Shown piece by piece: positions 1-47,232 of a stretch of 47,232 nt of DNA; the first letter of the stretch is position 1; every line of letters starts with the position of its first letter. The notes beneath the pieces were generated by a model. That model was not told the DNA's origin and did not search any database. It was given only the letters and a program-made list of their open reading frames with translations. This DNA comes from a virus: positions 1-47,232 of the IMG/VR virus record IMGVR_UViG_3300044699_000019, one strand, 5' to 3'. Both the position numbers and the translations under genes were made by a program.

Positions 1-187
1 GATATTCGGCGGCCGATGCGTGTTATAACTATCATTGTTATCCCACACATCGTCGCCCGGCCTGATTCTGTGTTATCACAACTAGTGTGATGCCACGATA
101 TACATCGCGATGGATGCGTGTTATAACATACATGTTGCCTCACGTATCCTGTCGAACTATTTGTCCCATTCTGAAACTAATAGGTCC
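1..187. repeat. Left copy of terminal direct repeat
   Basis: The first 187 bases match the last 187 bases (47046-47232) except at position 132 (A here, G at 47177). This is what an assembler leaves when it closes a circular or terminally redundant phage genome; a true short direct terminal repeat is the alternative. The repeat holds two copies of the 15-mer GATGCGTGTTATAAC (15-29 and 113-127), each containing a TATAAC -10-like hexamer, and an imperfect palindrome with ATCACA/TGTGAT arms (75-91) that could be an operator. Confidence 0.9.
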
Positions 188-422
188 GGGAGTGGTTCGG
201 GCCTACATCCGACCCTCCCCCCGGCCTTTGTCCCAATGTGAGACAATCGAATCCGGCGCTCTATCTAAAGTTATGATTCTCCATAACGAGAGCTTATATC
301 CAATCGGTTGAATGTGCCATCCAAAATAATGCAGAACGACGAACGCGACCCGAGACGAGCCTAGACATGGGCCAGACGTCCGCGTCGTTCCTAGGGCTTC
401 CCTGTGCGTTCTAGGCCTGTTG

Positions 423-465
423 AAAACCTGTGGATAACGCACGAAATCCTGTGCAAATCCTGTGC
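423..465 (+). repeat. DnaA box with tandem 11-bp repeats (candidate initiator binding site)
   Basis: TGTGGATAA at 429-437 is the exact reverse complement of the consensus DnaA box TTATCCACA. Directly after it come two perfect tandem copies of AAATCCTGTGC (444-454, 455-465), with a third imperfect copy (AAAACCTGTGG) at 423-433 overlapping the box. A DnaA box beside iteron-like repeats is typical of replication origins, but a single box can occur by chance, so the origin role is inference. Confidence 0.45.
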
Positions 466-671
466 AAATCAATGTTATAAAACTAACGGGAAAACTTGGC
501 ATACATTCTGCTACGCGAGCGCATACGTGCGCGGTTCTCGCGTGCAAGTGACGCGGGTTCCTCTCCACGCGATACGCGGGAGCCTAACTAAAGATAGAGT
601 AGCTCGCCGAGCGGGAAACTATCCGGCGATAGGGAAAGGGATTAACCAACAAAAGAATTCGAGGCGGGGTG

Positions 672-700
672 TTGACAATCGGCGCGCCTTCCCCCATTCT
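672..700 (+). promoter_or_regulatory. Sigma70-like promoter, weak -10
   Basis: TTGACA at 672-677, a 17-nt spacer, then CATTCT at 695-700. The -35 is perfect and the spacing ideal, but the -10 is poor. It is the first of three TTGACA sites facing the early genes. Confidence 0.4.
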
Positions 701-853
701 GGTCTGGTCGCGGCGGGAACGAGCGTTGCGACGGTCTGAGCTAGACCCTAACTGCTACGGGTCGGGAAAGAAACCCGCGTATCCTCCTCCGGGGGGAATC
801 AAACGCGGTTAGTAGGTTTCCCGATAGCTTCCGGCTGCCAACCGGAACCGGAG

Positions 854-882
854 TTGACAAACCGGAAACGGTTTGCTAGTCT
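854..882 (+). promoter_or_regulatory. Sigma70-like promoter
   Basis: TTGACA at 854-859, a 17-nt spacer, and TAGTCT at 877-882. The spacer contains CCGGAAACGG, a word repeated nearby, which may be a regulator site. It probably drives rightward early transcription through a long leader. Confidence 0.5.
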
Positions 883-941
883 TAGGAAATCGGGAAGGCG
901 ATAGCCGAGAGCAACCCAAGGCCGGAAACGGAACCGGGCGG

Positions 942-970
942 TTGACAAAGGCAAAGTTTCCTGATACGCT
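942..970 (+). promoter_or_regulatory. Sigma70-like promoter
   Basis: TTGACA at 942-947, a 17-nt spacer, and TACGCT at 965-970. It is the best of the three rightward promoters and lies about 640 nt upstream of the first early gene. Confidence 0.55.
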
Positions 971-1536
971 GTTGTTCGGTTTGGACGCGGGATTAGTAGC
1001 GGGTTCGTCCTAACGGGCGGGTCAAGCGAAACGACCGCTAGTAGTACCGGAAGGCTAAGGGTAGGGATAATTCGGCAGCGCCGTAATCGCCCGAGAGTAG
1101 GCCGGAGTTTCCGGGTTCTTTTACAACTAAATACCTCAGCCGTATCTCTTTTCGATACGTGTCCGGGAAAGCGCATCACAAAGGGGCCTGACCGCTTACA
1201 AGGTACGGCAAGTATGTGGAGTATGGGCAACCGGAACACCAACCGACAAGGCACGCAGATAACGGCGAGAATCAGGGACTAAACCCGGCGATTAAAAGCC
1301 GCGTGAGGGTAGCGCCTCTAACCTGAGAGAAAATAGAATCCCTAAACAAGAATGTTTGAGGATTCAAACCGAGACTGAGATAGCCTCTAGCTGCACGTAA
1401 TCGGCAGAACGGCAACATGACCTGACCACACGGTAGGTTTTAACGTATCGCCCCTGATTCCGAATTATACGCCACGCACTAAGCTATCCCGTCTCGCTTT
1501 GAATCCTTAACCATTCGGATTGATTACCTAACAGGG

Positions 1537-1570
1537 GATTCAATCGGGTTCGACTGAGCCGGATTGAATC
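1537..1570 (+). promoter_or_regulatory. Long hairpin in the leader of the first early gene
   Basis: GATTCAATC (1537-1545) pairs perfectly with GATTGAATC (1562-1570). Inside this, GGTTC (1547-1551) pairs with GAGCC (1556-1560) around a GACT loop. It ends 40 nt before the start codon at 1610. A near copy lies just after that gene (2005-2040). It could be an attenuator, RNase processing site or protein-binding RNA. Confidence 0.55.
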
Positions 1571-1609
1571 TCCGATTAGTTACTCAAACCTACAGGGAGA
1601 AAAAAGAAA

Positions 1610-1990
1610 ATGCTGACTCAATCGTGGCAGTTCGTGCAGGTCAACAAAGAACCGAAGCTTGCGCGTATCAATCGGGACGTGCGACACCGTCGTAAGATGG
1701 CAACGCACGGCACGCCGATTCTGCGAAAGGCAGACGGTCACGCTGGCGTTTCGTGCGAACAAGGCAGGAAAGTTGAAGGCTATCAAGGTGAAGGCAAACT
1801 AATGCGCCTTACACTGAACGAATCGGAAGTGATTGCAATTCTCACGGCGCTCAACGTTCGTGCTCATGCAATCTCGCAGATTATCACTGAAACAAACCCG
1901 GCGGATGTGACGCCGGATTACTTGCAGAAGATGCAAGCGAAACGCGCAGAGATTAGCAATCTCTACACTCGGGTTGTGAAGCTTCGTTAG
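1610..1990 (+). CDS. Hypothetical early protein, 126 aa
   Basis: First gene of the rightward early region. AGGGAGA (1594-1600) sits about 9 nt before the ATG. I do not recognise it. Residues 1-63 are basic (VRHRRK near 25-30). Residues 64-126 form an acidic then helical part beginning MRLTLNESEV, which has its own possible RBS (AAGGTGAAGG) before the ATG at 1802, so two products are possible. The gene is bracketed by two near-identical hairpins. Small basic early proteins often redirect host functions, but nothing specific can be claimed. Confidence 0.6.
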   Translation: MLTQSWQFVQVNKEPKLARINRDVRHRRKMATHGTPILRKADGHAGVSCEQGRKVEGYQGEGKLMRLTLNESEVIAILTALNVRAHAISQIITETNPADVTPDYLQKMQAKRAEISNLYTRVVKLR

Positions 1991-2004
1991 TTGTCGGTTT
2001 CACA

Positions 2005-2040
2005 AAGGATTCAATTGGGCAAGAGCCGGATTGAATCCTT
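2005..2040 (+). terminator. Hairpin after the first early gene, near copy of the upstream one
   Basis: AAGGATTCAAT (2005-2015) pairs with ATTGAATCCTT (2030-2040), with an inner GGC/GCC pair. The arms and the GAGCCGGATTGAATC half repeat the hairpin at 1537-1570. There is no U-tract, so it may be an RNA processing signal or protein-binding site rather than an intrinsic terminator. Confidence 0.45.
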
Positions 2041-2075
2041 GATGAACTATCAACGGGATAGTTGGAAAGGATGCA

Positions 2076-2249
2076 ATGCGAAAGCAAAAGGTTTGGCCGC
2101 GTATGACACGTGTTCAGTTTGACGCGATTGTCAACGCAGGGAAGCACGATATCAGGATGGCGGGATTGCATGAGACTGAACTCGGTCACAATCCCTCACG
2201 CTTTTCTGGGTGTACGTTCGATTGTCCGGTGATGCGGACACGCCGATGA
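2076..2249 (+). CDS. Small hypothetical protein, 57 aa
   Basis: ATG at 2076 follows GGAAAGG (2064-2070) at good spacing and stops at TGA 2247-2249. The product begins MRKQKVWPRMTRVQF and is basic, with two cysteines near the C terminus (CTFDC, residues 46-50). It fills the gap between two other tiny genes of the same strand, as expected for a packed early operon. No family recognised. Confidence 0.55.
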   Translation: MRKQKVWPRMTRVQFDAIVNAGKHDIRMAGLHETELGHNPSRFSGCTFDCPVMRTRR

Positions 2250-2271
2250 TTATCAAGGCGAAAGGATGGGA

Positions 2272-2466
2272 ATGAAATACTTTCTAGTGTGCAAGCGGCA
2301 CGGTGTACACGAAATCACGGAAGCGCAAATGATGGCAGAATTGCAACGGGGTGATTCTCCGTACGCTTGCCACAAAGTACCGGGTTGTCCGGCTTACACG
2401 GAACCGTACGAACCGGAATCGGAAATCGATGTGGACCCGGAAGAGTTCGACTTCGATTACATGTGA
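2272..2466 (+). CDS. Small zinc-ribbon-like protein, 64 aa
   Basis: I chose the ATG at 2272 because AAAGG (2261-2265) is 6 nt before it; the in-frame ATG at 2266 touches the RBS. The sequence reads MKYFLVCKRHGVHEI then YACHKVPGCPAY, giving two Cys/His pairs (C7/H10 and C33/H34/C39) that could hold one zinc. The C terminus is strongly acidic (DVDPEEFDFDYM). Small acidic zinc proteins are common in phage early regions; function unknown. Confidence 0.65.
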   Translation: MKYFLVCKRHGVHEITEAQMMAELQRGDSPYACHKVPGCPAYTEPYEPESEIDVDPEEFDFDYM

Positions 2467-2473
2467 GGATTGA

Positions 2474-2668
2474 ATGGACGAAGTATACATGTCCGCAATG
2501 ATTGCATTCCTACAGGATGCACGGGACAGGGGATTGGAACTTGAGGATTGCATCACGATACTTATGGTGTCGCGAGCATTGCGGGTTCCGATTGATAAGT
2601 TGTTAGACCAAGTAACGGACAACCCGAAGCTGCTGACAACGATGCGGATGCTTCGGAATGCGCGATGA
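2474..2668 (+). CDS. Small hypothetical helical protein, 64 aa
   Basis: The start is supported by GAGGA (2465-2469) before the ATG at 2474, 7 nt after the previous stop. The sequence (MDEVYMSAMIAFLQDARD...) looks all-helical with a regular hydrophobic pattern and no recognised motif. Part of the tight early cluster 1610-3054. Confidence 0.6.
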   Translation: MDEVYMSAMIAFLQDARDRGLELEDCITILMVSRALRVPIDKLLDQVTDNPKLLTTMRMLRNAR

Positions 2669-2687
2669 GAACGTATGGGGTAACTGA

Positions 2688-2879
2688 ATGGATGCACGCG
2701 AACTCTGGTATCACTTGCACCATACCAAACGGTTTGAACGATGGCGCGAACATGAAATGTGCAGACGGCGGATACATTTCCGCATTGCGGTACGCGAAAT
2801 GTTCGTGCGTCGTGCGGTCCGAATCGTTTACGAATCTAACTTGAAGTTGTATGAAAGGATTCTCCGGAATGGATTGTGA
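2688..2879 (+). CDS. Small basic hypothetical protein, 63 aa
   Basis: Product MDARELWYHLHHTKRFERW... is very rich in Arg, His and aromatic residues and probably helical. The RBS is weak (GGGG about 9 nt upstream). It overlaps the next gene by 11 nt, which suggests translational coupling. A nucleic-acid-binding role is plausible from charge only. Confidence 0.55.
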   Translation: MDARELWYHLHHTKRFERWREHEMCRRRIHFRIAVREMFVRRAVRIVYESNLKLYERILRNGL

Positions 2880-3054
2880 GAAATCTGTCACGCTATCCGA
2901 ATCAGAACGGGTCATGGTTCGGATTGCTTTGTTGAATCGCGCAACCGAATGCGGACGCAGGGCACGTGCCGCTGCCAGCGATACGAATCGGATTGAGTGG
3001 CATCGGGAAATGGACCGCACGTTGGACGTGTGGAAGAAGTTTCAGGAAAGGTAG
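2869..3054 (+). CDS. Small hypothetical protein, 61 aa
   Basis: The ATG at 2869 is preferred: AAAGGA at 2854-2859 is about 9 nt upstream and the start overlaps the previous stop. An upstream in-frame ATG at 2851 has no RBS. The product begins MDCEKSVTLSESERV, is helical and charged, and ends WKKFQER. Last gene of the first cluster, followed by a hairpin. Confidence 0.55.
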   Translation: MDCEKSVTLSESERVMVRIALLNRATECGRRARAAASDTNRIEWHREMDRTLDVWKKFQER

Positions 3055-3060
3055 ATTGTT

Positions 3061-3100
3061 AGGGCGCACAACTTTGCTTCAGTGCAGGATTGTGCGCCTT
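3061..3100 (+). terminator. Hairpin ending the first early cluster
   Basis: GGCGCACAA (3063-3071) pairs perfectly with TTGTGCGCC (3090-3098), extended by outer A-T and G-T pairs. It starts 7 nt after the stop at 3054. There is no strong U-run. Confidence 0.6.
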
Positions 3101-3179
3101 ATAGAATCTAACCTAAGGGTGATGATTCAGTATGGCAATAAGTTATGCGTGGCTCCCACTAATCGGTCGGGCACGCTGG

Positions 3180-3245
3180 CACGTATCCACCAACTTTCCA
3201 CTAGGAGTACACTAAGAGTACACCAGAAGTACACCACATATCCAC
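3180..3245 (-). repeat. Array A: six tandem 11-bp repeats, minus orientation
   Basis: Read on the minus strand this is six contiguous 11-mers: GTGGATATGTG, GTGTACTTCTG, GTGTACTCTTA, GTGTACTCCTA, GTGGAAAGTTG and GTGGATACGTG. All start with GTG followed by G or T and A. The 11-bp period puts each unit on about the same DNA face. It faces array B (3557-3622), which has the same length and unit size in the opposite orientation. Iteron-like initiator or regulator binding sites are the likeliest role. Confidence 0.75.
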
Positions 3246-3556
3246 GCAGGGGGATATGGGCTAAGTCGTTCAAACACAAGGGGATAGGGGGGAATTTGAA
3301 GGCTGCCCCCTCTCCCCCTGTAACCGACCCCCGCACTAGGGTGTGTCGATTTTACACTGTAAGTTTGGGCAGTTGGTCGTTTCTGTTTCTTTTCTTTTTT
3401 ATTATTTTTTTTTTTAATAAGAACTAAGAGAATCCAAAACTAATGATGTAACTCTTACATACCGGGAGCGGGGGGTGCCTGATAGGAGGGGAGGGGGCAA
3501 CGTGCGAAATCCTCGCAAGTCGTTGCATCGCAAGGACTTAGCCTTACCTCCCCTGT
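3246..3556. other. Spacer between the repeat arrays with a pyrimidine/T-rich tract: candidate origin core
   Basis: 311 bp without a believable gene. It holds a long T-rich tract (about 3380-3416, including a run of 12 or more T) that would melt easily, a G-rich patch (about 3465-3494), and a GC-rich stretch of C-runs (about 3303-3332). Easily melted DNA between facing initiator arrays is what a replication origin would need. An ORF covering 2966-3427 is a shadow with low-complexity C terminus. Confidence 0.5.
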
Positions 3557-3622
3557 GTGGTTTTGTGGTGGATATTGAGTGGACCTGTAGTGGACATGTG
3601 GTGGATACATGGTGGATTTATC
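3557..3622 (+). repeat. Array B: six tandem 11-bp repeats, plus orientation
   Basis: Six contiguous 11-mers: GTGGTTTTGTG, GTGGATATTGA, GTGGACCTGTA, GTGGACATGTG, GTGGATACATG and GTGGATTTATC. GTGG is invariant and the core GTGGATA resembles half a DnaA box. It is the mirror partner of array A (3180-3245): same unit length, same number of units, same 66-bp span. It ends 28 nt before the next gene, so a bound protein could also control that gene. Confidence 0.75.
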
Positions 3623-3650
3623 TACCCTATTTCAGTCAAAGGGATTAATT

Positions 3651-3923
3651 ATGGCGAATGACATTGTTTTGCGCGCACTTCGGGCACTTATCGTCTCGGA
3701 TGATTTCAATTCGACATCAAAGCTGGAAGCTTTGGACGAATACGTTAAGCTTTCCGAGAAACCGGCGGCTATCGCGTTCAGCATTTCGGAATTCCGGGAA
3801 ATGCGATTGCAAAAGGGTCGCATCATGACCATTAAGGTGGTACGTGAGCGTTTCTCCTGCGGATTGTTGGAAGCGATGATTATCGTTAAGGGAATCGAAT
3901 CGCACTACGACATCGAGGTGTGA
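3651..3923 (+). CDS. Hypothetical protein with bL12 C-terminal-like helix motif, 90 aa
   Basis: I chose the ATG at 3651 (MANDIVLRALRALIV), preceded by AAAGGGA; an upstream in-frame start at 3609 lies inside the repeat array. The C-terminal half contains IKVVRERFSCGLLEAMIIVK, which resembles the helix-turn-helix of the ribosomal protein bL12 C-terminal domain (pattern IKVVRE..G.GLKEAK..V). That domain binds translation factors, and viral bL12-like proteins are known. The similarity is short, so host-ribosome interaction is only a hypothesis. It lies immediately downstream of repeat array B. Confidence 0.6.
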   Translation: MANDIVLRALRALIVSDDFNSTSKLEALDEYVKLSEKPAAIAFSISEFREMRLQKGRIMTIKVVRERFSCGLLEAMIIVKGIESHYDIEV

Positions 3924-3953
3924 TAGAGTAGGCATCGTGCTTCAAGGCAAGCG

Positions 3954-3981
3954 GCAGGGGCCGACGAAAATCGGCCCTTGC
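3954..3981 (+). terminator. Hairpin terminator after the bL12-like gene
   Basis: GGGCCGA (3958-3964) and TCGGCCC (3971-3977) form a perfect stem with a CGAAAA loop, extended by outer pairs to 3954/3981. Its 3' arm overlaps the -35 of the next promoter, so the two functions are packed together. Confidence 0.65.
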
Positions 3982-4006
3982 ATCGTGCCTTCAAGTGTGG
4001 TATAAT
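3978..4006 (+). promoter_or_regulatory. Strong sigma70-type promoter
   Basis: TTGCAT (3978-3983), a 17-nt spacer, and a perfect TATAAT (4001-4006), followed by GAGGT. The same TATAATGAGGT string recurs at the other strong promoter (8802-8812). The 5' leader to the ATG at 4075 contains a G-run/C-run stem-loop (about 4013-4046). Confidence 0.75.
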
Positions 4007-4074
4007 GAGGTACGGGGGGACCGGCGCAATGACGCACCGCCCCCGGAAGTGGACAAGACAAGGAATAAAGAATC

Positions 4075-4506
4075 ATGCCCCGTATTGCGACGAAGTTTGA
4101 TGACCACAAGGTGTTCGGTACGTTTGAGCAGCCTTCCGTTTCTCACGATTCCCTGACGCCGGAGCAAACGACCGTTGTGGCTTCGGATAAGGATTCGAAG
4201 CGTAGCGGTGAAGTTTCGGTGATTACGTATAAGCTTGCGGATACCGCAGAGAATCCGATGGATGCGGCGCTCGCCCTGTTCGGTGGCTCGGATACCGAAT
4301 TGGCAAAGTTTGCCATCGATGCGCGTAACGAATCGATTCGTGCGGAAGCGAAGCGATTCATCGTGGATAGCATCATTGGACCTGAGAAGAAGCTTGCGCA
4401 GACGATTCGTCGGGTTGCGAAGGCTCTCGGTTTGGATGAGGCGGCGGTTGACGCGAAGGTTCGTCAGAATCCCGCGTATCTGGAAAATGCTCACCTCGCT
4501 GGCTAA
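4075..4506 (+). CDS. Hypothetical protein, 143 aa, strongly promoted
   Basis: AAGGAATAAAGAATC precedes the ATG, giving a good RBS. It has its own near-consensus promoter and is followed by a strong hairpin (4520-4553), so it is a single-gene transcript likely to be abundant. The N-terminal third is polar (MPRIATKFDDHKVFG), the rest helical, with a charged helical C terminus (KKLAQTIRRVAKALG near residues 104-118). No family recognised; an abundant early DNA-binding or host-directed protein would fit the expression signals. Confidence 0.65.
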   Translation: MPRIATKFDDHKVFGTFEQPSVSHDSLTPEQTTVVASDKDSKRSGEVSVITYKLADTAENPMDAALALFGGSDTELAKFAIDARNESIRAEAKRFIVDSIIGPEKKLAQTIRRVAKALGLDEAAVDAKVRQNPAYLENAHLAG

Positions 4507-4519
4507 GGGCTAGCAATTC

Positions 4520-4553
4520 AAGGCAGGGGAAATCGAAAGAAATCCCCTGCCTT
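4520..4553 (+). terminator. Strong hairpin terminator
   Basis: An 11-bp perfect stem, AAGGCAGGGGA (4520-4530) with TCCCCTGCCTT (4543-4553), followed by TCCTAC. It lies between two same-strand genes, so it ends the transcript from the 3978 promoter or lowers read-through. Confidence 0.75.
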
Positions 4554-4562
4554 TCCTACATC

Positions 4563-4934
4563 ATGCTAACCATATTTTCTCCCGAACAAATCCGCAAGAT
4601 ACAAACGGACGAACTCTCCGAAATCAAGGGTATGTCGTGCGAGGAAATTGCCGCTCGCATCGATGGAATGCAATCCGATAGCCGTGAGATAATGCTGAGG
4701 ATGAACAAGTCATCCGAGGAATTGCATCGTAGGCTAGCGGAAAAGAATTCAGAGGAACTCGAATCTCTCATCGAACGTGTACCGCAGGCCGAATCAACAT
4801 TGCGTAACCGACAAGGTTACGCACCGAAGCCAAAGCGGCCATCGTTTGAGGATAGAGTTAAGGCGAACGCAAAGAAAGCTAGTCGCTTGGACCCTGCCGT
4901 TCGCGCAATGCTTGAAGAATTGAAAGCAAAGTAA
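4563..4934 (+). CDS. Hypothetical coiled-coil protein, 123 aa
   Basis: Highly charged and helical throughout (MLTIFSPEQIRKIQTDELS..., with SSEELHRRLAEK and SEELESLIER in the middle), so probably a coiled coil. The ATG at 4563 lies 10 nt after the preceding hairpin and has no Shine-Dalgarno match; the in-frame ATG at 4632 (AAGGGT upstream) is an alternative start. A second hairpin follows the gene. Function unknown. Confidence 0.55.
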   Translation: MLTIFSPEQIRKIQTDELSEIKGMSCEEIAARIDGMQSDSREIMLRMNKSSEELHRRLAEKNSEELESLIERVPQAESTLRNRQGYAPKPKRPSFEDRVKANAKKASRLDPAVRAMLEELKAK

Positions 4935-4939
4935 ATAAT

Positions 4940-4964
4940 CTCGGGCTGATATCATCGGCCCGAG
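4940..4964 (+). terminator. Hairpin terminator
   Basis: CTCGGGC (4940-4946) pairs with GCCCGAG (4958-4964) around an 11-nt loop, followed by GTTATCTCT. It ends 34 nt before the next gene. Confidence 0.6.
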
Positions 4965-4998
4965 GTTATCTCTGTACTTTCAACTCAAAGGATAAACA

Positions 4999-5409
4999 TT
5001 GGAAACATTCGGAATTGAAGGCAGGCCGGGAAACGTTAAGCGGGATTGCACCGTGCGAGCATTCGCGGTTGCAGCAAGGATCGATTACGATATGGCATAC
5101 TTGATGCTTGCCATGTCAGGGCGTCGTAACAATTGTGGCGCACGGATGCATGATTGGATTAAGGCATACCAAGCTATCGGCCTGTGCTTGCCTGCCGATA
5201 GGATTGATTTGTACACCGAACCGATACCCTCGGACAATGTCATCGTGCTTGTTCCCGGTCACATCTACACAATACGAAACGGCGTGCATTCGGACGGGGA
5301 GTTGGGGCCGCAAGTTCAAGTATCGGAAGTTCAGGGTGCTTGGAGAATCCCCATCGGCTTTGAACCGTGCCTCACGACTCCGGGTAGAGACAACAAGGAT
5401 AAGGAATAA
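4999..5409 (+). CDS. Putative papain-like cysteine peptidase-fold protein, 136 aa
   Basis: The start is TTG at 4999, chosen because AAAGGA (4988-4993) is 5 nt upstream and no ATG is available before the conserved region. Residues 14-42 (KRDCTVRAFAVA...YLMLAMSGRR) and 87-99 (GHIYTIRNGVHSD) match a pattern I know from small phage proteins with a cysteine-peptidase-like core: an N-terminal D-C pair (C17) and a later G-H (H88) before an N-G-V-x-x-D turn (D99). Whether it cleaves anything is unknown. It lies 4 nt before the helicase gene, so likely co-transcribed. Confidence 0.6.
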   Translation: METFGIEGRPGNVKRDCTVRAFAVAARIDYDMAYLMLAMSGRRNNCGARMHDWIKAYQAIGLCLPADRIDLYTEPIPSDNVIVLVPGHIYTIRNGVHSDGELGPQVQVSEVQGAWRIPIGFEPCLTTPGRDNKDKE

Positions 5410-5413
5410 AAGC

Positions 5414-5854
5414 ATGGCAAAATTGATTGAATTGTGCAGATACTGTGGGATGCCAGCTATCGAAAAGTCAAAGCGTCTGATAGGACCGGACACGTTTCTT
5501 ATCAAGCTTGAGTGTGGACATTCCAACATCGTTAAGATTAACAGGGCGCAGTACGATTTCATTAGCGAACGTGGCACGACACCTTTCCCGTTTCAAAAGG
5601 ATGGCATCCGTTTCATTGAAGATACGGGTTTCCGTTGTCTCATCGGCGATGAAATGGGATTGGGCAAGACGGTGCAAATGCTCGGTGCCTTGCGTCTCCA
5701 TCCTGAAATGTTGCCAGTATTGAAGATTGTGAAGTCGGGATTGAAGCGTCAGCTTGAACTCGAAACGTACAATTGGAATGGTGGCGACCCGATGATTCAA
5801 ACCATCGAGAGTCTCAAAGGAAAAGGTCTTTCCATTCCTCTGGAATATCATTAG
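5414..5854 (+). CDS. SNF2-type DNA helicase, N-terminal part (frame broken near 5820)
   Basis: ATG at 5414 starts MAKLIELCRYCGMP. An N-terminal C-x2-C...C-x-H cluster (C9, C12, C37, H39) may bind zinc. Helicase motif I is GDEMGLGKT (about residues 86-94) and motif Ia follows. After TIESLKGKG the frame runs to a stop at 5852, but the next frame reads FPFLWNIISYDTLARM directly into the second half (5874-6995). One extra base in AAAGGAAAAGG (about 5818-5828) explains the break; repaired, the gene spans 5414-6995 and encodes about 526 aa. A double-stranded DNA translocase acting in replication or recombination is expected. Confidence 0.8.
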   Translation: MAKLIELCRYCGMPAIEKSKRLIGPDTFLIKLECGHSNIVKINRAQYDFISERGTTPFPFQKDGIRFIEDTGFRCLIGDEMGLGKTVQMLGALRLHPEMLPVLKIVKSGLKRQLELETYNWNGGDPMIQTIESLKGKGLSIPLEYH

Positions 5855-5873
5855 CTACGATACGCTCGCCCGT

Positions 5874-6995
5874 ATGGATTCGGATGAGGCTGCGAAGAAG
5901 TTCAAGCATATCAAAACGATTGTGCTTGATGAGTGTCAATACATCAAGAATGAGGATGCAAAGCGTACCAATGCCGTCAGATTACTAATCAAGAAGAATG
6001 AAATCAAGCATGTCATCGCGATGAGCGGGACGCCTATCAAGAACAAGGCGGATGAATTCTTCCCGGTGCTGAACATGATTGCACCGACGAAGTTTCCTAG
6101 CAAAGCGATGATGATGAATCGGTACTTCAATTACTACATCGATGGCCAGGGTGAGTATCGAATCATCAATGCGAAGGATACGTTTTACGATGCGCTAGAC
6201 GGGATTATGATTCGGCGCACCCGTGCGGAAGTCGCTCCTGAATTGCCGACGATTCGGCGCATGTTCTTTAACTCAGAGATTGAGAATAAAGAACTCCAGC
6301 GTGCATACGGCGATGTGCAAAAGGAATTCGATGCATTCATGGAGAAGAACGACGGCGGGATTTCCGCTGCCGAATACACTAACTTGTTAGGCTTTTTCGC
6401 AAGGATGCGACGTATCACGGGCATGGCAAAGATTGGTCCGACCGTTGAATTCGTAACGGATTTCTTGCTCTCTACCGACCGGAAGATTGTAATCTTTGGT
6501 CATCACAAGGATACCTTAGAGGCTTTGAAAGAGGTACTCGATACATGGTGCGAGCAAGGCGGATGGAATAAGTGTCTGGCCCTTAAGTCATCCTTAGACG
6601 CAGACCAAAGGCAAGAGGTTGTCGAGAAGTTTAAGAATGATGCGATGTCACGAATCCTCATCGCATCTACGCTGGCTAGTGGAGAGGGATTGAATTTGCA
6701 GTTCTGTTCCGATGCAATCATGCTTGAGCGTCAATGGAATCCTGCGAATGAGGAGCAAGCCGAAACGCGCTTCACTCGATTCCGCGAAGATGGCAAGTAT
6801 GATGAGCATGTGAACGTCACGTATATGATTTCTGTCGGAACGATTGATGAGTGGCTCAGCGAACTGGTAGAAAAGAAGCGCGCCCTCATCGGAAACATTG
6901 TAGACCGTCAGGAAAACAATTGGGAAGAGTCCTCACTCATGAAGGAACTTGCATCTGTAATCTATGCTAAGGGCGGCAAGCGTTGGACTTACTAA
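5874..6995 (+). CDS. SNF2-type DNA helicase, C-terminal part
   Basis: Continuation of the gene at 5414; the open frame begins upstream of this ATG (about 5825), and the ATG itself has no RBS. Motif II is IVLDECQYIKN (a DECQ form of DEAH/DEAQ), motif III AMSGTPIKN, motif V GEGLNLQ (about residues 268-274) and motif VI QAETRFTRF. The C-terminal segment (VGTIDEWLSELVEKK) is the usual end of RecA lobe 2 in this family. All motifs needed for ATP hydrolysis are present across the two parts. Its 3' end overlaps the small gene at 6983. Confidence 0.85.
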   Translation: MDSDEAAKKFKHIKTIVLDECQYIKNEDAKRTNAVRLLIKKNEIKHVIAMSGTPIKNKADEFFPVLNMIAPTKFPSKAMMMNRYFNYYIDGQGEYRIINAKDTFYDALDGIMIRRTRAEVAPELPTIRRMFFNSEIENKELQRAYGDVQKEFDAFMEKNDGGISAAEYTNLLGFFARMRRITGMAKIGPTVEFVTDFLLSTDRKIVIFGHHKDTLEALKEVLDTWCEQGGWNKCLALKSSLDADQRQEVVEKFKNDAMSRILIASTLASGEGLNLQFCSDAIMLERQWNPANEEQAETRFTRFREDGKYDEHVNVTYMISVGTIDEWLSELVEKKRALIGNIVDRQENNWEESSLMKELASVIYAKGGKRWTY

Positions 6996-7117
6996 CCGCT
7001 GTAACCGTAGTCAGGGTACTTATCAATATCCCATCCGTTCGATTGCTACTCAAGCTAGAAGAAATCGAGGCTATCGAACTTCTCATCGTAGAAGCAGAAA
7101 AGAATCTTGACTCATGA
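6983..7117 (+). CDS. Tiny hypothetical protein, 44 aa
   Basis: A TTG start at 6983, preceded by AAGGGCGG inside the helicase gene, opens a frame to TGA 7115-7117. This gives an ATGA overlap with the next ATG at 7114, the usual sign of translational coupling. The product begins MDLLTAVTVVRVL and is hydrophobic then acidic (LEEIEAIELLIVEAEK). It fills what would otherwise be the only gap in this run of overlapping genes. Confidence 0.5.
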   Translation: MDLLTAVTVVRVLINIPSVRLLLKLEEIEAIELLIVEAEKNLDS

Positions 7118-7317
7118 ACATGCCAGACTTTTACAAAGAAGAACGACAAGCACTCAACGAACAACTCGAATCTATTCTTGAGGAATCAAAGATTCCACAT
7201 CGCGATTCCGAATCAGAGGAATCATTTAACGAATGCGTACTGTGCAAGGAATGGGACGGTCACGAAAAGGATTGTCCAATCCCTGCAATTGAGAAATGGT
7301 TGGACAAATCAAAATGA
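7114..7317 (+). CDS. Small zinc-binding-like protein, 67 aa
   Basis: MNMPDFYKEERQALNEQ starts an acidic helix. The C-terminal part has C-V-L-C followed by H and D-C-P (C42, C45, H50, C54), a compact CCHC-type zinc knuckle seen in many small phage proteins. ATGA overlaps link it to both neighbours (7117 and 7314). Function unknown. Confidence 0.65.
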   Translation: MNMPDFYKEERQALNEQLESILEESKIPHRDSESEESFNECVLCKEWDGHEKDCPIPAIEKWLDKSK

Positions 7318-7544
7318 ATTCCCAACACGCATACGATAGAATGCTCACAGCAGCGTTTGAAATTGGTGGCTCAAGAGTCAAGGCTATCGCCAATGATTTC
7401 ACAAGCGAAGCACTTGAGGAATGCGCAGGCATCGCACTCTTTGAGATTGATAAGTGCGACACGGATAACACCAATCCTTGGCCGCATCGCATCGTGCTTC
7501 AAATCGTTGACGAAGTGTTAGCGGAGCGAAAGAATGCATCGTAA
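7314..7544 (+). CDS. Small hypothetical protein, 76 aa
   Basis: I chose the ATG at 7314 (MNSQHAYDRMLTAAFEI), which overlaps the preceding stop as ATGA; an earlier in-frame ATG at 7296 would overlap more. The protein is acidic and helical with C-terminal IVDEVLAERKNAS. No family recognised. It overlaps the next start by 11 nt. Confidence 0.6.
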   Translation: MNSQHAYDRMLTAAFEIGGSRVKAIANDFTSEALEECAGIALFEIDKCDTDNTNPWPHRIVLQIVDEVLAERKNAS

Positions 7545-7743
7545 CCTCTCTATCTACATGGATTGGAATTGCCAACACGTATTGCTATACGCTGGCCCTG
7601 AAAAGAAAGCAAATGAGTTTATGAAGATGTGGGTAATGTACCGCCCACTCGTACAAATCAGCGTCGTTCAAATCAATACAATGGACGGCGATACAGTATT
7701 GTTTCAAGGGCAAGCATCAAGCTACGTCAACTCACGAGGATAA
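7534..7743 (+). CDS. Small hypothetical protein, 69 aa
   Basis: GGAGCG precedes the ATG at 7534. The sequence (MHRNLSIYMDWNCQHVLLYAG...) alternates polar and hydrophobic residues as in a small beta-sheet domain. It is part of a chain of overlapping small genes between the helicase and the terminator at 8644. Not recognised. Confidence 0.6.
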   Translation: MHRNLSIYMDWNCQHVLLYAGPEKKANEFMKMWVMYRPLVQISVVQINTMDGDTVLFQGQASSYVNSRG

Positions 7744-7752
7744 ACTTAAATC

Positions 7753-7953
7753 ATGCCTCCTCAAGATTACGCATCGTACATCGCAGCCATCCTCGGCATC
7801 CCAAACGTTAGGGTTCCGGTGAGCAAGCGCATCGCAATCCAAACATGTTCGATGCCAAGTATCTTTCATGCGGAAGCGTGGAGATACTATCAGGGATTGA
7901 CCACCGAATACTTCTTCTTAACGGACCTAACCATCAAGCTGAAAGGAAATTAA
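7753..7953 (+). CDS. Small hypothetical protein, 66 aa
   Basis: GAGGATAAAC lies upstream of the ATG at 7753. The product MPPQDYASYIAAILGIP... shows no known motif; one short hydrophobic stretch (YIAAILGI) is too short to be a confident membrane segment. It ends 1 nt before the next gene. Confidence 0.55.
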   Translation: MPPQDYASYIAAILGIPNVRVPVSKRIAIQTCSMPSIFHAEAWRYYQGLTTEYFFLTDLTIKLKGN

Positions 7954-7954
7954 C

Positions 7955-8383
7955 ATGGAACATCGCATTGCAGACCGAACGAAGTGGAACCCTGGGCCGT
8001 GGGATAATGAGCCTGACCGCGTTGATTTCGTTACATCGGGATACGCGAGCTTCGCATTGCGTGGTCCGCTCGGTTCGTGGTGTGGATATGTAGGCGTGCC
8101 GAACAATCACCCTGCATATGAAAAGGATTCGTATGATATCCCCGCTGAAGTACACGGTGACATCACGTATACATCGAAATGCGAAGGTGCCATTTGTCAC
8201 GTACCCGCACCCGGTATGCCTGATGATGTATGGTGGATTGGATTTGACACGGCACACTACATGGACTTGTCTCCATCGGATGCGGACCATCCGCATCATA
8301 CATACAAAGATATCGGATACGTCATCGCTGAATGCATTCGACTTGCAAAGCAGCTAAAGGAACTCGAATGCAAGGACCACTAA
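7955..8383 (+). CDS. Conserved phage hypothetical protein (WCGYVGVP...HP type), 142 aa
   Basis: AAAGGAA precedes the ATG. The run WCGYVGVPNNHPAY, then VHGDITYTSKC, CHVPAPG, and DDVWWIGFDTAHYMD matches a small protein often seen in genomes of phages and their hosts. The conserved Cys, His and Trp residues suggest a metal or ligand site. No biochemical function is known to me for the family. Confidence 0.7.
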   Translation: MEHRIADRTKWNPGPWDNEPDRVDFVTSGYASFALRGPLGSWCGYVGVPNNHPAYEKDSYDIPAEVHGDITYTSKCEGAICHVPAPGMPDDVWWIGFDTAHYMDLSPSDADHPHHTYKDIGYVIAECIRLAKQLKELECKDH

Positions 8384-8586
8384 AGAAGAATCAATGTCCG
8401 TGGATATTGAAGCCTAACCAATACATCGATGGTGTATTGGTTAAGGCTGAGTATTGTGGGGAGAAAAAGAATCCAAAGGCACGCAACCGCAACACGCCTG
8501 ATGAGGAAACACAGTACGAATTGTTTTGCCCAAAGCACATGTACCAGTGGAAACGTGACACAAACGACGACGATACATTCGTTTAG
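8368..8586 (+). CDS. Small Cys-rich hypothetical protein, 72 aa
   Basis: The ATG at 8368 is preferred, with AAAGGA 7 nt upstream and overlap with the preceding gene; an earlier in-frame ATG lies deep inside that gene. MQGPLKKNQCPWIL starts a basic domain with three spaced cysteines (C10, C32, C53 by count) and an acidic tail (DTNDDDTFV), possibly a zinc site. Last gene before a strong terminator. Confidence 0.6.
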   Translation: MQGPLKKNQCPWILKPNQYIDGVLVKAEYCGEKKNPKARNRNTPDEETQYELFCPKHMYQWKRDTNDDDTFV

Positions 8587-8643
8587 CAGCGTGTAGGATA
8601 ACTTATCCCGTTTCCGTCAGATAGCCTCGCCACGGGGCGACTA

Positions 8644-8712
8644 AAACGGACAAGGCAAGGACACGGGAACGACCCCGTTCGTTGAGCCTTGCCCTGTTTC
8701 CGTTTGTTTTTC
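8644..8712 (+). terminator. Strong composite intrinsic terminator
   Basis: Three nested stems: AAACGGA (8644-8650) with TCCGTTT (8699-8705), GGCAAGG (8654-8660) with CCTTGCC (8687-8693), and ACGGG (8663-8667) with CCCGT (8674-8678). GTTTTTCG follows as a U-tract. It ends the small-gene operon. Confidence 0.8.
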
Positions 8713-8777
8713 GTGGCCCCTAGCCTGCCAACTCCACCGTACTGCTAGTGTCCTAAAAAGTGGACAGCAGAAAGTGC

Positions 8778-8807
8778 TTGACAGCCTGGCCCCCACTGTG
8801 TTATAAT
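8778..8807 (+). promoter_or_regulatory. Near-consensus sigma70-type promoter
   Basis: Perfect TTGACA (8778-8783), an 18-nt spacer and perfect TATAAT (8802-8807), followed by GAGGT as at the 4001 promoter. The expected start point is about 8814, which coincides with the first plausible codon of the HNH gene. Confidence 0.8.
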
Positions 8808-8814
8808 GAGGTGG

Positions 8815-9168
8815 GTGGACAGATTGTTAAGTATCGAGGATTTGTTTCAGTATCCTACGCTCCACGAAATTTTACTGCGACGAACGGTATTCGTTACAGA
8901 TAAGAGTTGTTGGGTATTGCGTTACTCAGGTAACAGGCCAATCATTTGTGTAAATGGGGAAAGGGAATTGCTATCACGGGTAGTATTGAGGCACGCATCG
9001 GGTAATTGTCCCGAAGGATTATACGCCTGCCATACGTGCGATAATCCAATGTGCTTTAATCCCTCTCACCTATGGTGGGGAACGGCACAAGAGAACAGCA
9101 AAGATAGAGCCGAAAAGGGACGGGTGCCCAAAAGGATATCGGCGACGATGGGAGCGTTGCTAGAATGA
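8815..9168 (+). CDS. HNH endonuclease, N-terminal part (frame broken near 9165)
   Basis: The motif YACHTCDNPMCFNPSHLWWG followed by GTAQENSKDRAEKGR is the HNH_3 type found in free-standing homing endonucleases, which cut DNA and spread into related phages. The ATG at 8806 lies inside the -10 box, so it cannot be the start; GTG at 8815 would make a leaderless mRNA, and TTG at 8824 or 8842 are alternatives. The frame stops at 9166, but removing one base near 9163-9166 continues it as LEENSKKIIGQV into 9164-9391. Sits as an insertion with its own promoter between two small genes. Confidence 0.7.
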   Translation: MDRLLSIEDLFQYPTLHEILLRRTVFVTDKSCWVLRYSGNRPIICVNGERELLSRVVLRHASGNCPEGLYACHTCDNPMCFNPSHLWWGTAQENSKDRAEKGRVPKRISATMGALLE

Positions 9169-9391
9169 GAATTCAAAGAAAATTATCGGGCAGGTCCGCC
9201 GGCGTTTTTCTAGCTCTCTCGCACGGGAGATTAACAATCAAGTGAAGGCAGAAAGTAAAAGATACGGAGTGTCAAAGTCGTTCGTGATAGCGAATGCGTG
9301 TGCCTATGCGTTCGGCATCCCTACCGAGTCATACATCGAGGCGGGTGCGAAGAACGTGATTAAGTTTCGGAAGCGTAGGAAAGCAAGCTAA
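9164..9391 (+). pseudogene. C-terminal part of the HNH endonuclease in the next frame
   Basis: This frame is open from just after a TAG at 9161 to TAA 9389-9391 but has no ATG. It reads ...RRRFSSSLAREINNQVK then RYGVSKSFVIANACAYAFG, a basic region that looks like a small helical DNA-binding domain of the kind attached to HNH nucleases. It is best read as the downstream half of the preceding gene. A separate 49-aa product from GTG at 9242 (GGGAGA upstream) is the alternative. Confidence 0.5.
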
Positions 9392-9637
9392 ATGGCAGGC
9401 CACCTCAAAGTCTTTAAGGTAAGCAATGTACACTACTCACTAACAGGCGAATGCGTCATTTGCCATAAGCCACAGGAAGTCGTCGTAACGTCGGAAGCAT
9501 TGTACAAGTGGCAGCACGGTGCCTTTGCACAAGATGCATTCCCACAGCTTACACCGAACCAACGTGAGTTTCTAATCTCAAGTATCTGTGGCAAGTGTTT
9601 TGATAAGCTGTTCGATGACAAGCCTAACGTTCACTGA
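9392..9637 (+). CDS. Small zinc-binding protein, 81 aa
   Basis: AGGAAAGC precedes the ATG at 9392, which follows the previous stop directly. Residues include CVICHKP near 20-26 and ICGKCF near 65-70, a C-x2-C ... C-x2-C pair that would form a zinc ribbon, with PQLTPNQREFLISS between. The arrangement is common in small phage proteins of unknown function. Confidence 0.7.
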   Translation: MAGHLKVFKVSNVHYSLTGECVICHKPQEVVVTSEALYKWQHGAFAQDAFPQLTPNQREFLISSICGKCFDKLFDDKPNVH

Positions 9638-9965
9638 CGCGCTAGAGATATTATGCAAGGCGATGCACGGATATAAGGTCGTGCATCGCTATGCGAATAC
9701 AGTCCAGTGGTCTTTTAAGTTTGAAAAGGGTGCAAGGCAATACGACCCGGTTGACTTGCTTTACATGCACCTTTTTCAAACGGAAAAGGCACCGTTTAAT
9801 GTCGAGTACAACGAACTGAAAAGATTCGGCATGACGAGTGACACCGTATTAGTGTTGGCCCAGTTGTCTAATGGTGTTCATCGCAACCTTACGGGTTGGT
9901 TAGGTGAGCACTATGCAGGAAGAAAAAGAGAATTCGAACAGCGAACAGGCATCCGAGTTACCTAA
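9618..9965 (+). CDS. Hypothetical protein, 115 aa
   Basis: The ATG at 9618 (MTSLTFTDALEILCKAM) overlaps the previous gene by 20 nt and has only a weak RBS. The sequence contains YDPVDLLYMHLF and a C-terminal GWLGEHYAGRKREFEQR; no known domain is evident. It overlaps the following HNH gene by about 50 nt. Confidence 0.55.
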   Translation, partial: TSLTFTDALEILCKAMHGYKVVHRYANTVQWSFKFEKGARQYDPVDLLYMHLFQTEKAPFNVEYNELKRFGMTSDTVLVLAQLSNGVHRNLTGWLGEHYAGRKREFEQRTGIRVT

Positions 9966-10485
9966 AGTATATGGCATGCCTTTAGCAGAATTCTTGCACA
10001 GAGTAAATCTGAATTGGCAGGAGCGCATCGCACCGAACATTTGGAAATCATCCGATGGTTGTTTGCGTTGGCAAGGTAATCATTCAGATGATGGTTACGG
10101 TATAATGAGACTAAGCGTCGTGCCATCCGTACGAATGCACGTCTTAGCCTATGTCTTTCACACAAAGGCGCCTATCCCAAAGGGATACGTTGTTTGTCAC
10201 AAGTGCGATGTACCGGATTGCATCAACCCTGAGCACTTGTTTTTGGGCACGATGCAAGAGAACACGCAGGACATGATAGCGAAAGGACGCAAAGCAAAGC
10301 CATACTTTAGCAAGTTGACAACGCAGCAAATCTTGGATATCAAACAGCTACTGCGCGAAGGTAAGTTGACCCAAACGCAGATAGCTAAGAAGTTCTTCGT
10401 AGGACAGGCAACCATATCGGAAATAAAAAATGACCGTCGCCCACTCTTTGCAAACACAAAAGACATCCGAAAAGTTGGTAGTTAG
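9913..10485 (+). CDS. HNH endonuclease with C-terminal helix-turn-helix, 190 aa
   Basis: I chose the ATG at 9913 with AGGTG 6 nt upstream; GTG at 9904 is in frame. Residues about 35-120 form an HNH_3 domain: DGCLRWQG, DGYGIMRL, then VVCHKCDVPDCINPEHLFLG and GTMQENTQDM. The C-terminal 50 residues (TTQQILDIKQLLREGKLTQ, AKKFFVGQATISEIK) are a resolvase-like helix-turn-helix, the usual DNA-targeting module of these nucleases. Unlike the HNH at 8815 it is intact, and it overlaps both neighbours, so it may be fixed in the operon. Confidence 0.85.
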   Translation: MQEEKENSNSEQASELPKVYGMPLAEFLHRVNLNWQERIAPNIWKSSDGCLRWQGNHSDDGYGIMRLSVVPSVRMHVLAYVFHTKAPIPKGYVVCHKCDVPDCINPEHLFLGTMQENTQDMIAKGRKAKPYFSKLTTQQILDIKQLLREGKLTQTQIAKKFFVGQATISEIKNDRRPLFANTKDIRKVGS

Positions 10486-11305
10486 TATCGACTCTCAGGT
10501 GCTCGCAGCAATTCAGACGTGCAATCAGCAAGCAAAGTATCGCTTCATCGATAGCATCGAACCTCAGGATTACGAATCTGACTCACTAGAAATCGGATTG
10601 GTGATGCATGAGGGGTTAGCTGAGCATTACGAACAGATGCACAAGATTCCGGCTAACATATTGCGGAATAAAGTTATCGCACGTATGGAAGCATACGGTG
10701 GTGCGAAAACTGGACTGAACGGCTCACAAATTAATGCTTGTGTCGATATCTATGGACACTACGCAGCGAAGTACATCGCCGACGATTGGGTGGTTGCGAG
10801 GGATACGAATAACAATCCATTGGTGGAGAGTACGTTTGCAAAAACTCTGTATGAAGATGATGAGATTCATATTCTCTACACGGGCATCACGGACCTTGTA
10901 CTAAAGCATCCGTACGTTGTACCTGTTGACCATAAGACGTGGGGTAGTTACTTCAAGCCTGCGATTATGAGTAATCAATTCCACGGATACATGTGGGCAT
11001 TGAACTCACGCAATCTTATTGTAAACAGGATAGGTGTGAAGGGTAACACGGGTAAGTTTGAACGCATCGTGGTCAGCAAACCGGATGAGGTAATCGCAGA
11101 ATGGAAAGAGGATGCCGTTCGTGATATCTTACGGCATCTCGACCAAATGCACGAAGGTAAGTTTCGCAGAAACAGGGAAGCGTGCGGAATGTATGGCGGG
11201 TGCCGTTTCATTAAGCTATGTTCGGCCCAACCGAGCCACAGGGATTACTTGATTAAGACGAATTACAAAGTCGTCCCCATGTGGAACCCACTGAATCGGG
11301 ACTAA
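10430..11305 (+). CDS. Cas4/RecB-like PD-(D/E)XK exonuclease with Fe-S cysteines, 291 aa
   Basis: The family cuts single-stranded DNA ends in recombination. Visible residues: H60 (GLVMHEGL), D155 (YTGITDLV), D167 and K169 (VPVDHKTW), and Q183 with Y187 (QFHGYMW), the PD-(D/E)XK core. C31 together with C252, C258 and C264 (ACGMYGGCRFIKLC) match the four cluster ligands of Cas4/AddB-type nucleases. No CRISPR array or cas gene is nearby, so this is the phage recombination type. It precedes a Sak4-like ATPase and a putative SSB, making a replication-recombination cassette. Confidence 0.85.
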   Translation: MTVAHSLQTQKTSEKLVVSIDSQVLAAIQTCNQQAKYRFIDSIEPQDYESDSLEIGLVMHEGLAEHYEQMHKIPANILRNKVIARMEAYGGAKTGLNGSQINACVDIYGHYAAKYIADDWVVARDTNNNPLVESTFAKTLYEDDEIHILYTGITDLVLKHPYVVPVDHKTWGSYFKPAIMSNQFHGYMWALNSRNLIVNRIGVKGNTGKFERIVVSKPDEVIAEWKEDAVRDILRHLDQMHEGKFRRNREACGMYGGCRFIKLCSAQPSHRDYLIKTNYKVVPMWNPLNRD

Positions 11306-11307
11306 AC

Positions 11308-11547
11308 ATGAGAGTCGTGTTCGATAATACGGGGGATGTAATCGCTGTCACCGCTGCCGTGGCATTCATGCTAGACGCCATTCACGATAGCAACATCACG
11401 GCAGCACACTTTCAAGCATTGCATTCACAGTTGCACAACGTTGAGGAACAACTCGCAATGATTCCTGAATTGCAAGAGTTTCTACTGGCGCAAAGGATGA
11501 AAGGATATGGCAAAGAAAAATCACACACATCAGTACAGACGGGTTAA
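11308..11547 (+). CDS. Small hypothetical protein, 79 aa
   Basis: The ATG at 11308 (MRVVFDNTGDVIAVT) follows the nuclease stop by 2 nt; an earlier in-frame ATG lies inside that gene. Helical C-terminal half (LHSQLHNVEEQLAMIPELQ). No recognised motif. It overlaps the next gene by 41 nt. Confidence 0.55.
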   Translation: MRVVFDNTGDVIAVTAAVAFMLDAIHDSNITAAHFQALHSQLHNVEEQLAMIPELQEFLLAQRMKGYGKEKSHTSVQTG

Positions 11548-11809
11548 GCTCAAGAATGTCAGCGTCTTTCGATGTATGTTAACGAACTGTCCACACTACA
11601 TCGGGGAAGAATTCATCCTCGGAAGGGAATCATTATGTCCGTCGTGTGGCAAGGAGTTTATCATCGACAAGTACGCAAGCCTGCGCACGAATCCTATCTG
11701 TCTCGACTGTCGAGATGTTTCACCAAAGTCAAAGAAGAAATCAAATCGTTCCCCCGACGTGCAGCCGAGCGTTGTTGCGGACATTCTGAAACGATACGGC
11801 GTACAGTAA
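11507..11809 (+). CDS. Zinc-finger protein, 100 aa
   Basis: AAAGGAT precedes the ATG. The protein starts MAKKNHTHQYRRVKL and holds three Cys pairs: C23...C28-x-H30 (FRCMLTNCPHY), C44-x2-C47 (LCPSCGK) and C65-x2-C68 (ICLDCRD), enough for one or two zinc sites. The C terminus is basic then helical (SVVADILKRYG). Probably nucleic-acid binding; function unknown. Confidence 0.65.
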   Translation: MAKKNHTHQYRRVKLKNVSVFRCMLTNCPHYIGEEFILGRESLCPSCGKEFIIDKYASLRTNPICLDCRDVSPKSKKKSNRSPDVQPSVVADILKRYGVQ

Positions 11810-11875
11810 ACAACAAACTCTTTATAGAGTGCATCCACTGCGGTTACAAATCAAAAGGAATTGAGATTTAGAATC

Positions 11876-12175
11876 ATGGCAAACGACCGAAGCAAGTCAT
11901 TCACCCTCTCCATCGACCTTAACTGTCGCGCCCATGAGGCATTGGATACGACGCGAGAAGTCATGCGTATTCTGTTTGGTACGTGTGATATCAATCTTCT
12001 AGCGATTGAGAACGTGAGCTTGAGAGACGGCTCGTACAACACGTTGTTCACCGCGTACACAAACGAAACGGCCATCGATAGGGTATTGAATCCGGTAGTA
12101 GTAAAGCCCGAACCTGAAGCTGAAGCACCGCAGGCTGAGCCGGAAGATTACAAGGAAGACGAAGTCGATGCCTAA
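11876..12175 (+). CDS. Hypothetical protein, 99 aa
   Basis: The ATG at 11876 (MANDRSKSFTLSIDLNC) is preferred over an upstream in-frame start; GGAATTGAG is upstream. The N-terminal 75 residues look like a small alpha/beta domain, followed by a Pro/Glu-rich tail (KPEPEAEAPQAEPEDY). The acidic tail is reminiscent of single-strand-binding proteins, which recruit partners through such tails. It overlaps the Sak4-like gene start by 8 nt. Confidence 0.6.
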   Translation: MANDRSKSFTLSIDLNCRAHEALDTTREVMRILFGTCDINLLAIENVSLRDGSYNTLFTAYTNETAIDRVLNPVVVKPEPEAEAPQAEPEDYKEDEVDA

Positions 12176-12980
12176 CATCGAAGATGCGTTAACCAAGGAA
12201 GAGTTTCTATTTCTCTTCAAAGGCGAACCGAGCGGCGGCAAATCAATTGCCGCTGCCTCGTTTCCAAAGCCTTACATCTTCGACATGGAATCGAGAATCA
12301 GGTCGGTCGCTGCGTATCATTACCCACGTGGCAAGCGTGACTTGGAATACGACACGTATACACGGGAAGATTACCCGAAGTTTGATAAGAAGTGGGATGA
12401 GTTCGTTGAGATGTCCAAGATGAAACGGTTCCCATATGATACGGTCATCGTGGATTCGTTAACTAGCTCAGCAGACTTGCTCCTATCCCATGTGATTCGG
12501 TTGAAGGGTTTAGAGTCCAAAGGCAAGAAGATTGCCGGCATCGCAGTGAATAGCATTGAGGATTACAATGCTGAGAACGCGATGCTCAGCGAACTCGTTC
12601 AGTTCCTTCAGCAGATTCGATGCAAGTACAAAATCTTAATCGCGCATGTGATTAAGACTGAGAAAACAAATCTGAATGACGATTCGACTGTCGTCACTCG
12701 ACAACTCTTGACCGGCGGTAAGAAGATTGCAGCACGCATACCGGGATACTTCGATGAGATTTATCACTTCGAACAAAAGCCGGTAGGTGGTCGTCCGCAA
12801 TTCATTGCACGCACGGTCAATAGCGGAGAAGATTTCGCACGGACAACTCTCAAGTTGCCAAAAGAAATCAACTTCACAGACAATAACTTTTACGAATTGA
12901 TTTTACCATCGATTCAGGAGGTAATGAACCTAGGCAAAGACAAAACAAACGTTGTTCCCATCAACTCCGGTAAACAGTAA
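12168..12980 (+). CDS. Sak4-like RecA-fold ATPase (recombinase), 270 aa
   Basis: Walker A is GEPSGGKS (19-26) and Walker B YDTVIVDSLT (D96), with the short RecA-core layout of the AAA_24/Sak4 group. These proteins pair or anneal DNA strands with the help of phage SSB. The segment LIAHVIKTEK holds the sensor position, and a basic stretch TGGKKIAARIPG follows. The next gene (13004) is a likely SSB-type partner, and a Cas4-like nuclease precedes it, a known combination in phages. Confidence 0.85.
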   Translation: MPNIEDALTKEEFLFLFKGEPSGGKSIAAASFPKPYIFDMESRIRSVAAYHYPRGKRDLEYDTYTREDYPKFDKKWDEFVEMSKMKRFPYDTVIVDSLTSSADLLLSHVIRLKGLESKGKKIAGIAVNSIEDYNAENAMLSELVQFLQQIRCKYKILIAHVIKTEKTNLNDDSTVVTRQLLTGGKKIAARIPGYFDEIYHFEQKPVGGRPQFIARTVNSGEDFARTTLKLPKEINFTDNNFYELILPSIQEVMNLGKDKTNVVPINSGKQ

Positions 12981-13003
12981 ACAAGGAAACAGGAAATCTA
13001 ATC

Positions 13004-13405
13004 ATGGCATTCACGTATTCGAAGGAAGATATCGCTCGCACTCGCTTGGTTGAGGCGCCCACTTGGTTGCCGGTTCGGATTACCAACTATCAGGAAAAGG
13101 TTGCGAAGTCCGAGAAGCGTAGCGGTGCAATCAATCACGTTATCACGGTGAAGGTTGAGGAACCGGGTAACGAATACAACGGTCTGGTTTACGAACAGAC
13201 CTTCCCTGAGGAATGGCCGAGTCTGGCATTCGATTTCCTCAAGGCGATGCACGTTAACCTCGATACGGATGGCGGAAGCATTCGATTCGAGGAGTTCAAG
13301 GGGCAGGAAGTTTTTGTTTGTCTCGGCCCCGGTACGTACAACAATCGTCCTACTAATCAGGTGCTCGGCTGGCGCCCGATTGATTGGACTCCCGACAACG
13401 CGTAG
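13004..13405 (+). CDS. Putative single-stranded DNA-binding protein (DUF669-like), 133 aa
   Basis: AGGAAATCTAATC precedes the ATG at 13004. The protein is beta-rich with alternating hydrophobic residues (VITVKVEEPGNEYNGLVYEQ) and resembles DUF669-type phage proteins that accompany Sak4 ATPases and behave as SSBs. It ends LGWRPIDWTPDNA, with aromatic and acidic residues. The assignment comes mainly from neighbourhood and overall look. Confidence 0.6.
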   Translation: MAFTYSKEDIARTRLVEAPTWLPVRITNYQEKVAKSEKRSGAINHVITVKVEEPGNEYNGLVYEQTFPEEWPSLAFDFLKAMHVNLDTDGGSIRFEEFKGQEVFVCLGPGTYNNRPTNQVLGWRPIDWTPDNA

Positions 13406-13473
13406 TTCAAACAAACTCCGGGTGAGGTATTAGCAATGACTCCTGTTAATACTTAGCTCTGCCAACCGTGTGG

Positions 13474-13496
13474 TCCCGAGCGGTGGAGATTCGGGA
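13474..13496 (+). terminator. Hairpin upstream of the tRNA gene
   Basis: TCCCGA (13474-13479) pairs with TCGGGA (13491-13496) around an 11-nt loop. It lies between the SSB-like stop and the tRNA, so it may end the upstream transcript or mark tRNA processing. No U-tract. Confidence 0.4.
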
Positions 13497-13506
13497 CAAC
13501 TTAATA

Positions 13507-13593
13507 GCAGGCGTGGCGGAATATGGAATACGCAGTGGACTTAAAATCCACGGGTTAATAACCATGAGGGTTCGAGTCCCTCCGCCTGCACCA
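13507..13593 (+). tRNA. tRNA-Leu (anticodon UAA) with encoded CCA
   Basis: The acceptor arms GCAGGCG and CGCCTGC pair perfectly, followed by ACCA. The anticodon arm is GTGGA-CTTAAAA-TCCAC, giving anticodon TAA (reads UUA). The T arm GGGTTCGAGTCCC is complete, and the 13-15 nt variable arm (GGGTTAATAACC region) is long, as in Leu tRNAs. Length is 87 nt. Phage tRNAs usually supply codons rarer in the host. Confidence 0.95.
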
Positions 13594-13616
13594 ATCATAA
13601 ATTAAAATGCGATGCG

Positions 13617-13844
13617 ATGGACGAACTTGGATTAAAACTAGCAGTTCAGTCGCACGTTGCTGAGTTGCGACAGATGGCAAAGGAAGCTGAAGACTTTGCT
13701 ATTCGTTTGTCGCATTTAGCATCGACTGTCGAACATCAATATCGTTGGCTACGCGAGAGGGACAATGACCAAGCACACATTCAAACCGGGCGAGAAGGAA
13801 CAAGTAGCAGCAGTTCTGGGAATCGAACCCCAGATGCTCCCTGA
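13617..13844 (+). CDS. Small helical hypothetical protein, 75 aa
   Basis: Residues 1-50 (MDELGLKLAVQSHVAELRQ...) form a clear amphipathic helix. The last 25 residues (TSSSSSGNRTPDAP) look like out-of-frame sequence and overlap the next gene by 80 nt. The next gene is in the +1 frame, so a single extra base near 13755 could have split one 166-aa gene; a genuine overlap is also possible. Confidence 0.5.
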   Translation: MDELGLKLAVQSHVAELRQMAKEAEDFAIRLSHLASTVEHQYRWLRERDNDQAHIQTGREGTSSSSSGNRTPDAP

Positions 13845-14118
13845 TACGTTGGAACTTGAGAATGATTTAGACGACGACGAAGACGAAGATGAATCCGAAA
13901 CCGAAATCCTCGATGAGGATGAGGAAGAGGACGATGAGGATGATTCTGAACTCGATGAAGATATCGAGCCAGAAGAAGATGATGAAGATGATGAGGAAGA
14001 TGATGAAGCAGAGGAACAAGAATTAGGTATTCGTGTTCAGGCTGCGACGGATGATTGGCTAGCGAATCATAAGGATACCATTTCCTTAGCCGACTTCCTC
14101 AAGACCAAAGGCTTCTAA
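13765..14118 (+). CDS. Highly acidic hypothetical protein, 117 aa
   Basis: The centre (about residues 32-85) is almost entirely Asp and Glu. It is flanked by an ordered N terminus (MTKHTFKPGEKEQVAAVLG) and C terminus (DDWLANHKDTISLADFLKTK). GAGAGGG is 3 nt before the ATG, a short spacing. Such acidic proteins can mimic DNA or act as chaperones for basic proteins; DNA mimicry against host nucleases is one possibility but is not shown. Confidence 0.6.
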   Translation: MTKHTFKPGEKEQVAAVLGIEPQMLPDTLELENDLDDDEDEDESETEILDEDEEEDDEDDSELDEDIEPEEDDEDDEEDDEAEEQELGIRVQAATDDWLANHKDTISLADFLKTKGF

Positions 14119-14125
14119 AAGATTT

Positions 14126-14155
14126 GGACCGCACTGGAATTAACCAGTGCGGTCC
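14126..14155 (+). terminator. Strong hairpin terminator
   Basis: A perfect 12-bp stem, GGACCGCACTGG (14126-14137) with CCAGTGCGGTCC (14144-14155), followed by TTTGG. It lies 8 nt after the acidic gene's stop and just before the RBS of the next gene. Confidence 0.75.
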
Positions 14156-14168
14156 TTTGGAGTACCAA

Positions 14169-14567
14169 ATGCTCCCACCGAAATTGCACGCGGAGTTGCA
14201 GAAGGAGTTTGATTTCACATTAGAATTTCATGATTCCAACTCACTCTTTCACCCACTCGATGAAGGTCGTATCCTCATTCATCTCCCGCCCCCGGTGAAA
14301 CAAGGCGTTCCCGAACTACTCATTAACAAAGCATTATCTGCCAAAGCCGAACTCGTTGTTTTATTCTTACCCGCTGACACCTCAACCGAATGGTTTAACA
14401 AAGCGTTCACTGCATCGCATGATACGTTTAGTGATATCAGCGTGGACCTAAGATTCTTACAGGGTCGAGTGAAATACACCATCGATAAGAAAATCAAGCG
14501 CGTTCCATCGTGCATGATTATTATCAGAAACCCTACTAAGTGGCGCGAACTACATCAAGTTTCCTAG
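14169..14567 (+). CDS. Dam-like (DNA N6-adenine methyltransferase family) protein, possibly inactive, 132 aa
   Basis: The ATG at 14169 has GGAG 7 nt upstream; a longer frame from TTG 14124 would run through the terminator hairpin. LPPKLHAELQKEFDFTLEF and then AELVVLFLPADTSTEWF and RFLQGRVKY match the phage Dam family order. The expected catalytic (D/N)PP(Y/F) is replaced by HLPPPVKQG, so either the motif is divergent or activity is lost. It is shorter than typical members (about 160-170 aa). Confidence 0.6.
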   Translation: MLPPKLHAELQKEFDFTLEFHDSNSLFHPLDEGRILIHLPPPVKQGVPELLINKALSAKAELVVLFLPADTSTEWFNKAFTASHDTFSDISVDLRFLQGRVKYTIDKKIKRVPSCMIIIRNPTKWRELHQVS

Positions 14568-14576
14568 GAGAATTAA

Positions 14577-14963
14577 ATGGTGCCATCAGCAACTGAGCGG
14601 TCAGCATTCATGGGCGCAATTGAACGCATCGTGAAACTACACGAAGCTAAAGCACATGACTACACCGACCATCGTGAGTTCGGAAACTTTGAAGACTCGG
14701 CCAAACATGCAGGAATCACAGTCTCACAAGCCATCGAATCTTTGATTGGAACGAAGGAAGCACGTCGTCAGAATCTAGAAAACAATAACAAACCAGCAAC
14801 GTGTGAGTCAGTTGAAGATACGTTGCTAGACCGTGCGGTCTATTGCATCATTAGATACGCACACTTTCTGTCAAGCAATGACGTTCGCGCACCGGTAAAG
14901 ATGGATGCTAGAGAAATTCGACGACATGAAGGAATGAAACAAGATGAGCGTGGCGGCTTTTGA
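14577..14963 (+). CDS. DUF1599/Nmad-like hypothetical protein, 128 aa
   Basis: CCTAGGAGAATTAA before the ATG is a strong RBS. KAHDYTDHREFGNFEDSAKH, then GTKEARRQNL and ESVEDTLLDRAVYCIIRYAH fit a family I know from phages with nucleotide-metabolism context (HDY near 27-29, K-x2-R, E-x-x-D-T-x-x-D). The all-helical metal-binding pattern resembles MazG-type pyrophosphohydrolases, so a nucleotide-pool role is plausible. It overlaps the polymerase gene by 20 nt. Confidence 0.65.
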   Translation: MVPSATERSAFMGAIERIVKLHEAKAHDYTDHREFGNFEDSAKHAGITVSQAIESLIGTKEARRQNLENNNKPATCESVEDTLLDRAVYCIIRYAHFLSSNDVRAPVKMDAREIRRHEGMKQDERGGF

Positions 14964-17346
14964 TATTCAAATAGACGTACCCGGAGAAGGTAATCCGAAT
15001 GCGGACATCGCTATCGTTGGCGAAGCGCCCGGCTCCGAAGAACAAAAGGTAGGTAGACCATTCGTTGGCCCATCTGGACACTTGCTAAATCAATTGTTAC
15101 AACAGGCAGGCATAACTAGAAGCGAATGCTGGGTGACAAATGTTGTTAAGACCGAGCCTCCGCGCACGATTAAGAATCACAAGCCAGTCTACGATATTAA
15201 GGGAGTCAGAAACTACGATGGATATAAAGAATACCTCATCCAAGAACTCAAAACAGTTAATCCTAAAATCATCCTCGCCGTTGGCAATGTCGCCTTACAA
15301 GCTCTCACTGGAAATACTGGAATCACGCAATGGCGTGGAAGTATTCTGCACTCTGACCGGCTTAACAAACGAGTCATCGCCACCTATCACCCCGCGTACA
15401 TTCTCCGTTCTGATTCCATTATCGATAAATCCATTGCTGAGTTCGACGTCCGCAGATTGGCCGAAGAAATAAATGGAACTCCCATCCCGCACCGAAGCCT
15501 TGTTGTCATTAGAGATTCCGCTCAGCTCTATCGTTTCCTTGACAGATGGAAAGACAAAAGTCTTGTTGCGTCGGACATCGAAACACACAAATCCATACCG
15601 GTTTGCTTGGGATTTGCGGCAAGCAGCCATGAAGCTATATCAATTCCTCTCTTCAATGAATTATGGGGAGTCCGATTTGCTAATTACGCTCCGAGAGAAC
15701 TCGCCGAATTCTGGAAGCTCGCCGACATACTCCTTAGAAGTAAGCGTATCCTTGGCCAAAACTGGAAGTTCGACGAATCAAAGCTGAGACAACTAGGGTT
15801 TCGTATTCCAAACCTTCACGCGGATACGATGCTCATGAGCCACACACGCTATCCTGAACTTCCAAAGGGCTTAGCTTTTCTGGCTAGTATACACACGCGA
15901 GAGCCATACTACAAACTTGAAGGCAAAGAATTCAATCCAAAGAAAGACTCAGCCGACCGTTTATACTTGTACAATGCAAAGGACTGTGCGGTAACGTATG
16001 AAATTTTCGAGACGCTCGACAGAGAGTTGGAGCAGTTTGGCGTTAGAGATTTTTACTATAACTTTGTCCATCACCTACACTCGCTTTACCTTGATATCGA
16101 GCGGCAAGGAATCCTATGTGATTTTGAGATGCGCTCGGCACTGAGCGCCAAGTATGAGGTATTGAATCAAGAAAACCAAATGATACTGGAGGACTTGATT
16201 GGACATCCCATCAACGTCGCAAGCCCAAAACAAATTGGTCAACTCATATACAATGAACTTAAGCTCCCAGCCCGCGATGGAACTGGAGAGGAGGTTCTTG
16301 TCGCTTTACAGGCTAATCACGGAGAACGGAAGCCCAAGGTCGTTCCGATTATTGACCGAATTCTTAGAGGCCGTACTATCCGAAAGACCCTTGGGACTTA
16401 CATTAACGCTTGTCCAGACTATGACGGACGGTACAGAACGTCTTATCAGATTGTTGGAACCGAGACAGGAAGAACTTCGACTCAAACTCTTAAGCCTCCT
16501 TCAAGACCTGAGCCTATCGGGCTGGCATTCCAAACCATAACAAAGCATTCATCGATTGGGCAAGACATCCTTTCGATGTTAATCGTAGACCCCGGCTACG
16601 TTTACTTAGAGGCGGACCTATCGCAAGCGGAAGCAAGAGTAGTCGATTTGTTAGCCGAAGATTACGAAGGACTCGCAGAGTATGGCTTAATCGATAAGCA
16701 CGCAAAGACAGCGCGCATCGTACTCTCTTTGGGCGACGACTTCGTGATACGAAAAGGAAGTCCCGAGAGATTCTTAGGAAAGACATCGCGCCACGCAGGC
16801 TCATACGACATGGGCAAGCATCGTGCGATGGTAACTTTCAACACGGATGCTGCGAAGTATGGCATCGACCTGCACGTTTCCGAATACAAAGCAGGCAGGA
16901 TTTTAGAACTCTTTCACGCAGCGAATCCGAAGATACGCTCGGTGTTCCACACGTCAGTGCAGAATGCATTGGCTGCAAACGAACGAACGTTGACTACACC
17001 CTTTGGCCGTCGCCGACAGTTCTCTGGCAGGTGGGGCGACCAAATGTTTAAGGAAGCCTACGCGATGATTCCCCAATCAACCGTGGGAGACACGACAAAG
17101 CGTGCAATGCTGCACGTTAAGTATCAAATCCCAGACTGCCGAATCGTGATGGAAAAGCACGATGCATTCGGCGCACTCGTCCCGATAGCCGAAGTTGATA
17201 AGTACGCAAAAGTGTTTAAGGAAGGATTGGAAATGCCCATTGATTTCTCGGGCTGTTCGATTCCAAGGGGCACCCTCATCATCCCCGCTGAATTCGAAAT
17301 TGGTGAGAAGAACCTCCATGATTTGATTGAATATAAGATATCATGA
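14944..17346 (+). CDS. Fused uracil-DNA glycosylase and DNA polymerase I (family A), 800 aa
   Basis: Residues 1-175 are a family 4-type UDG: GEAPG (26-30) with RPFVGPSG (38-45) and YHPAY (148-152). The Fe-S cysteines usual in this family are missing (KTEPP where KCRPP is typical). The 3'-5' exonuclease follows: SDIET (D211, E213), N273/D277, and YNAKD (D347). The polymerase has motif A EADLSQAEAR (D558), motif B R609-x3-K613-x3-H617-x3-Y621, and motif C KHDAF (D740). All metal-binding aspartates are present. This is the replicative polymerase; the UDG part may remove uracil or act as a template-scanning module. It overlaps the ATPase gene at 17343 by 4 nt (ATGA). Confidence 0.92.
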   Translation: MSVAAFDIQIDVPGEGNPNADIAIVGEAPGSEEQKVGRPFVGPSGHLLNQLLQQAGITRSECWVTNVVKTEPPRTIKNHKPVYDIKGVRNYDGYKEYLIQELKTVNPKIILAVGNVALQALTGNTGITQWRGSILHSDRLNKRVIATYHPAYILRSDSIIDKSIAEFDVRRLAEEINGTPIPHRSLVVIRDSAQLYRFLDRWKDKSLVASDIETHKSIPVCLGFAASSHEAISIPLFNELWGVRFANYAPRELAEFWKLADILLRSKRILGQNWKFDESKLRQLGFRIPNLHADTMLMSHTRYPELPKGLAFLASIHTREPYYKLEGKEFNPKKDSADRLYLYNAKDCAVTYEIFETLDRELEQFGVRDFYYNFVHHLHSLYLDIERQGILCDFEMRSALSAKYEVLNQENQMILEDLIGHPINVASPKQIGQLIYNELKLPARDGTGEEVLVALQANHGERKPKVVPIIDRILRGRTIRKTLGTYINACPDYDGRYRTSYQIVGTETGRTSTQTLKPPSRPEPIGLAFQTITKHSSIGQDILSMLIVDPGYVYLEADLSQAEARVVDLLAEDYEGLAEYGLIDKHAKTARIVLSLGDDFVIRKGSPERFLGKTSRHAGSYDMGKHRAMVTFNTDAAKYGIDLHVSEYKAGRILELFHAANPKIRSVFHTSVQNALAANERTLTTPFGRRRQFSGRWGDQMFKEAYAMIPQSTVGDTTKRAMLHVKYQIPDCRIVMEKHDAFGALVPIAEVDKYAKVFKEGLEMPIDFSGCSIPRGTLIIPAEFEIGEKNLHDLIEYKIS

Positions 17347-17651
17347 GTTGGTTGACCGACCTCATGTCGCAAACGCAAGACCTCGAAAGCCCTAGGCGAT
17401 ATTTTTATTTCGCGGGTTTAGGCGTCTTGTCGGCGGTCGTGAAACGAAACGTATGGCTCGATAGAGGTGGTGCATACAAGCTATACCCAAACGTATACAT
17501 CATGCTCATCGGCCCATCAGGTATCAAGAAAGGGTTGCCGATTAAGATAGCAGAGAAGCTCGTCACGGATATGAATGTCACCAAGGTGATTGCAGGGACG
17601 GTCATCAATCCAAGCAATCATCGAGAACCTCGGCCATCAAACAATGAATAA
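17343..17651 (+). CDS. DUF3987-like ATPase, part 1 of 3 (frame broken near 17598)
   Basis: The start overlaps the polymerase stop as ATGA. LIGPSGIKKG (55-64) is the nucleotide-binding loop of the DUF3987 group, which in phages often replaces the replicative helicase-primase. After KVIAG (about residue 87) the frame goes wrong: one extra G in GCAGGGACGG moves it off ...GRSSIQAIIENLG, which continues in 17590-18201. Repaired, the gene spans 17343-18550 and encodes about 401 aa. Confidence 0.75.
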   Translation: MSWLTDLMSQTQDLESPRRYFYFAGLGVLSAVVKRNVWLDRGGAYKLYPNVYIMLIGPSGIKKGLPIKIAEKLVTDMNVTKVIAGTVINPSNHREPRPSNNE

Positions 17652-18201
17652 AGATGGCACGATGTCGAAGGATGCGACGGCGTTCATTGTCTCTGGCGAG
17701 TTCTCACAATCGATTCTAGAAGACCCACAAGCACTAACTATTCTGACAGACCTATATGATTCTCAGTACAAAGACACACATACCAATCTACTCAAATCCG
17801 GTAAATCAATCCTTCGCAATGTTTACCTTACTATGCTTGGTGCTAGTAACGAAATTCATCTTCATGCTGTCATTGGTCAGCGTGACATCATGGGTGGTTT
17901 CATTGCTCGTACGCTCATGGTGTCAGAGAACAAACGAAACCGAAAGAATTCACTTGTATACCGCACACCGAATACGATTGATTACGAGGGACTATCTGAA
18001 TACCTCAGAACGATATCATCGCTCAAGGGTGAATTTCAATATTACCCCGGCGCCGACGAGTTCTATGAAGCGTGGTACAATGAATACGAACCAGACAATG
18101 ACGACATCACCGGCACCGCGAATCGATTCCCTGATACGGTATTGAAAGTTGCGATGCTGATATCAATGTCAAGGGGCACAGGACATGCTCCTGACCATTG
18201 A
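17590..18201 (+). CDS. DUF3987-like ATPase, part 2 of 3
   Basis: Central and best-conserved part: GRSSIQAIIENLGH, DATAFIVSGEFSQSILEDP, ILTDLYDSQYKDTHTN, VYLTMLGASNEIHL and MGGFIARTLMVSEN are typical of the family (Walker B-like and sensor segments). It ends in AMLISMSRGTGHAPDH; after SMSR the next frame (MLLTIDDIQEAIAMC) is the natural continuation. One extra G in AAGGGGCA near 18173 would explain the break. Confidence 0.8.
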   Translation: MQGRSSIQAIIENLGHQTMNKDGTMSKDATAFIVSGEFSQSILEDPQALTILTDLYDSQYKDTHTNLLKSGKSILRNVYLTMLGASNEIHLHAVIGQRDIMGGFIARTLMVSENKRNRKNSLVYRTPNTIDYEGLSEYLRTISSLKGEFQYYPGADEFYEAWYNEYEPDNDDITGTANRFPDTVLKVAMLISMSRGTGHAPDH

Positions 18202-18550
18202 TGACATCCAAGAAGCCATTGCGATGTGTTCAACCTGTATGACAAACACACAGGTCGTCACAAACAATTCTCCCGGTAGTACGACAACGCCGATTGCCAA
18301 GCAAACGGCCATCGTGCTTGAGACGTTGCTTAAGACGGATAACTTTCAGATGCAGCGCATCGTGCTCTTGCGCAAACTATGGCGTCATATGGATGCGTTT
18401 GAATTGACGCGAGTGATGGATACGCTGAAGGAAGCAAACGTGGTACGTGAGGAAGACGTAGGGAAGGATATGTATTACGTTCTCCAAGACCACGTAATTG
18501 TGGAGTACCGAAAGAATACTGAGCCGAGTCGTGTGCTCAAGTATAATTGA
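18185..18550 (+). CDS. DUF3987-like ATPase, part 3 of 3 (C-terminal winged-helix)
   Basis: LTIDDIQEAIAMC is the usual end of the ATPase core; the rest (LLRKLWRHMDAFELT, MDTLKEANVVRE) looks like a winged-helix domain that binds DNA. No RBS supports an independent start at 18185. Last gene of the rightward module; a convergent terminator follows 5 nt after its stop. Confidence 0.75.
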   Translation: MLLTIDDIQEAIAMCSTCMTNTQVVTNNSPGSTTTPIAKQTAIVLETLLKTDNFQMQRIVLLRKLWRHMDAFELTRVMDTLKEANVVREEDVGKDMYYVLQDHVIVEYRKNTEPSRVLKYN

Positions 18551-18554
18551 AAAC

Positions 18555-18599
18555 AAAAGGGCATCGAGAAAAGGCCAGACCTTCCCCCGATGCCCTTTT
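18555..18599. terminator. Bidirectional terminator between the two convergent gene blocks
   Basis: AAAAGGGCATCG (18555-18566) pairs perfectly with CGATGCCCTTTT (18588-18599). It has A-runs on one side and T-runs on the other, so it can stop transcription from both directions. It sits exactly between the converging replication and virion modules. Confidence 0.85.
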
Positions 18600-18600
18600 A

Positions 18601-19776
18601 TTATCTACTAAATTCCTCAGGCCGACCGTAGATGGAACGATTCAATCTTTTCTTTTCCGCTCTCGCGGATTGCTTAGACGAATCGATTCCACGTACAACG
18701 CCGGCTTGCACACCGCCTGCAATAGGTAATCTCCGAGTGACAAACCGTGCGGCATCACGATAGTCCGGTGCTTCACCACGTAACGGTGCAGCAACCGTTT
18801 CTCCAGCTACGTTCAAACCCTGTTGCAATATCTGTGTACCTTCATCTACCGCAACAAACAAATTACTGACTGCCTCACCGGGGTCACGTGAATCCTTTGA
18901 TAGTGGCCCAGCTAATGCAGCCAATATATTGAGTGGCATCCCACCAGCGAACGACGATTCAAGCGCATTCACCGCGTGAACAAGATGGTCATTCTTTCCT
19001 GCATCTTTATTCAATGCAGTCATCCATCGCTTCGTATTATAGAAGCGCGATGCATCGGCTCCCTTTTCACCCCATCCGATGTTCTCTTTGTACGTCTTGC
19101 CGAACTCCTTATCCTTAACATCGTACCCTAACGCTTGCTGGAGTGAGTTGATTCCTACCTCGCCGGCCGTCTTGGGAACTTCTTTGCCAAGCTGTACAGC
19201 CTCACCTAACGCTAAGCCAAACGTTCCTAGCTTTGCCAATGATGAAACGGGCGCTTGTTGAATCCCATCCTTCATTGCCTTGGTGACTTGGAAGTTAATA
19301 CGCATGAAGATTTGTGGTATGGTTCCAAGACCACTCCTCACCCATGCATAAGGTAATTTCTCATTGTGCATCACGCCCTGTGTGATATCAACCATCCGCA
19401 CCGCGGCACGTTTCAATTGATGGTCGGTTAGGCTAGTTTGCTTTAGCAGGGTCGATGCGTCTTCCTGCACCAAATCCTTAAGCATCCACTCAAGCTTCTT
19501 GTTTCCGGGATTCGCTTTCAGTTCTTGGAACATAGACTTCGCTGTTCCAAGTCCCACCGAGCCACCGTACTTGTTAATTTGGTTCTGCGTCCAATCAATC
19601 CCAAACCATTTGTTAAACTTGTTCGATGTCATTCCTTCGGTAACGCCTGACTGGAATTCATTGAAGCGGTTCACGCTCTTCATGAATTGCATCTCAGGGC
19701 TAGTACCTGTTGAAGACTTTGAACAAGGACTTCCCTGCTTCCGCAATGTTACCCCGAACAACGATGGGCAATGCAC
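18601..19776 (-). CDS. Large internal virion protein, part 3 of 3 (C-terminal)
   Basis: C-terminal part of a giant protein whose repaired gene runs from 23142 to 18601 (about 1513 aa). The real content starts near SPEMQFMKSVNRFNEFQ; the residues before it are out of frame. The break is one extra T near 19709 (GTCTTCAAC on the minus strand), joining FKVSTGTSPEMQF. It has helical segments, a Gly/Ala-rich near-hydrophobic stretch (IPQIFMRINFQVTKAM) and ends RLPIAGGVQAGVVRG with a basic tail. It is last in the virion operon, where podoviruses place proteins ejected with the DNA. Confidence 0.7.
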   Translation of the reverse strand: MHCPSLFGVTLRKQGSPCSKSSTGTSPEMQFMKSVNRFNEFQSGVTEGMTSNKFNKWFGIDWTQNQINKYGGSVGLGTAKSMFQELKANPGNKKLEWMLKDLVQEDASTLLKQTSLTDHQLKRAAVRMVDITQGVMHNEKLPYAWVRSGLGTIPQIFMRINFQVTKAMKDGIQQAPVSSLAKLGTFGLALGEAVQLGKEVPKTAGEVGINSLQQALGYDVKDKEFGKTYKENIGWGEKGADASRFYNTKRWMTALNKDAGKNDHLVHAVNALESSFAGGMPLNILAALAGPLSKDSRDPGEAVSNLFVAVDEGTQILQQGLNVAGETVAAPLRGEAPDYRDAARFVTRRLPIAGGVQAGVVRGIDSSKQSARAEKKRLNRSIYGRPEEFSR

Positions 19777-21589
19777 CGCCTAGCAAATTGGAAATGCTAG
19801 AAAGATGCATCAATGCGCCGGTTGCGTAAGTCCTCGCAAGATGTGCCGCTTGCCTCGTTTGTTCCGTTCCCTGTGGCCCACCTCGCAATACCCGTTCCAT
19901 GATATCCCGCGCTCTATCAGGATTATTGGTTTGTCCAATCAATTGAGAAAGCACAGAGTTCGGGTCCGCTGTATCCTTCAAACCAAATCTATCCGCTAAC
20001 TCAATTCGATTTGAGACGGCTTTCAGATGGTCGAAGAATACTTGCTTGTCCTTTCGATATCCTGGAACATCATTCCCACTTCGCGTATACTCACCTGCGG
20101 TTTTCAGTTCTCGCTGCTTCCTGATAAAATCAATCTTGCGTGAGATTTCATCCGAAGATAATCCTTGAGCACGCAGCGCATCCTCAATCGTTTTATCAGG
20201 AACGCCATCGAATCTACGCGGCCAGTAATCCTGCACGACACCGTGCTCTAACATACCACGGTCGTCCATATCCTTACCGGAACGTCGAAGCACTTCCTTC
20301 ATCCGCTCCGCTACATTCAATTCCTCAGCACTCAACTTGACGGCTTTATCCCCTTCAAGATAATCCACAACCTTTTCAAACCTGTCCTGAGGTAAGGAAT
20401 CAACATCGTCTGCTACGCCCTTAACGTAATCATCGAATCGAATCGTAGCATCCGTGTTCGCTTGACGCTTCAAGTCTACAATCTTTTCTCCTGAAGCCCC
20501 CATTCGCTGAAGTTCAGTTTCCATCGACATGCCACCACCTTTAGCGGCACTCTCAGCCCATCCCATTTGCTGAGATTTCACGTATTGACCAGCACGATTA
20601 ATCGCCTGACCAACATCCTCATGCCCTAATTGTTTCGCAACGTCCACTGCTCGTTGCCAATCGTTATCACCAAAGATATCCCGTGGCGCATTCTTCCGGG
20701 CACGCTGAAGAATATCCGTGATAACCTCAGGCGACTTCCAAGCATTCGGAACGGTTGGAGTCTTCTCAGGTAGCAGTCTATCAATCCGCGTTTCAGGTGG
20801 CGTGACAGGTCTGAAACCTCTTTCCACATCGGGAACGAATTCAGACCGCGGTGGCACAATCGTATCGAGTAACCTCGGGTTATCGAGAATCTTTTGTACC
20901 TGTGCATCCGATGGTTCCGTGACACCACGCGCAGCTAATGCTTCCCTAACTTCCTTATCAGTTCTAACAACCGGAACCGCTCTTTCGCCAGCAGCTTCCG
21001 CCATAACCTGGCGAGAACCAAAGATTTGCGGTGGTTGCGTCGGGGCACCTTCAACAATCCCCTCAGCAATAGTCGGTGGTTCCTGATTCCTATCCCAATA
21101 CCGTGGTCCCTGTGCCGTTGGACCCTCAACAGGTCTGCCAGCAAATCCCGGCGGTGGCATTTGATTCGGTGGCCCAATGTTTTCCGTTAAATCCTGAGGC
21201 GGAATTCTCGGAACGTTTACCTCAGGTTGGGCACCAATCGCACGCCGCTGAGCGACGATATCACTTACCAATTTCTCGTCGAGAATCCTTCCTTCAAACG
21301 CAGCGGCAAGCTGACGTTCATTTAGTTTCTCAGCCATCGAGTTAACTAACGCGGACCTTCGCTCCGCCGAATCAATGAACGTAGTCTTTGCGACACGCCT
21401 ATCGAACGCGTTAAGTTGGGCACGAACCTGCTGCTTGAGTTTGTTATCAAGCTTCTTGTCCGCACCGTACGAATAGCGTTCGACAGGAGACGTATCCTGT
21501 CGCCACGTTATTTCACCTGCTCCCGGTTTCCCAACATCATCCGCCGCAACATCTGATAGATTCGGTTCTTCAATCTGGTCGGGACGCAA
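19700..21589 (-). CDS. Large internal virion protein, part 2 of 3
   Basis: Middle of the giant protein. It begins out of an open frame (EVESGTRLRPDQIEEPN), not at a real start. A Pro-rich stretch (GPPNQMPPPGFAGRPVEG) is followed by a long helical region (KEVREALAARGVTEPSDAQ, LSAEELNVAERMKEVLRRSG, HGVVQDYWPRRF). The last motif resembles large polyvalent proteins of phages and mobile elements that travel with DNA into the host, but no catalytic site is visible. Confidence 0.65.
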   Translation of the reverse strand: MRPDQIEEPNLSDVAADDVGKPGAGEITWRQDTSPVERYSYGADKKLDNKLKQQVRAQLNAFDRRVAKTTFIDSAERRSALVNSMAEKLNERQLAAAFEGRILDEKLVSDIVAQRRAIGAQPEVNVPRIPPQDLTENIGPPNQMPPPGFAGRPVEGPTAQGPRYWDRNQEPPTIAEGIVEGAPTQPPQIFGSRQVMAEAAGERAVPVVRTDKEVREALAARGVTEPSDAQVQKILDNPRLLDTIVPPRSEFVPDVERGFRPVTPPETRIDRLLPEKTPTVPNAWKSPEVITDILQRARKNAPRDIFGDNDWQRAVDVAKQLGHEDVGQAINRAGQYVKSQQMGWAESAAKGGGMSMETELQRMGASGEKIVDLKRQANTDATIRFDDYVKGVADDVDSLPQDRFEKVVDYLEGDKAVKLSAEELNVAERMKEVLRRSGKDMDDRGMLEHGVVQDYWPRRFDGVPDKTIEDALRAQGLSSDEISRKIDFIRKQRELKTAGEYTRSGNDVPGYRKDKQVFFDHLKAVSNRIELADRFGLKDTADPNSVLSQLIGQTNNPDRARDIMERVLRGGPQGTEQTRQAAHLARTYATGALMHLSSISNLLGGALPIVVRGNIAEAGKSLFKVFNRY

Positions 21590-23142
21590 TCTCGTACCAG
21601 ATTCAACTTCGTAATCTCATTTCCGAAGTGATGCGTACCATCGTCAAATATTTCAACTGGATGATAGCCTATCCTTGGCTCCATCGATGGCGTTACGAAT
21701 CCACCGTCCTTGTGATGTTTCATGTAGCCACGAACTTTACCCTGCTCGTACCACAATCCAATCGTTCCATCGCCACGTTCCCGAATCGAAATGCTTGTAC
21801 CTTTGGGTTTCCTTGTCGCCAACGCATCGAGAAGCGGAAGTTCTTCGGGCGCTACGTAATACGTTTTCTTTGATTGCGGCTGAATACCTACCTCACCCGG
21901 ATGCTCTGGCCGCGCAGCTTTATCCCGAATCGTTGTCCCATCTTCAAGATGCTCGTATGTACTACCCTTTGCAGTCTTGAATCGAATGGGCTTCGCCACA
22001 TCTTCAACAGCTTCTTCAGCCGCTTCGGGGATAACTTGATTCGCTACGCCCTGTGCAACGGGACGGGTAGAAACGTCAGTTCTGGCACGCGGTGGTAACA
22101 ATTGTTCCGATGAAACCGTTGCTTCGTATCCACCGGGACTACCTAATTCAGCCGCTCTGCCCTGTATTCTACTTCTGAAATCCGGAACGTCACGATAACG
22201 TTCAAGGTTTCGTGCATTAACTTCCTCACCCGCAGCTAACAAATCACGCTGCGCTCTTTCCATTAACGCCGCATCGCGTGGGGCGATAACGCTAGGTCTG
22301 GAACCAGAAGGCGCAACATCGGAAACGCGGCCTTCTAATAATCTCGCCGGGTCTGTGATTACTTGGGCCGCTTCGTCCGTCGGTGCAAACTTTGTCTGCG
22401 GTCCATAACTCTTACGAACCACATCGCGCATTTCAGATGTGACTGGCCCTGCTTTCCGTAACGGAAGGTTAGCAGGATTCGGGTCACGCAACACCTTCGT
22501 TACCGGACGCGCAGCGAACTTGGCATCGCGAGTAATAAACGAAGGAGTTGCAGGCGGCGCAATATCCGCAATTGGTTCCGCAGCACGGGCGAATGGATTA
22601 TGTCCAGTCGCACCATAACCTGATAATGCCGCAACGCCTGTTTGTAATGCGGCACTTCCATAGTTTCCTTTGCCAAGCTCAGATATAGCTCCGCCACCAG
22701 CACGAATTGCTTGAAGCGCATCGGCTCCTTGACCTATGGCTTTGATTCCCCTAACAACTTTAGGCGCACGTGCCGCGAGCGTTATACCTTTTAATGGTGC
22801 TGCCGCACCGAACGTTCCAACCGTGGCAGCGGTGCTTAACGTATCAATGGGTGAACCAAACAACATATCCGCGCCCATTGCTTGCATTCGCGGATATGCT
22901 GAAACGGCACGTGCAGCCGTCCTTCCAATGTATGGCTCAAGGAATTCTTGCCCACGTTGGATATATGGTTCAACATCAGGGAGCCATTTCTTACCGAGCC
23001 ACGGAGTTTCATCGTAGAACTTTAACGCGCTACTCAGAAAACCGGGTTCTTCACGAGCGACCGGCCTATTCGACCGGCCACTCTTGTAATCGCTCCATGT
23101 AGACGCACCTGAATTCAAAAAGTCTTCAAGTTCGTCGGCCAT
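21508..23142 (-). CDS. Large internal virion protein, part 1 of 3 (N-terminal)
   Basis: The genuine start: MADELEDFLNSGAST, with the ATG 3 nt after the previous stop (23146). Residues about 95-175 are Ala/Gly-rich and weakly hydrophobic (TLSTAATVGTFGAAAPLKG, GKGNYGSAALQTGVAALSG), as in proteins that insert into the membrane during ejection. The frame is lost after FGNEITK, where one missing G (near 21617) moves it away from EVESGTRLRPDQ; the last 30 residues here are spurious. Joined to the next two parts. Confidence 0.7.
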   Translation of the reverse strand: MADELEDFLNSGASTWSDYKSGRSNRPVAREEPGFLSSALKFYDETPWLGKKWLPDVEPYIQRGQEFLEPYIGRTAARAVSAYPRMQAMGADMLFGSPIDTLSTAATVGTFGAAAPLKGITLAARAPKVVRGIKAIGQGADALQAIRAGGGAISELGKGNYGSAALQTGVAALSGYGATGHNPFARAAEPIADIAPPATPSFITRDAKFAARPVTKVLRDPNPANLPLRKAGPVTSEMRDVVRKSYGPQTKFAPTDEAAQVITDPARLLEGRVSDVAPSGSRPSVIAPRDAALMERAQRDLLAAGEEVNARNLERYRDVPDFRSRIQGRAAELGSPGGYEATVSSEQLLPPRARTDVSTRPVAQGVANQVIPEAAEEAVEDVAKPIRFKTAKGSTYEHLEDGTTIRDKAARPEHPGEVGIQPQSKKTYYVAPEELPLLDALATRKPKGTSISIRERGDGTIGLWYEQGKVRGYMKHHKDGGFVTPSMEPRIGYHPVEIFDDGTHHFGNEITKLNLVRDCVPTRLKNRIYQMLRRMMLGNREQVK

Positions 23143-23145
23143 TGA

Positions 23146-25251
23146 TTACTCCTCATCCTCATCGAGTGGTACGAATCTCAACGCATCGTACCGCAAAGAC
23201 TTGAATCGTTCAACGAATCTCATCTGCTTTTCAGGGTCGTTCGGGAATTTGGTCCGTGCATAATTCGCAAGTTCCGCATTACCCGCTTGGTCATCCGTGA
23301 ACTTCGGATTAATCCGAATGCGATTCCCTGTGACGGTAAACGCATCCCCGAACATCTTTGCATTATCCAGTTCAGGATACTCATTCTTCACGGTGGCAGC
23401 GGCAGTATTCCTACCCGAAAGTGCCGCATTCCCACCCGCATCCAATGACCTACGCAACTCACGATTCAAATTACCTTCGCTCTCACGGGAACGAATGTTC
23501 GCAGCAGTATTCGCAGACGATGTATCTGCCGTGTACTTCGTTCGCCTATCCTGTGCTTCCTGAGAAATCCTATCACGTTCAAGCTGCTGCGCAGCAGAGA
23601 ACTTTTCGCTATTGATTTGAGTCTGCTTATATTCAGGCTGACCAGTAACCGGACTCATACGCCACAACACAACCTTACCATCATTACCCGGTGAAGGCTG
23701 CCAACCCTCAGTCATCATTTTGATATCATCCTGCGTGGCTTCATGCTCAAACTTCTCACGCGCCAGCTTAGCATTCATCAAACTAATGTTAACCTGCTGT
23801 TGCTGACGAGCATTATCCACGTCACGGCTGTATGCACGTTCGACTGCATTGTAACGGGCATTCTCCAAATCAACTGCGGCCTTCTGTTTGTTACCGCGAG
23901 TCGCCCACTTCTTGTATTCTTCCTGATACGGTCTATCTCTTAACTCTTCACCAAGCTTCACGCCAGCCGCGAGTCCTCTATCTTTTGCTTCAAGCCCCGC
24001 CGTCAACGCATTGATAACCGTACCGAACTTACCAGTCTTATAATCTCCCCGTTCGGGTTCAGACTGTAAGTATTGAGTATACGCTTCCATCGGCCCCATG
24101 TTATACGTTGGCGGTTCTAAACCCCGCCTTTGCTGTGGAGCAACATTTTGCGGTGTCGCATTCGCAACCGCCGCACCCATTCCCGTAGGCGGTGCATTGA
24201 AATCAAGACTACTCGCCCACGGTCGCGGAGCATTTTCAGGCCGCGGTGCAAATGGATTCTTATAGTCTGGGAACCAATTAGCCGGCGCACTTGTTGGCGT
24301 TTCTTGCGATGCGATTGAATTCGGACTGATTCCCGGGGCAGCGGCAGTTTGCGCTGGCGGTGCAACAGGTCTATTTCTTAAAGGTGCTCCAGCCCCACGT
24401 CCAGCAGGCATTCCATTTGGATAACCAATAGTACGCTGTCCCGGCCTAGCAAACGAAGGACCACTCGGACGCCCCGCTACCTGTGGCGGAATGTTTTGAG
24501 TTGGCGGTGCAGCCTGCGCGTGCGATGCCATCATTTGCGGCATCAATAGATTTGCACCGGCTGGCATTCTATATCCACCCTGACCCGTCCCCGCTTGATT
24601 AGAACGGCCCATCGCCATTGGTGGAATGTTTGGCGCCGTCTGTGGTACAGGTTGATTACTACTACGTGCCAATTGTGGTCGCGGCATTGTAGTAGGTGAC
24701 ATTTGTGGTTGCGCAACCTGATTTGAACGCACGGGTGCCATCGCCGGAATTTGTGGTTCCGGTGCCGGCGTAGGTCTAAATCCCGTATATCCCTGTGGTC
24801 CCGTTTGAGTTGCCCAATCTAATCCAGATGGACGCCCAATCGTTTGATTCACTGGACCCGTAGGATATGCACTACCAATCGTTCGTTGTCCCGGTCCTGC
24901 AAACGAGGGACCTCGAACTGGTTCTGGCGGTGGCATTTCCAATTGGTTCGATGAACGCATCGGAACCATATCATCCAATTGTGGCGGTGGCGCTTGTCTA
25001 CTCGAACGAGCCATCATCGGCTCATCGAATGTAGTAAACAATCGCTGATAGCGCGATAGTGGATTTTGTTCTTCCTCATCAAATCCAATTAATGGTCGCC
25101 GACCACGCGAACGCATTAAATCTGCATAGGCATCTTCTTCAGCCGTTGCATATGGGTCGCTCCATCGCGCACCGCCACCTGCACCACCGGATGCACCGCC
25201 CTGAAACAAATCATCGTCATCGTAATCGTAATTATATGGCCGTCGGGGCAT
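23146..25251 (-). CDS. Pro/Gln-rich internal virion protein, 701 aa
   Basis: I chose the ATG at 25251 (MPRRPYNYDYDDDD), with GGGAGA 6 nt upstream; an earlier in-frame start at 25284 has no such support. Residues about 60-390 are Pro, Gln, Gly and Met rich and partly repetitive: GPGQRTIG or ARPGQRTIG, GRPSG, RSNQ and NIPP recur. The rest (about 400-700) is charged and helical (EELRDRPYQEEYKKWA; VDLENARYNAVERAYSR), likely coiled coil. A disordered plus coiled-coil layout between other internal proteins suggests it is ejected or lines the tail channel. Confidence 0.7.
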   Translation of the reverse strand: MPRRPYNYDYDDDDLFQGGASGGAGGGARWSDPYATAEEDAYADLMRSRGRRPLIGFDEEEQNPLSRYQRLFTTFDEPMMARSSRQAPPPQLDDMVPMRSSNQLEMPPPEPVRGPSFAGPGQRTIGSAYPTGPVNQTIGRPSGLDWATQTGPQGYTGFRPTPAPEPQIPAMAPVRSNQVAQPQMSPTTMPRPQLARSSNQPVPQTAPNIPPMAMGRSNQAGTGQGGYRMPAGANLLMPQMMASHAQAAPPTQNIPPQVAGRPSGPSFARPGQRTIGYPNGMPAGRGAGAPLRNRPVAPPAQTAAAPGISPNSIASQETPTSAPANWFPDYKNPFAPRPENAPRPWASSLDFNAPPTGMGAAVANATPQNVAPQQRRGLEPPTYNMGPMEAYTQYLQSEPERGDYKTGKFGTVINALTAGLEAKDRGLAAGVKLGEELRDRPYQEEYKKWATRGNKQKAAVDLENARYNAVERAYSRDVDNARQQQQVNISLMNAKLAREKFEHEATQDDIKMMTEGWQPSPGNDGKVVLWRMSPVTGQPEYKQTQINSEKFSAAQQLERDRISQEAQDRRTKYTADTSSANTAANIRSRESEGNLNRELRRSLDAGGNAALSGRNTAAATVKNEYPELDNAKMFGDAFTVTGNRIRINPKFTDDQAGNAELANYARTKFPNDPEKQMRFVERFKSLRYDALRFVPLDEDEE

Positions 25252-25552
25252 TGAGTATCTCCCGTATCTTTTGGTAACGTTCAACTTTACTGAGCTTCTC
25301 GACGCCCGGTAACTTAGCTAACGCATCCCGAGCGTATATCTTGTGCATCAAGTCATCGACCAACAAAACATCAAGCCAACGTCCTTGATACTTTCCCCAG
25401 TAGTGAAGGCTACCAGACTTCCGTGGTGGTAGTTCTTTCAGTCCCATCCGCTCGCAGATTTCTCGATTCTCTTGAGTCTTCGCACCGAAATAATCCCAAT
25501 CAGAATTCTCACGATGCGCTCCAAAGAATCGAGAACCTACGAGATAGAACAT
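25232..25552 (-). CDS. Nucleotidyltransferase-fold protein, 106 aa
   Basis: Residues 5-21 read VGSRFFGAHRENSDWDY. This is the GS-x(n)-SDxD signature of pol-beta-type nucleotidyltransferases (G6-S7, D18, D20), and a third Asp is available in RWLDVLLVD. It lacks the usual C-terminal substrate-binding part, so the substrate cannot be predicted. It sits between internal virion protein genes and overlaps both, so it is part of the late operon. A minimal MNT-type toxin/antitoxin component or an RNA/protein-modifying enzyme are options. Confidence 0.65.
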   Translation of the reverse strand: MFYLVGSRFFGAHRENSDWDYFGAKTQENREICERMGLKELPPRKSGSLHYWGKYQGRWLDVLLVDDLMHKIYARDALAKLPGVEKLSKVERYQKIREILNAPTAI

Positions 25553-25555
25553 AAC

Positions 25556-26128
25556 CTAATCCCATTCAGATGGGTCTAACTGGTCGCGGTCTATTACGTT
25601 CGGATTACCGCTATACCAAATGGAACCTGGGTCATCAGAATCATATCGATAATCCTGATTCGAACCAAGGCCATACCACCACCGCCACCACTAAACATTG
25701 ATGCAGCCCCTAAGCCCATACGCGCCCAATCAGTCCAGCCACCACCGCCCTGACTCTGATTAGATTGAGCGTCAATCCCCAACAAACCACGATTCGCGCC
25801 AGCCCACTGCGATGCAAGGTCTGCACCGAATCTATCGCGGTCAAGCGTTTCATCCATACCCAATACCATACGCTGTTGATTCGTAGCAAACTGCTGACCC
25901 TGCTGCTGCTGTTCACCAATCCAACGTTCATTGCCAGCTATGTAATTCGCCCACCAACGTTCGTTCGCTTGGTCATTTGCGCGTGCCGCATTCGCATTAC
26001 TTTGAGCGCGTGCCGCTTCCGCTGCCTTTTGAGCAGCGATTTCAGTTAAACCTTTCGCGCCGGCTAACTGACCTTCCTGTCGTAACTGCTGTGCTTTCGC
26101 TTCAGCCTGCGCCGCTGCCGTTCTGCGC
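25556..26128 (-). CDS. Internal virion protein, part 3 of 3 (C-terminal, itself broken near 25672)
   Basis: In the frame reading QAEAKAQQLRQEGQLAG the open stretch starts near 26125 and runs through a Gln/Ala-rich coiled coil (EQQQQGQQFATNQQ) and Gly-rich tract. Near 25672 (GGTGGTATGG on the minus strand) one base is missing; with a T restored it continues GYGLGSNQDYRYDSDDPG to a stop at 25556-25558, 4 nt before the next start. Without the repair it stops at 25594. Restored, gene 27461-25556 encodes about 634 aa. Confidence 0.6.
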
Positions 26129-26505
26129 GGTTACTCGATTCTTTCCAATCGCATCGGCAAGATTCGTTTCGAGCGTACCCGCACCCTGCTGAGCGCGAAT
26201 GAACGCATCGTTAATTGAATCCTGCATCTGAACGTTTAACGCACCGCCTAACTGCGTTGCGTTGATTCGGTTCGACGAGATATCCTTTTCTAACTGAGCC
26301 TGCTGCTTCGCGGCTTCACCGTAACCTGCAATCCTATTCGCACCGATGTCGGTTTCAAACTTCGTGCCCGTTGTTAAACCTGTGGCCCGATTGATTCCGT
26401 ACTGTGTTTGAATCGCAGCCTCGGTGTCCCCTAATCCCTTGATTCCCCACTTACGGCCTTCACGAACTTGCGAACCTAAATCAATTTCCGCATCGCGTCT
26501 CGCCG
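26102..26505 (-). pseudogene. Internal virion protein, part 2 of 3 (no own start)
   Basis: The frame here reads ARRDAEIDLGSQVREGRKWG, then LTTGTKFETDIGANRIAG and DISSNRINATQLGG, a helical repeat-rich segment that continues both neighbours. It stops at TGA 26102-26104 after NGSGAG. Each end needs one base removed (about 26503-26506, CCGG; and about 26121-26128) to join parts 1 and 3. No start codon with RBS, so it is not an independent gene. Confidence 0.55.
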
Positions 26506-27461
26506 GTTGCCATTTCCTGTGCTTGCTGACGTCCCTGTTGTCCAGCAGCCGCTAAGAATCCCGCACCGCCACCGCCCTGAATGTTTGCGCGACGTTGCGC
26601 TTCGGCCATGTTTGTTTGGAACATAGCCGGAATACCGCTCGTAGCACGGTCACGATAATCCGCTCTATCCGCATCAGACCATCCGCCCGTGCGCGCAAAC
26701 TCATCATAACCTGTACCACGCCATCGCTCTAAATCAGCTTGACTAATGCCACCTTGATTCATGAAATCAATGGTGCCACGTAACGCCGCTGCACGTTCCG
26801 GGTCAACGCCCCCAGTTGCAGACCAATTGCGTAGGTTATCTAAATCAGCGTTAATCTGCGCTAATCTGTTTGGGTCATATCCACCCGTACGACCCATTAC
26901 TCCAAGCTGGTCAATCGCGGTCTGAATCCTCGCTTTTGCCGCCGGGTCGAACTGGAAGTCCTTGAGTTTCTGAATCGTTGCGTTAATCGAATCTTTCTGC
27001 GCTGGGTCGATGGCACCTGTCTTTGCCATGTTTTCCAGTTCAGTGATTTGACTCCGCATCCGCTCCATTTCCACACCGCCGGTCTTACCGAATTCGGTAT
27101 AGATATCCGACGGCGCTTTCCATTTATCTTCAGGTGCTACAGCAGCCGTGCCGCCCGTAGAACCACCAGAATCAGAACCACCACCACCAGAAGAACCACC
27201 GCTCGTTCCAGAGTCAAAGCCCACCGTCTTTCCACCGTATAAACCACGGATGTTATTAACAACGGTTTGGTCTAACCCGCCAGTTGTGCCAGACATTCCT
27301 GATAGCGTGCCAGTTAATGCTTCACGGTCGCGTTTGGATTGTTCATCCTTTTCGCGCCGCTTCCGGTCCATTTCCTCCGTAAGACTCCCGAACTGCTCAT
27401 TGACACGAGCCTGTTCGGTATTGACTTCTTCCTTTGCTTCTTTCTTATCAGATTTTGCCAT
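26481..27461 (-). CDS. Internal virion protein, part 1 of 3 (N-terminal, 317 genuine residues)
   Basis: Starts MAKSDKKEAKEEVNTEQ with good spacing after the previous gene. Layout: charged N terminus, a Gly/Ser linker (residues 84-106), then roughly 25-residue repeats of the form GG-x-DP-x-R-x-A-x-L (for example TGGYDPNRLAQINADLDNL and TGGVDPERAAALRGT). The last residues before the stop (GETRCGN) are out of frame. Repeats of this sort suggest a helical solenoid, fitting an ejected or channel-lining protein. Not recognised as a named family. Confidence 0.65.
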   Translation of the reverse strand: MAKSDKKEAKEEVNTEQARVNEQFGSLTEEMDRKRREKDEQSKRDREALTGTLSGMSGTTGGLDQTVVNNIRGLYGGKTVGFDSGTSGGSSGGGGSDSGGSTGGTAAVAPEDKWKAPSDIYTEFGKTGGVEMERMRSQITELENMAKTGAIDPAQKDSINATIQKLKDFQFDPAAKARIQTAIDQLGVMGRTGGYDPNRLAQINADLDNLRNWSATGGVDPERAAALRGTIDFMNQGGISQADLERWRGTGYDEFARTGGWSDADRADYRDRATSGIPAMFQTNMAEAQRRANIQGGGGAGFLAAAGQQGRQQAQEMATGETRCGN

Positions 27462-27462
27462 G

Positions 27463-27870
27463 TCAAATCCTCAGGACTAAGGAAGTACCGCGGGGCAATT
27501 CATGCCCATAACGCTTTTGCAGATAGTTCAAGAACTCAGGCTCTTTCACCCAAGCATGAATCTCTGATAACCCCAAGCCCTTTGAATCGATAATGGCTTG
27601 CCGCATCATGAGGTCTGTCGCCATTATCCTTTTGAGTCGGCTCACGTCCGGGTCAAGCAACATAATCGACTCAACGATAGGATGTAAATGACCAGCCCCC
27701 AACATCTTACCATTCTCACGAACGACGATGGTTCCGAAATCCAGCCTTGGTTCTACCCAATCGAAATCACGCTTCTCATAAATCGCGCGTATTTCTGGTA
27801 TATCCACAGGCTGAATTCGTGCGGTGCTTAACGCTGCACTGTGTAGGAATTTCCCATTAATCTTGGTCAT
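27463..27870 (-). CDS. Acetyltransferase-like (GNAT-type) protein, 135 aa
   Basis: The middle, GTIVVRENGKMLGAGHLHPI, followed by ATDLMMRQAIIDSKGLGLSE and FLNYLQKRYGHEL, has the strand-helix order of GNAT acetyltransferases. The acetyl-CoA loop (Q/R-x2-G-x-G/A) is not clearly present. It starts inside the end of the fibre gene (14-nt overlap), so it is co-expressed with tail proteins, where similar proteins occur in other podoviruses. Function unproven. Confidence 0.6.
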   Translation of the reverse strand: MTKINGKFLHSAALSTARIQPVDIPEIRAIYEKRDFDWVEPRLDFGTIVVRENGKMLGAGHLHPIVESIMLLDPDVSRLKRIMATDLMMRQAIIDSKGLGLSEIHAWVKEPEFLNYLQKRYGHELPRGTSLVLRI

Positions 27871-29728
27871 TGAGAATATCCTGAACAGCCTGCCACAGGA
27901 CTGGAATCAAATTCGAGTAATTGATTCCCCACGCTTCGGGATTCTCTTTGTACACAACATCGGACAGTGTAGCGTCCAAATCCTGTGCGCTGAACATTGG
28001 TACGATTCTTCGACGCTCGCCCTCAAGTGGTTCAATCGAACCAAACATAGGATTGATTTGTCGGACGAGTTCTCTCGCGTTCTTTATCTTTCCTTCGATG
28101 CTCTTATGACGTTCATCCGATGTCGTAACCACACCATTTGATGCATATACTGTATGCCACCGGAATGATGGTGTTCCACAATGTACGCCTTGGTCTGCCC
28201 ACGGACGAAGCGTTGTGTTGTAGATAACGGTATCGCTTCCGCCAGTAGAACCAATCTGAAGTTTACCCGCACCGTCATCACCAATAAAGCCAGTCGTAGA
28301 TGCACCAAAGAATGTTTTCGGGGAACGAATCGCCAAGGCCCCTGTACTACTTGCGACTATACTAGGCCAAGTACCATCTGGACCGAAGAACAATGGTGCG
28401 ACATTAGTTGCTCCTACGTTATTAAGAAAAAGGTTGCCTGTGCTAATACGAGTCGAACTAGTTCCTATAATATTGAGAATACCATTACAATATATTTCAA
28501 GCTGGTTCGCAGCTAAGGGAGTAATTTTTGGATAGGTATTATCAGGTCCAAAGAATACAGGATTATAGAATAGGAAGGTCTGATTACTATTAAAGCTAGC
28601 TACAGTAGTTTGAATTCCTGTACTGCTAATTACAGCGAGAGTTATATTATTTGGATTGAGCCTAATAATTGAACCTCCAACTGTAGTATTAACTCTACTT
28701 GAAGCTCCACCGCTAGGTGAATAAAAATTGTTTGCAACAAGAACAGTGTTTACACTAGTCCCTGCTTCGCCGCTCTGAAGAATTGCAGGAGCAGGATTTG
28801 AAGTATGTTCACCAACTGATACTCTACTCGCTAGCGTACTAGAATTTGGTACAAGTTTCAATCCAGTGTCACTAAAGATGGCACGATTGTTAGCACCATC
28901 TAAAGTACGGAAGACTTGCATCGTTTGGTCGATATAGAATCCACTGGCATTATTATAAACCGCACCGAATCCTGTCAGTCCATTCTGCATGAACAAGAAT
29001 CCTTGAGTACCGCTCGGACCCGCATTCATCTTTATAACGACGTCTCGATTGCCAGCACCAAATCTATAATCCGTAACGTATGGTCCGCTACGTGTCATGA
29101 TGAAACCAGTAGATATTACGCTATAGTCATCTTTGATTGCCTCAATCGCAAATTGGTCACCATTAACGATTGTTCGCCAAAGTTTATTATCAGCGGGGGA
29201 ATCAGCATCAGTGAAATGAATCAGTGGTGTATTAGAATTAACGTCGATGCTTGGTGTTTTTAACGCGGCATTGAATGTGGCCAAACCATTGAACGATGTG
29301 GCCCCTGAGAAGCTCGCGGTGGCAAGTGCGCTATTTCCTGCAACTGTTAAGACACCACTAATATTTGTATTTCCACTCACGCCTAGATTGCCTAAGGTGC
29401 TCAATCCTGCAAGATTGTAAATCGACCCACCACTAATACTAACATTATCCGAATCCTGAAGCGCCATCGAGCCAAGGTTAAAGTTATCTAAGAACCCGTT
29501 GATGTCGCTAGCCCCCGTACCACCACCGGCCATCGAAATAATTAAGTCTACCCACGCGGTGCCATTCCACGATTGGAATTTGTTGAGGCTACGATTCCAA
29601 CGCACGGCACCCACAGGCGGATTCATGGGCGCTTCCGCCAAAGTATATGCATCGACTTCTCGCTGTTTCAACATATCGAGAACATCGACTTTTAAATCCG
29701 AAAGCTGCGGAAGCGCCCAGTTTGCCAT
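27857..29728 (-). CDS. Tail fibre/spike with C-terminal S74 chaperone domain, 623 aa
   Basis: Host-recognition protein. The N terminus (MANWALPQLSDLKV) attaches to the tail and is followed by Gly/Ser/Asn-rich beta repeats. The last 90 residues contain TTSDERHKSIEGK, the peptidase S74 intramolecular chaperone: S537 and K542 form the self-cleavage dyad, with the domain released after trimer folding. Two internal copies of FFGPD-x-T-x-P (about residues 394 and 450) suggest repeat units. DNA across the middle (about 28350-29100) is visibly AT-richer than its surroundings, as expected for swapped receptor-binding segments. Confidence 0.88.
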   Translation of the reverse strand: MANWALPQLSDLKVDVLDMLKQREVDAYTLAEAPMNPPVGAVRWNRSLNKFQSWNGTAWVDLIISMAGGGTGASDINGFLDNFNLGSMALQDSDNVSISGGSIYNLAGLSTLGNLGVSGNTNISGVLTVAGNSALATASFSGATSFNGLATFNAALKTPSIDVNSNTPLIHFTDADSPADNKLWRTIVNGDQFAIEAIKDDYSVISTGFIMTRSGPYVTDYRFGAGNRDVVIKMNAGPSGTQGFLFMQNGLTGFGAVYNNASGFYIDQTMQVFRTLDGANNRAIFSDTGLKLVPNSSTLASRVSVGEHTSNPAPAILQSGEAGTSVNTVLVANNFYSPSGGASSRVNTTVGGSIIRLNPNNITLAVISSTGIQTTVASFNSNQTFLFYNPVFFGPDNTYPKITPLAANQLEIYCNGILNIIGTSSTRISTGNLFLNNVGATNVAPLFFGPDGTWPSIVASSTGALAIRSPKTFFGASTTGFIGDDGAGKLQIGSTGGSDTVIYNTTLRPWADQGVHCGTPSFRWHTVYASNGVVTTSDERHKSIEGKIKNARELVRQINPMFGSIEPLEGERRRIVPMFSAQDLDATLSDVVYKENPEAWGINYSNLIPVLWQAVQDILNDQD

Positions 29729-29740
29729 GATTAATTTCCC

Positions 29741-30166
29741 TTACTTGTGCCACGTTCCTGATACCGAGATTGGAATCAAGAAGAAATCGCTTGTGTTGGC
29801 TTCCCTAAACAGTACACCATTCACGAACACCTGTACCGACAGGAATGGGTACAATACAGTGAAAGGATACGTGGTCGGTGTAGCTTCCAACGTGATAAAC
29901 ATGGACGATTCTTGTGTAGTGATTGTAGCTACGTACGGTAGCGTCGTCACCACCTGAGTCAATCCATCGACCGCGTTGCTATAGCGAATTCTCGCACCGA
30001 GTGCGTTTCCCGTTACACGGTATTCAATCTTGTTTACGGTTACGGGGCTAGGACTAGGAGTGGGGTTTGGTCTATCTGTTGGCGATGGACTTGTTGGTGA
30101 GTAATAGTTTCGTTCTTGACAGCCAGTTATGAGAAGTAGGCTTGCTAACAAAGCTACCCTAATCAT
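29741..30166 (-). CDS. Lipoprotein with MmpS-like beta domain, 141 aa
   Basis: MIRVALLASLLLITGC is a lipoprotein signal with lipobox ITGC (C16), so the mature protein would be lipid-anchored. A Pro/Ser/Thr linker (YYSPTSPSPTDRPNPTPSPSP) leads to a beta domain (VNKIEYRVTGNALGARIRY and later VFVNGVLFREANTSD) resembling small secreted bacterial domains of the MmpS type. It lies between fibre and small beta proteins, transcribed with them. It may be a superinfection-exclusion or lysis protein; it is the only lipobox I found and a candidate outer spanin, though not of typical form. Confidence 0.6.
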   Translation of the reverse strand: MIRVALLASLLLITGCQERNYYSPTSPSPTDRPNPTPSPSPVTVNKIEYRVTGNALGARIRYSNAVDGLTQVVTTLPYVATITTQESSMFITLEATPTTYPFTVLYPFLSVQVFVNGVLFREANTSDFFLIPISVSGTWHK

Positions 30167-30330
30167 GAAGTCCCACCCTTTTCAATCAAATGAAGGTTAC
30201 TCTCCTTCTCTTGGGACTGCTTCAGCTGAGCGATTTCATCCTCAAGCTGTTTGATTCGTTTATCCTTGACAATCCCCTCGATTACCAAGGCACCAACGAC
30301 ACCCTTCACGTCATCAATCGTGAGTTCCAT
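30163..30330 (-). CDS. Small coiled-coil protein, 55 aa
   Basis: The ATG at 30330 (MELTIDDVKGVVGALV) is preferred, directly after the preceding stop at 30332; a longer frame upstream overlaps the previous gene. The centre (RIKQLEDEIAQLKQSQEKE) is a short heptad coiled coil. No membrane segment. It overlaps the lipoprotein gene start by 4 nt. Confidence 0.5.
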   Translation of the reverse strand: MELTIDDVKGVVGALVIEGIVKDKRIKQLEDEIAQLKQSQEKESNLHLIEKGGTS

Positions 30331-30331
30331 A

Positions 30332-30640
30332 TCAGAGTTTGCCTCTGGCCTTCCATGATACGACGCCATTGATTCGCGTGCCAGCGGTGTTGAATAGAAG
30401 AATCTTGAATGACGGTGGATTTGGGATATCCACGAAGTCATAGATTGCGTTCTGTTCAACAGAAGCCTTTGCCGTAACCGTAATGGAGTCTACGTCTCTA
30501 AATGGTTTGTTAAAGAACACTACCGTTCCACCCACGTCTGCCGCACTTACTGATACTGTTCCCCCATCGACAGTATGTTTGATGTCTAACCTCAGTTGCA
30601 GGTTATACATCTGATAGAGTGCTTCCATTAGAGAATCCAA
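30332..30640 (-). CDS. Small beta-rich virion-module protein, 102 aa
   Basis: Starts MDSLMEALYQMYNLQ and continues as a beta domain (GGTVSVSAADVGGTVVFFN, DSITVTAKA, PSFKILLFNTAGTRI). The content resembles small proteins near tail fibres in related podoviruses. It overlaps the previous gene by 13 nt. Specific role unknown. Confidence 0.6.
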   Translation of the reverse strand: MDSLMEALYQMYNLQLRLDIKHTVDGGTVSVSAADVGGTVVFFNKPFRDVDSITVTAKASVEQNAIYDFVDIPNPPSFKILLFNTAGTRINGVVSWKARGKL

Positions 30641-31002
30641 TCGTAATCGAACTGTAACGACAGGCCCTTTGGATTGGTCGCTCGAATCAACACGATTTCC
30701 AAGATGCCATTCACCGGAAGTACATTTCCCCCGGTAGCTTTCGCGTAAAACGGTGTCGTACCGGGGACCAAGAGTGTGAGGCCCGGAATCGGAGAACCAT
30801 TAATTCTCACGGTAAGCGTGACGCTTCCAAAATCTAACGAATGCGTCACGCCTCTGAAAGTTCGAGGAACCTGCGCTCGTCCAATGAGTCTAATATGGCC
30901 CGATGCCGGAGTGCGTTCCCAAAACGTTAACTCCGGTGTGAGCAACTTTGCCAATTTTGCAAAGTCCGATGAGCCACCGGAGGACTCAATGATTACGCCC
31001 AT
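30628..31002 (-). CDS. Beta-rich virion-module protein, 124 aa
   Basis: Begins MGVIIESSGGSSDFAKLAKLL. The rest alternates hydrophobic and polar residues (SVTLTVRINGSPIPGLTLLV), typical of a beta-sandwich, and ends in SLQFDYDWIL. Position among tail genes suggests a small tail or fibre-associated protein. No family named. Confidence 0.6.
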   Translation of the reverse strand: MGVIIESSGGSSDFAKLAKLLTPELTFWERTPASGHIRLIGRAQVPRTFRGVTHSLDFGSVTLTVRINGSPIPGLTLLVPGTTPFYAKATGGNVLPVNGILEIVLIRATNPKGLSLQFDYDWIL

Positions 31003-31005
31003 AGG

Positions 31006-31296
31006 CTAAGCGTTGTTATAGTACGAAACGTTGAGCGTACCGGAAGTGGCGCCTGACTGTACGAATCGTAAGTTATCCACATCGGGACCACTTACACGAA
31101 AGCTTGAACCTGCCGGCATTAAATGTCCAAGCTTCGAGGCATCGTCAGGATTCACGTTATGCGCTGTGAATCGAATAGGCGCGTCTTCAACGGTAACGAG
31201 CGCCTCTTGCACATTCTTTCCTGAATAGACTGCTGAGTCAAGTTGACCGGGAATTACGCCCGTCGTGATGGTTTCGTGACCAAAACACTTTAGCAT
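31006..31296 (-). CDS. Small beta-rich virion-module protein, 96 aa
   Basis: MLKCFGHETITTGVIPG starts the protein; the centre (QEALVTVEDAPIRFTAHN) and end (FRVSGPDVDNLRFVQSG, GTLNVSYYNNA) are common in small structural proteins with a decoration-like beta fold. It begins 12 nt after the FnIII gene stop. Likely part of the particle; not proven. Confidence 0.6.
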   Translation of the reverse strand: MLKCFGHETITTGVIPGQLDSAVYSGKNVQEALVTVEDAPIRFTAHNVNPDDASKLGHLMPAGSSFRVSGPDVDNLRFVQSGATSGTLNVSYYNNA

Positions 31297-31308
31297 TTGT
31301 TAACTCCC

Positions 31309-32427
31309 TCAATTCAAGGCAAGGAACTCAAACCGAACCTTGATGTATCTAAACTCCGGGATAAACATCGTCTTCGTTTCGGTTTCAGCCGTGTAGGTTA
31401 CATTGTCCAGCGAACTAGACAGGAAACATCGTACCTGCGTGAACGGAACGATTTCATGATACGCCCACGTCACGTTGCAGATGATTCCTTCAAGCACTGT
31501 GCCGAAATCTGCGATGCGTTCGTAGCTACCTACACTTGGCACCGTGGGCTGTAACCAATATGGCAGTCCAAAAGCTATCTCATCTGCCATCGTGGCGTAG
31601 CCATTGTCGGCATATTGCTGCCACGTTTCCGTTAAGTCTACGCTCGCAAAGATACTTGGAAGCGATGCATCACGGTAAACGTTAACTCTCGTCCCCGTGA
31701 AATCGTCAGTGTAGACATCATATAAAACATAATCAGCAGGTTGCGAGACTAGTAAGTCGAGTGTCGCATCGTTTGATACGTTACCAAAGATGTCCACCGC
31801 GCGCACGGAATACGTATACGTGCCACCCGTATCCTCGAAAAGAGTCGTGAACGTGCCCTGCTGCTCACCAACCTGTGTTCCGTTTTTCGATATGATGAAG
31901 TAGTCAATCTTAAACGCTGACGTCGGTGTTGTCCACTGCAACATCACGAAGTTATCAACTACGTAGCCTGATAACGCCACCTCACCAATAGGCGGAATGA
32001 TAACATCTAAGGGTGTCGCGGATTCCGATGGCGTCCCAGTTAAACCAAACGCTCGAATCCAATACTTATGCGTTCCGATGGGCTTACCGTCTAAGACTGC
32101 TGACAACGTTGTCGTGACAATCTGTCGCTCACCCGTTTCCCAGTCCGCACCGTAGCGAATCTCAAAGCTATACGCTTCCGCCGAAGGACGTTCCCATGTG
32201 AACTTGATACCAAGCGGAACCAACTCATACGTGAAGATTTCAACATTGGGAACGGTGATTTCCTCAATGATGTCTTCAATGATTGGTCTTTCTTCTGGTG
32301 GAAACAGTTCTAACGCAACGATTTGGAATCGCTTGACAAACTCGGTCAACAAATTCTTCAGTACAGGGTCTTCAATCTGTACTGATTGAATCAACGCAAA
32401 GAGTTGTGACTCATTAAGCTGTGTCAC
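31309..32427 (-). CDS. Tail protein with fibronectin type III repeats, 372 aa
   Basis: The start is GTG at 32427 with GGAG 8 nt upstream, inside the end of the nozzle gene. Residues about 65-240 hold two FnIII-like domains: LGIKFTWERPSAEAYSFEIRY and HKYWIRAFGLTG, then FVMLQWTTPTS and YTYSVRAVDIFGN. The C-terminal 120 residues are a separate beta region. FnIII repeats are frequent in surface-exposed phage proteins and bind carbohydrate weakly. A central tail tip or fibre-like role is likely. Confidence 0.75.
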   Translation of the reverse strand: MTQLNESQLFALIQSVQIEDPVLKNLLTEFVKRFQIVALELFPPEERPIIEDIIEEITVPNVEIFTYELVPLGIKFTWERPSAEAYSFEIRYGADWETGERQIVTTTLSAVLDGKPIGTHKYWIRAFGLTGTPSESATPLDVIIPPIGEVALSGYVVDNFVMLQWTTPTSAFKIDYFIISKNGTQVGEQQGTFTTLFEDTGGTYTYSVRAVDIFGNVSNDATLDLLVSQPADYVLYDVYTDDFTGTRVNVYRDASLPSIFASVDLTETWQQYADNGYATMADEIAFGLPYWLQPTVPSVGSYERIADFGTVLEGIICNVTWAYHEIVPFTQVRCFLSSSLDNVTYTAETETKTMFIPEFRYIKVRFEFLALN

Positions 32428-32640
32428 TTGGACGCTCCAGCCACATCTCAGATGCGAATAGAGTAAGCTCCAGCAGATTTATCCAGTTTCCTGCGTCCTC
32501 AAGTTCTAGCCTTAAGACGCACTTCTCGTTACGCAGATTGCAGCCACGATAGAGATACTTTCCAGGGTTTGGCGATAGGGCCAAACTACGTAAAAGAGCC
32601 TCGTTCGCTCCGTCTAAACCCTTTATCGTAACCGCTAAGT
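32414..32640 (-). pseudogene. C-terminal part of the tail nozzle in another frame
   Basis: Downstream of the nozzle gene's apparent stop at 32635 the next frame is open: NLAVTIKGLDGANEAL, PNPGKYLYRGCNLRNEK, LRLELEDAGNWINLLEL, ending at TAA 32414-32416. It continues RAIGEG of the nozzle if one base is restored in GAGGGAACT (about 32636-32640). Repaired, gene 34272-32414 encodes about 619 aa. The next start (GTG 32427) then overlaps it by 14 nt. Confidence 0.6.
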
Positions 32641-34272
32641 TCCCTCACCAATGGCGCGCATCCGCACCCCATGATAATGAGCGATAGAACCGTAAGGGAC
32701 AATACTTTGAGCACCGTACTCCACGACAGTGTTAATCGCATTGTCGCCATCGTTCATATCATCGAAGTGATACGATAGGTCCAATTTCCAGATGGTGCTC
32801 GCCCCGGCCAAAAGAATGTTGACGACTTGGTCCGAGTCAACATCGATGCCTATTGCAGTGACCGGCCAAGGAAACGTCCAGCGCGCCCAACGGATAGAAC
32901 TAAATGCCAACCCGTTTTTGTAGTCAGCAACCAATAGCTCACCACTAGGCAACAGAACATAGATTCGTGTCCCGACCACATCGTTGATAACTTGTATCTC
33001 CTCGAAGGTCGTAGGATTAATAAAGTTCCACGTTCTGTCGATTTTCCACGAAAATTCGGGCTGGAGGTAGACGCCATTGAATGTGAACATGCCCGTGCGT
33101 GCGGCGATGATGTACGCATCCGTATTGGGGCCGGCGGTATCTAAAACAGTCGCAGCCCCAAAGCATTCCGTCCCAATGCCCTCATCAATAGATATCACTC
33201 TCCAGAAAATAGGCGCATCCGTATTGACCAAATCTCGGGAGGTACTAAAGGTTCGTTGTGACTTCAGGATGTAAAGGTTATCACGGAATTGAATACAGTT
33301 CTTGACGCCACCCGCTTCGTTTGGTGCGACGGTGATGTAGCCTGCAACCGCATCGAACCCTTCAGGGTCATTTTGCTTCGATATTCTAACGGTCGATGGT
33401 TCTCGGAACTCACCCCACACAATCAATGAATCCGTATAGATACCGATGCCCACGCCAGCGGGAATTCTATCTAGTTGGTCGAAGAGATAGTCGGCTTCTA
33501 AGACCAAATCCGCATCATAGAAATCTACAGTAACAGTTGTGTCAGTGTTATTAGTAATGCGACCAGTGGGAACAAAGTAGAAAATCCACCCATCCTGATT
33601 TAAGTTATATTCTGCGATGCGTCGAGTTGCCAAGATACGACGAGCCACAGTACCCACAGGACCAGTAGGAATACCAGAAATATCAACAGCATGAGTGCCA
33701 TCTGCAAGCACGCTGCCATAAATAGACGGTCCTGGCTTCGTAATGTATCCAGATTCTGTTTCAAACGACACAGCAAATAAGTGCGTACCCTGTTCAACAT
33801 GGCCGGATAATGCTGAATTGACGCATGTTATTGCTCCCGTGGGTGCTGCACCGCCTGCTGCGCGACAAGTCGTGCCATCGTATACGTAAATGGTTTCGTT
33901 TTCGATGCCTTTGTTCCGGTCGTGTGGGGTGATATAGATTCTATTGTAGAATTGAGCGGCGCTAAAGTCTATCATTCCCACTATACTTAAGATAGGGATG
34001 CCTAGATTCGTTGAGTCGTACAACTGCCCCGAATCGTTTAGTATGAGCAACCTCGCCACTTCATCTAAACGCTTATAGGAACAAAATCTACGGACACCAC
34101 CAACGACTTCATGCAATTTCTGAGAGCCAGAACGAGTACGAAAACCACGCTCCGTGTACGCAATATTGTCCGCGACAATTAAATGGTCTGCGGGAACGGA
34201 ATCCATCAATTCAGACCTATCGAACAAGCCCTGAATCTCAGAGATGACAATTGGAGCGTGGTCTCGATTCAT
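32635..34272 (-). CDS. Putative tail tube/nozzle protein, 545 aa as read (619 aa if repaired)
   Basis: Resembles the podoviral tail nozzle group (T7 gp12 / P22 gp10-like) by size, place after adaptor genes and beta-rich repeats suggestive of a beta-propeller. Examples are DNIAYTERGFRTRSGSQ at the start, which is typical for the family, then SFETESGYITKPG, LYILKSQRTFS and the late ARWTFPWPVTAIG. It closes the portal-adaptor-nozzle channel for DNA exit. The frame is lost 4 codons before the apparent stop (see the fragment at 32414). Confidence 0.7.
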   Translation of the reverse strand: MNRDHAPIVISEIQGLFDRSELMDSVPADHLIVADNIAYTERGFRTRSGSQKLHEVVGGVRRFCSYKRLDEVARLLILNDSGQLYDSTNLGIPILSIVGMIDFSAAQFYNRIYITPHDRNKGIENETIYVYDGTTCRAAGGAAPTGAITCVNSALSGHVEQGTHLFAVSFETESGYITKPGPSIYGSVLADGTHAVDISGIPTGPVGTVARRILATRRIAEYNLNQDGWIFYFVPTGRITNNTDTTVTVDFYDADLVLEADYLFDQLDRIPAGVGIGIYTDSLIVWGEFREPSTVRISKQNDPEGFDAVAGYITVAPNEAGGVKNCIQFRDNLYILKSQRTFSTSRDLVNTDAPIFWRVISIDEGIGTECFGAATVLDTAGPNTDAYIIAARTGMFTFNGVYLQPEFSWKIDRTWNFINPTTFEEIQVINDVVGTRIYVLLPSGELLVADYKNGLAFSSIRWARWTFPWPVTAIGIDVDSDQVVNILLAGASTIWKLDLSYHFDDMNDGDNAINTVVEYGAQSIVPYGSIAHYHGVRMRAIGEGT

Positions 34273-34274
34273 AC

Positions 34275-34592
34275 CTACCTCGACATCGCAGTGAAGCCAA
34301 TTGAACCGGAACCGGGTGCAGGATACGCAGCCGCCGGCAATTCAGTAGGTACACCCGCAACGTTATTCCAAACACGAACCTTGTTCGTCGCGGAATCGTA
34401 TCCAGCAGTCATACCATTCGACGTCATAAACTGCACGTTATCGATGGTCGAATACCCCTTGAGTGCTGCTAACAGACCTGCGTTTGATTCACCACCAGAC
34501 GGATATGAGCCGCTGTAATTCATACGCCCGGTGGTGAACAAACCTACGCCGGGCAACCTTTTCTGATTCAATATGGTAACAGTGATGGCCAC
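34275..34592 (-). CDS. Small beta-rich virion-module protein, 105 aa
   Basis: MAITVTILNQKRLPGVG begins the protein; Gly/Ser/Ala-rich centre (SGGESNAGLLAALKG), a Tyr/Trp-containing middle (YDSATNKVRVWNN) and C-terminal AAYPAPGSGSIGF. It starts inside the end of the adaptor gene (25-nt overlap) and ends 2 nt before the nozzle start. This place suggests a small head or tail completion/decoration protein. Confidence 0.6.
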   Translation of the reverse strand: MAITVTILNQKRLPGVGLFTTGRMNYSGSYPSGGESNAGLLAALKGYSTIDNVQFMTSNGMTAGYDSATNKVRVWNNVAGVPTELPAAAYPAPGSGSIGFTAMSR

Positions 34593-35254
34593 GTGCCTCT
34601 CCCTCTCGTTTGATAACCACGACGCCGAGTTGATACATCTTGCTGCAACTTCACACGGATAGCCAGGAATCGATTCATTTCCAACTCAGCTTTCGATTCC
34701 AATCTATCCGCACGGGCGCGATTCTGTCCAATATCATCCGCTGCTTCCGCTGCTGTTTTGAGTGATAAGTATCTCTTTGCGCCCGTGATAGGTAAGTCTG
34801 TATTGTCTGAGGTAATTTCTGGTAAGCCTTTGAGATAACGTAAGAGAATCTCTCGGTTAGCAGTCGAACCAATGAACTTGATGTAGTCACCAGTCCACTC
34901 CCATATGCCAAGTTTCGGCTGCATCGTGGATTCCACAATACCATGCGCCTCAGTCATCGGTTCCCATTGCATCGCTCCCGGCGCCCGTTCATACATAGCC
35001 TTAGGCTCGATGAAGTTTGCCGGGAGCGTAGGATTCGGAACCACCGCGCTTGTACCTAATTCGATTGCACCAGACGGCAACAGAATTGCCGAACTCGTTT
35101 CAATCATGATAGGCAAACCATGCGCCTGCATGGTTGACTGTAGCTCTTCCCATGCGGATACTAAGAATGGAAGGAGCACATCGTTGTTGAAAATGTCTGC
35201 GCCTACATCATTCAAATGTACGCGCGCTCTATCCATTATATCTGCTGCTAGCAT
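34568..35254 (-). CDS. Putative tail adaptor protein (gp6/gp7-like), 228 aa
   Basis: The ATG at 35254 (MLAADIMDRARVHLND) with GGGA upstream is preferred over a TTG at 35281. LNDVGADIFNNDVLLPFLVSAW is typical of phage adaptors that dock under the portal, with middle AVVPNPTLPANFIEP and the helical C-terminal half (SLKTAAEAADDIGQNRA). The context between a zinc-ribbon protein and the nozzle fits the role. Family assignment rests on short similarity and position. Confidence 0.65.
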   Translation of the reverse strand: MLAADIMDRARVHLNDVGADIFNNDVLLPFLVSAWEELQSTMQAHGLPIMIETSSAILLPSGAIELGTSAVVPNPTLPANFIEPKAMYERAPGAMQWEPMTEAHGIVESTMQPKLGIWEWTGDYIKFIGSTANREILLRYLKGLPEITSDNTDLPITGAKRYLSLKTAAEAADDIGQNRARADRLESKAELEMNRFLAIRVKLQQDVSTRRRGYQTRGRGTWPSLLPY

Positions 35255-35267
35255 GGGAGGTGTCCCT

Positions 35268-35888
35268 TTAAGCGTTAGCAAACTTGAGTTTCGTGTACCT
35301 AGCTTCGTCTAAGATGCATTGGCACGTCGGGCAAACAACTGGTGGAGGACTCATCAAAATCGAAGAACATGCTGGGCATCGCTCGTTTCCTAGGTCAACG
35401 AGTGCGTGTACCCATTCACGTTCCAGATTCAAGCACTTTGCCGCTTGTCGTTGCATATCTGCAATGACATTGTGCTGATGGAACATCTGCCAATCAGAGT
35501 CCGCCCGACGCACCAAACGCTGAAACCATCTAATCTGATTCTCAAGAGCGGTTGCTAACTTCGCACCGTGCTCTTTCTTAATTTGTTCCCGTGACTGATG
35601 ATTGTATACCCAGAAAATTCCCGGAAAGGCTGATGTCGTCGCATCGATTTCAATCTGCGCGACGATGAAGTCTTGACAGATTGATTCGGCAAAGACCGAC
35701 ACCGGCTCGGGAATTAATCTGCTCCCACGTTCGTTGTCTAGATATAAAGCGTACGTGTTGTCTTTAATGTAGACCGTTACGAAATCATTCATCGGAGCCG
35801 CTGGAATCACTACGTGCGGTTCCGACAGGCCCGGTTTCAATTCCCGAATTTCCCTCGGGACTAGGGACACTAACGTCGCGTCTGCCAT
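35268..35888 (-). CDS. Virion-module protein with C-terminal zinc ribbon, 206 aa
   Basis: The ATG at 35888 has CAGGAA 7-8 nt upstream; an upstream GTG in frame (35918) is possible. It begins MADATLVSLVPREIREL. The last 40 residues contain CPAC and CPTC (ERCPACSSIL ... VCPTCQCIL), a treble-clef or zinc-ribbon pair. It overlaps the preceding gene by 104 nt in the +1 frame, so a split single gene cannot be excluded. Role in assembly unknown. Confidence 0.6.
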   Translation of the reverse strand: MADATLVSLVPREIRELKPGLSEPHVVIPAAPMNDFVTVYIKDNTYALYLDNERGSRLIPEPVSVFAESICQDFIVAQIEIDATTSAFPGIFWVYNHQSREQIKKEHGAKLATALENQIRWFQRLVRRADSDWQMFHQHNVIADMQRQAAKCLNLEREWVHALVDLGNERCPACSSILMSPPPVVCPTCQCILDEARYTKLKFANA

Positions 35889-36357
35889 TTGGAATTCCTG
35901 GGTTAACGATGGCTTCACCTACGTGAAGTTGCATCGACATTGGAGAGCATTCGCTTTGCAGAAATTGATGAACTTTGTCCACCGCTCGCTCGTATTCGTC
36001 CAATTCTTCCTTGACGAGGTCGCGCTTCTTTCGTTCACCAAACAACTGCAAATGCACGAATGAAAGAACGACATCTTCGGAAACGATAATAGGCCGGTCA
36101 TCTGGCTTCTTAAACACGAAGATGGGTTCATACGAGACATTGCGTCCCGGTAACAACTCAGCGTTGGGACCGCTGACAGGCATTAACTTCTCAATTACCC
36201 AATATACGGCATTGAAGTAATTGTACTTCTTTGTCAGAATAACTGACGGGCCTACTCTACGGTATTCTAACTGGTCGGTTCGTGCCAGACGGAAAATCTG
36301 GTTTCCATCTAGAATACCAAACCGCTCCAATTTCTTGTTGATGTAGACATCGTTCAC
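35785..36357 (-). CDS. Hypothetical virion-module protein, 190 aa
   Basis: MNDVYINKKLERFGILD begins the protein; it has a mixed alpha/beta core (YNYFNAVYWVIEKLM; VVLSFVHLQLFGERKK) and a disordered Ser/Gly/Asp-rich tail (TGPVGTARSDSSGSDE). The tail overlaps the next gene by 104 nt and may be an out-of-frame extension. It overlaps the metallopeptidase stop by 4 nt. No family recognised. Confidence 0.55.
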   Translation of the reverse strand: MNDVYINKKLERFGILDGNQIFRLARTDQLEYRRVGPSVILTKKYNYFNAVYWVIEKLMPVSGPNAELLPGRNVSYEPIFVFKKPDDRPIIVSEDVVLSFVHLQLFGERKKRDLVKEELDEYERAVDKVHQFLQSECSPMSMQLHVGEAIVNPGIPNGRRDVSVPSPEGNSGIETGPVGTARSDSSGSDE

Positions 36358-37130
36358 CGTTTATTCGACCTCCTTGCTAACGCTAACTTCCTCATTGATT
36401 CATATGACTGCGGATAATTAACATACCAATTAGGAGCAGGGCCATTGTTAAAGAAGAAATCATCATCTTCCTTCCAACGTTTAGCGTCCATTGCTGCCAT
36501 AGACGCTTGACCTTCTTCCCTGCGGCCTCGATTGACACTTCTAATTTCTACAGCGTCAGCAAGTTGTTCACCGGGACGTTGGTCATGTGGAGTAAAGAAG
36601 CTTCCATAATGTTCAGCATTACGTTCACGCTCTGGAAATTGCTTATTCTGAGCGGCGTGAGCTAATTCATGTGCAAGTGTCGATTCTAAATTCTCACGGT
36701 CTTTTCCCCAATTTTCATCTATATTTATTGCGTTATTGTAATGGTTATAGCTTCCAACTTTACTTGGCATAAGTGGTTTAGCTTCTACGGCATTTACTAA
36801 ATTCTGTGCATAAGGATATCGTTCAATCATTCTACCCCACCCCGGTGCAATCCTTGGGTCTACTACCGGCTTTTCACGCAATGGTGGAGTGTATGTTCCC
36901 GTCGGTGGTGCTGTTCTCGTACCTAAATAAATCTCATCAAGATTCGAAGGATAAGGCGCGTCTGCCGGCGGTCTGGGCGCGGTGACGTTTACTTCTTCCT
37001 GCGACTGCAAAGCTCTTGGCTCTTGAGGTAAGCCAAACAACGAACGACCAAAATCTGATGAACCCCATGGACTTGCATAGGAGTTATCACCGAGTTTGTA
37101 TAAGTAATCATAATCGTCGTTGTCTGGCAT
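36354..37130 (-). CDS. HExxH zinc metallopeptidase-like virion-module protein, 258 aa
   Basis: Residues 151-160 read TLAHELAHAA: H154, E155 and H158 form the zincin HExxH site. A third ligand may come from GEQLADAVE (E188 or D192/E195). Residues 1-90 are polar and Pro-rich (NVTAPRPPADAPYPSN), likely disordered. The N-terminal acidic segment (MPDNDDYDYLYK) resembles those of ejected proteins. It lies between the PDNSLPG protein and other head-tail genes, so it may process virion proteins or act on host surface proteins after release. Substrate unknown. Confidence 0.7.
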   Translation of the reverse strand: MPDNDDYDYLYKLGDNSYASPWGSSDFGRSLFGLPQEPRALQSQEEVNVTAPRPPADAPYPSNLDEIYLGTRTAPPTGTYTPPLREKPVVDPRIAPGWGRMIERYPYAQNLVNAVEAKPLMPSKVGSYNHYNNAINIDENWGKDRENLESTLAHELAHAAQNKQFPERERNAEHYGSFFTPHDQRPGEQLADAVEIRSVNRGRREEGQASMAAMDAKRWKEDDDFFFNNGPAPNWYVNYPQSYESMRKLALARRSNKR

Positions 37131-37142
37131 ACCATTTATCCT

Positions 37143-37625
37143 TTACCGACGAGACTTCGGTTCCGGCGTTTCCGGAAGCGTATTATCCGGCGTTCCGCCC
37201 GTACCAGGAAGCGTGTTATCTACGCCCGGCTGCGTACCCGGAAGCGAATTATCCGGGACAAGAACCAATCCGATGCACGCAATCCACTTCACGATAAAAC
37301 GCATACCGGGACGCGGCGGCCATACCACGGGGGGAACGGGAATCGTGTTATTCGGAGGATTCCCACCGCCACCCGGCAGTGAATTGTCTGGCTTTTCCCC
37401 GCCCGGTGCGATTGGCTGAGTTGGGTCAAACGGAAGTACCGGAAGCTGAATAGCCTGCGGAGGCATTCCCGGAAGAGAGTTATCAGGACGCCCCGGAAAT
37501 CCCGGAAGGGAATTGTCAGGATATCCACCGCCCGGCAAACCGTGCGAAGGATAAACTGGAACACCCGGCAATGAATTGTCAGGAAGAGCATCGCCGTACA
37601 GAATGACCGCACGAATAGCTGGCAT
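37143..37625 (-). CDS. PDNSLPG-repeat protein, 160 aa
   Basis: Five exact PDNSLPG motifs (residues about 15-135), plus near copies VDNTLPG, PDNTLPE and NNTIPV, embedded in Pro/Gly-rich sequence. One short hydrophobic run (RFIVKWIACIGLVLV) near residue 108 could be a membrane segment. The RBS is AAGGAG upstream of the ATG at 37625. Low-complexity repeat proteins just downstream of capsid genes can be head decorations or fibre-like spikes. The protein is not recognised by me as a named family. Confidence 0.65.
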   Translation of the reverse strand: MPAIRAVILYGDALPDNSLPGVPVYPSHGLPGGGYPDNSLPGFPGRPDNSLPGMPPQAIQLPVLPFDPTQPIAPGGEKPDNSLPGGGGNPPNNTIPVPPVVWPPRPGMRFIVKWIACIGLVLVPDNSLPGTQPGVDNTLPGTGGTPDNTLPETPEPKSRR

Positions 37626-37650
37626 TTCGTTTCTCCTTAAATTGTTAAGT

Positions 37651-37698
37651 GGCCGGGCATACCGAAAGGGGGAAATCGGCTTGGAAGTATGCCCGGCC
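37651..37698 (-). terminator. Strong hairpin upstream of the PDNSLPG-repeat gene
   Basis: GGCCGGGCATAC (37651-37662) pairs perfectly with GTATGCCCGGCC (37687-37698), with an inner CCGA/TCGG stem. It abuts the next hairpin without a gap. On the minus strand it lies after the PEP-CTERM gene and before the RBS at about 37634. Confidence 0.75.
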
Positions 37699-37734
37699 CT
37701 AGTTAGCTACCACGGAAGGAACGTAGCTAACTAG
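37699..37734 (-). terminator. Perfect 12-bp hairpin overlapping the PEP-CTERM stop codon
   Basis: CTAGTTAGCTAC (37699-37710) and GTAGCTAACTAG (37723-37734) pair perfectly around a 12-nt loop. The stop codon (37731-37733) lies in its arm. It forms a tandem pair with 37651-37698, so transcription is likely cut or the RNA 3' end protected here. Confidence 0.7.
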
Positions 37735-38402
37735 TTTCTCCGACGCAGGAATCCCGCACCAAGCATTCCCAATCCCAAGAGAACCATACTCGTTGGTTCT
37801 GGTACGCTCTGCGGACATGCCGGTGGACATGGCGGCGGAGGCGTAGTCAAACCACGAATCAAAAACGCTTGGTCAGGACCATCGTTCGAAACTGGCATAA
37901 TCGCGTGGAAGCGAACAATGTCAGTTAACGCATATCCCGACAAATCGAATCCGGTGAGCACGTAATCAGCGAATCCATTTCCAGCATTGCCTGCTGGCGT
38001 AGGTGGAACAGCCTGAGGTCCAACCCAAATGTCCGCTACGTTTCCATTCACAGTCATCGCAAACAAACCTAACACTTGGTCAGGCTGTCCCTGTGCCTGT
38101 GAAAAATCCAAACCCACACGGAAGTTGTCGCCAAACAGCAATCGGATTCCAGCCACCGTATAACCCGGTGACGTTAAATCCCAACTGATGTTCTCTCCAA
38201 CATTACCCGTGGGAGTCTGCGTAAACGCATTAATTTCCGTGGTCGTGCGGGAATTGCAATCATTCCCACCAAGTAAACACGGATTGTTTGTCTGCTGCTG
38301 GAGCGGGTCATTCAATGCAACCGCTGACAGCGTGAGCGGCCCCCCGTACGCTGAACTTGCAAGTGCTAACAGCGCAACCGCTAATCCTACCCGAATTCGC
38401 AT
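37731..38402 (-). CDS. PEP-CTERM exported protein, 223 aa (apparent moron)
   Basis: The N terminus (MRIRVGLAVALLALASSAYG) is a signal peptide with a likely cut after G20. The C terminus has VPEP (200-203), a hydrophobic segment (MVLLGLGMLGAGF) and RRRN: the tripartite PEP-CTERM signal recognised by exosortases of Gram-negative bacteria for surface sorting. The middle is beta-rich with a Cys pair near 42-49 and a Pro/Cys-rich linker (TTPPPPCPPACPQ). It lies between capsid and repeat protein genes, with a terminator on each side, which is how phage morons are set. Probably expressed to alter the host surface or exploit exosortase. Confidence 0.88.
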   Translation of the reverse strand: MRIRVGLAVALLALASSAYGGPLTLSAVALNDPLQQQTNNPCLLGGNDCNSRTTTEINAFTQTPTGNVGENISWDLTSPGYTVAGIRLLFGDNFRVGLDFSQAQGQPDQVLGLFAMTVNGNVADIWVGPQAVPPTPAGNAGNGFADYVLTGFDLSGYALTDIVRFHAIMPVSNDGPDQAFLIRGLTTPPPPCPPACPQSVPEPTSMVLLGLGMLGAGFLRRRN

Positions 38403-38425
38403 GATTCGCTCACCGTTGAAAATTT

Positions 38426-38452
38426 GGGGCGAGATTTTTCATGTCTCACCCC
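38426..38452 (-). terminator. Terminator after the major capsid gene
   Basis: GGGGCGAGA (38426-38434) pairs with TCTCACCCC (38444-38452) with one G-T pair; on the minus strand it is followed by AAATTTTC. It starts 7 nt after the capsid stop and just before the PEP-CTERM gene. Confidence 0.75.
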
Positions 38453-38459
38453 GTTGTTG

Positions 38460-39740
38460 TTACGCGTAACCTGCCGGGATGGCGAGGTTGTCAATGTATG
38501 CATTTTCCTGCGGGTTGCTGGTAAAAAGATTCCAGCTAGAAACCAAGTACAGCAAGGTGGACGTCGCAACGCCACCATCCTGACCGCGAACTTCGAATAA
38601 CTTTCGACCATCCGCGGTGTAGAATCCCGGCTTCTTGAGTTCAGCGCGACCCCAAGAATCCATGTTCAGAAAATCGATTCGACGCTTGTCCCACTTGAAC
38701 GACTGCTGAACAGTTACGCCAGCCATCGTCATTGAGCCACCGAAATACAAATCGAATCCCTGATTCGAGCCACCTTTATCAATCGTTGTTACCAGCATAC
38801 CCAAAGATTCGTATGCTGCGGCCTGCGCCGGATGCAACCACGCCTTGATATTCGGCTTCTTCGTGCTCCCTGACCTATCGCCCAAAAGATTCAAGGCAAG
38901 TCTCGGGAACGGCAAAGATAATCCAGAGCCGCCGGCATCAACTCGGCTCGCCCTGATTGCTGGCGTTGAACTTCTCGGGAATCCTAACCAAACGCCCGAA
39001 GAAGAATTGTTCACATGATACGGCACGCCTAATAAACTAATTGGCGAGGGTCCCGTGACACCTTCAATGACAATCTTATCGCCAACAGCAGCAGCTACGG
39101 CTGGCGTTGCGTGTTTAATTGTCTTTGTCGGCACGTCACGATACGTAATCTCAACTTCACCACCCGGTGCCGTAGTCTTCTGAGTCTGAAGGTCAGAGCT
39201 ATAAATGTTAATGCGCTGCCCTTCCATCAAAAGCTTCACACCGAAATCAACATCGAGAACTGTCGTATCTACGCTGGCGGCTGTTGAAGTAGCAGTAATG
39301 GTTCCTAAAACACCATTACCACCCGTCATGCACATTGAATCCATATGCGCACGGAAGTGAGGCATTGCAGCGGCCATGTTCTTGTTGAAGACGTTAATGA
39401 CCGCCTTCGCATCGCCCTGCGTTGTCCACTCCGCTTCCTTCGTCCATTCCAGTGCATACCTGAAATCAACGGTCGGAACGAGCGCATTTTCGTACCTTGG
39501 GCCGCTACCTCGACCAAGATTTCCACCGTTCGGGTCATACTGTCCAAAGTACCCACCCGGTGCAAACTGAATTGGAACCTTCATATCCCGTGCGTTCACG
39601 GGAATTGCCTGCGTAGATTTCTCGACCTGAGAATAGAATGTATCCTCTACCTCGTAGAGAACCTCAATCTTCTTCTCGACACGTTCAAGCTGAACTGCAA
39701 GAACGTCAGCTGTATTCTGAGGATTGGGAACAAAGGCCAC
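38460..39740 (-). CDS. Major capsid protein, 426 aa
   Basis: Starts at GTG 39740, with GGGAGA 7 nt upstream; no ATG fits. Size, place right after the scaffold, and features such as PIQFAPGGYFGQYDPNGG, FRYALEWTKEAEW and the late DFLNMDSWGRAELKKPG are those of podoviral capsid proteins of the HK97 fold. It is abundant, so the GTG start is noteworthy but the RBS is good. A terminator-like hairpin after the gene isolates its transcript. Confidence 0.85.
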   Translation of the reverse strand: MAFVPNPQNTADVLAVQLERVEKKIEVLYEVEDTFYSQVEKSTQAIPVNARDMKVPIQFAPGGYFGQYDPNGGNLGRGSGPRYENALVPTVDFRYALEWTKEAEWTTQGDAKAVINVFNKNMAAAMPHFRAHMDSMCMTGGNGVLGTITATSTAASVDTTVLDVDFGVKLLMEGQRINIYSSDLQTQKTTAPGGEVEITYRDVPTKTIKHATPAVAAAVGDKIVIEGVTGPSPISLLGVPYHVNNSSSGVWLGFPRSSTPAIRASRVDAGGSGLSLPFPRLALNLLGDRSGSTKKPNIKAWLHPAQAAAYESLGMLVTTIDKGGSNQGFDLYFGGSMTMAGVTVQQSFKWDKRRIDFLNMDSWGRAELKKPGFYTADGRKLFEVRGQDGGVATSTLLYLVSSWNLFTSNPQENAYIDNLAIPAGYA

Positions 39741-39768
39741 GCGTTTTCTCCCGGTTGTATTTCATAAT

Positions 39769-41016
39769 CTAACCGTTGAGAAAGTCAATCTCCTTCATCT
39801 TTCCAGTTTTCACAGCGTTCGCAGCGTCCTTTGACTGTACTGTTCCACGGGAACTAACTTTCGAGTCTGAACCCGTGGCGCGTTTGAATGTACTAGGGCG
39901 TGCTTTGCCATTACTTCCTTTGAGTGCAGCAGACCTGACTTTCTTAATGATAGTTGGGAGTGCTAACTTCGCGCGCGACAGATACGCGGACTTGACCCTG
40001 TCCTTCCACTCCGATGAATACCTATTCTGTGCAGCTTGCTTTAACAAACGTTCCATATTGGAACGATGTGCGGGGTCGTCTCGAAGGACGTTTGCGAGTT
40101 CGTCCATGACATCACGCGTAATCGAGCGACCTAAAAATGGACTGACATCTTCTGGTAGATTCTTTTGTACAATATTGGTAATGGACTTTGAGGAATCCGT
40201 GAGGATAGTGTCAACAAAGTTCTGATGCTGGCCGCGAAGAATCTCTTGATTTTCTCGGTAGAGACGTTCCTTCTCAGGGTCAGGTTCATTCTGCCTTGGT
40301 GCTAGATTAGACTTCGGCGGTGCATCCACTTGGTCATCACCGAACATCCATTCGTGAACATTCAGTGCTGAGTTCATGAGATTGTTATTCCCATTCCGCT
40401 TCGCATCGTTATACGCCGAGCGAATCATGTGTTTGATAACAGGCTCAGTGACCGCCTGAAATGCTGGCTTCGATTTTTGTAAGAGAGCAGGGAGAAAATC
40501 ATTGATGAATCTCCGCTGCTTCGTTACATCGTATTCGCCAAGCAAATCAATGAAGTCACCGGGGTCGGCGGCTGAGATACGCTGTTCCCCGGCTTTGAGC
40601 CTGTTTAGTTGCTCGTAACTTTCCCGAGCGTCTTCCACTGTTGGAAAGAGTTTGGAGTAGTCACGTTCCCTAAAGAAGGTGTTTCGGAGTCCGGGGAAGT
40701 CTTTGAAGATTTTAGGATACTTGGCGACAAGCTGGCGATAGGTTGGCTTTCCATAGCCCGTGCCAATCTTCTCATCCGGTTCTTCGTCTTCCTCGTCTTC
40801 CTTTGATTCCTTCTCCTCATCCTCTTCCTCGTCGTCTTGTTCTTCCTCTTTAGTATCATCGACATCATCGTCTAAGATAATGTCGTCGTCTGATTCTGCT
40901 TCCTCTTCGGGTTCTGATGTTTCCTCGTCCTTGGGAGCCTTTGCAGGTTCCTCGTCCTCACCCATGAGGATTTTCAAATCATTCGACTTTGTATCTTCAA
41001 TAGGAGGTTGCGCCAT
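39769..41016 (-). CDS. Scaffolding protein, 415 aa
   Basis: The N terminus is very acidic (about residues 20-85 are mostly D, E, S and K) and the rest helical (PKIFKDFPGLRNTFFRERDYS; MERLLKQAAQNRYSSEWKD), ending in a basic C terminus (FKRATGSDSKVSS) that would dock on the capsid. This is the usual scaffold layout and it lies between portal and capsid genes. ATG follows the portal stop by 2 nt. Confidence 0.75.
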   Translation of the reverse strand: MAQPPIEDTKSNDLKILMGEDEEPAKAPKDEETSEPEEEAESDDDIILDDDVDDTKEEEQDDEEEDEEKESKEDEEDEEPDEKIGTGYGKPTYRQLVAKYPKIFKDFPGLRNTFFRERDYSKLFPTVEDARESYEQLNRLKAGEQRISAADPGDFIDLLGEYDVTKQRRFINDFLPALLQKSKPAFQAVTEPVIKHMIRSAYNDAKRNGNNNLMNSALNVHEWMFGDDQVDAPPKSNLAPRQNEPDPEKERLYRENQEILRGQHQNFVDTILTDSSKSITNIVQKNLPEDVSPFLGRSITRDVMDELANVLRDDPAHRSNMERLLKQAAQNRYSSEWKDRVKSAYLSRAKLALPTIIKKVRSAALKGSNGKARPSTFKRATGSDSKVSSRGTVQSKDAANAVKTGKMKEIDFLNG

Positions 41017-41018
41017 TC

Positions 41019-43223
41019 TTAGGCTCCACTCGGGACGCCCGGTTCAATTGGTGAAGGCGCATTCGGTGGTGGACCTTGCGATGGCTGACCACTTTGCGCG
41101 TTTGCCATTGACGGACTTGTTGCCCCGGAATTCATCGCTTGCACATGCTCATTATGGTGTGCAAGAATTAATGCGTATACTTTCGGCTGATTGAGCTTCA
41201 GCCCTTGACCTTCTTTAGACTGTAAAAAACTCTTACATATCTGAGCTTCGACCGCATGGTCGTCAATGATTGGGTCTACCATGACTGGTGAAACCACTTC
41301 GCCCGTCGCAGATATCGGACCCATATCGTCCGAATCCTGACCAAGCGTAATCATTTGCAGGATTTCCCTGAATTGTTTCGTTCGGCTCTCATCGCCAGGA
41401 ATTTTCAAATCTGGCAAACCAGACAAACGCTGAAGCATGTGCGAGTTTTCTGGGCTGTACAAGACAGCGTTGATTTCATCGGAATTGAGTTTCATCAACT
41501 CCATGATAATGTCACGCTGCTGACCCCAACTCATTGGTAACTGATTACCGGCCGAGGGTTCCACATGCCCAATTCGACCCTGCTGCGCATCCGCTTGAAT
41601 GGTTAGATTCAGGAACTCTCCCGGTCCAATCTGTGCGGTGTAGCGTTCATCCTCTAGCAGTGAATCAACGTAGATAGGTACGCATTTCGACATGACCTTT
41701 GCATACCATCGCGTTGACGCTTTGTGAATGAGCGATAATCTCTGTAATGCCTGTTGCCGGCTTGCCGAATACTCTGCATAGGTTTTGCTTCCGCCCTGCA
41801 TCGTACCGCCGTAAATACTCGGGAATGCACCAACAAGCAACTGCATGTACTGTTGATTCTTTGAGTCGAACTTGTCGATTTCCTGACTCATCGTTGCGGT
41901 GCGAGTCGTAAAGAATCCTTCTCCCATCGCACGGCCGGCTAATGCTTTGGCCTGCGTCACCATTCCCGGCTTACGGCGAGTCTTTGAATACTGGTCGAAG
42001 TCTAGGACTTGTGGGTCTGCGAATGTTTCAGGAATAGCCTGACCCATCGTATCAACGGTTAAGTTTACGATGTCATTCTGCACTTCCTGTGGGTCAAACA
42101 GTGGTTGACCAATAGGATTCATGTGAATGTGTGAGCTAACCGGCGATTCCCAAAGTGTCCAGACATCGTCCAGATTTTCGTTACGAACCTCGATGACTTC
42201 ATCGTCTACGACTTCGGCATACAGACCGTCGGGGAATTGTGCCTGAAGCTCTTTACCGATTTCGACCGACTCGTAATAATAAGCACATGGTCGAAGCCAG
42301 ATGCACTGAGTCGTGACTCGATTAGCATCATCATTCTCATAACCCTGTGGGTCGCGAGCATATCTTTCGTATGCGCTTGAGTCGGTGTGGCCCGAGATAT
42401 TCTTTCCCGTCCGCGCTCGCGCTTCGGTGATGTGCTCATCGAACTCTAGAATTAAGTATGGTGTGTCTGATTGAGTCCTCGCGTAAGGGGATACCTTTAC
42501 GTGGTCCACACCATAAATCTTAATCTTGATACGCGACTTTGGCGTATCCTTCATCCCTGCGAAGACGGAAACGTTTTCTTCCGTTTCGATTTTCTTAACG
42601 TCGGTGCTTGAACACTCAGGGCAGATGAAGGCTGATTCATCAAGACTGGCACCGCATCGTCCGCATTCCCACGTGATTCTGGTTTCTGTCTGTTCTTTGT
42701 AGGTGGGTTCCTGAACTGTTCCGTATTTCTTATCGATGTCGAGATAATGGTAAGCGGCGACGAGTGGTGACACCCATGCAAGATAGACCGCATAGCTGTA
42801 TAACAACTCCACATCATTATGCCGCTGAATCAGGAGAGCCGCTGCCGAATAGTTTTTCGCCGTGTCGATGTCGTTCGCATTCTTCGCGTCGTCGGGTAAG
42901 AAATTAACTCCGGGGACTTCGATGGTGAGTGCTGCAATAACTGCCTCACCATGCGCTCGATAGACATTATAAACGCGATTCGGCTCGTCGTCAGTGGATT
43001 CGTAATCTGGGGATTCGTGGAACGCTCGGTAGTCACGCGCCATGTAGTCGTAGTAGAGCCGCTGATAGCCACGGAAGAAATACTCACCTTTCTTTTTCAG
43101 GAGCAGATGGTCGTCACGAATGAGTTCATGTTCCCGCTCGAATCCTCGGGCGATGTTCAGGATGCTCTTCCCGAGTTCTTCCTCAACTTCATCCTTCACA
43201 TCGTCCCGAGAATCGTCTGCCAT
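41019..43223 (-). CDS. Portal protein with zinc-ribbon insertion, 734 aa
   Basis: Length and position match P22-type podoviral portals. Residues about 20-100 (EREHELIRDDHLLLKKKGE; YRAHGEAVIAALTIEVPGV) are a typical start. A zinc ribbon with C187-x2-C190 and C201-x2-C204 (CGRCG ... CPEC) is inserted before the wing, known from some podoviral portals but not universal. The middle shows NDIVNLTVDTMGQAIPETF and the C terminus is Pro/Gln/Ser-rich. AAGGGAAG precedes the ATG at 43223. Confidence 0.85.
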   Translation of the reverse strand: MADDSRDDVKDEVEEELGKSILNIARGFEREHELIRDDHLLLKKKGEYFFRGYQRLYYDYMARDYRAFHESPDYESTDDEPNRVYNVYRAHGEAVIAALTIEVPGVNFLPDDAKNANDIDTAKNYSAAALLIQRHNDVELLYSYAVYLAWVSPLVAAYHYLDIDKKYGTVQEPTYKEQTETRITWECGRCGASLDESAFICPECSSTDVKKIETEENVSVFAGMKDTPKSRIKIKIYGVDHVKVSPYARTQSDTPYLILEFDEHITEARARTGKNISGHTDSSAYERYARDPQGYENDDANRVTTQCIWLRPCAYYYESVEIGKELQAQFPDGLYAEVVDDEVIEVRNENLDDVWTLWESPVSSHIHMNPIGQPLFDPQEVQNDIVNLTVDTMGQAIPETFADPQVLDFDQYSKTRRKPGMVTQAKALAGRAMGEGFFTTRTATMSQEIDKFDSKNQQYMQLLVGAFPSIYGGTMQGGSKTYAEYSASRQQALQRLSLIHKASTRWYAKVMSKCVPIYVDSLLEDERYTAQIGPGEFLNLTIQADAQQGRIGHVEPSAGNQLPMSWGQQRDIIMELMKLNSDEINAVLYSPENSHMLQRLSGLPDLKIPGDESRTKQFREILQMITLGQDSDDMGPISATGEVVSPVMVDPIIDDHAVEAQICKSFLQSKEGQGLKLNQPKVYALILAHHNEHVQAMNSGATSPSMANAQSGQPSQGPPPNAPSPIEPGVPSGA

Positions 43224-43236
43224 GATATGCTTCCCT

Positions 43237-43716
43237 TTACTTTTCCGTCTTTACTACAACGGCCGGCTGCTGTGCCTGCTGTGGCTTTGGTGCAGTTTTC
43301 TTTGCAGCAGGCGTGGCTTCGCTATCCTGAAGCGGAGTCACCACGTTTCCAGATTCATCAACCTTGGGTGCGCCAGTTCCGGTACGAGTAACCTTCATCT
43401 CGTTTTCGATACTCTCCGCCAACAGGCGTTCCATTTCTTCTGCTTCTTCCTCGGCCGTCTGTGGCTTCACTTCTGGTTCAGATGCCTTTACGACATCTTC
43501 CATCGTGGCACCAAAGTTACGAAGCGGCATCTTCGTCGTCCGTAACTTTTCCATAAATTCCTGATACGCCTTGGGCTGGTCTTCCTCGACGTAATCCTTT
43601 GCGAGTTCTTTCCAAATCGATGGCTGCCGCTTGACTTCGCGGATTGATTCACCCGCCTTGACAGCAAGCAACTGTCGATGTGCTTCAACTGCAACGATGT
43701 CATTCACGTCTGGCAC
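43237..43716 (-). CDS. Hypothetical virion-module protein, 160 aa
   Basis: I chose GTG at 43716 (MPDVNDIVAVEAHRQLL), with AAAGGAG 6 nt upstream and placed 1 nt after the previous stop; the longer TTG-start frame overlaps that gene. It is helical and acidic (EEEAEEMERLLAESIEN near the middle) with a Lys/Pro/Gln-rich tail (KKTAPKPQQAQQP). It ends 13 nt before the portal start. No family recognised. Confidence 0.6.
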   Translation of the reverse strand: MPDVNDIVAVEAHRQLLAVKAGESIREVKRQPSIWKELAKDYVEEDQPKAYQEFMEKLRTTKMPLRNFGATMEDVVKASEPEVKPQTAEEEAEEMERLLAESIENEMKVTRTGTGAPKVDESGNVVTPLQDSEATPAAKKTAPKPQQAQQPAVVVKTEK

Positions 43717-43717
43717 G

Positions 43718-43924
43718 TTAGGCTCCTTTGGTAAATACTCCGGGCTTACGTAATGATTTCTTGGACGCTCGCCCAAGAATCGATTCGACAGGCATCTTGA
43801 GTTTCGATAACTCTTTAGACGCTGCTGCTGTCATCTTTCCTTTGGCCTTGCCAGATTCCGCCGTTTTCTTTTTCTTACGCTTGGTTGGCAGACCGTTAGG
43901 ACGATTATCCACTTGCTGTTTCAT
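43718..43924 (-). CDS. Small basic hypothetical protein, 68 aa
   Basis: The ATG at 43924 has AAAGGAC 8 nt upstream (MKQQVDNRPNGLPTKRKKKK). It is highly basic (KRKKKK near residues 15-20) and Ala/Lys-rich, so nucleic-acid or capsid-interior binding is likely. It overlaps the end of the preceding gene, once repaired, by 20 nt. Confidence 0.55.
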   Translation of the reverse strand: MKQQVDNRPNGLPTKRKKKKTAESGKAKGKMTAAASKELSKLKMPVESILGRASKKSLRKPGVFTKGA

Positions 43925-44115
43925 TACGTGCGTCCTTTGCACGAGCCTCATCGAGTTTCATTAACTCGGCCGCTTTCGCTTCTTGTCGAGCAACTTGCTG
44001 TAGCCATCGTTGCTTCGATAAGTTTTCTAAGCGTGTGCGTTCCGCTGCATCTTTACTGACTTGCGCATCTAAGGTATGCGGACCTTGAGGGATTGGTACG
44101 AACGTTGTCCTCAGG
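43905..44115 (-). pseudogene. C-terminal part of the small coiled-coil protein in the next frame
   Basis: This frame is open from about 44115 and reads FVPIPQGPHTLDAQVSK, then LENLSKQRWLQQVARQEAK, AELMKLDEARAKDARNE, stopping at 43905-43907. It has no RBS-supported start. It continues the gene at 44280 if one base is removed between about 44085 and 44115 (GAGGACAACG or TCAAGG). Repaired, gene 44280-43905 encodes about 124 aa. Confidence 0.55.
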
Positions 44116-44280
44116 GAACATTACTTTGTTGCTGAGTTCCGCGTATCTTTCCCGTTCACGGTTCAATTCAGATTCAAGATGCGTGACTTGACGCGTTAAG
44201 TATTCCTCAAGTTCAGTGAACTTAGGTGGAACGAAAACCACTCGGAGGAATCTTAACAACGCCCACCATATATTTATCAT
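44053..44280 (-). CDS. Small membrane-anchored coiled-coil protein, N-terminal part
   Basis: ATG at 44280 overlaps the TerL stop as ATGA. Residues 1-18 (MINIWWALLRFLRVVFVP) are hydrophobic with two arginines, a possible membrane anchor, followed by a coiled coil (ELEEYLTRQVTHLESELNRE). The end after VMFPE is out of frame (see 43905). An N-terminal anchor plus coiled coil is also the layout of Rz-type inner spanins, but this position near TerL and lack of an Rz1 partner make that weak. Confidence 0.55.
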   Translation of the reverse strand: MINIWWALLRFLRVVFVPPKFTELEEYLTRQVTHLESELNRERERYAELSNKVMFPEDNVRTNPSRSAYLRCASQ

Positions 44281-45866
44281 CGTCGCCGTGGCCTTACGGA
44301 GAATGCGGGTTGTTTGATGGTGTCCGCCTCTCGCGCTTTCATATAGAAGGCGGTCATGTCGCCACGCTTCTTGCCTTCATTGTATTCACGCTCCATACGT
44401 GCGAGATGGTCGAATCGTTTCGCTGCTGCGAAGCTCGAATCCTTATATCGTGAGCACGCTTGGAGAATGTACCTTATACCATCGTACGGGTCATCGCCCT
44501 CAAATTCCTTAACATCCTCTGGATTCTCAGGGTCGTATACACAATTCGGAATCGCATCGATGACCGCTTGACAGTTATCGAAGATTTGCAGCTTTGGTAA
44601 ATTCGTTTCAGGCGGTTCCTCTTCAAAGGCTGCGACGTATTTGTCATACTGATGCTGGCCGTAATTCCTTAGGATTCTTGCGGCCAATTCTGCATCAAAA
44701 CTTCCAGCAGCCTCTTTAGTTCTTGGCTTAGGGGTCCAGCGGAGATAGTCATGAAGGAGTAGCTTTCCCCCGATTCGGTCGTTAATTGCCCGCTCAGGAA
44801 CGTATCCTGAGTATTGCGTAAACTGCTGGTCGATAGTTTCAATTCCGCGATTTTGCCACGCTGAAGGGTCGAGAGCCACTGACTCAAGGTTGTCATCTGC
44901 GCTGAGTCGTTTGAAGTCACTGGCCCACTCCGCAATCATCTTACGTTTTTGGAAGTATTCTCGATAGAGGTAAACTCTTCCATCGGGAGCAATAGCTGCC
45001 CATCCAATCCAAACGTGAGCGGCAAATCCCCAATCGATTGCCGCCACGCGCGGCCACCAGATAGGAAGTGTAAACGGCTCGATGACATGTCTAGCATTTG
45101 AAGGTTCATCGGGCAAAGGCTCCAATCGGAAACTGAATACTTGTCCTTCGAAAGTATACCAGTCTCCATATTTCTTTGCCCGTCGTTCAGCTTCAGTTGG
45201 AAGCATCTCCAACTTGTGTATATACGTGGGGTCGTTCTCTAACAGATGCTTGTTATCTTCGACTCGCGCTGGTAGATAGAATCGTTTGAGGCCAGTCTTC
45301 TTATCTACTAGGACGGTGAGGCCGTCTCGCGCAGGGTCTACGAATCTATTTCGTACCCACGTATGACCAACGTTTCCAGGATTGCTCCCGGCTCTTGAAA
45401 TAGCTGGTAGTTGCGATGTCGATGACCTAACACGGGAGGCGACAAGATAAAGGTATTGATACTGCGTGAAGTGAGTGAGTTCGTCCCATCCCACGTAATT
45501 GTATTCAACACCATCGTATTTACTAATATCCTTCTCATGCTCTGCGTGTCCGAATGCTTGGTATCCGCCGTTCGGAAACGTCCATCGTTTCTTCTGTTCA
45601 TTATACTTTGCACCCGTTGAAGCATACCATTGTTTCGACCGAACGATGATTTCAGCTTCTAATTCAGGAAAGGTTCGCCGCAAGATGAGACCTTTGTATC
45701 TTGGGTGCTGATGCCATCCACGAATCAATGGCAACATGTATAAGATTTCGGTCTTTCCTGGTCCTGCGGCTCCCCCGTATAATGCTTCAAAGATGGTATC
45801 GGGTAATGTAACGAACGTCTCCTGTTTACGAGTAGGCGTCCATTCGAGTGTGGCAGGTGTTTCCAT
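44277..45866 (-). CDS. terL: Terminase large subunit (TerL), 529 aa
   Basis: The DNA-packaging motor. Walker A GGAAGPGKT (31-39), Walker B NYVGWDEL (123-130) with D128/E129, coupling motif SNPGNVGHTW (161-170), and the RNase H-like nuclease with D278 (AAIDWGF), D333 (VALDPSAW) and D462 (DPYDGIRY). All catalytic residues are present. The ATG at 45866 has no Shine-Dalgarno match upstream (CAAATTGTA), which is unusual for this gene; two long inverted repeats in the 182-nt gap before it may control translation. Confidence 0.93.
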   Translation of the reverse strand: METPATLEWTPTRKQETFVTLPDTIFEALYGGAAGPGKTEILYMLPLIRGWHQHPRYKGLILRRTFPELEAEIIVRSKQWYASTGAKYNEQKKRWTFPNGGYQAFGHAEHEKDISKYDGVEYNYVGWDELTHFTQYQYLYLVASRVRSSTSQLPAISRAGSNPGNVGHTWVRNRFVDPARDGLTVLVDKKTGLKRFYLPARVEDNKHLLENDPTYIHKLEMLPTEAERRAKKYGDWYTFEGQVFSFRLEPLPDEPSNARHVIEPFTLPIWWPRVAAIDWGFAAHVWIGWAAIAPDGRVYLYREYFQKRKMIAEWASDFKRLSADDNLESVALDPSAWQNRGIETIDQQFTQYSGYVPERAINDRIGGKLLLHDYLRWTPKPRTKEAAGSFDAELAARILRNYGQHQYDKYVAAFEEEPPETNLPKLQIFDNCQAVIDAIPNCVYDPENPEDVKEFEGDDPYDGIRYILQACSRYKDSSFAAAKRFDHLARMEREYNEGKKRGDMTAFYMKAREADTIKQPAFSVRPRRR

Positions 45867-45876
45867 TACAATTTGA

Positions 45877-45956
45877 ATTGGGCGACCGAGGGAGACTTCA
45901 CCGCTTCAACGGCCCAGTGTCTAACGATGTAGTTGACTTTCGACCGACCGCCCAAT
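45877..45956 (-). promoter_or_regulatory. Long inverted repeat upstream of terL (proximal)
   Basis: ATTGGGCG (45877-45884) pairs exactly with CGCCCAAT (45949-45956) around a 64-nt loop. The terL-side arm ends 11 nt before the terL start. It is one of two structures in the terS-terL gap; possible translational control, processing or a packaging-related DNA site. Confidence 0.45.
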
Positions 45957-45962
45957 GTTAGA

Positions 45963-46051
45963 TAGCGAATGCCCACATCATATTGGGGAGTCTTTTACGG
46001 TGTTGCCGTGCAGACTTTGATATGATGCCCCTGCCGCCTGGGCATTCGCTA
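45963..46051 (-). promoter_or_regulatory. Long two-part inverted repeat at the terS end
   Basis: TAGCGAATGCCCA (45963-45975) is the perfect complement of TGGGCATTCGCTA (46039-46051), a 13-bp stem, and next to it CATCATAT (45976-45983) pairs with ATATGATG (46020-46027). An inner ACGG/CCGT hairpin lies in the loop. The terS stop codon (46049-46051) is inside the arm. This looks like an RNA element (attenuator or processing) or a cruciform DNA site. Confidence 0.55.
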
Positions 46052-46744
46052 AACTTCAACTTCTGCGTAGTGCGTAGTTTCGCGAACTTGTGGCGCATTG
46101 ATAACAACCTGAATACGATTGTCCATCATTGCTTCACCCTTCGGCCGCATGTTCTCTGCGACTTTACTGAGCTTCATCGCCACATCCGCTTTGTCTTTCG
46201 CACCTAAGCATTCGATGTCGTCATCTGTTAATATGCCCAGAGCAGACATCGTTTTGGCTAGGGCTGTTCTTTCAATCTCTTCACGCTTCGATGAGATTGA
46301 GGCTATTGCCATCTGCACTTCAGGTATCGCGTCCCCATTTGATTGTCTGCCACGCGATGCGTGCGTTACCGTTGCCGGTGAAACGTTGAAGGCATGAGCA
46401 ATTTCATTCTTCTTTAATCCCGGTACGTGCGTCAACTCGGCGATTGCACTCTTTAGGTAGACCGGGATATTAGGATTGTTGCCGCGACCAATTGATTCCT
46501 TCTCTACGATTTCGAGAATGGGAGTCCCAGAAATCGAATCAGGAGTCTCACCGGCCACGGCAACGGGTTCGGGTTCTGAATCTTCCTCGACACTTTCCGA
46601 TTCATCGATGCACACTTCGATGCGCGATGGGTCGATGATTTCCTGCTTCGCTTCACCCTTGGCGAAAGCACCATTGGTTCGTAACAGATAGTTATGCTCC
46701 GGGTTTAGGTGATGCGCTAAACCAACACTGTCTAAGAAACGCAT
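46049..46744 (-). CDS. terS: Terminase small subunit (TerS)-like DNA-binding protein, 231 aa
   Basis: The ATG at 46744 has GGAAGGAGG 4 nt upstream, the strongest RBS in the virion module; an upstream in-frame start is less likely. After an acidic, disordered N-terminal half, residues about 105-135 form a helix-turn-helix (KKNEIAHAFNVSPATVTHAS) as in TerS DNA-binding domains. The C-terminal third (MSALGILTDDDIECLGAKD then AMKLSKVAENMRPKG) is the oligomerisation and TerL-binding region typical of TerS. First gene of the leftward operon and adjacent to TerL, so it recognises packaging DNA. Confidence 0.75.
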   Translation of the reverse strand: MRFLDSVGLAHHLNPEHNYLLRTNGAFAKGEAKQEIIDPSRIEVCIDESESVEEDSEPEPVAVAGETPDSISGTPILEIVEKESIGRGNNPNIPVYLKSAIAELTHVPGLKKNEIAHAFNVSPATVTHASRGRQSNGDAIPEVQMAIASISSKREEIERTALAKTMSALGILTDDDIECLGAKDKADVAMKLSKVAENMRPKGEAMMDNRIQVVINAPQVRETTHYAEVEV

Positions 46745-47045
46745 GGTGCCTCCTTCCATTAAGAATACGTGGGAGCCATTAGTTATGGTGGTGGCCCCTG
46801 CCGCCAGTTATACCACATCTAGGGACTTGACACAAGGGTAAAATGTGTGCTACACGCGCGCACGCGCGTAAATATACATGCCAAGTGCCTTTGGCTCCCA
46901 GCTATTCTTTATTCCCTATTCTTGAAAAATTGAAAAATTGAAAATTCGGATTTAACTTTTTAAAAATACAGAGCTATCAAGGGCCTATAGCTTCCCCCGT
47001 AGGGGGGACCCGCTCGGAGGCCCATACCCCCGCCTCGAACGAATA
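46745..47045. other. Divergent intergenic region before the terminal repeat
   Basis: 301 bp without a gene. It contains the leftward promoter (46807-46835), an alternating CG stretch (CACGCGCGCACGCGCG, about 46854-46869), an AT-rich tract with three TTGAAAAA/TTGAAAA-type repeats (about 46922-46975), and a C5/G6 hairpin (46994-47007). AT-rich repeats beside a CG tract suggest regulatory or origin function; no further gene is visible. Confidence 0.5.
46807..46835 (-). promoter_or_regulatory. Leftward promoter for the virion operon
   Basis: On the minus strand: TTGTGT (46835-46830), a 17-nt spacer, TATAAC (46812-46807). Good -10 and spacing, moderate -35. Its 5' leader of about 55 nt ends at the terS RBS. 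A TTGACA (46827-46832) on the plus strand overlaps it but has a poor -10. Confidence 0.55.
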
Positions 47046-47232
47046 GATATTCGGCGGCCGATGCGTGTTATAACTATCATTGTTATCCCACACATCGTCG
47101 CCCGGCCTGATTCTGTGTTATCACAACTAGTGTGATGCCACGATATACATCGCGATGGATGCGTGTTATAACATACGTGTTGCCTCACGTATCCTGTCGA
47201 ACTATTTGTCCCATTCTGAAACTAATAGGTCC
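47046..47232. repeat. Right copy of terminal direct repeat
   Basis: Identical to 1-187 except G at 47177 instead of A at 132. The genome would thus be 47045 bp if the copies are the same DNA. The mismatch means either population variation between genome copies or a base error, as one molecule read twice should match fully. Confidence 0.9.

Follow-up and report, generated by a model that had tools for sequence, protein, structure and literature searches.

The window analysed here, the whole stretch of 47232 bases, is an IMG/VR virus record from a soil bacteriophage. Its left part carries on the plus strand a UDG/DNA polymerase A gene, a Sak4-like gene, pieces of a helicase and nucleases; its right part carries on the minus strand the large terminase (44277-45866), which marks the virion module, a capsid-like gene and the tail genes. 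Several features of the left part can be read in more detail. A tRNA-Leu (taa) gene lies in the early region at 13507-13593, and the gene at 14944-17346 joins an N-terminal uracil-DNA glycosylase domain (PF03167) to a family A DNA polymerase (PF00476). Two adjoining ORFs at 5108-6995 correspond to consecutive parts (682-765 and 804-1151) of the helicase family phrog_62 and make up a split helicase gene, with an intron, a frameshift or a sequencing error perhaps as the cause. The G+C content of the phage is ∼49%, which alone is uninformative about the host.

The gene of interest is a minus-strand ORF at 37731-38402, which starts with ATG and encodes 223 amino acids. It lies between the gene for the major capsid protein (MCP) upstream (38460-39740, minus strand; phrog_14242, E = 6.5e-5) and, downstream, a gene at 37143-37625 (minus strand) for a 160-residue protein with PDNSLPG repeats. 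This is followed at 36354-37130 (minus strand) by a SprT-like metallopeptidase-type gene, for which the best Pfam score is slightly under the cut-off.

The 223-residue product is laid out as MRIRVGLAVALLALASSAYG, an ectodomain and VPEPTSMVLLGLGMLGAGFLRRRN. The first of these, approximately residues 1-20 (38343-38402, minus strand), is a predicted Sec-type signal peptide: inspection of the sequence and a hydropathy rule find a basic N-terminal end, a hydrophobic core and small residues ahead of the likely cut. The ectodomain follows at approximately residues 21-198 (37809-38342, minus strand), as delimited by sequence comparison and a structure model. Pro41, Cys42, Gly46, Asp99, Asp146, Tyr147, Asp174 and Gly175 are invariant in this domain across nine viral members of the family, and β-strands dominate it in the predicted structure. 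The model is of moderate confidence (pLDDT 66.8), and a fold comparison with it returned no match at E below 0.001. Residues 199-223 (37734-37808, minus strand) form the PEP-CTERM sorting signal, with the VPEP motif, a hydrophobic helix modelled at residues 203-222 and an RRR tail. This tag scores 29.5 bits against PF07589 in Pfam (cut-off 20.7) and 26 bits against TIGR02595 in NCBIfam (curated cut-off 16), and none of 14 control genomes has a PF07589 match above its cut-off. The passes with both models and the silence of the control genomes confirm the observation beyond chance. The preliminary description of this DNA, made from the letters alone, had recognized a PEP-CTERM protein here and named a C-terminal score under the cut-off as grounds for dropping the idea; with both curated cut-offs exceeded and the signal peptide, VPEP, hydrophobic segment and RRR tail all present, we regard the protein as a genuine member of this class.

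A protein 76-80% identical to that of the window is encoded in two other contigs, each from a different metagenome, and in both the PDNSLPG gene is next to it, as in the window. In IMGVR_UViG_3300015371_001268 (loci L002 and L016) the order MCP, PEP-CTERM, PDNSLPG is the same and the MCP is 67% identical. The other, IMGVR_UViG_3300020020_000056 (L003), is a distant phage, with the terminase 41%, the portal 34% and the scaffold protein 26% identical and the PEP-CTERM protein 80% identical; here the two genes are located upstream of the terminase and not after the capsid gene. The recurrence of the three-gene order and of the pair in contigs from other metagenomes rules out a chimeric assembly join, which the preliminary description had raised as an alternative. 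No relative of the window protein was found among named phages or plasmids, nor any among named phages for the PEP-CTERM proteins of L030 and L100.

Neither the PEP-CTERM gene nor the PDNSLPG gene is present in the nearest relatives by capsid (82-83% identical), where the post-capsid site is empty or occupied by a peptidase gene or an HNH-like gene. The SprT-like metallopeptidase-type gene directly follows the capsid gene in L004-L008, which do not have the pair; in L009-L012 the site that the pair occupies in the window holds a 162-residue HNH-like protein, the type of which was judged from the sequence only. As the pair is absent from this site in relatives and sits elsewhere in L003, it behaves as a movable cassette. 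The unit is thus present or absent at one site in collinear relatives, or found at different sites, as is required of a moron. The suggestion that the gene is a moron from a host gains from this absence and relocation, and from host-type ectodomain homologues in alphaproteobacterial chromosomes (described below); it needs amending in that the gene is paired and does not travel as a lone gene.

Strong hairpins flank the PEP-CTERM gene. One lies between it and the capsid gene (38426-38452, minus strand; z = -2.33) and two lie between it and the PDNSLPG gene (37700-37733 and 37651-37698, together 37651-37733, minus strand; z = -4.38, no U tract). Each of the three phages (L002, L003 and that of the window) has strong hairpins on either side of the gene, with z from -2.3 to -4.7 and none with a clear U tract. 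A scan of the window for promoters and terminators gave nothing above chance and did not call these hairpins. The earlier proposal of terminators on both sides therefore stands as far as the hairpins are concerned and lacks support as to their being true terminators; they may terminate transcription weakly or serve as processing sites.

The PDNSLPG protein of the window has its repeats arranged around a conserved core, RFIVKWIACIGLVLVPDNSLPG, and has no Pfam or PHROG match. At least 139 viral-contig stretches contain relatives. When 78 PDNSLPG-carrying records were scanned, 13 had a PF07589 match above the cut-off, and in seven of these 13 the PEP-CTERM and PDNSLPG genes are adjacent, in either order. 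A DNA motif scan for PEP-CTERM genes, blind to PDNSLPG, recovered at least 120 viral stretches, partly non-independent and some from contigs already met; a pattern rule finds a PEP-CTERM-type ORF in 118 of them, with several unrelated ectodomains. Among the matches listed, 28 of these 118 stretches have a PDNSLPG-type frame on the same strand within 1.5 kb; only two of 30 PDNSLPG-type frames, again among the matches listed (1.15 Mb), lie away from PEP-CTERM genes. The proteins fall, among the matches listed, into one family of 77 sequences, a family of 12 that includes the window protein, and numerous small families. The N-terminus is hydrophobic with a basic start in 147 of the 168 PEP-CTERM-type ORFs of the fetched loci, and many of the other 21 are fragmentary or cut by a contig edge. 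PEP-CTERM genes stand two or three in a row in some viral contigs (L199, L205, L209, L215, L122 and L177), of which some combine the window's family with a second one. The large neighbours of a PEP-CTERM or PDNSLPG gene that were tested in seven further contigs proved to be terminase or portal genes, so these are phage regions and host contamination is ruled out for them. The gene is consequently not the single-gene curiosity that it first appeared to be: PEP-CTERM genes recur across many viral contigs, and that of the window has a PDNSLPG-repeat gene as a partner.

An ectodomain-only profile matched proteins in three of 289 genomes from the class of Sabulicella (Alphaproteobacteria), and two of these three genomes encode an exosortase. 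The best bacterial homologue (L260) is 38.5% identical to the window protein (E = 2e-35) and has the C-terminal end VPEPASLALLGAGLVALGIARRKLS; no evident phage gene is present within the 3.5 kb seen around it. The large viral family likewise has relatives in Sabulicella and Roseococcus, in genomes that encode an exosortase. A single group of the phage sequences has low support in a tree (42/40). The Family-A profile gave no match in 369 genomes from the class of a Nitrosomonas or in 246 from the phylum of a Planctomycetales MAG, where an empty answer means little, and a scan of genome contigs with the three closest sequences confirmed nothing. On the phage side, searches for an exosortase found none in the window and none in 50 viral contigs (30-228 kb) with PEP-CTERM genes, these contigs being fragments in which absence is no proof. 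We thus set aside a phage-encoded exosortase, and processing of the tag would depend on the host. The window gene most likely encodes a host-derived late surface protein that is processed by the host exosortase.

The ectodomain is under strong purifying selection: its dN/dS is about 0.04-0.10 (NG86, where computable), close to the values for capsid and terminase. Synonymous sites between the phage copies are near or past saturation, so these phages did not acquire the gene recently; it is old in them and maintained. These values bear on two other readings of the gene. It could be passive cargo, a gene from a host that gives the phage no benefit, as its patchy distribution and its absence from the closest capsid relatives might suggest; purifying selection, the repeated association with PDNSLPG genes and the presence of such genes in many unrelated viral contigs all argue against this, and we consider it very improbable. 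A protein made late could alternatively act as a decoy, as had been suggested at the outset, competing with host substrates for the exosortase and blocking the installation of host surface proteins. The tag is indeed kept while the ectodomains vary between phages, but a decoy that acts through its tag alone does not predict a strongly conserved ectodomain and is disfavoured by it; we give this idea little credence.

Our best explanation as a whole, which we favour with slightly better than even confidence, is that phages have adopted a host exosortase substrate in a movable cassette and use it to alter the surface of the infected cell. Phages would have taken over a host-derived substrate and kept it in a small movable unit with the PDNSLPG-repeat gene. 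The protein would be made late in infection together with the virion genes. Judging from its anatomy, it would then be exported by the Sec system and retained in the inner membrane by the VPEP, helix and RRR tag, until the host exosortase cuts off the tag and transfers the ectodomain to the exopolysaccharide and surface of the cell. Most likely, receptors would thereby be masked or the bound polysaccharide altered, and sibling phages and new progeny would fail to stick to the infected cell or its debris, or aggregation would shift. Within this explanation, we favour lowered adsorption through receptor masking or altered polysaccharide, with control of aggregation as the main rival. Against it, late synthesis gives surface remodelling little time before lysis, only the tag and not the ectodomain of the window protein matches the PepA model, and the modelled ectodomain has no significant fold match.

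The tag and its setting invite comparison with the PEP-CTERM/exosortase (EpsH) system of Gram-negative bacteria. The signal peptide, PEP motif, hydrophobic helix and basic tail are shared, the window tag is above the PF07589 and TIGR02595 cut-offs, and the ectodomain homologues are alphaproteobacterial; the substrate in the window differs in lying in a phage virion module beside a PDNSLPG gene, with no phage exosortase found. Small phage genes for exported surface proteins that are dispensable in relatives are also familiar as surface-altering morons, such as that for the T5 lipoprotein Llp, which alters the host surface. The difference is that a lipoprotein or membrane anchor is used there, whereas the window protein has an exosortase tag. 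Environmental bacteria commonly have PEP-CTERM proteins, most of which are not known to have a role. They have been proposed to anchor polysaccharide at the cell surface (PMC12188702), and overexpression of PepA is described as lowering soluble and raising cell-bound exopolysaccharide and restoring flocs (PMC9850573); we count both, and the weak PepA-model matches of several other phage ectodomains, in favour of our best explanation.

PepA (NF033554; Zoogloea and Aquincola) is an exported PEP-CTERM protein of similar size, and it is the model for an alternative that we think possible though rather unlikely. The phage protein may be a matrix or aggregation factor that binds host exopolysaccharide and alters clumping or the release of infected cells, with the result that progeny are released close to neighbouring cells or get out of the matrix; receptor masking would play no part. 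PepA acts in this way in Aquincola (PMC9850573), and some contigs have tandem PEP-CTERM genes. Several viral families resemble the PepA ectodomain in part, with up to 39.9 bits, although all phage matches are below the 80-bit cut-off of the model; against this reading, the window protein reaches 30.5 bits through its tag only, and its ectodomain has no match to the model. A further proposal is that the product is a virion or lysis component that decorates particles or helps to open the envelope, the PEP-CTERM helix being a mere membrane anchor. The gene does adjoin capsid, terminase or portal genes, and the PDNSLPG partner has no evident signal peptide and could itself be a virion protein. The signal peptide of the PEP-CTERM protein would, however, direct it away from cytoplasmic assembly, the tag is above the sorting-signal cut-offs, and the bacterial homologues are stand-alone chromosomal genes. 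We judge this component improbable and, because the protein carries an export signal, attachment to virions, which was among the roles first suggested together with superinfection exclusion and competition for the exosortase, to be the least likely of these functional proposals.

To return to the altered cell surface, the occurrence of PEP-CTERM genes in many uncultured phages, often beside a PDNSLPG gene, suggests that these phages reshape the surface of the cells that they infect. A more ambitious version, to which we would give not quite an even chance, is a widespread two-gene module in which an exosortase substrate and a PDNSLPG protein as its functional partner act through the host exosortase to remake the surface or the matrix of the soil bacteria that are infected. 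The parts are of known kinds; what is new is their combination, a host-type exosortase substrate that phages keep in a movable pair. We found no description of phage-encoded PEP-CTERM proteins in the open-licence literature, judged mostly from titles, abstracts and passages, and the module, if real, would be a general phage strategy undescribed in the literature searched. That phage copies are under purifying selection suggests that PEP-CTERM proteins are of importance on the surface of the infected cell; the phage genes also provide small, separable test genes. A PEP-CTERM gene in a phage also predicts an exosortase in its host and could aid in assigning hosts to uncultured phages; the exosortase status of bacteria possibly influences the success of phages in soils and flocs.

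The PDNSLPG proteins, in addition, point to a large family in phages that has yet to be named. No relative of those of L002 and L100 was found among named phages. The proteins of the family, in the window and in L021-L100, have cores such as YVVKWLACxGLILVPDN and no Pfam or PHROG match was found for them; in a second subtype, a core of this type is replaced by WVIVWVPGYGYRYV.
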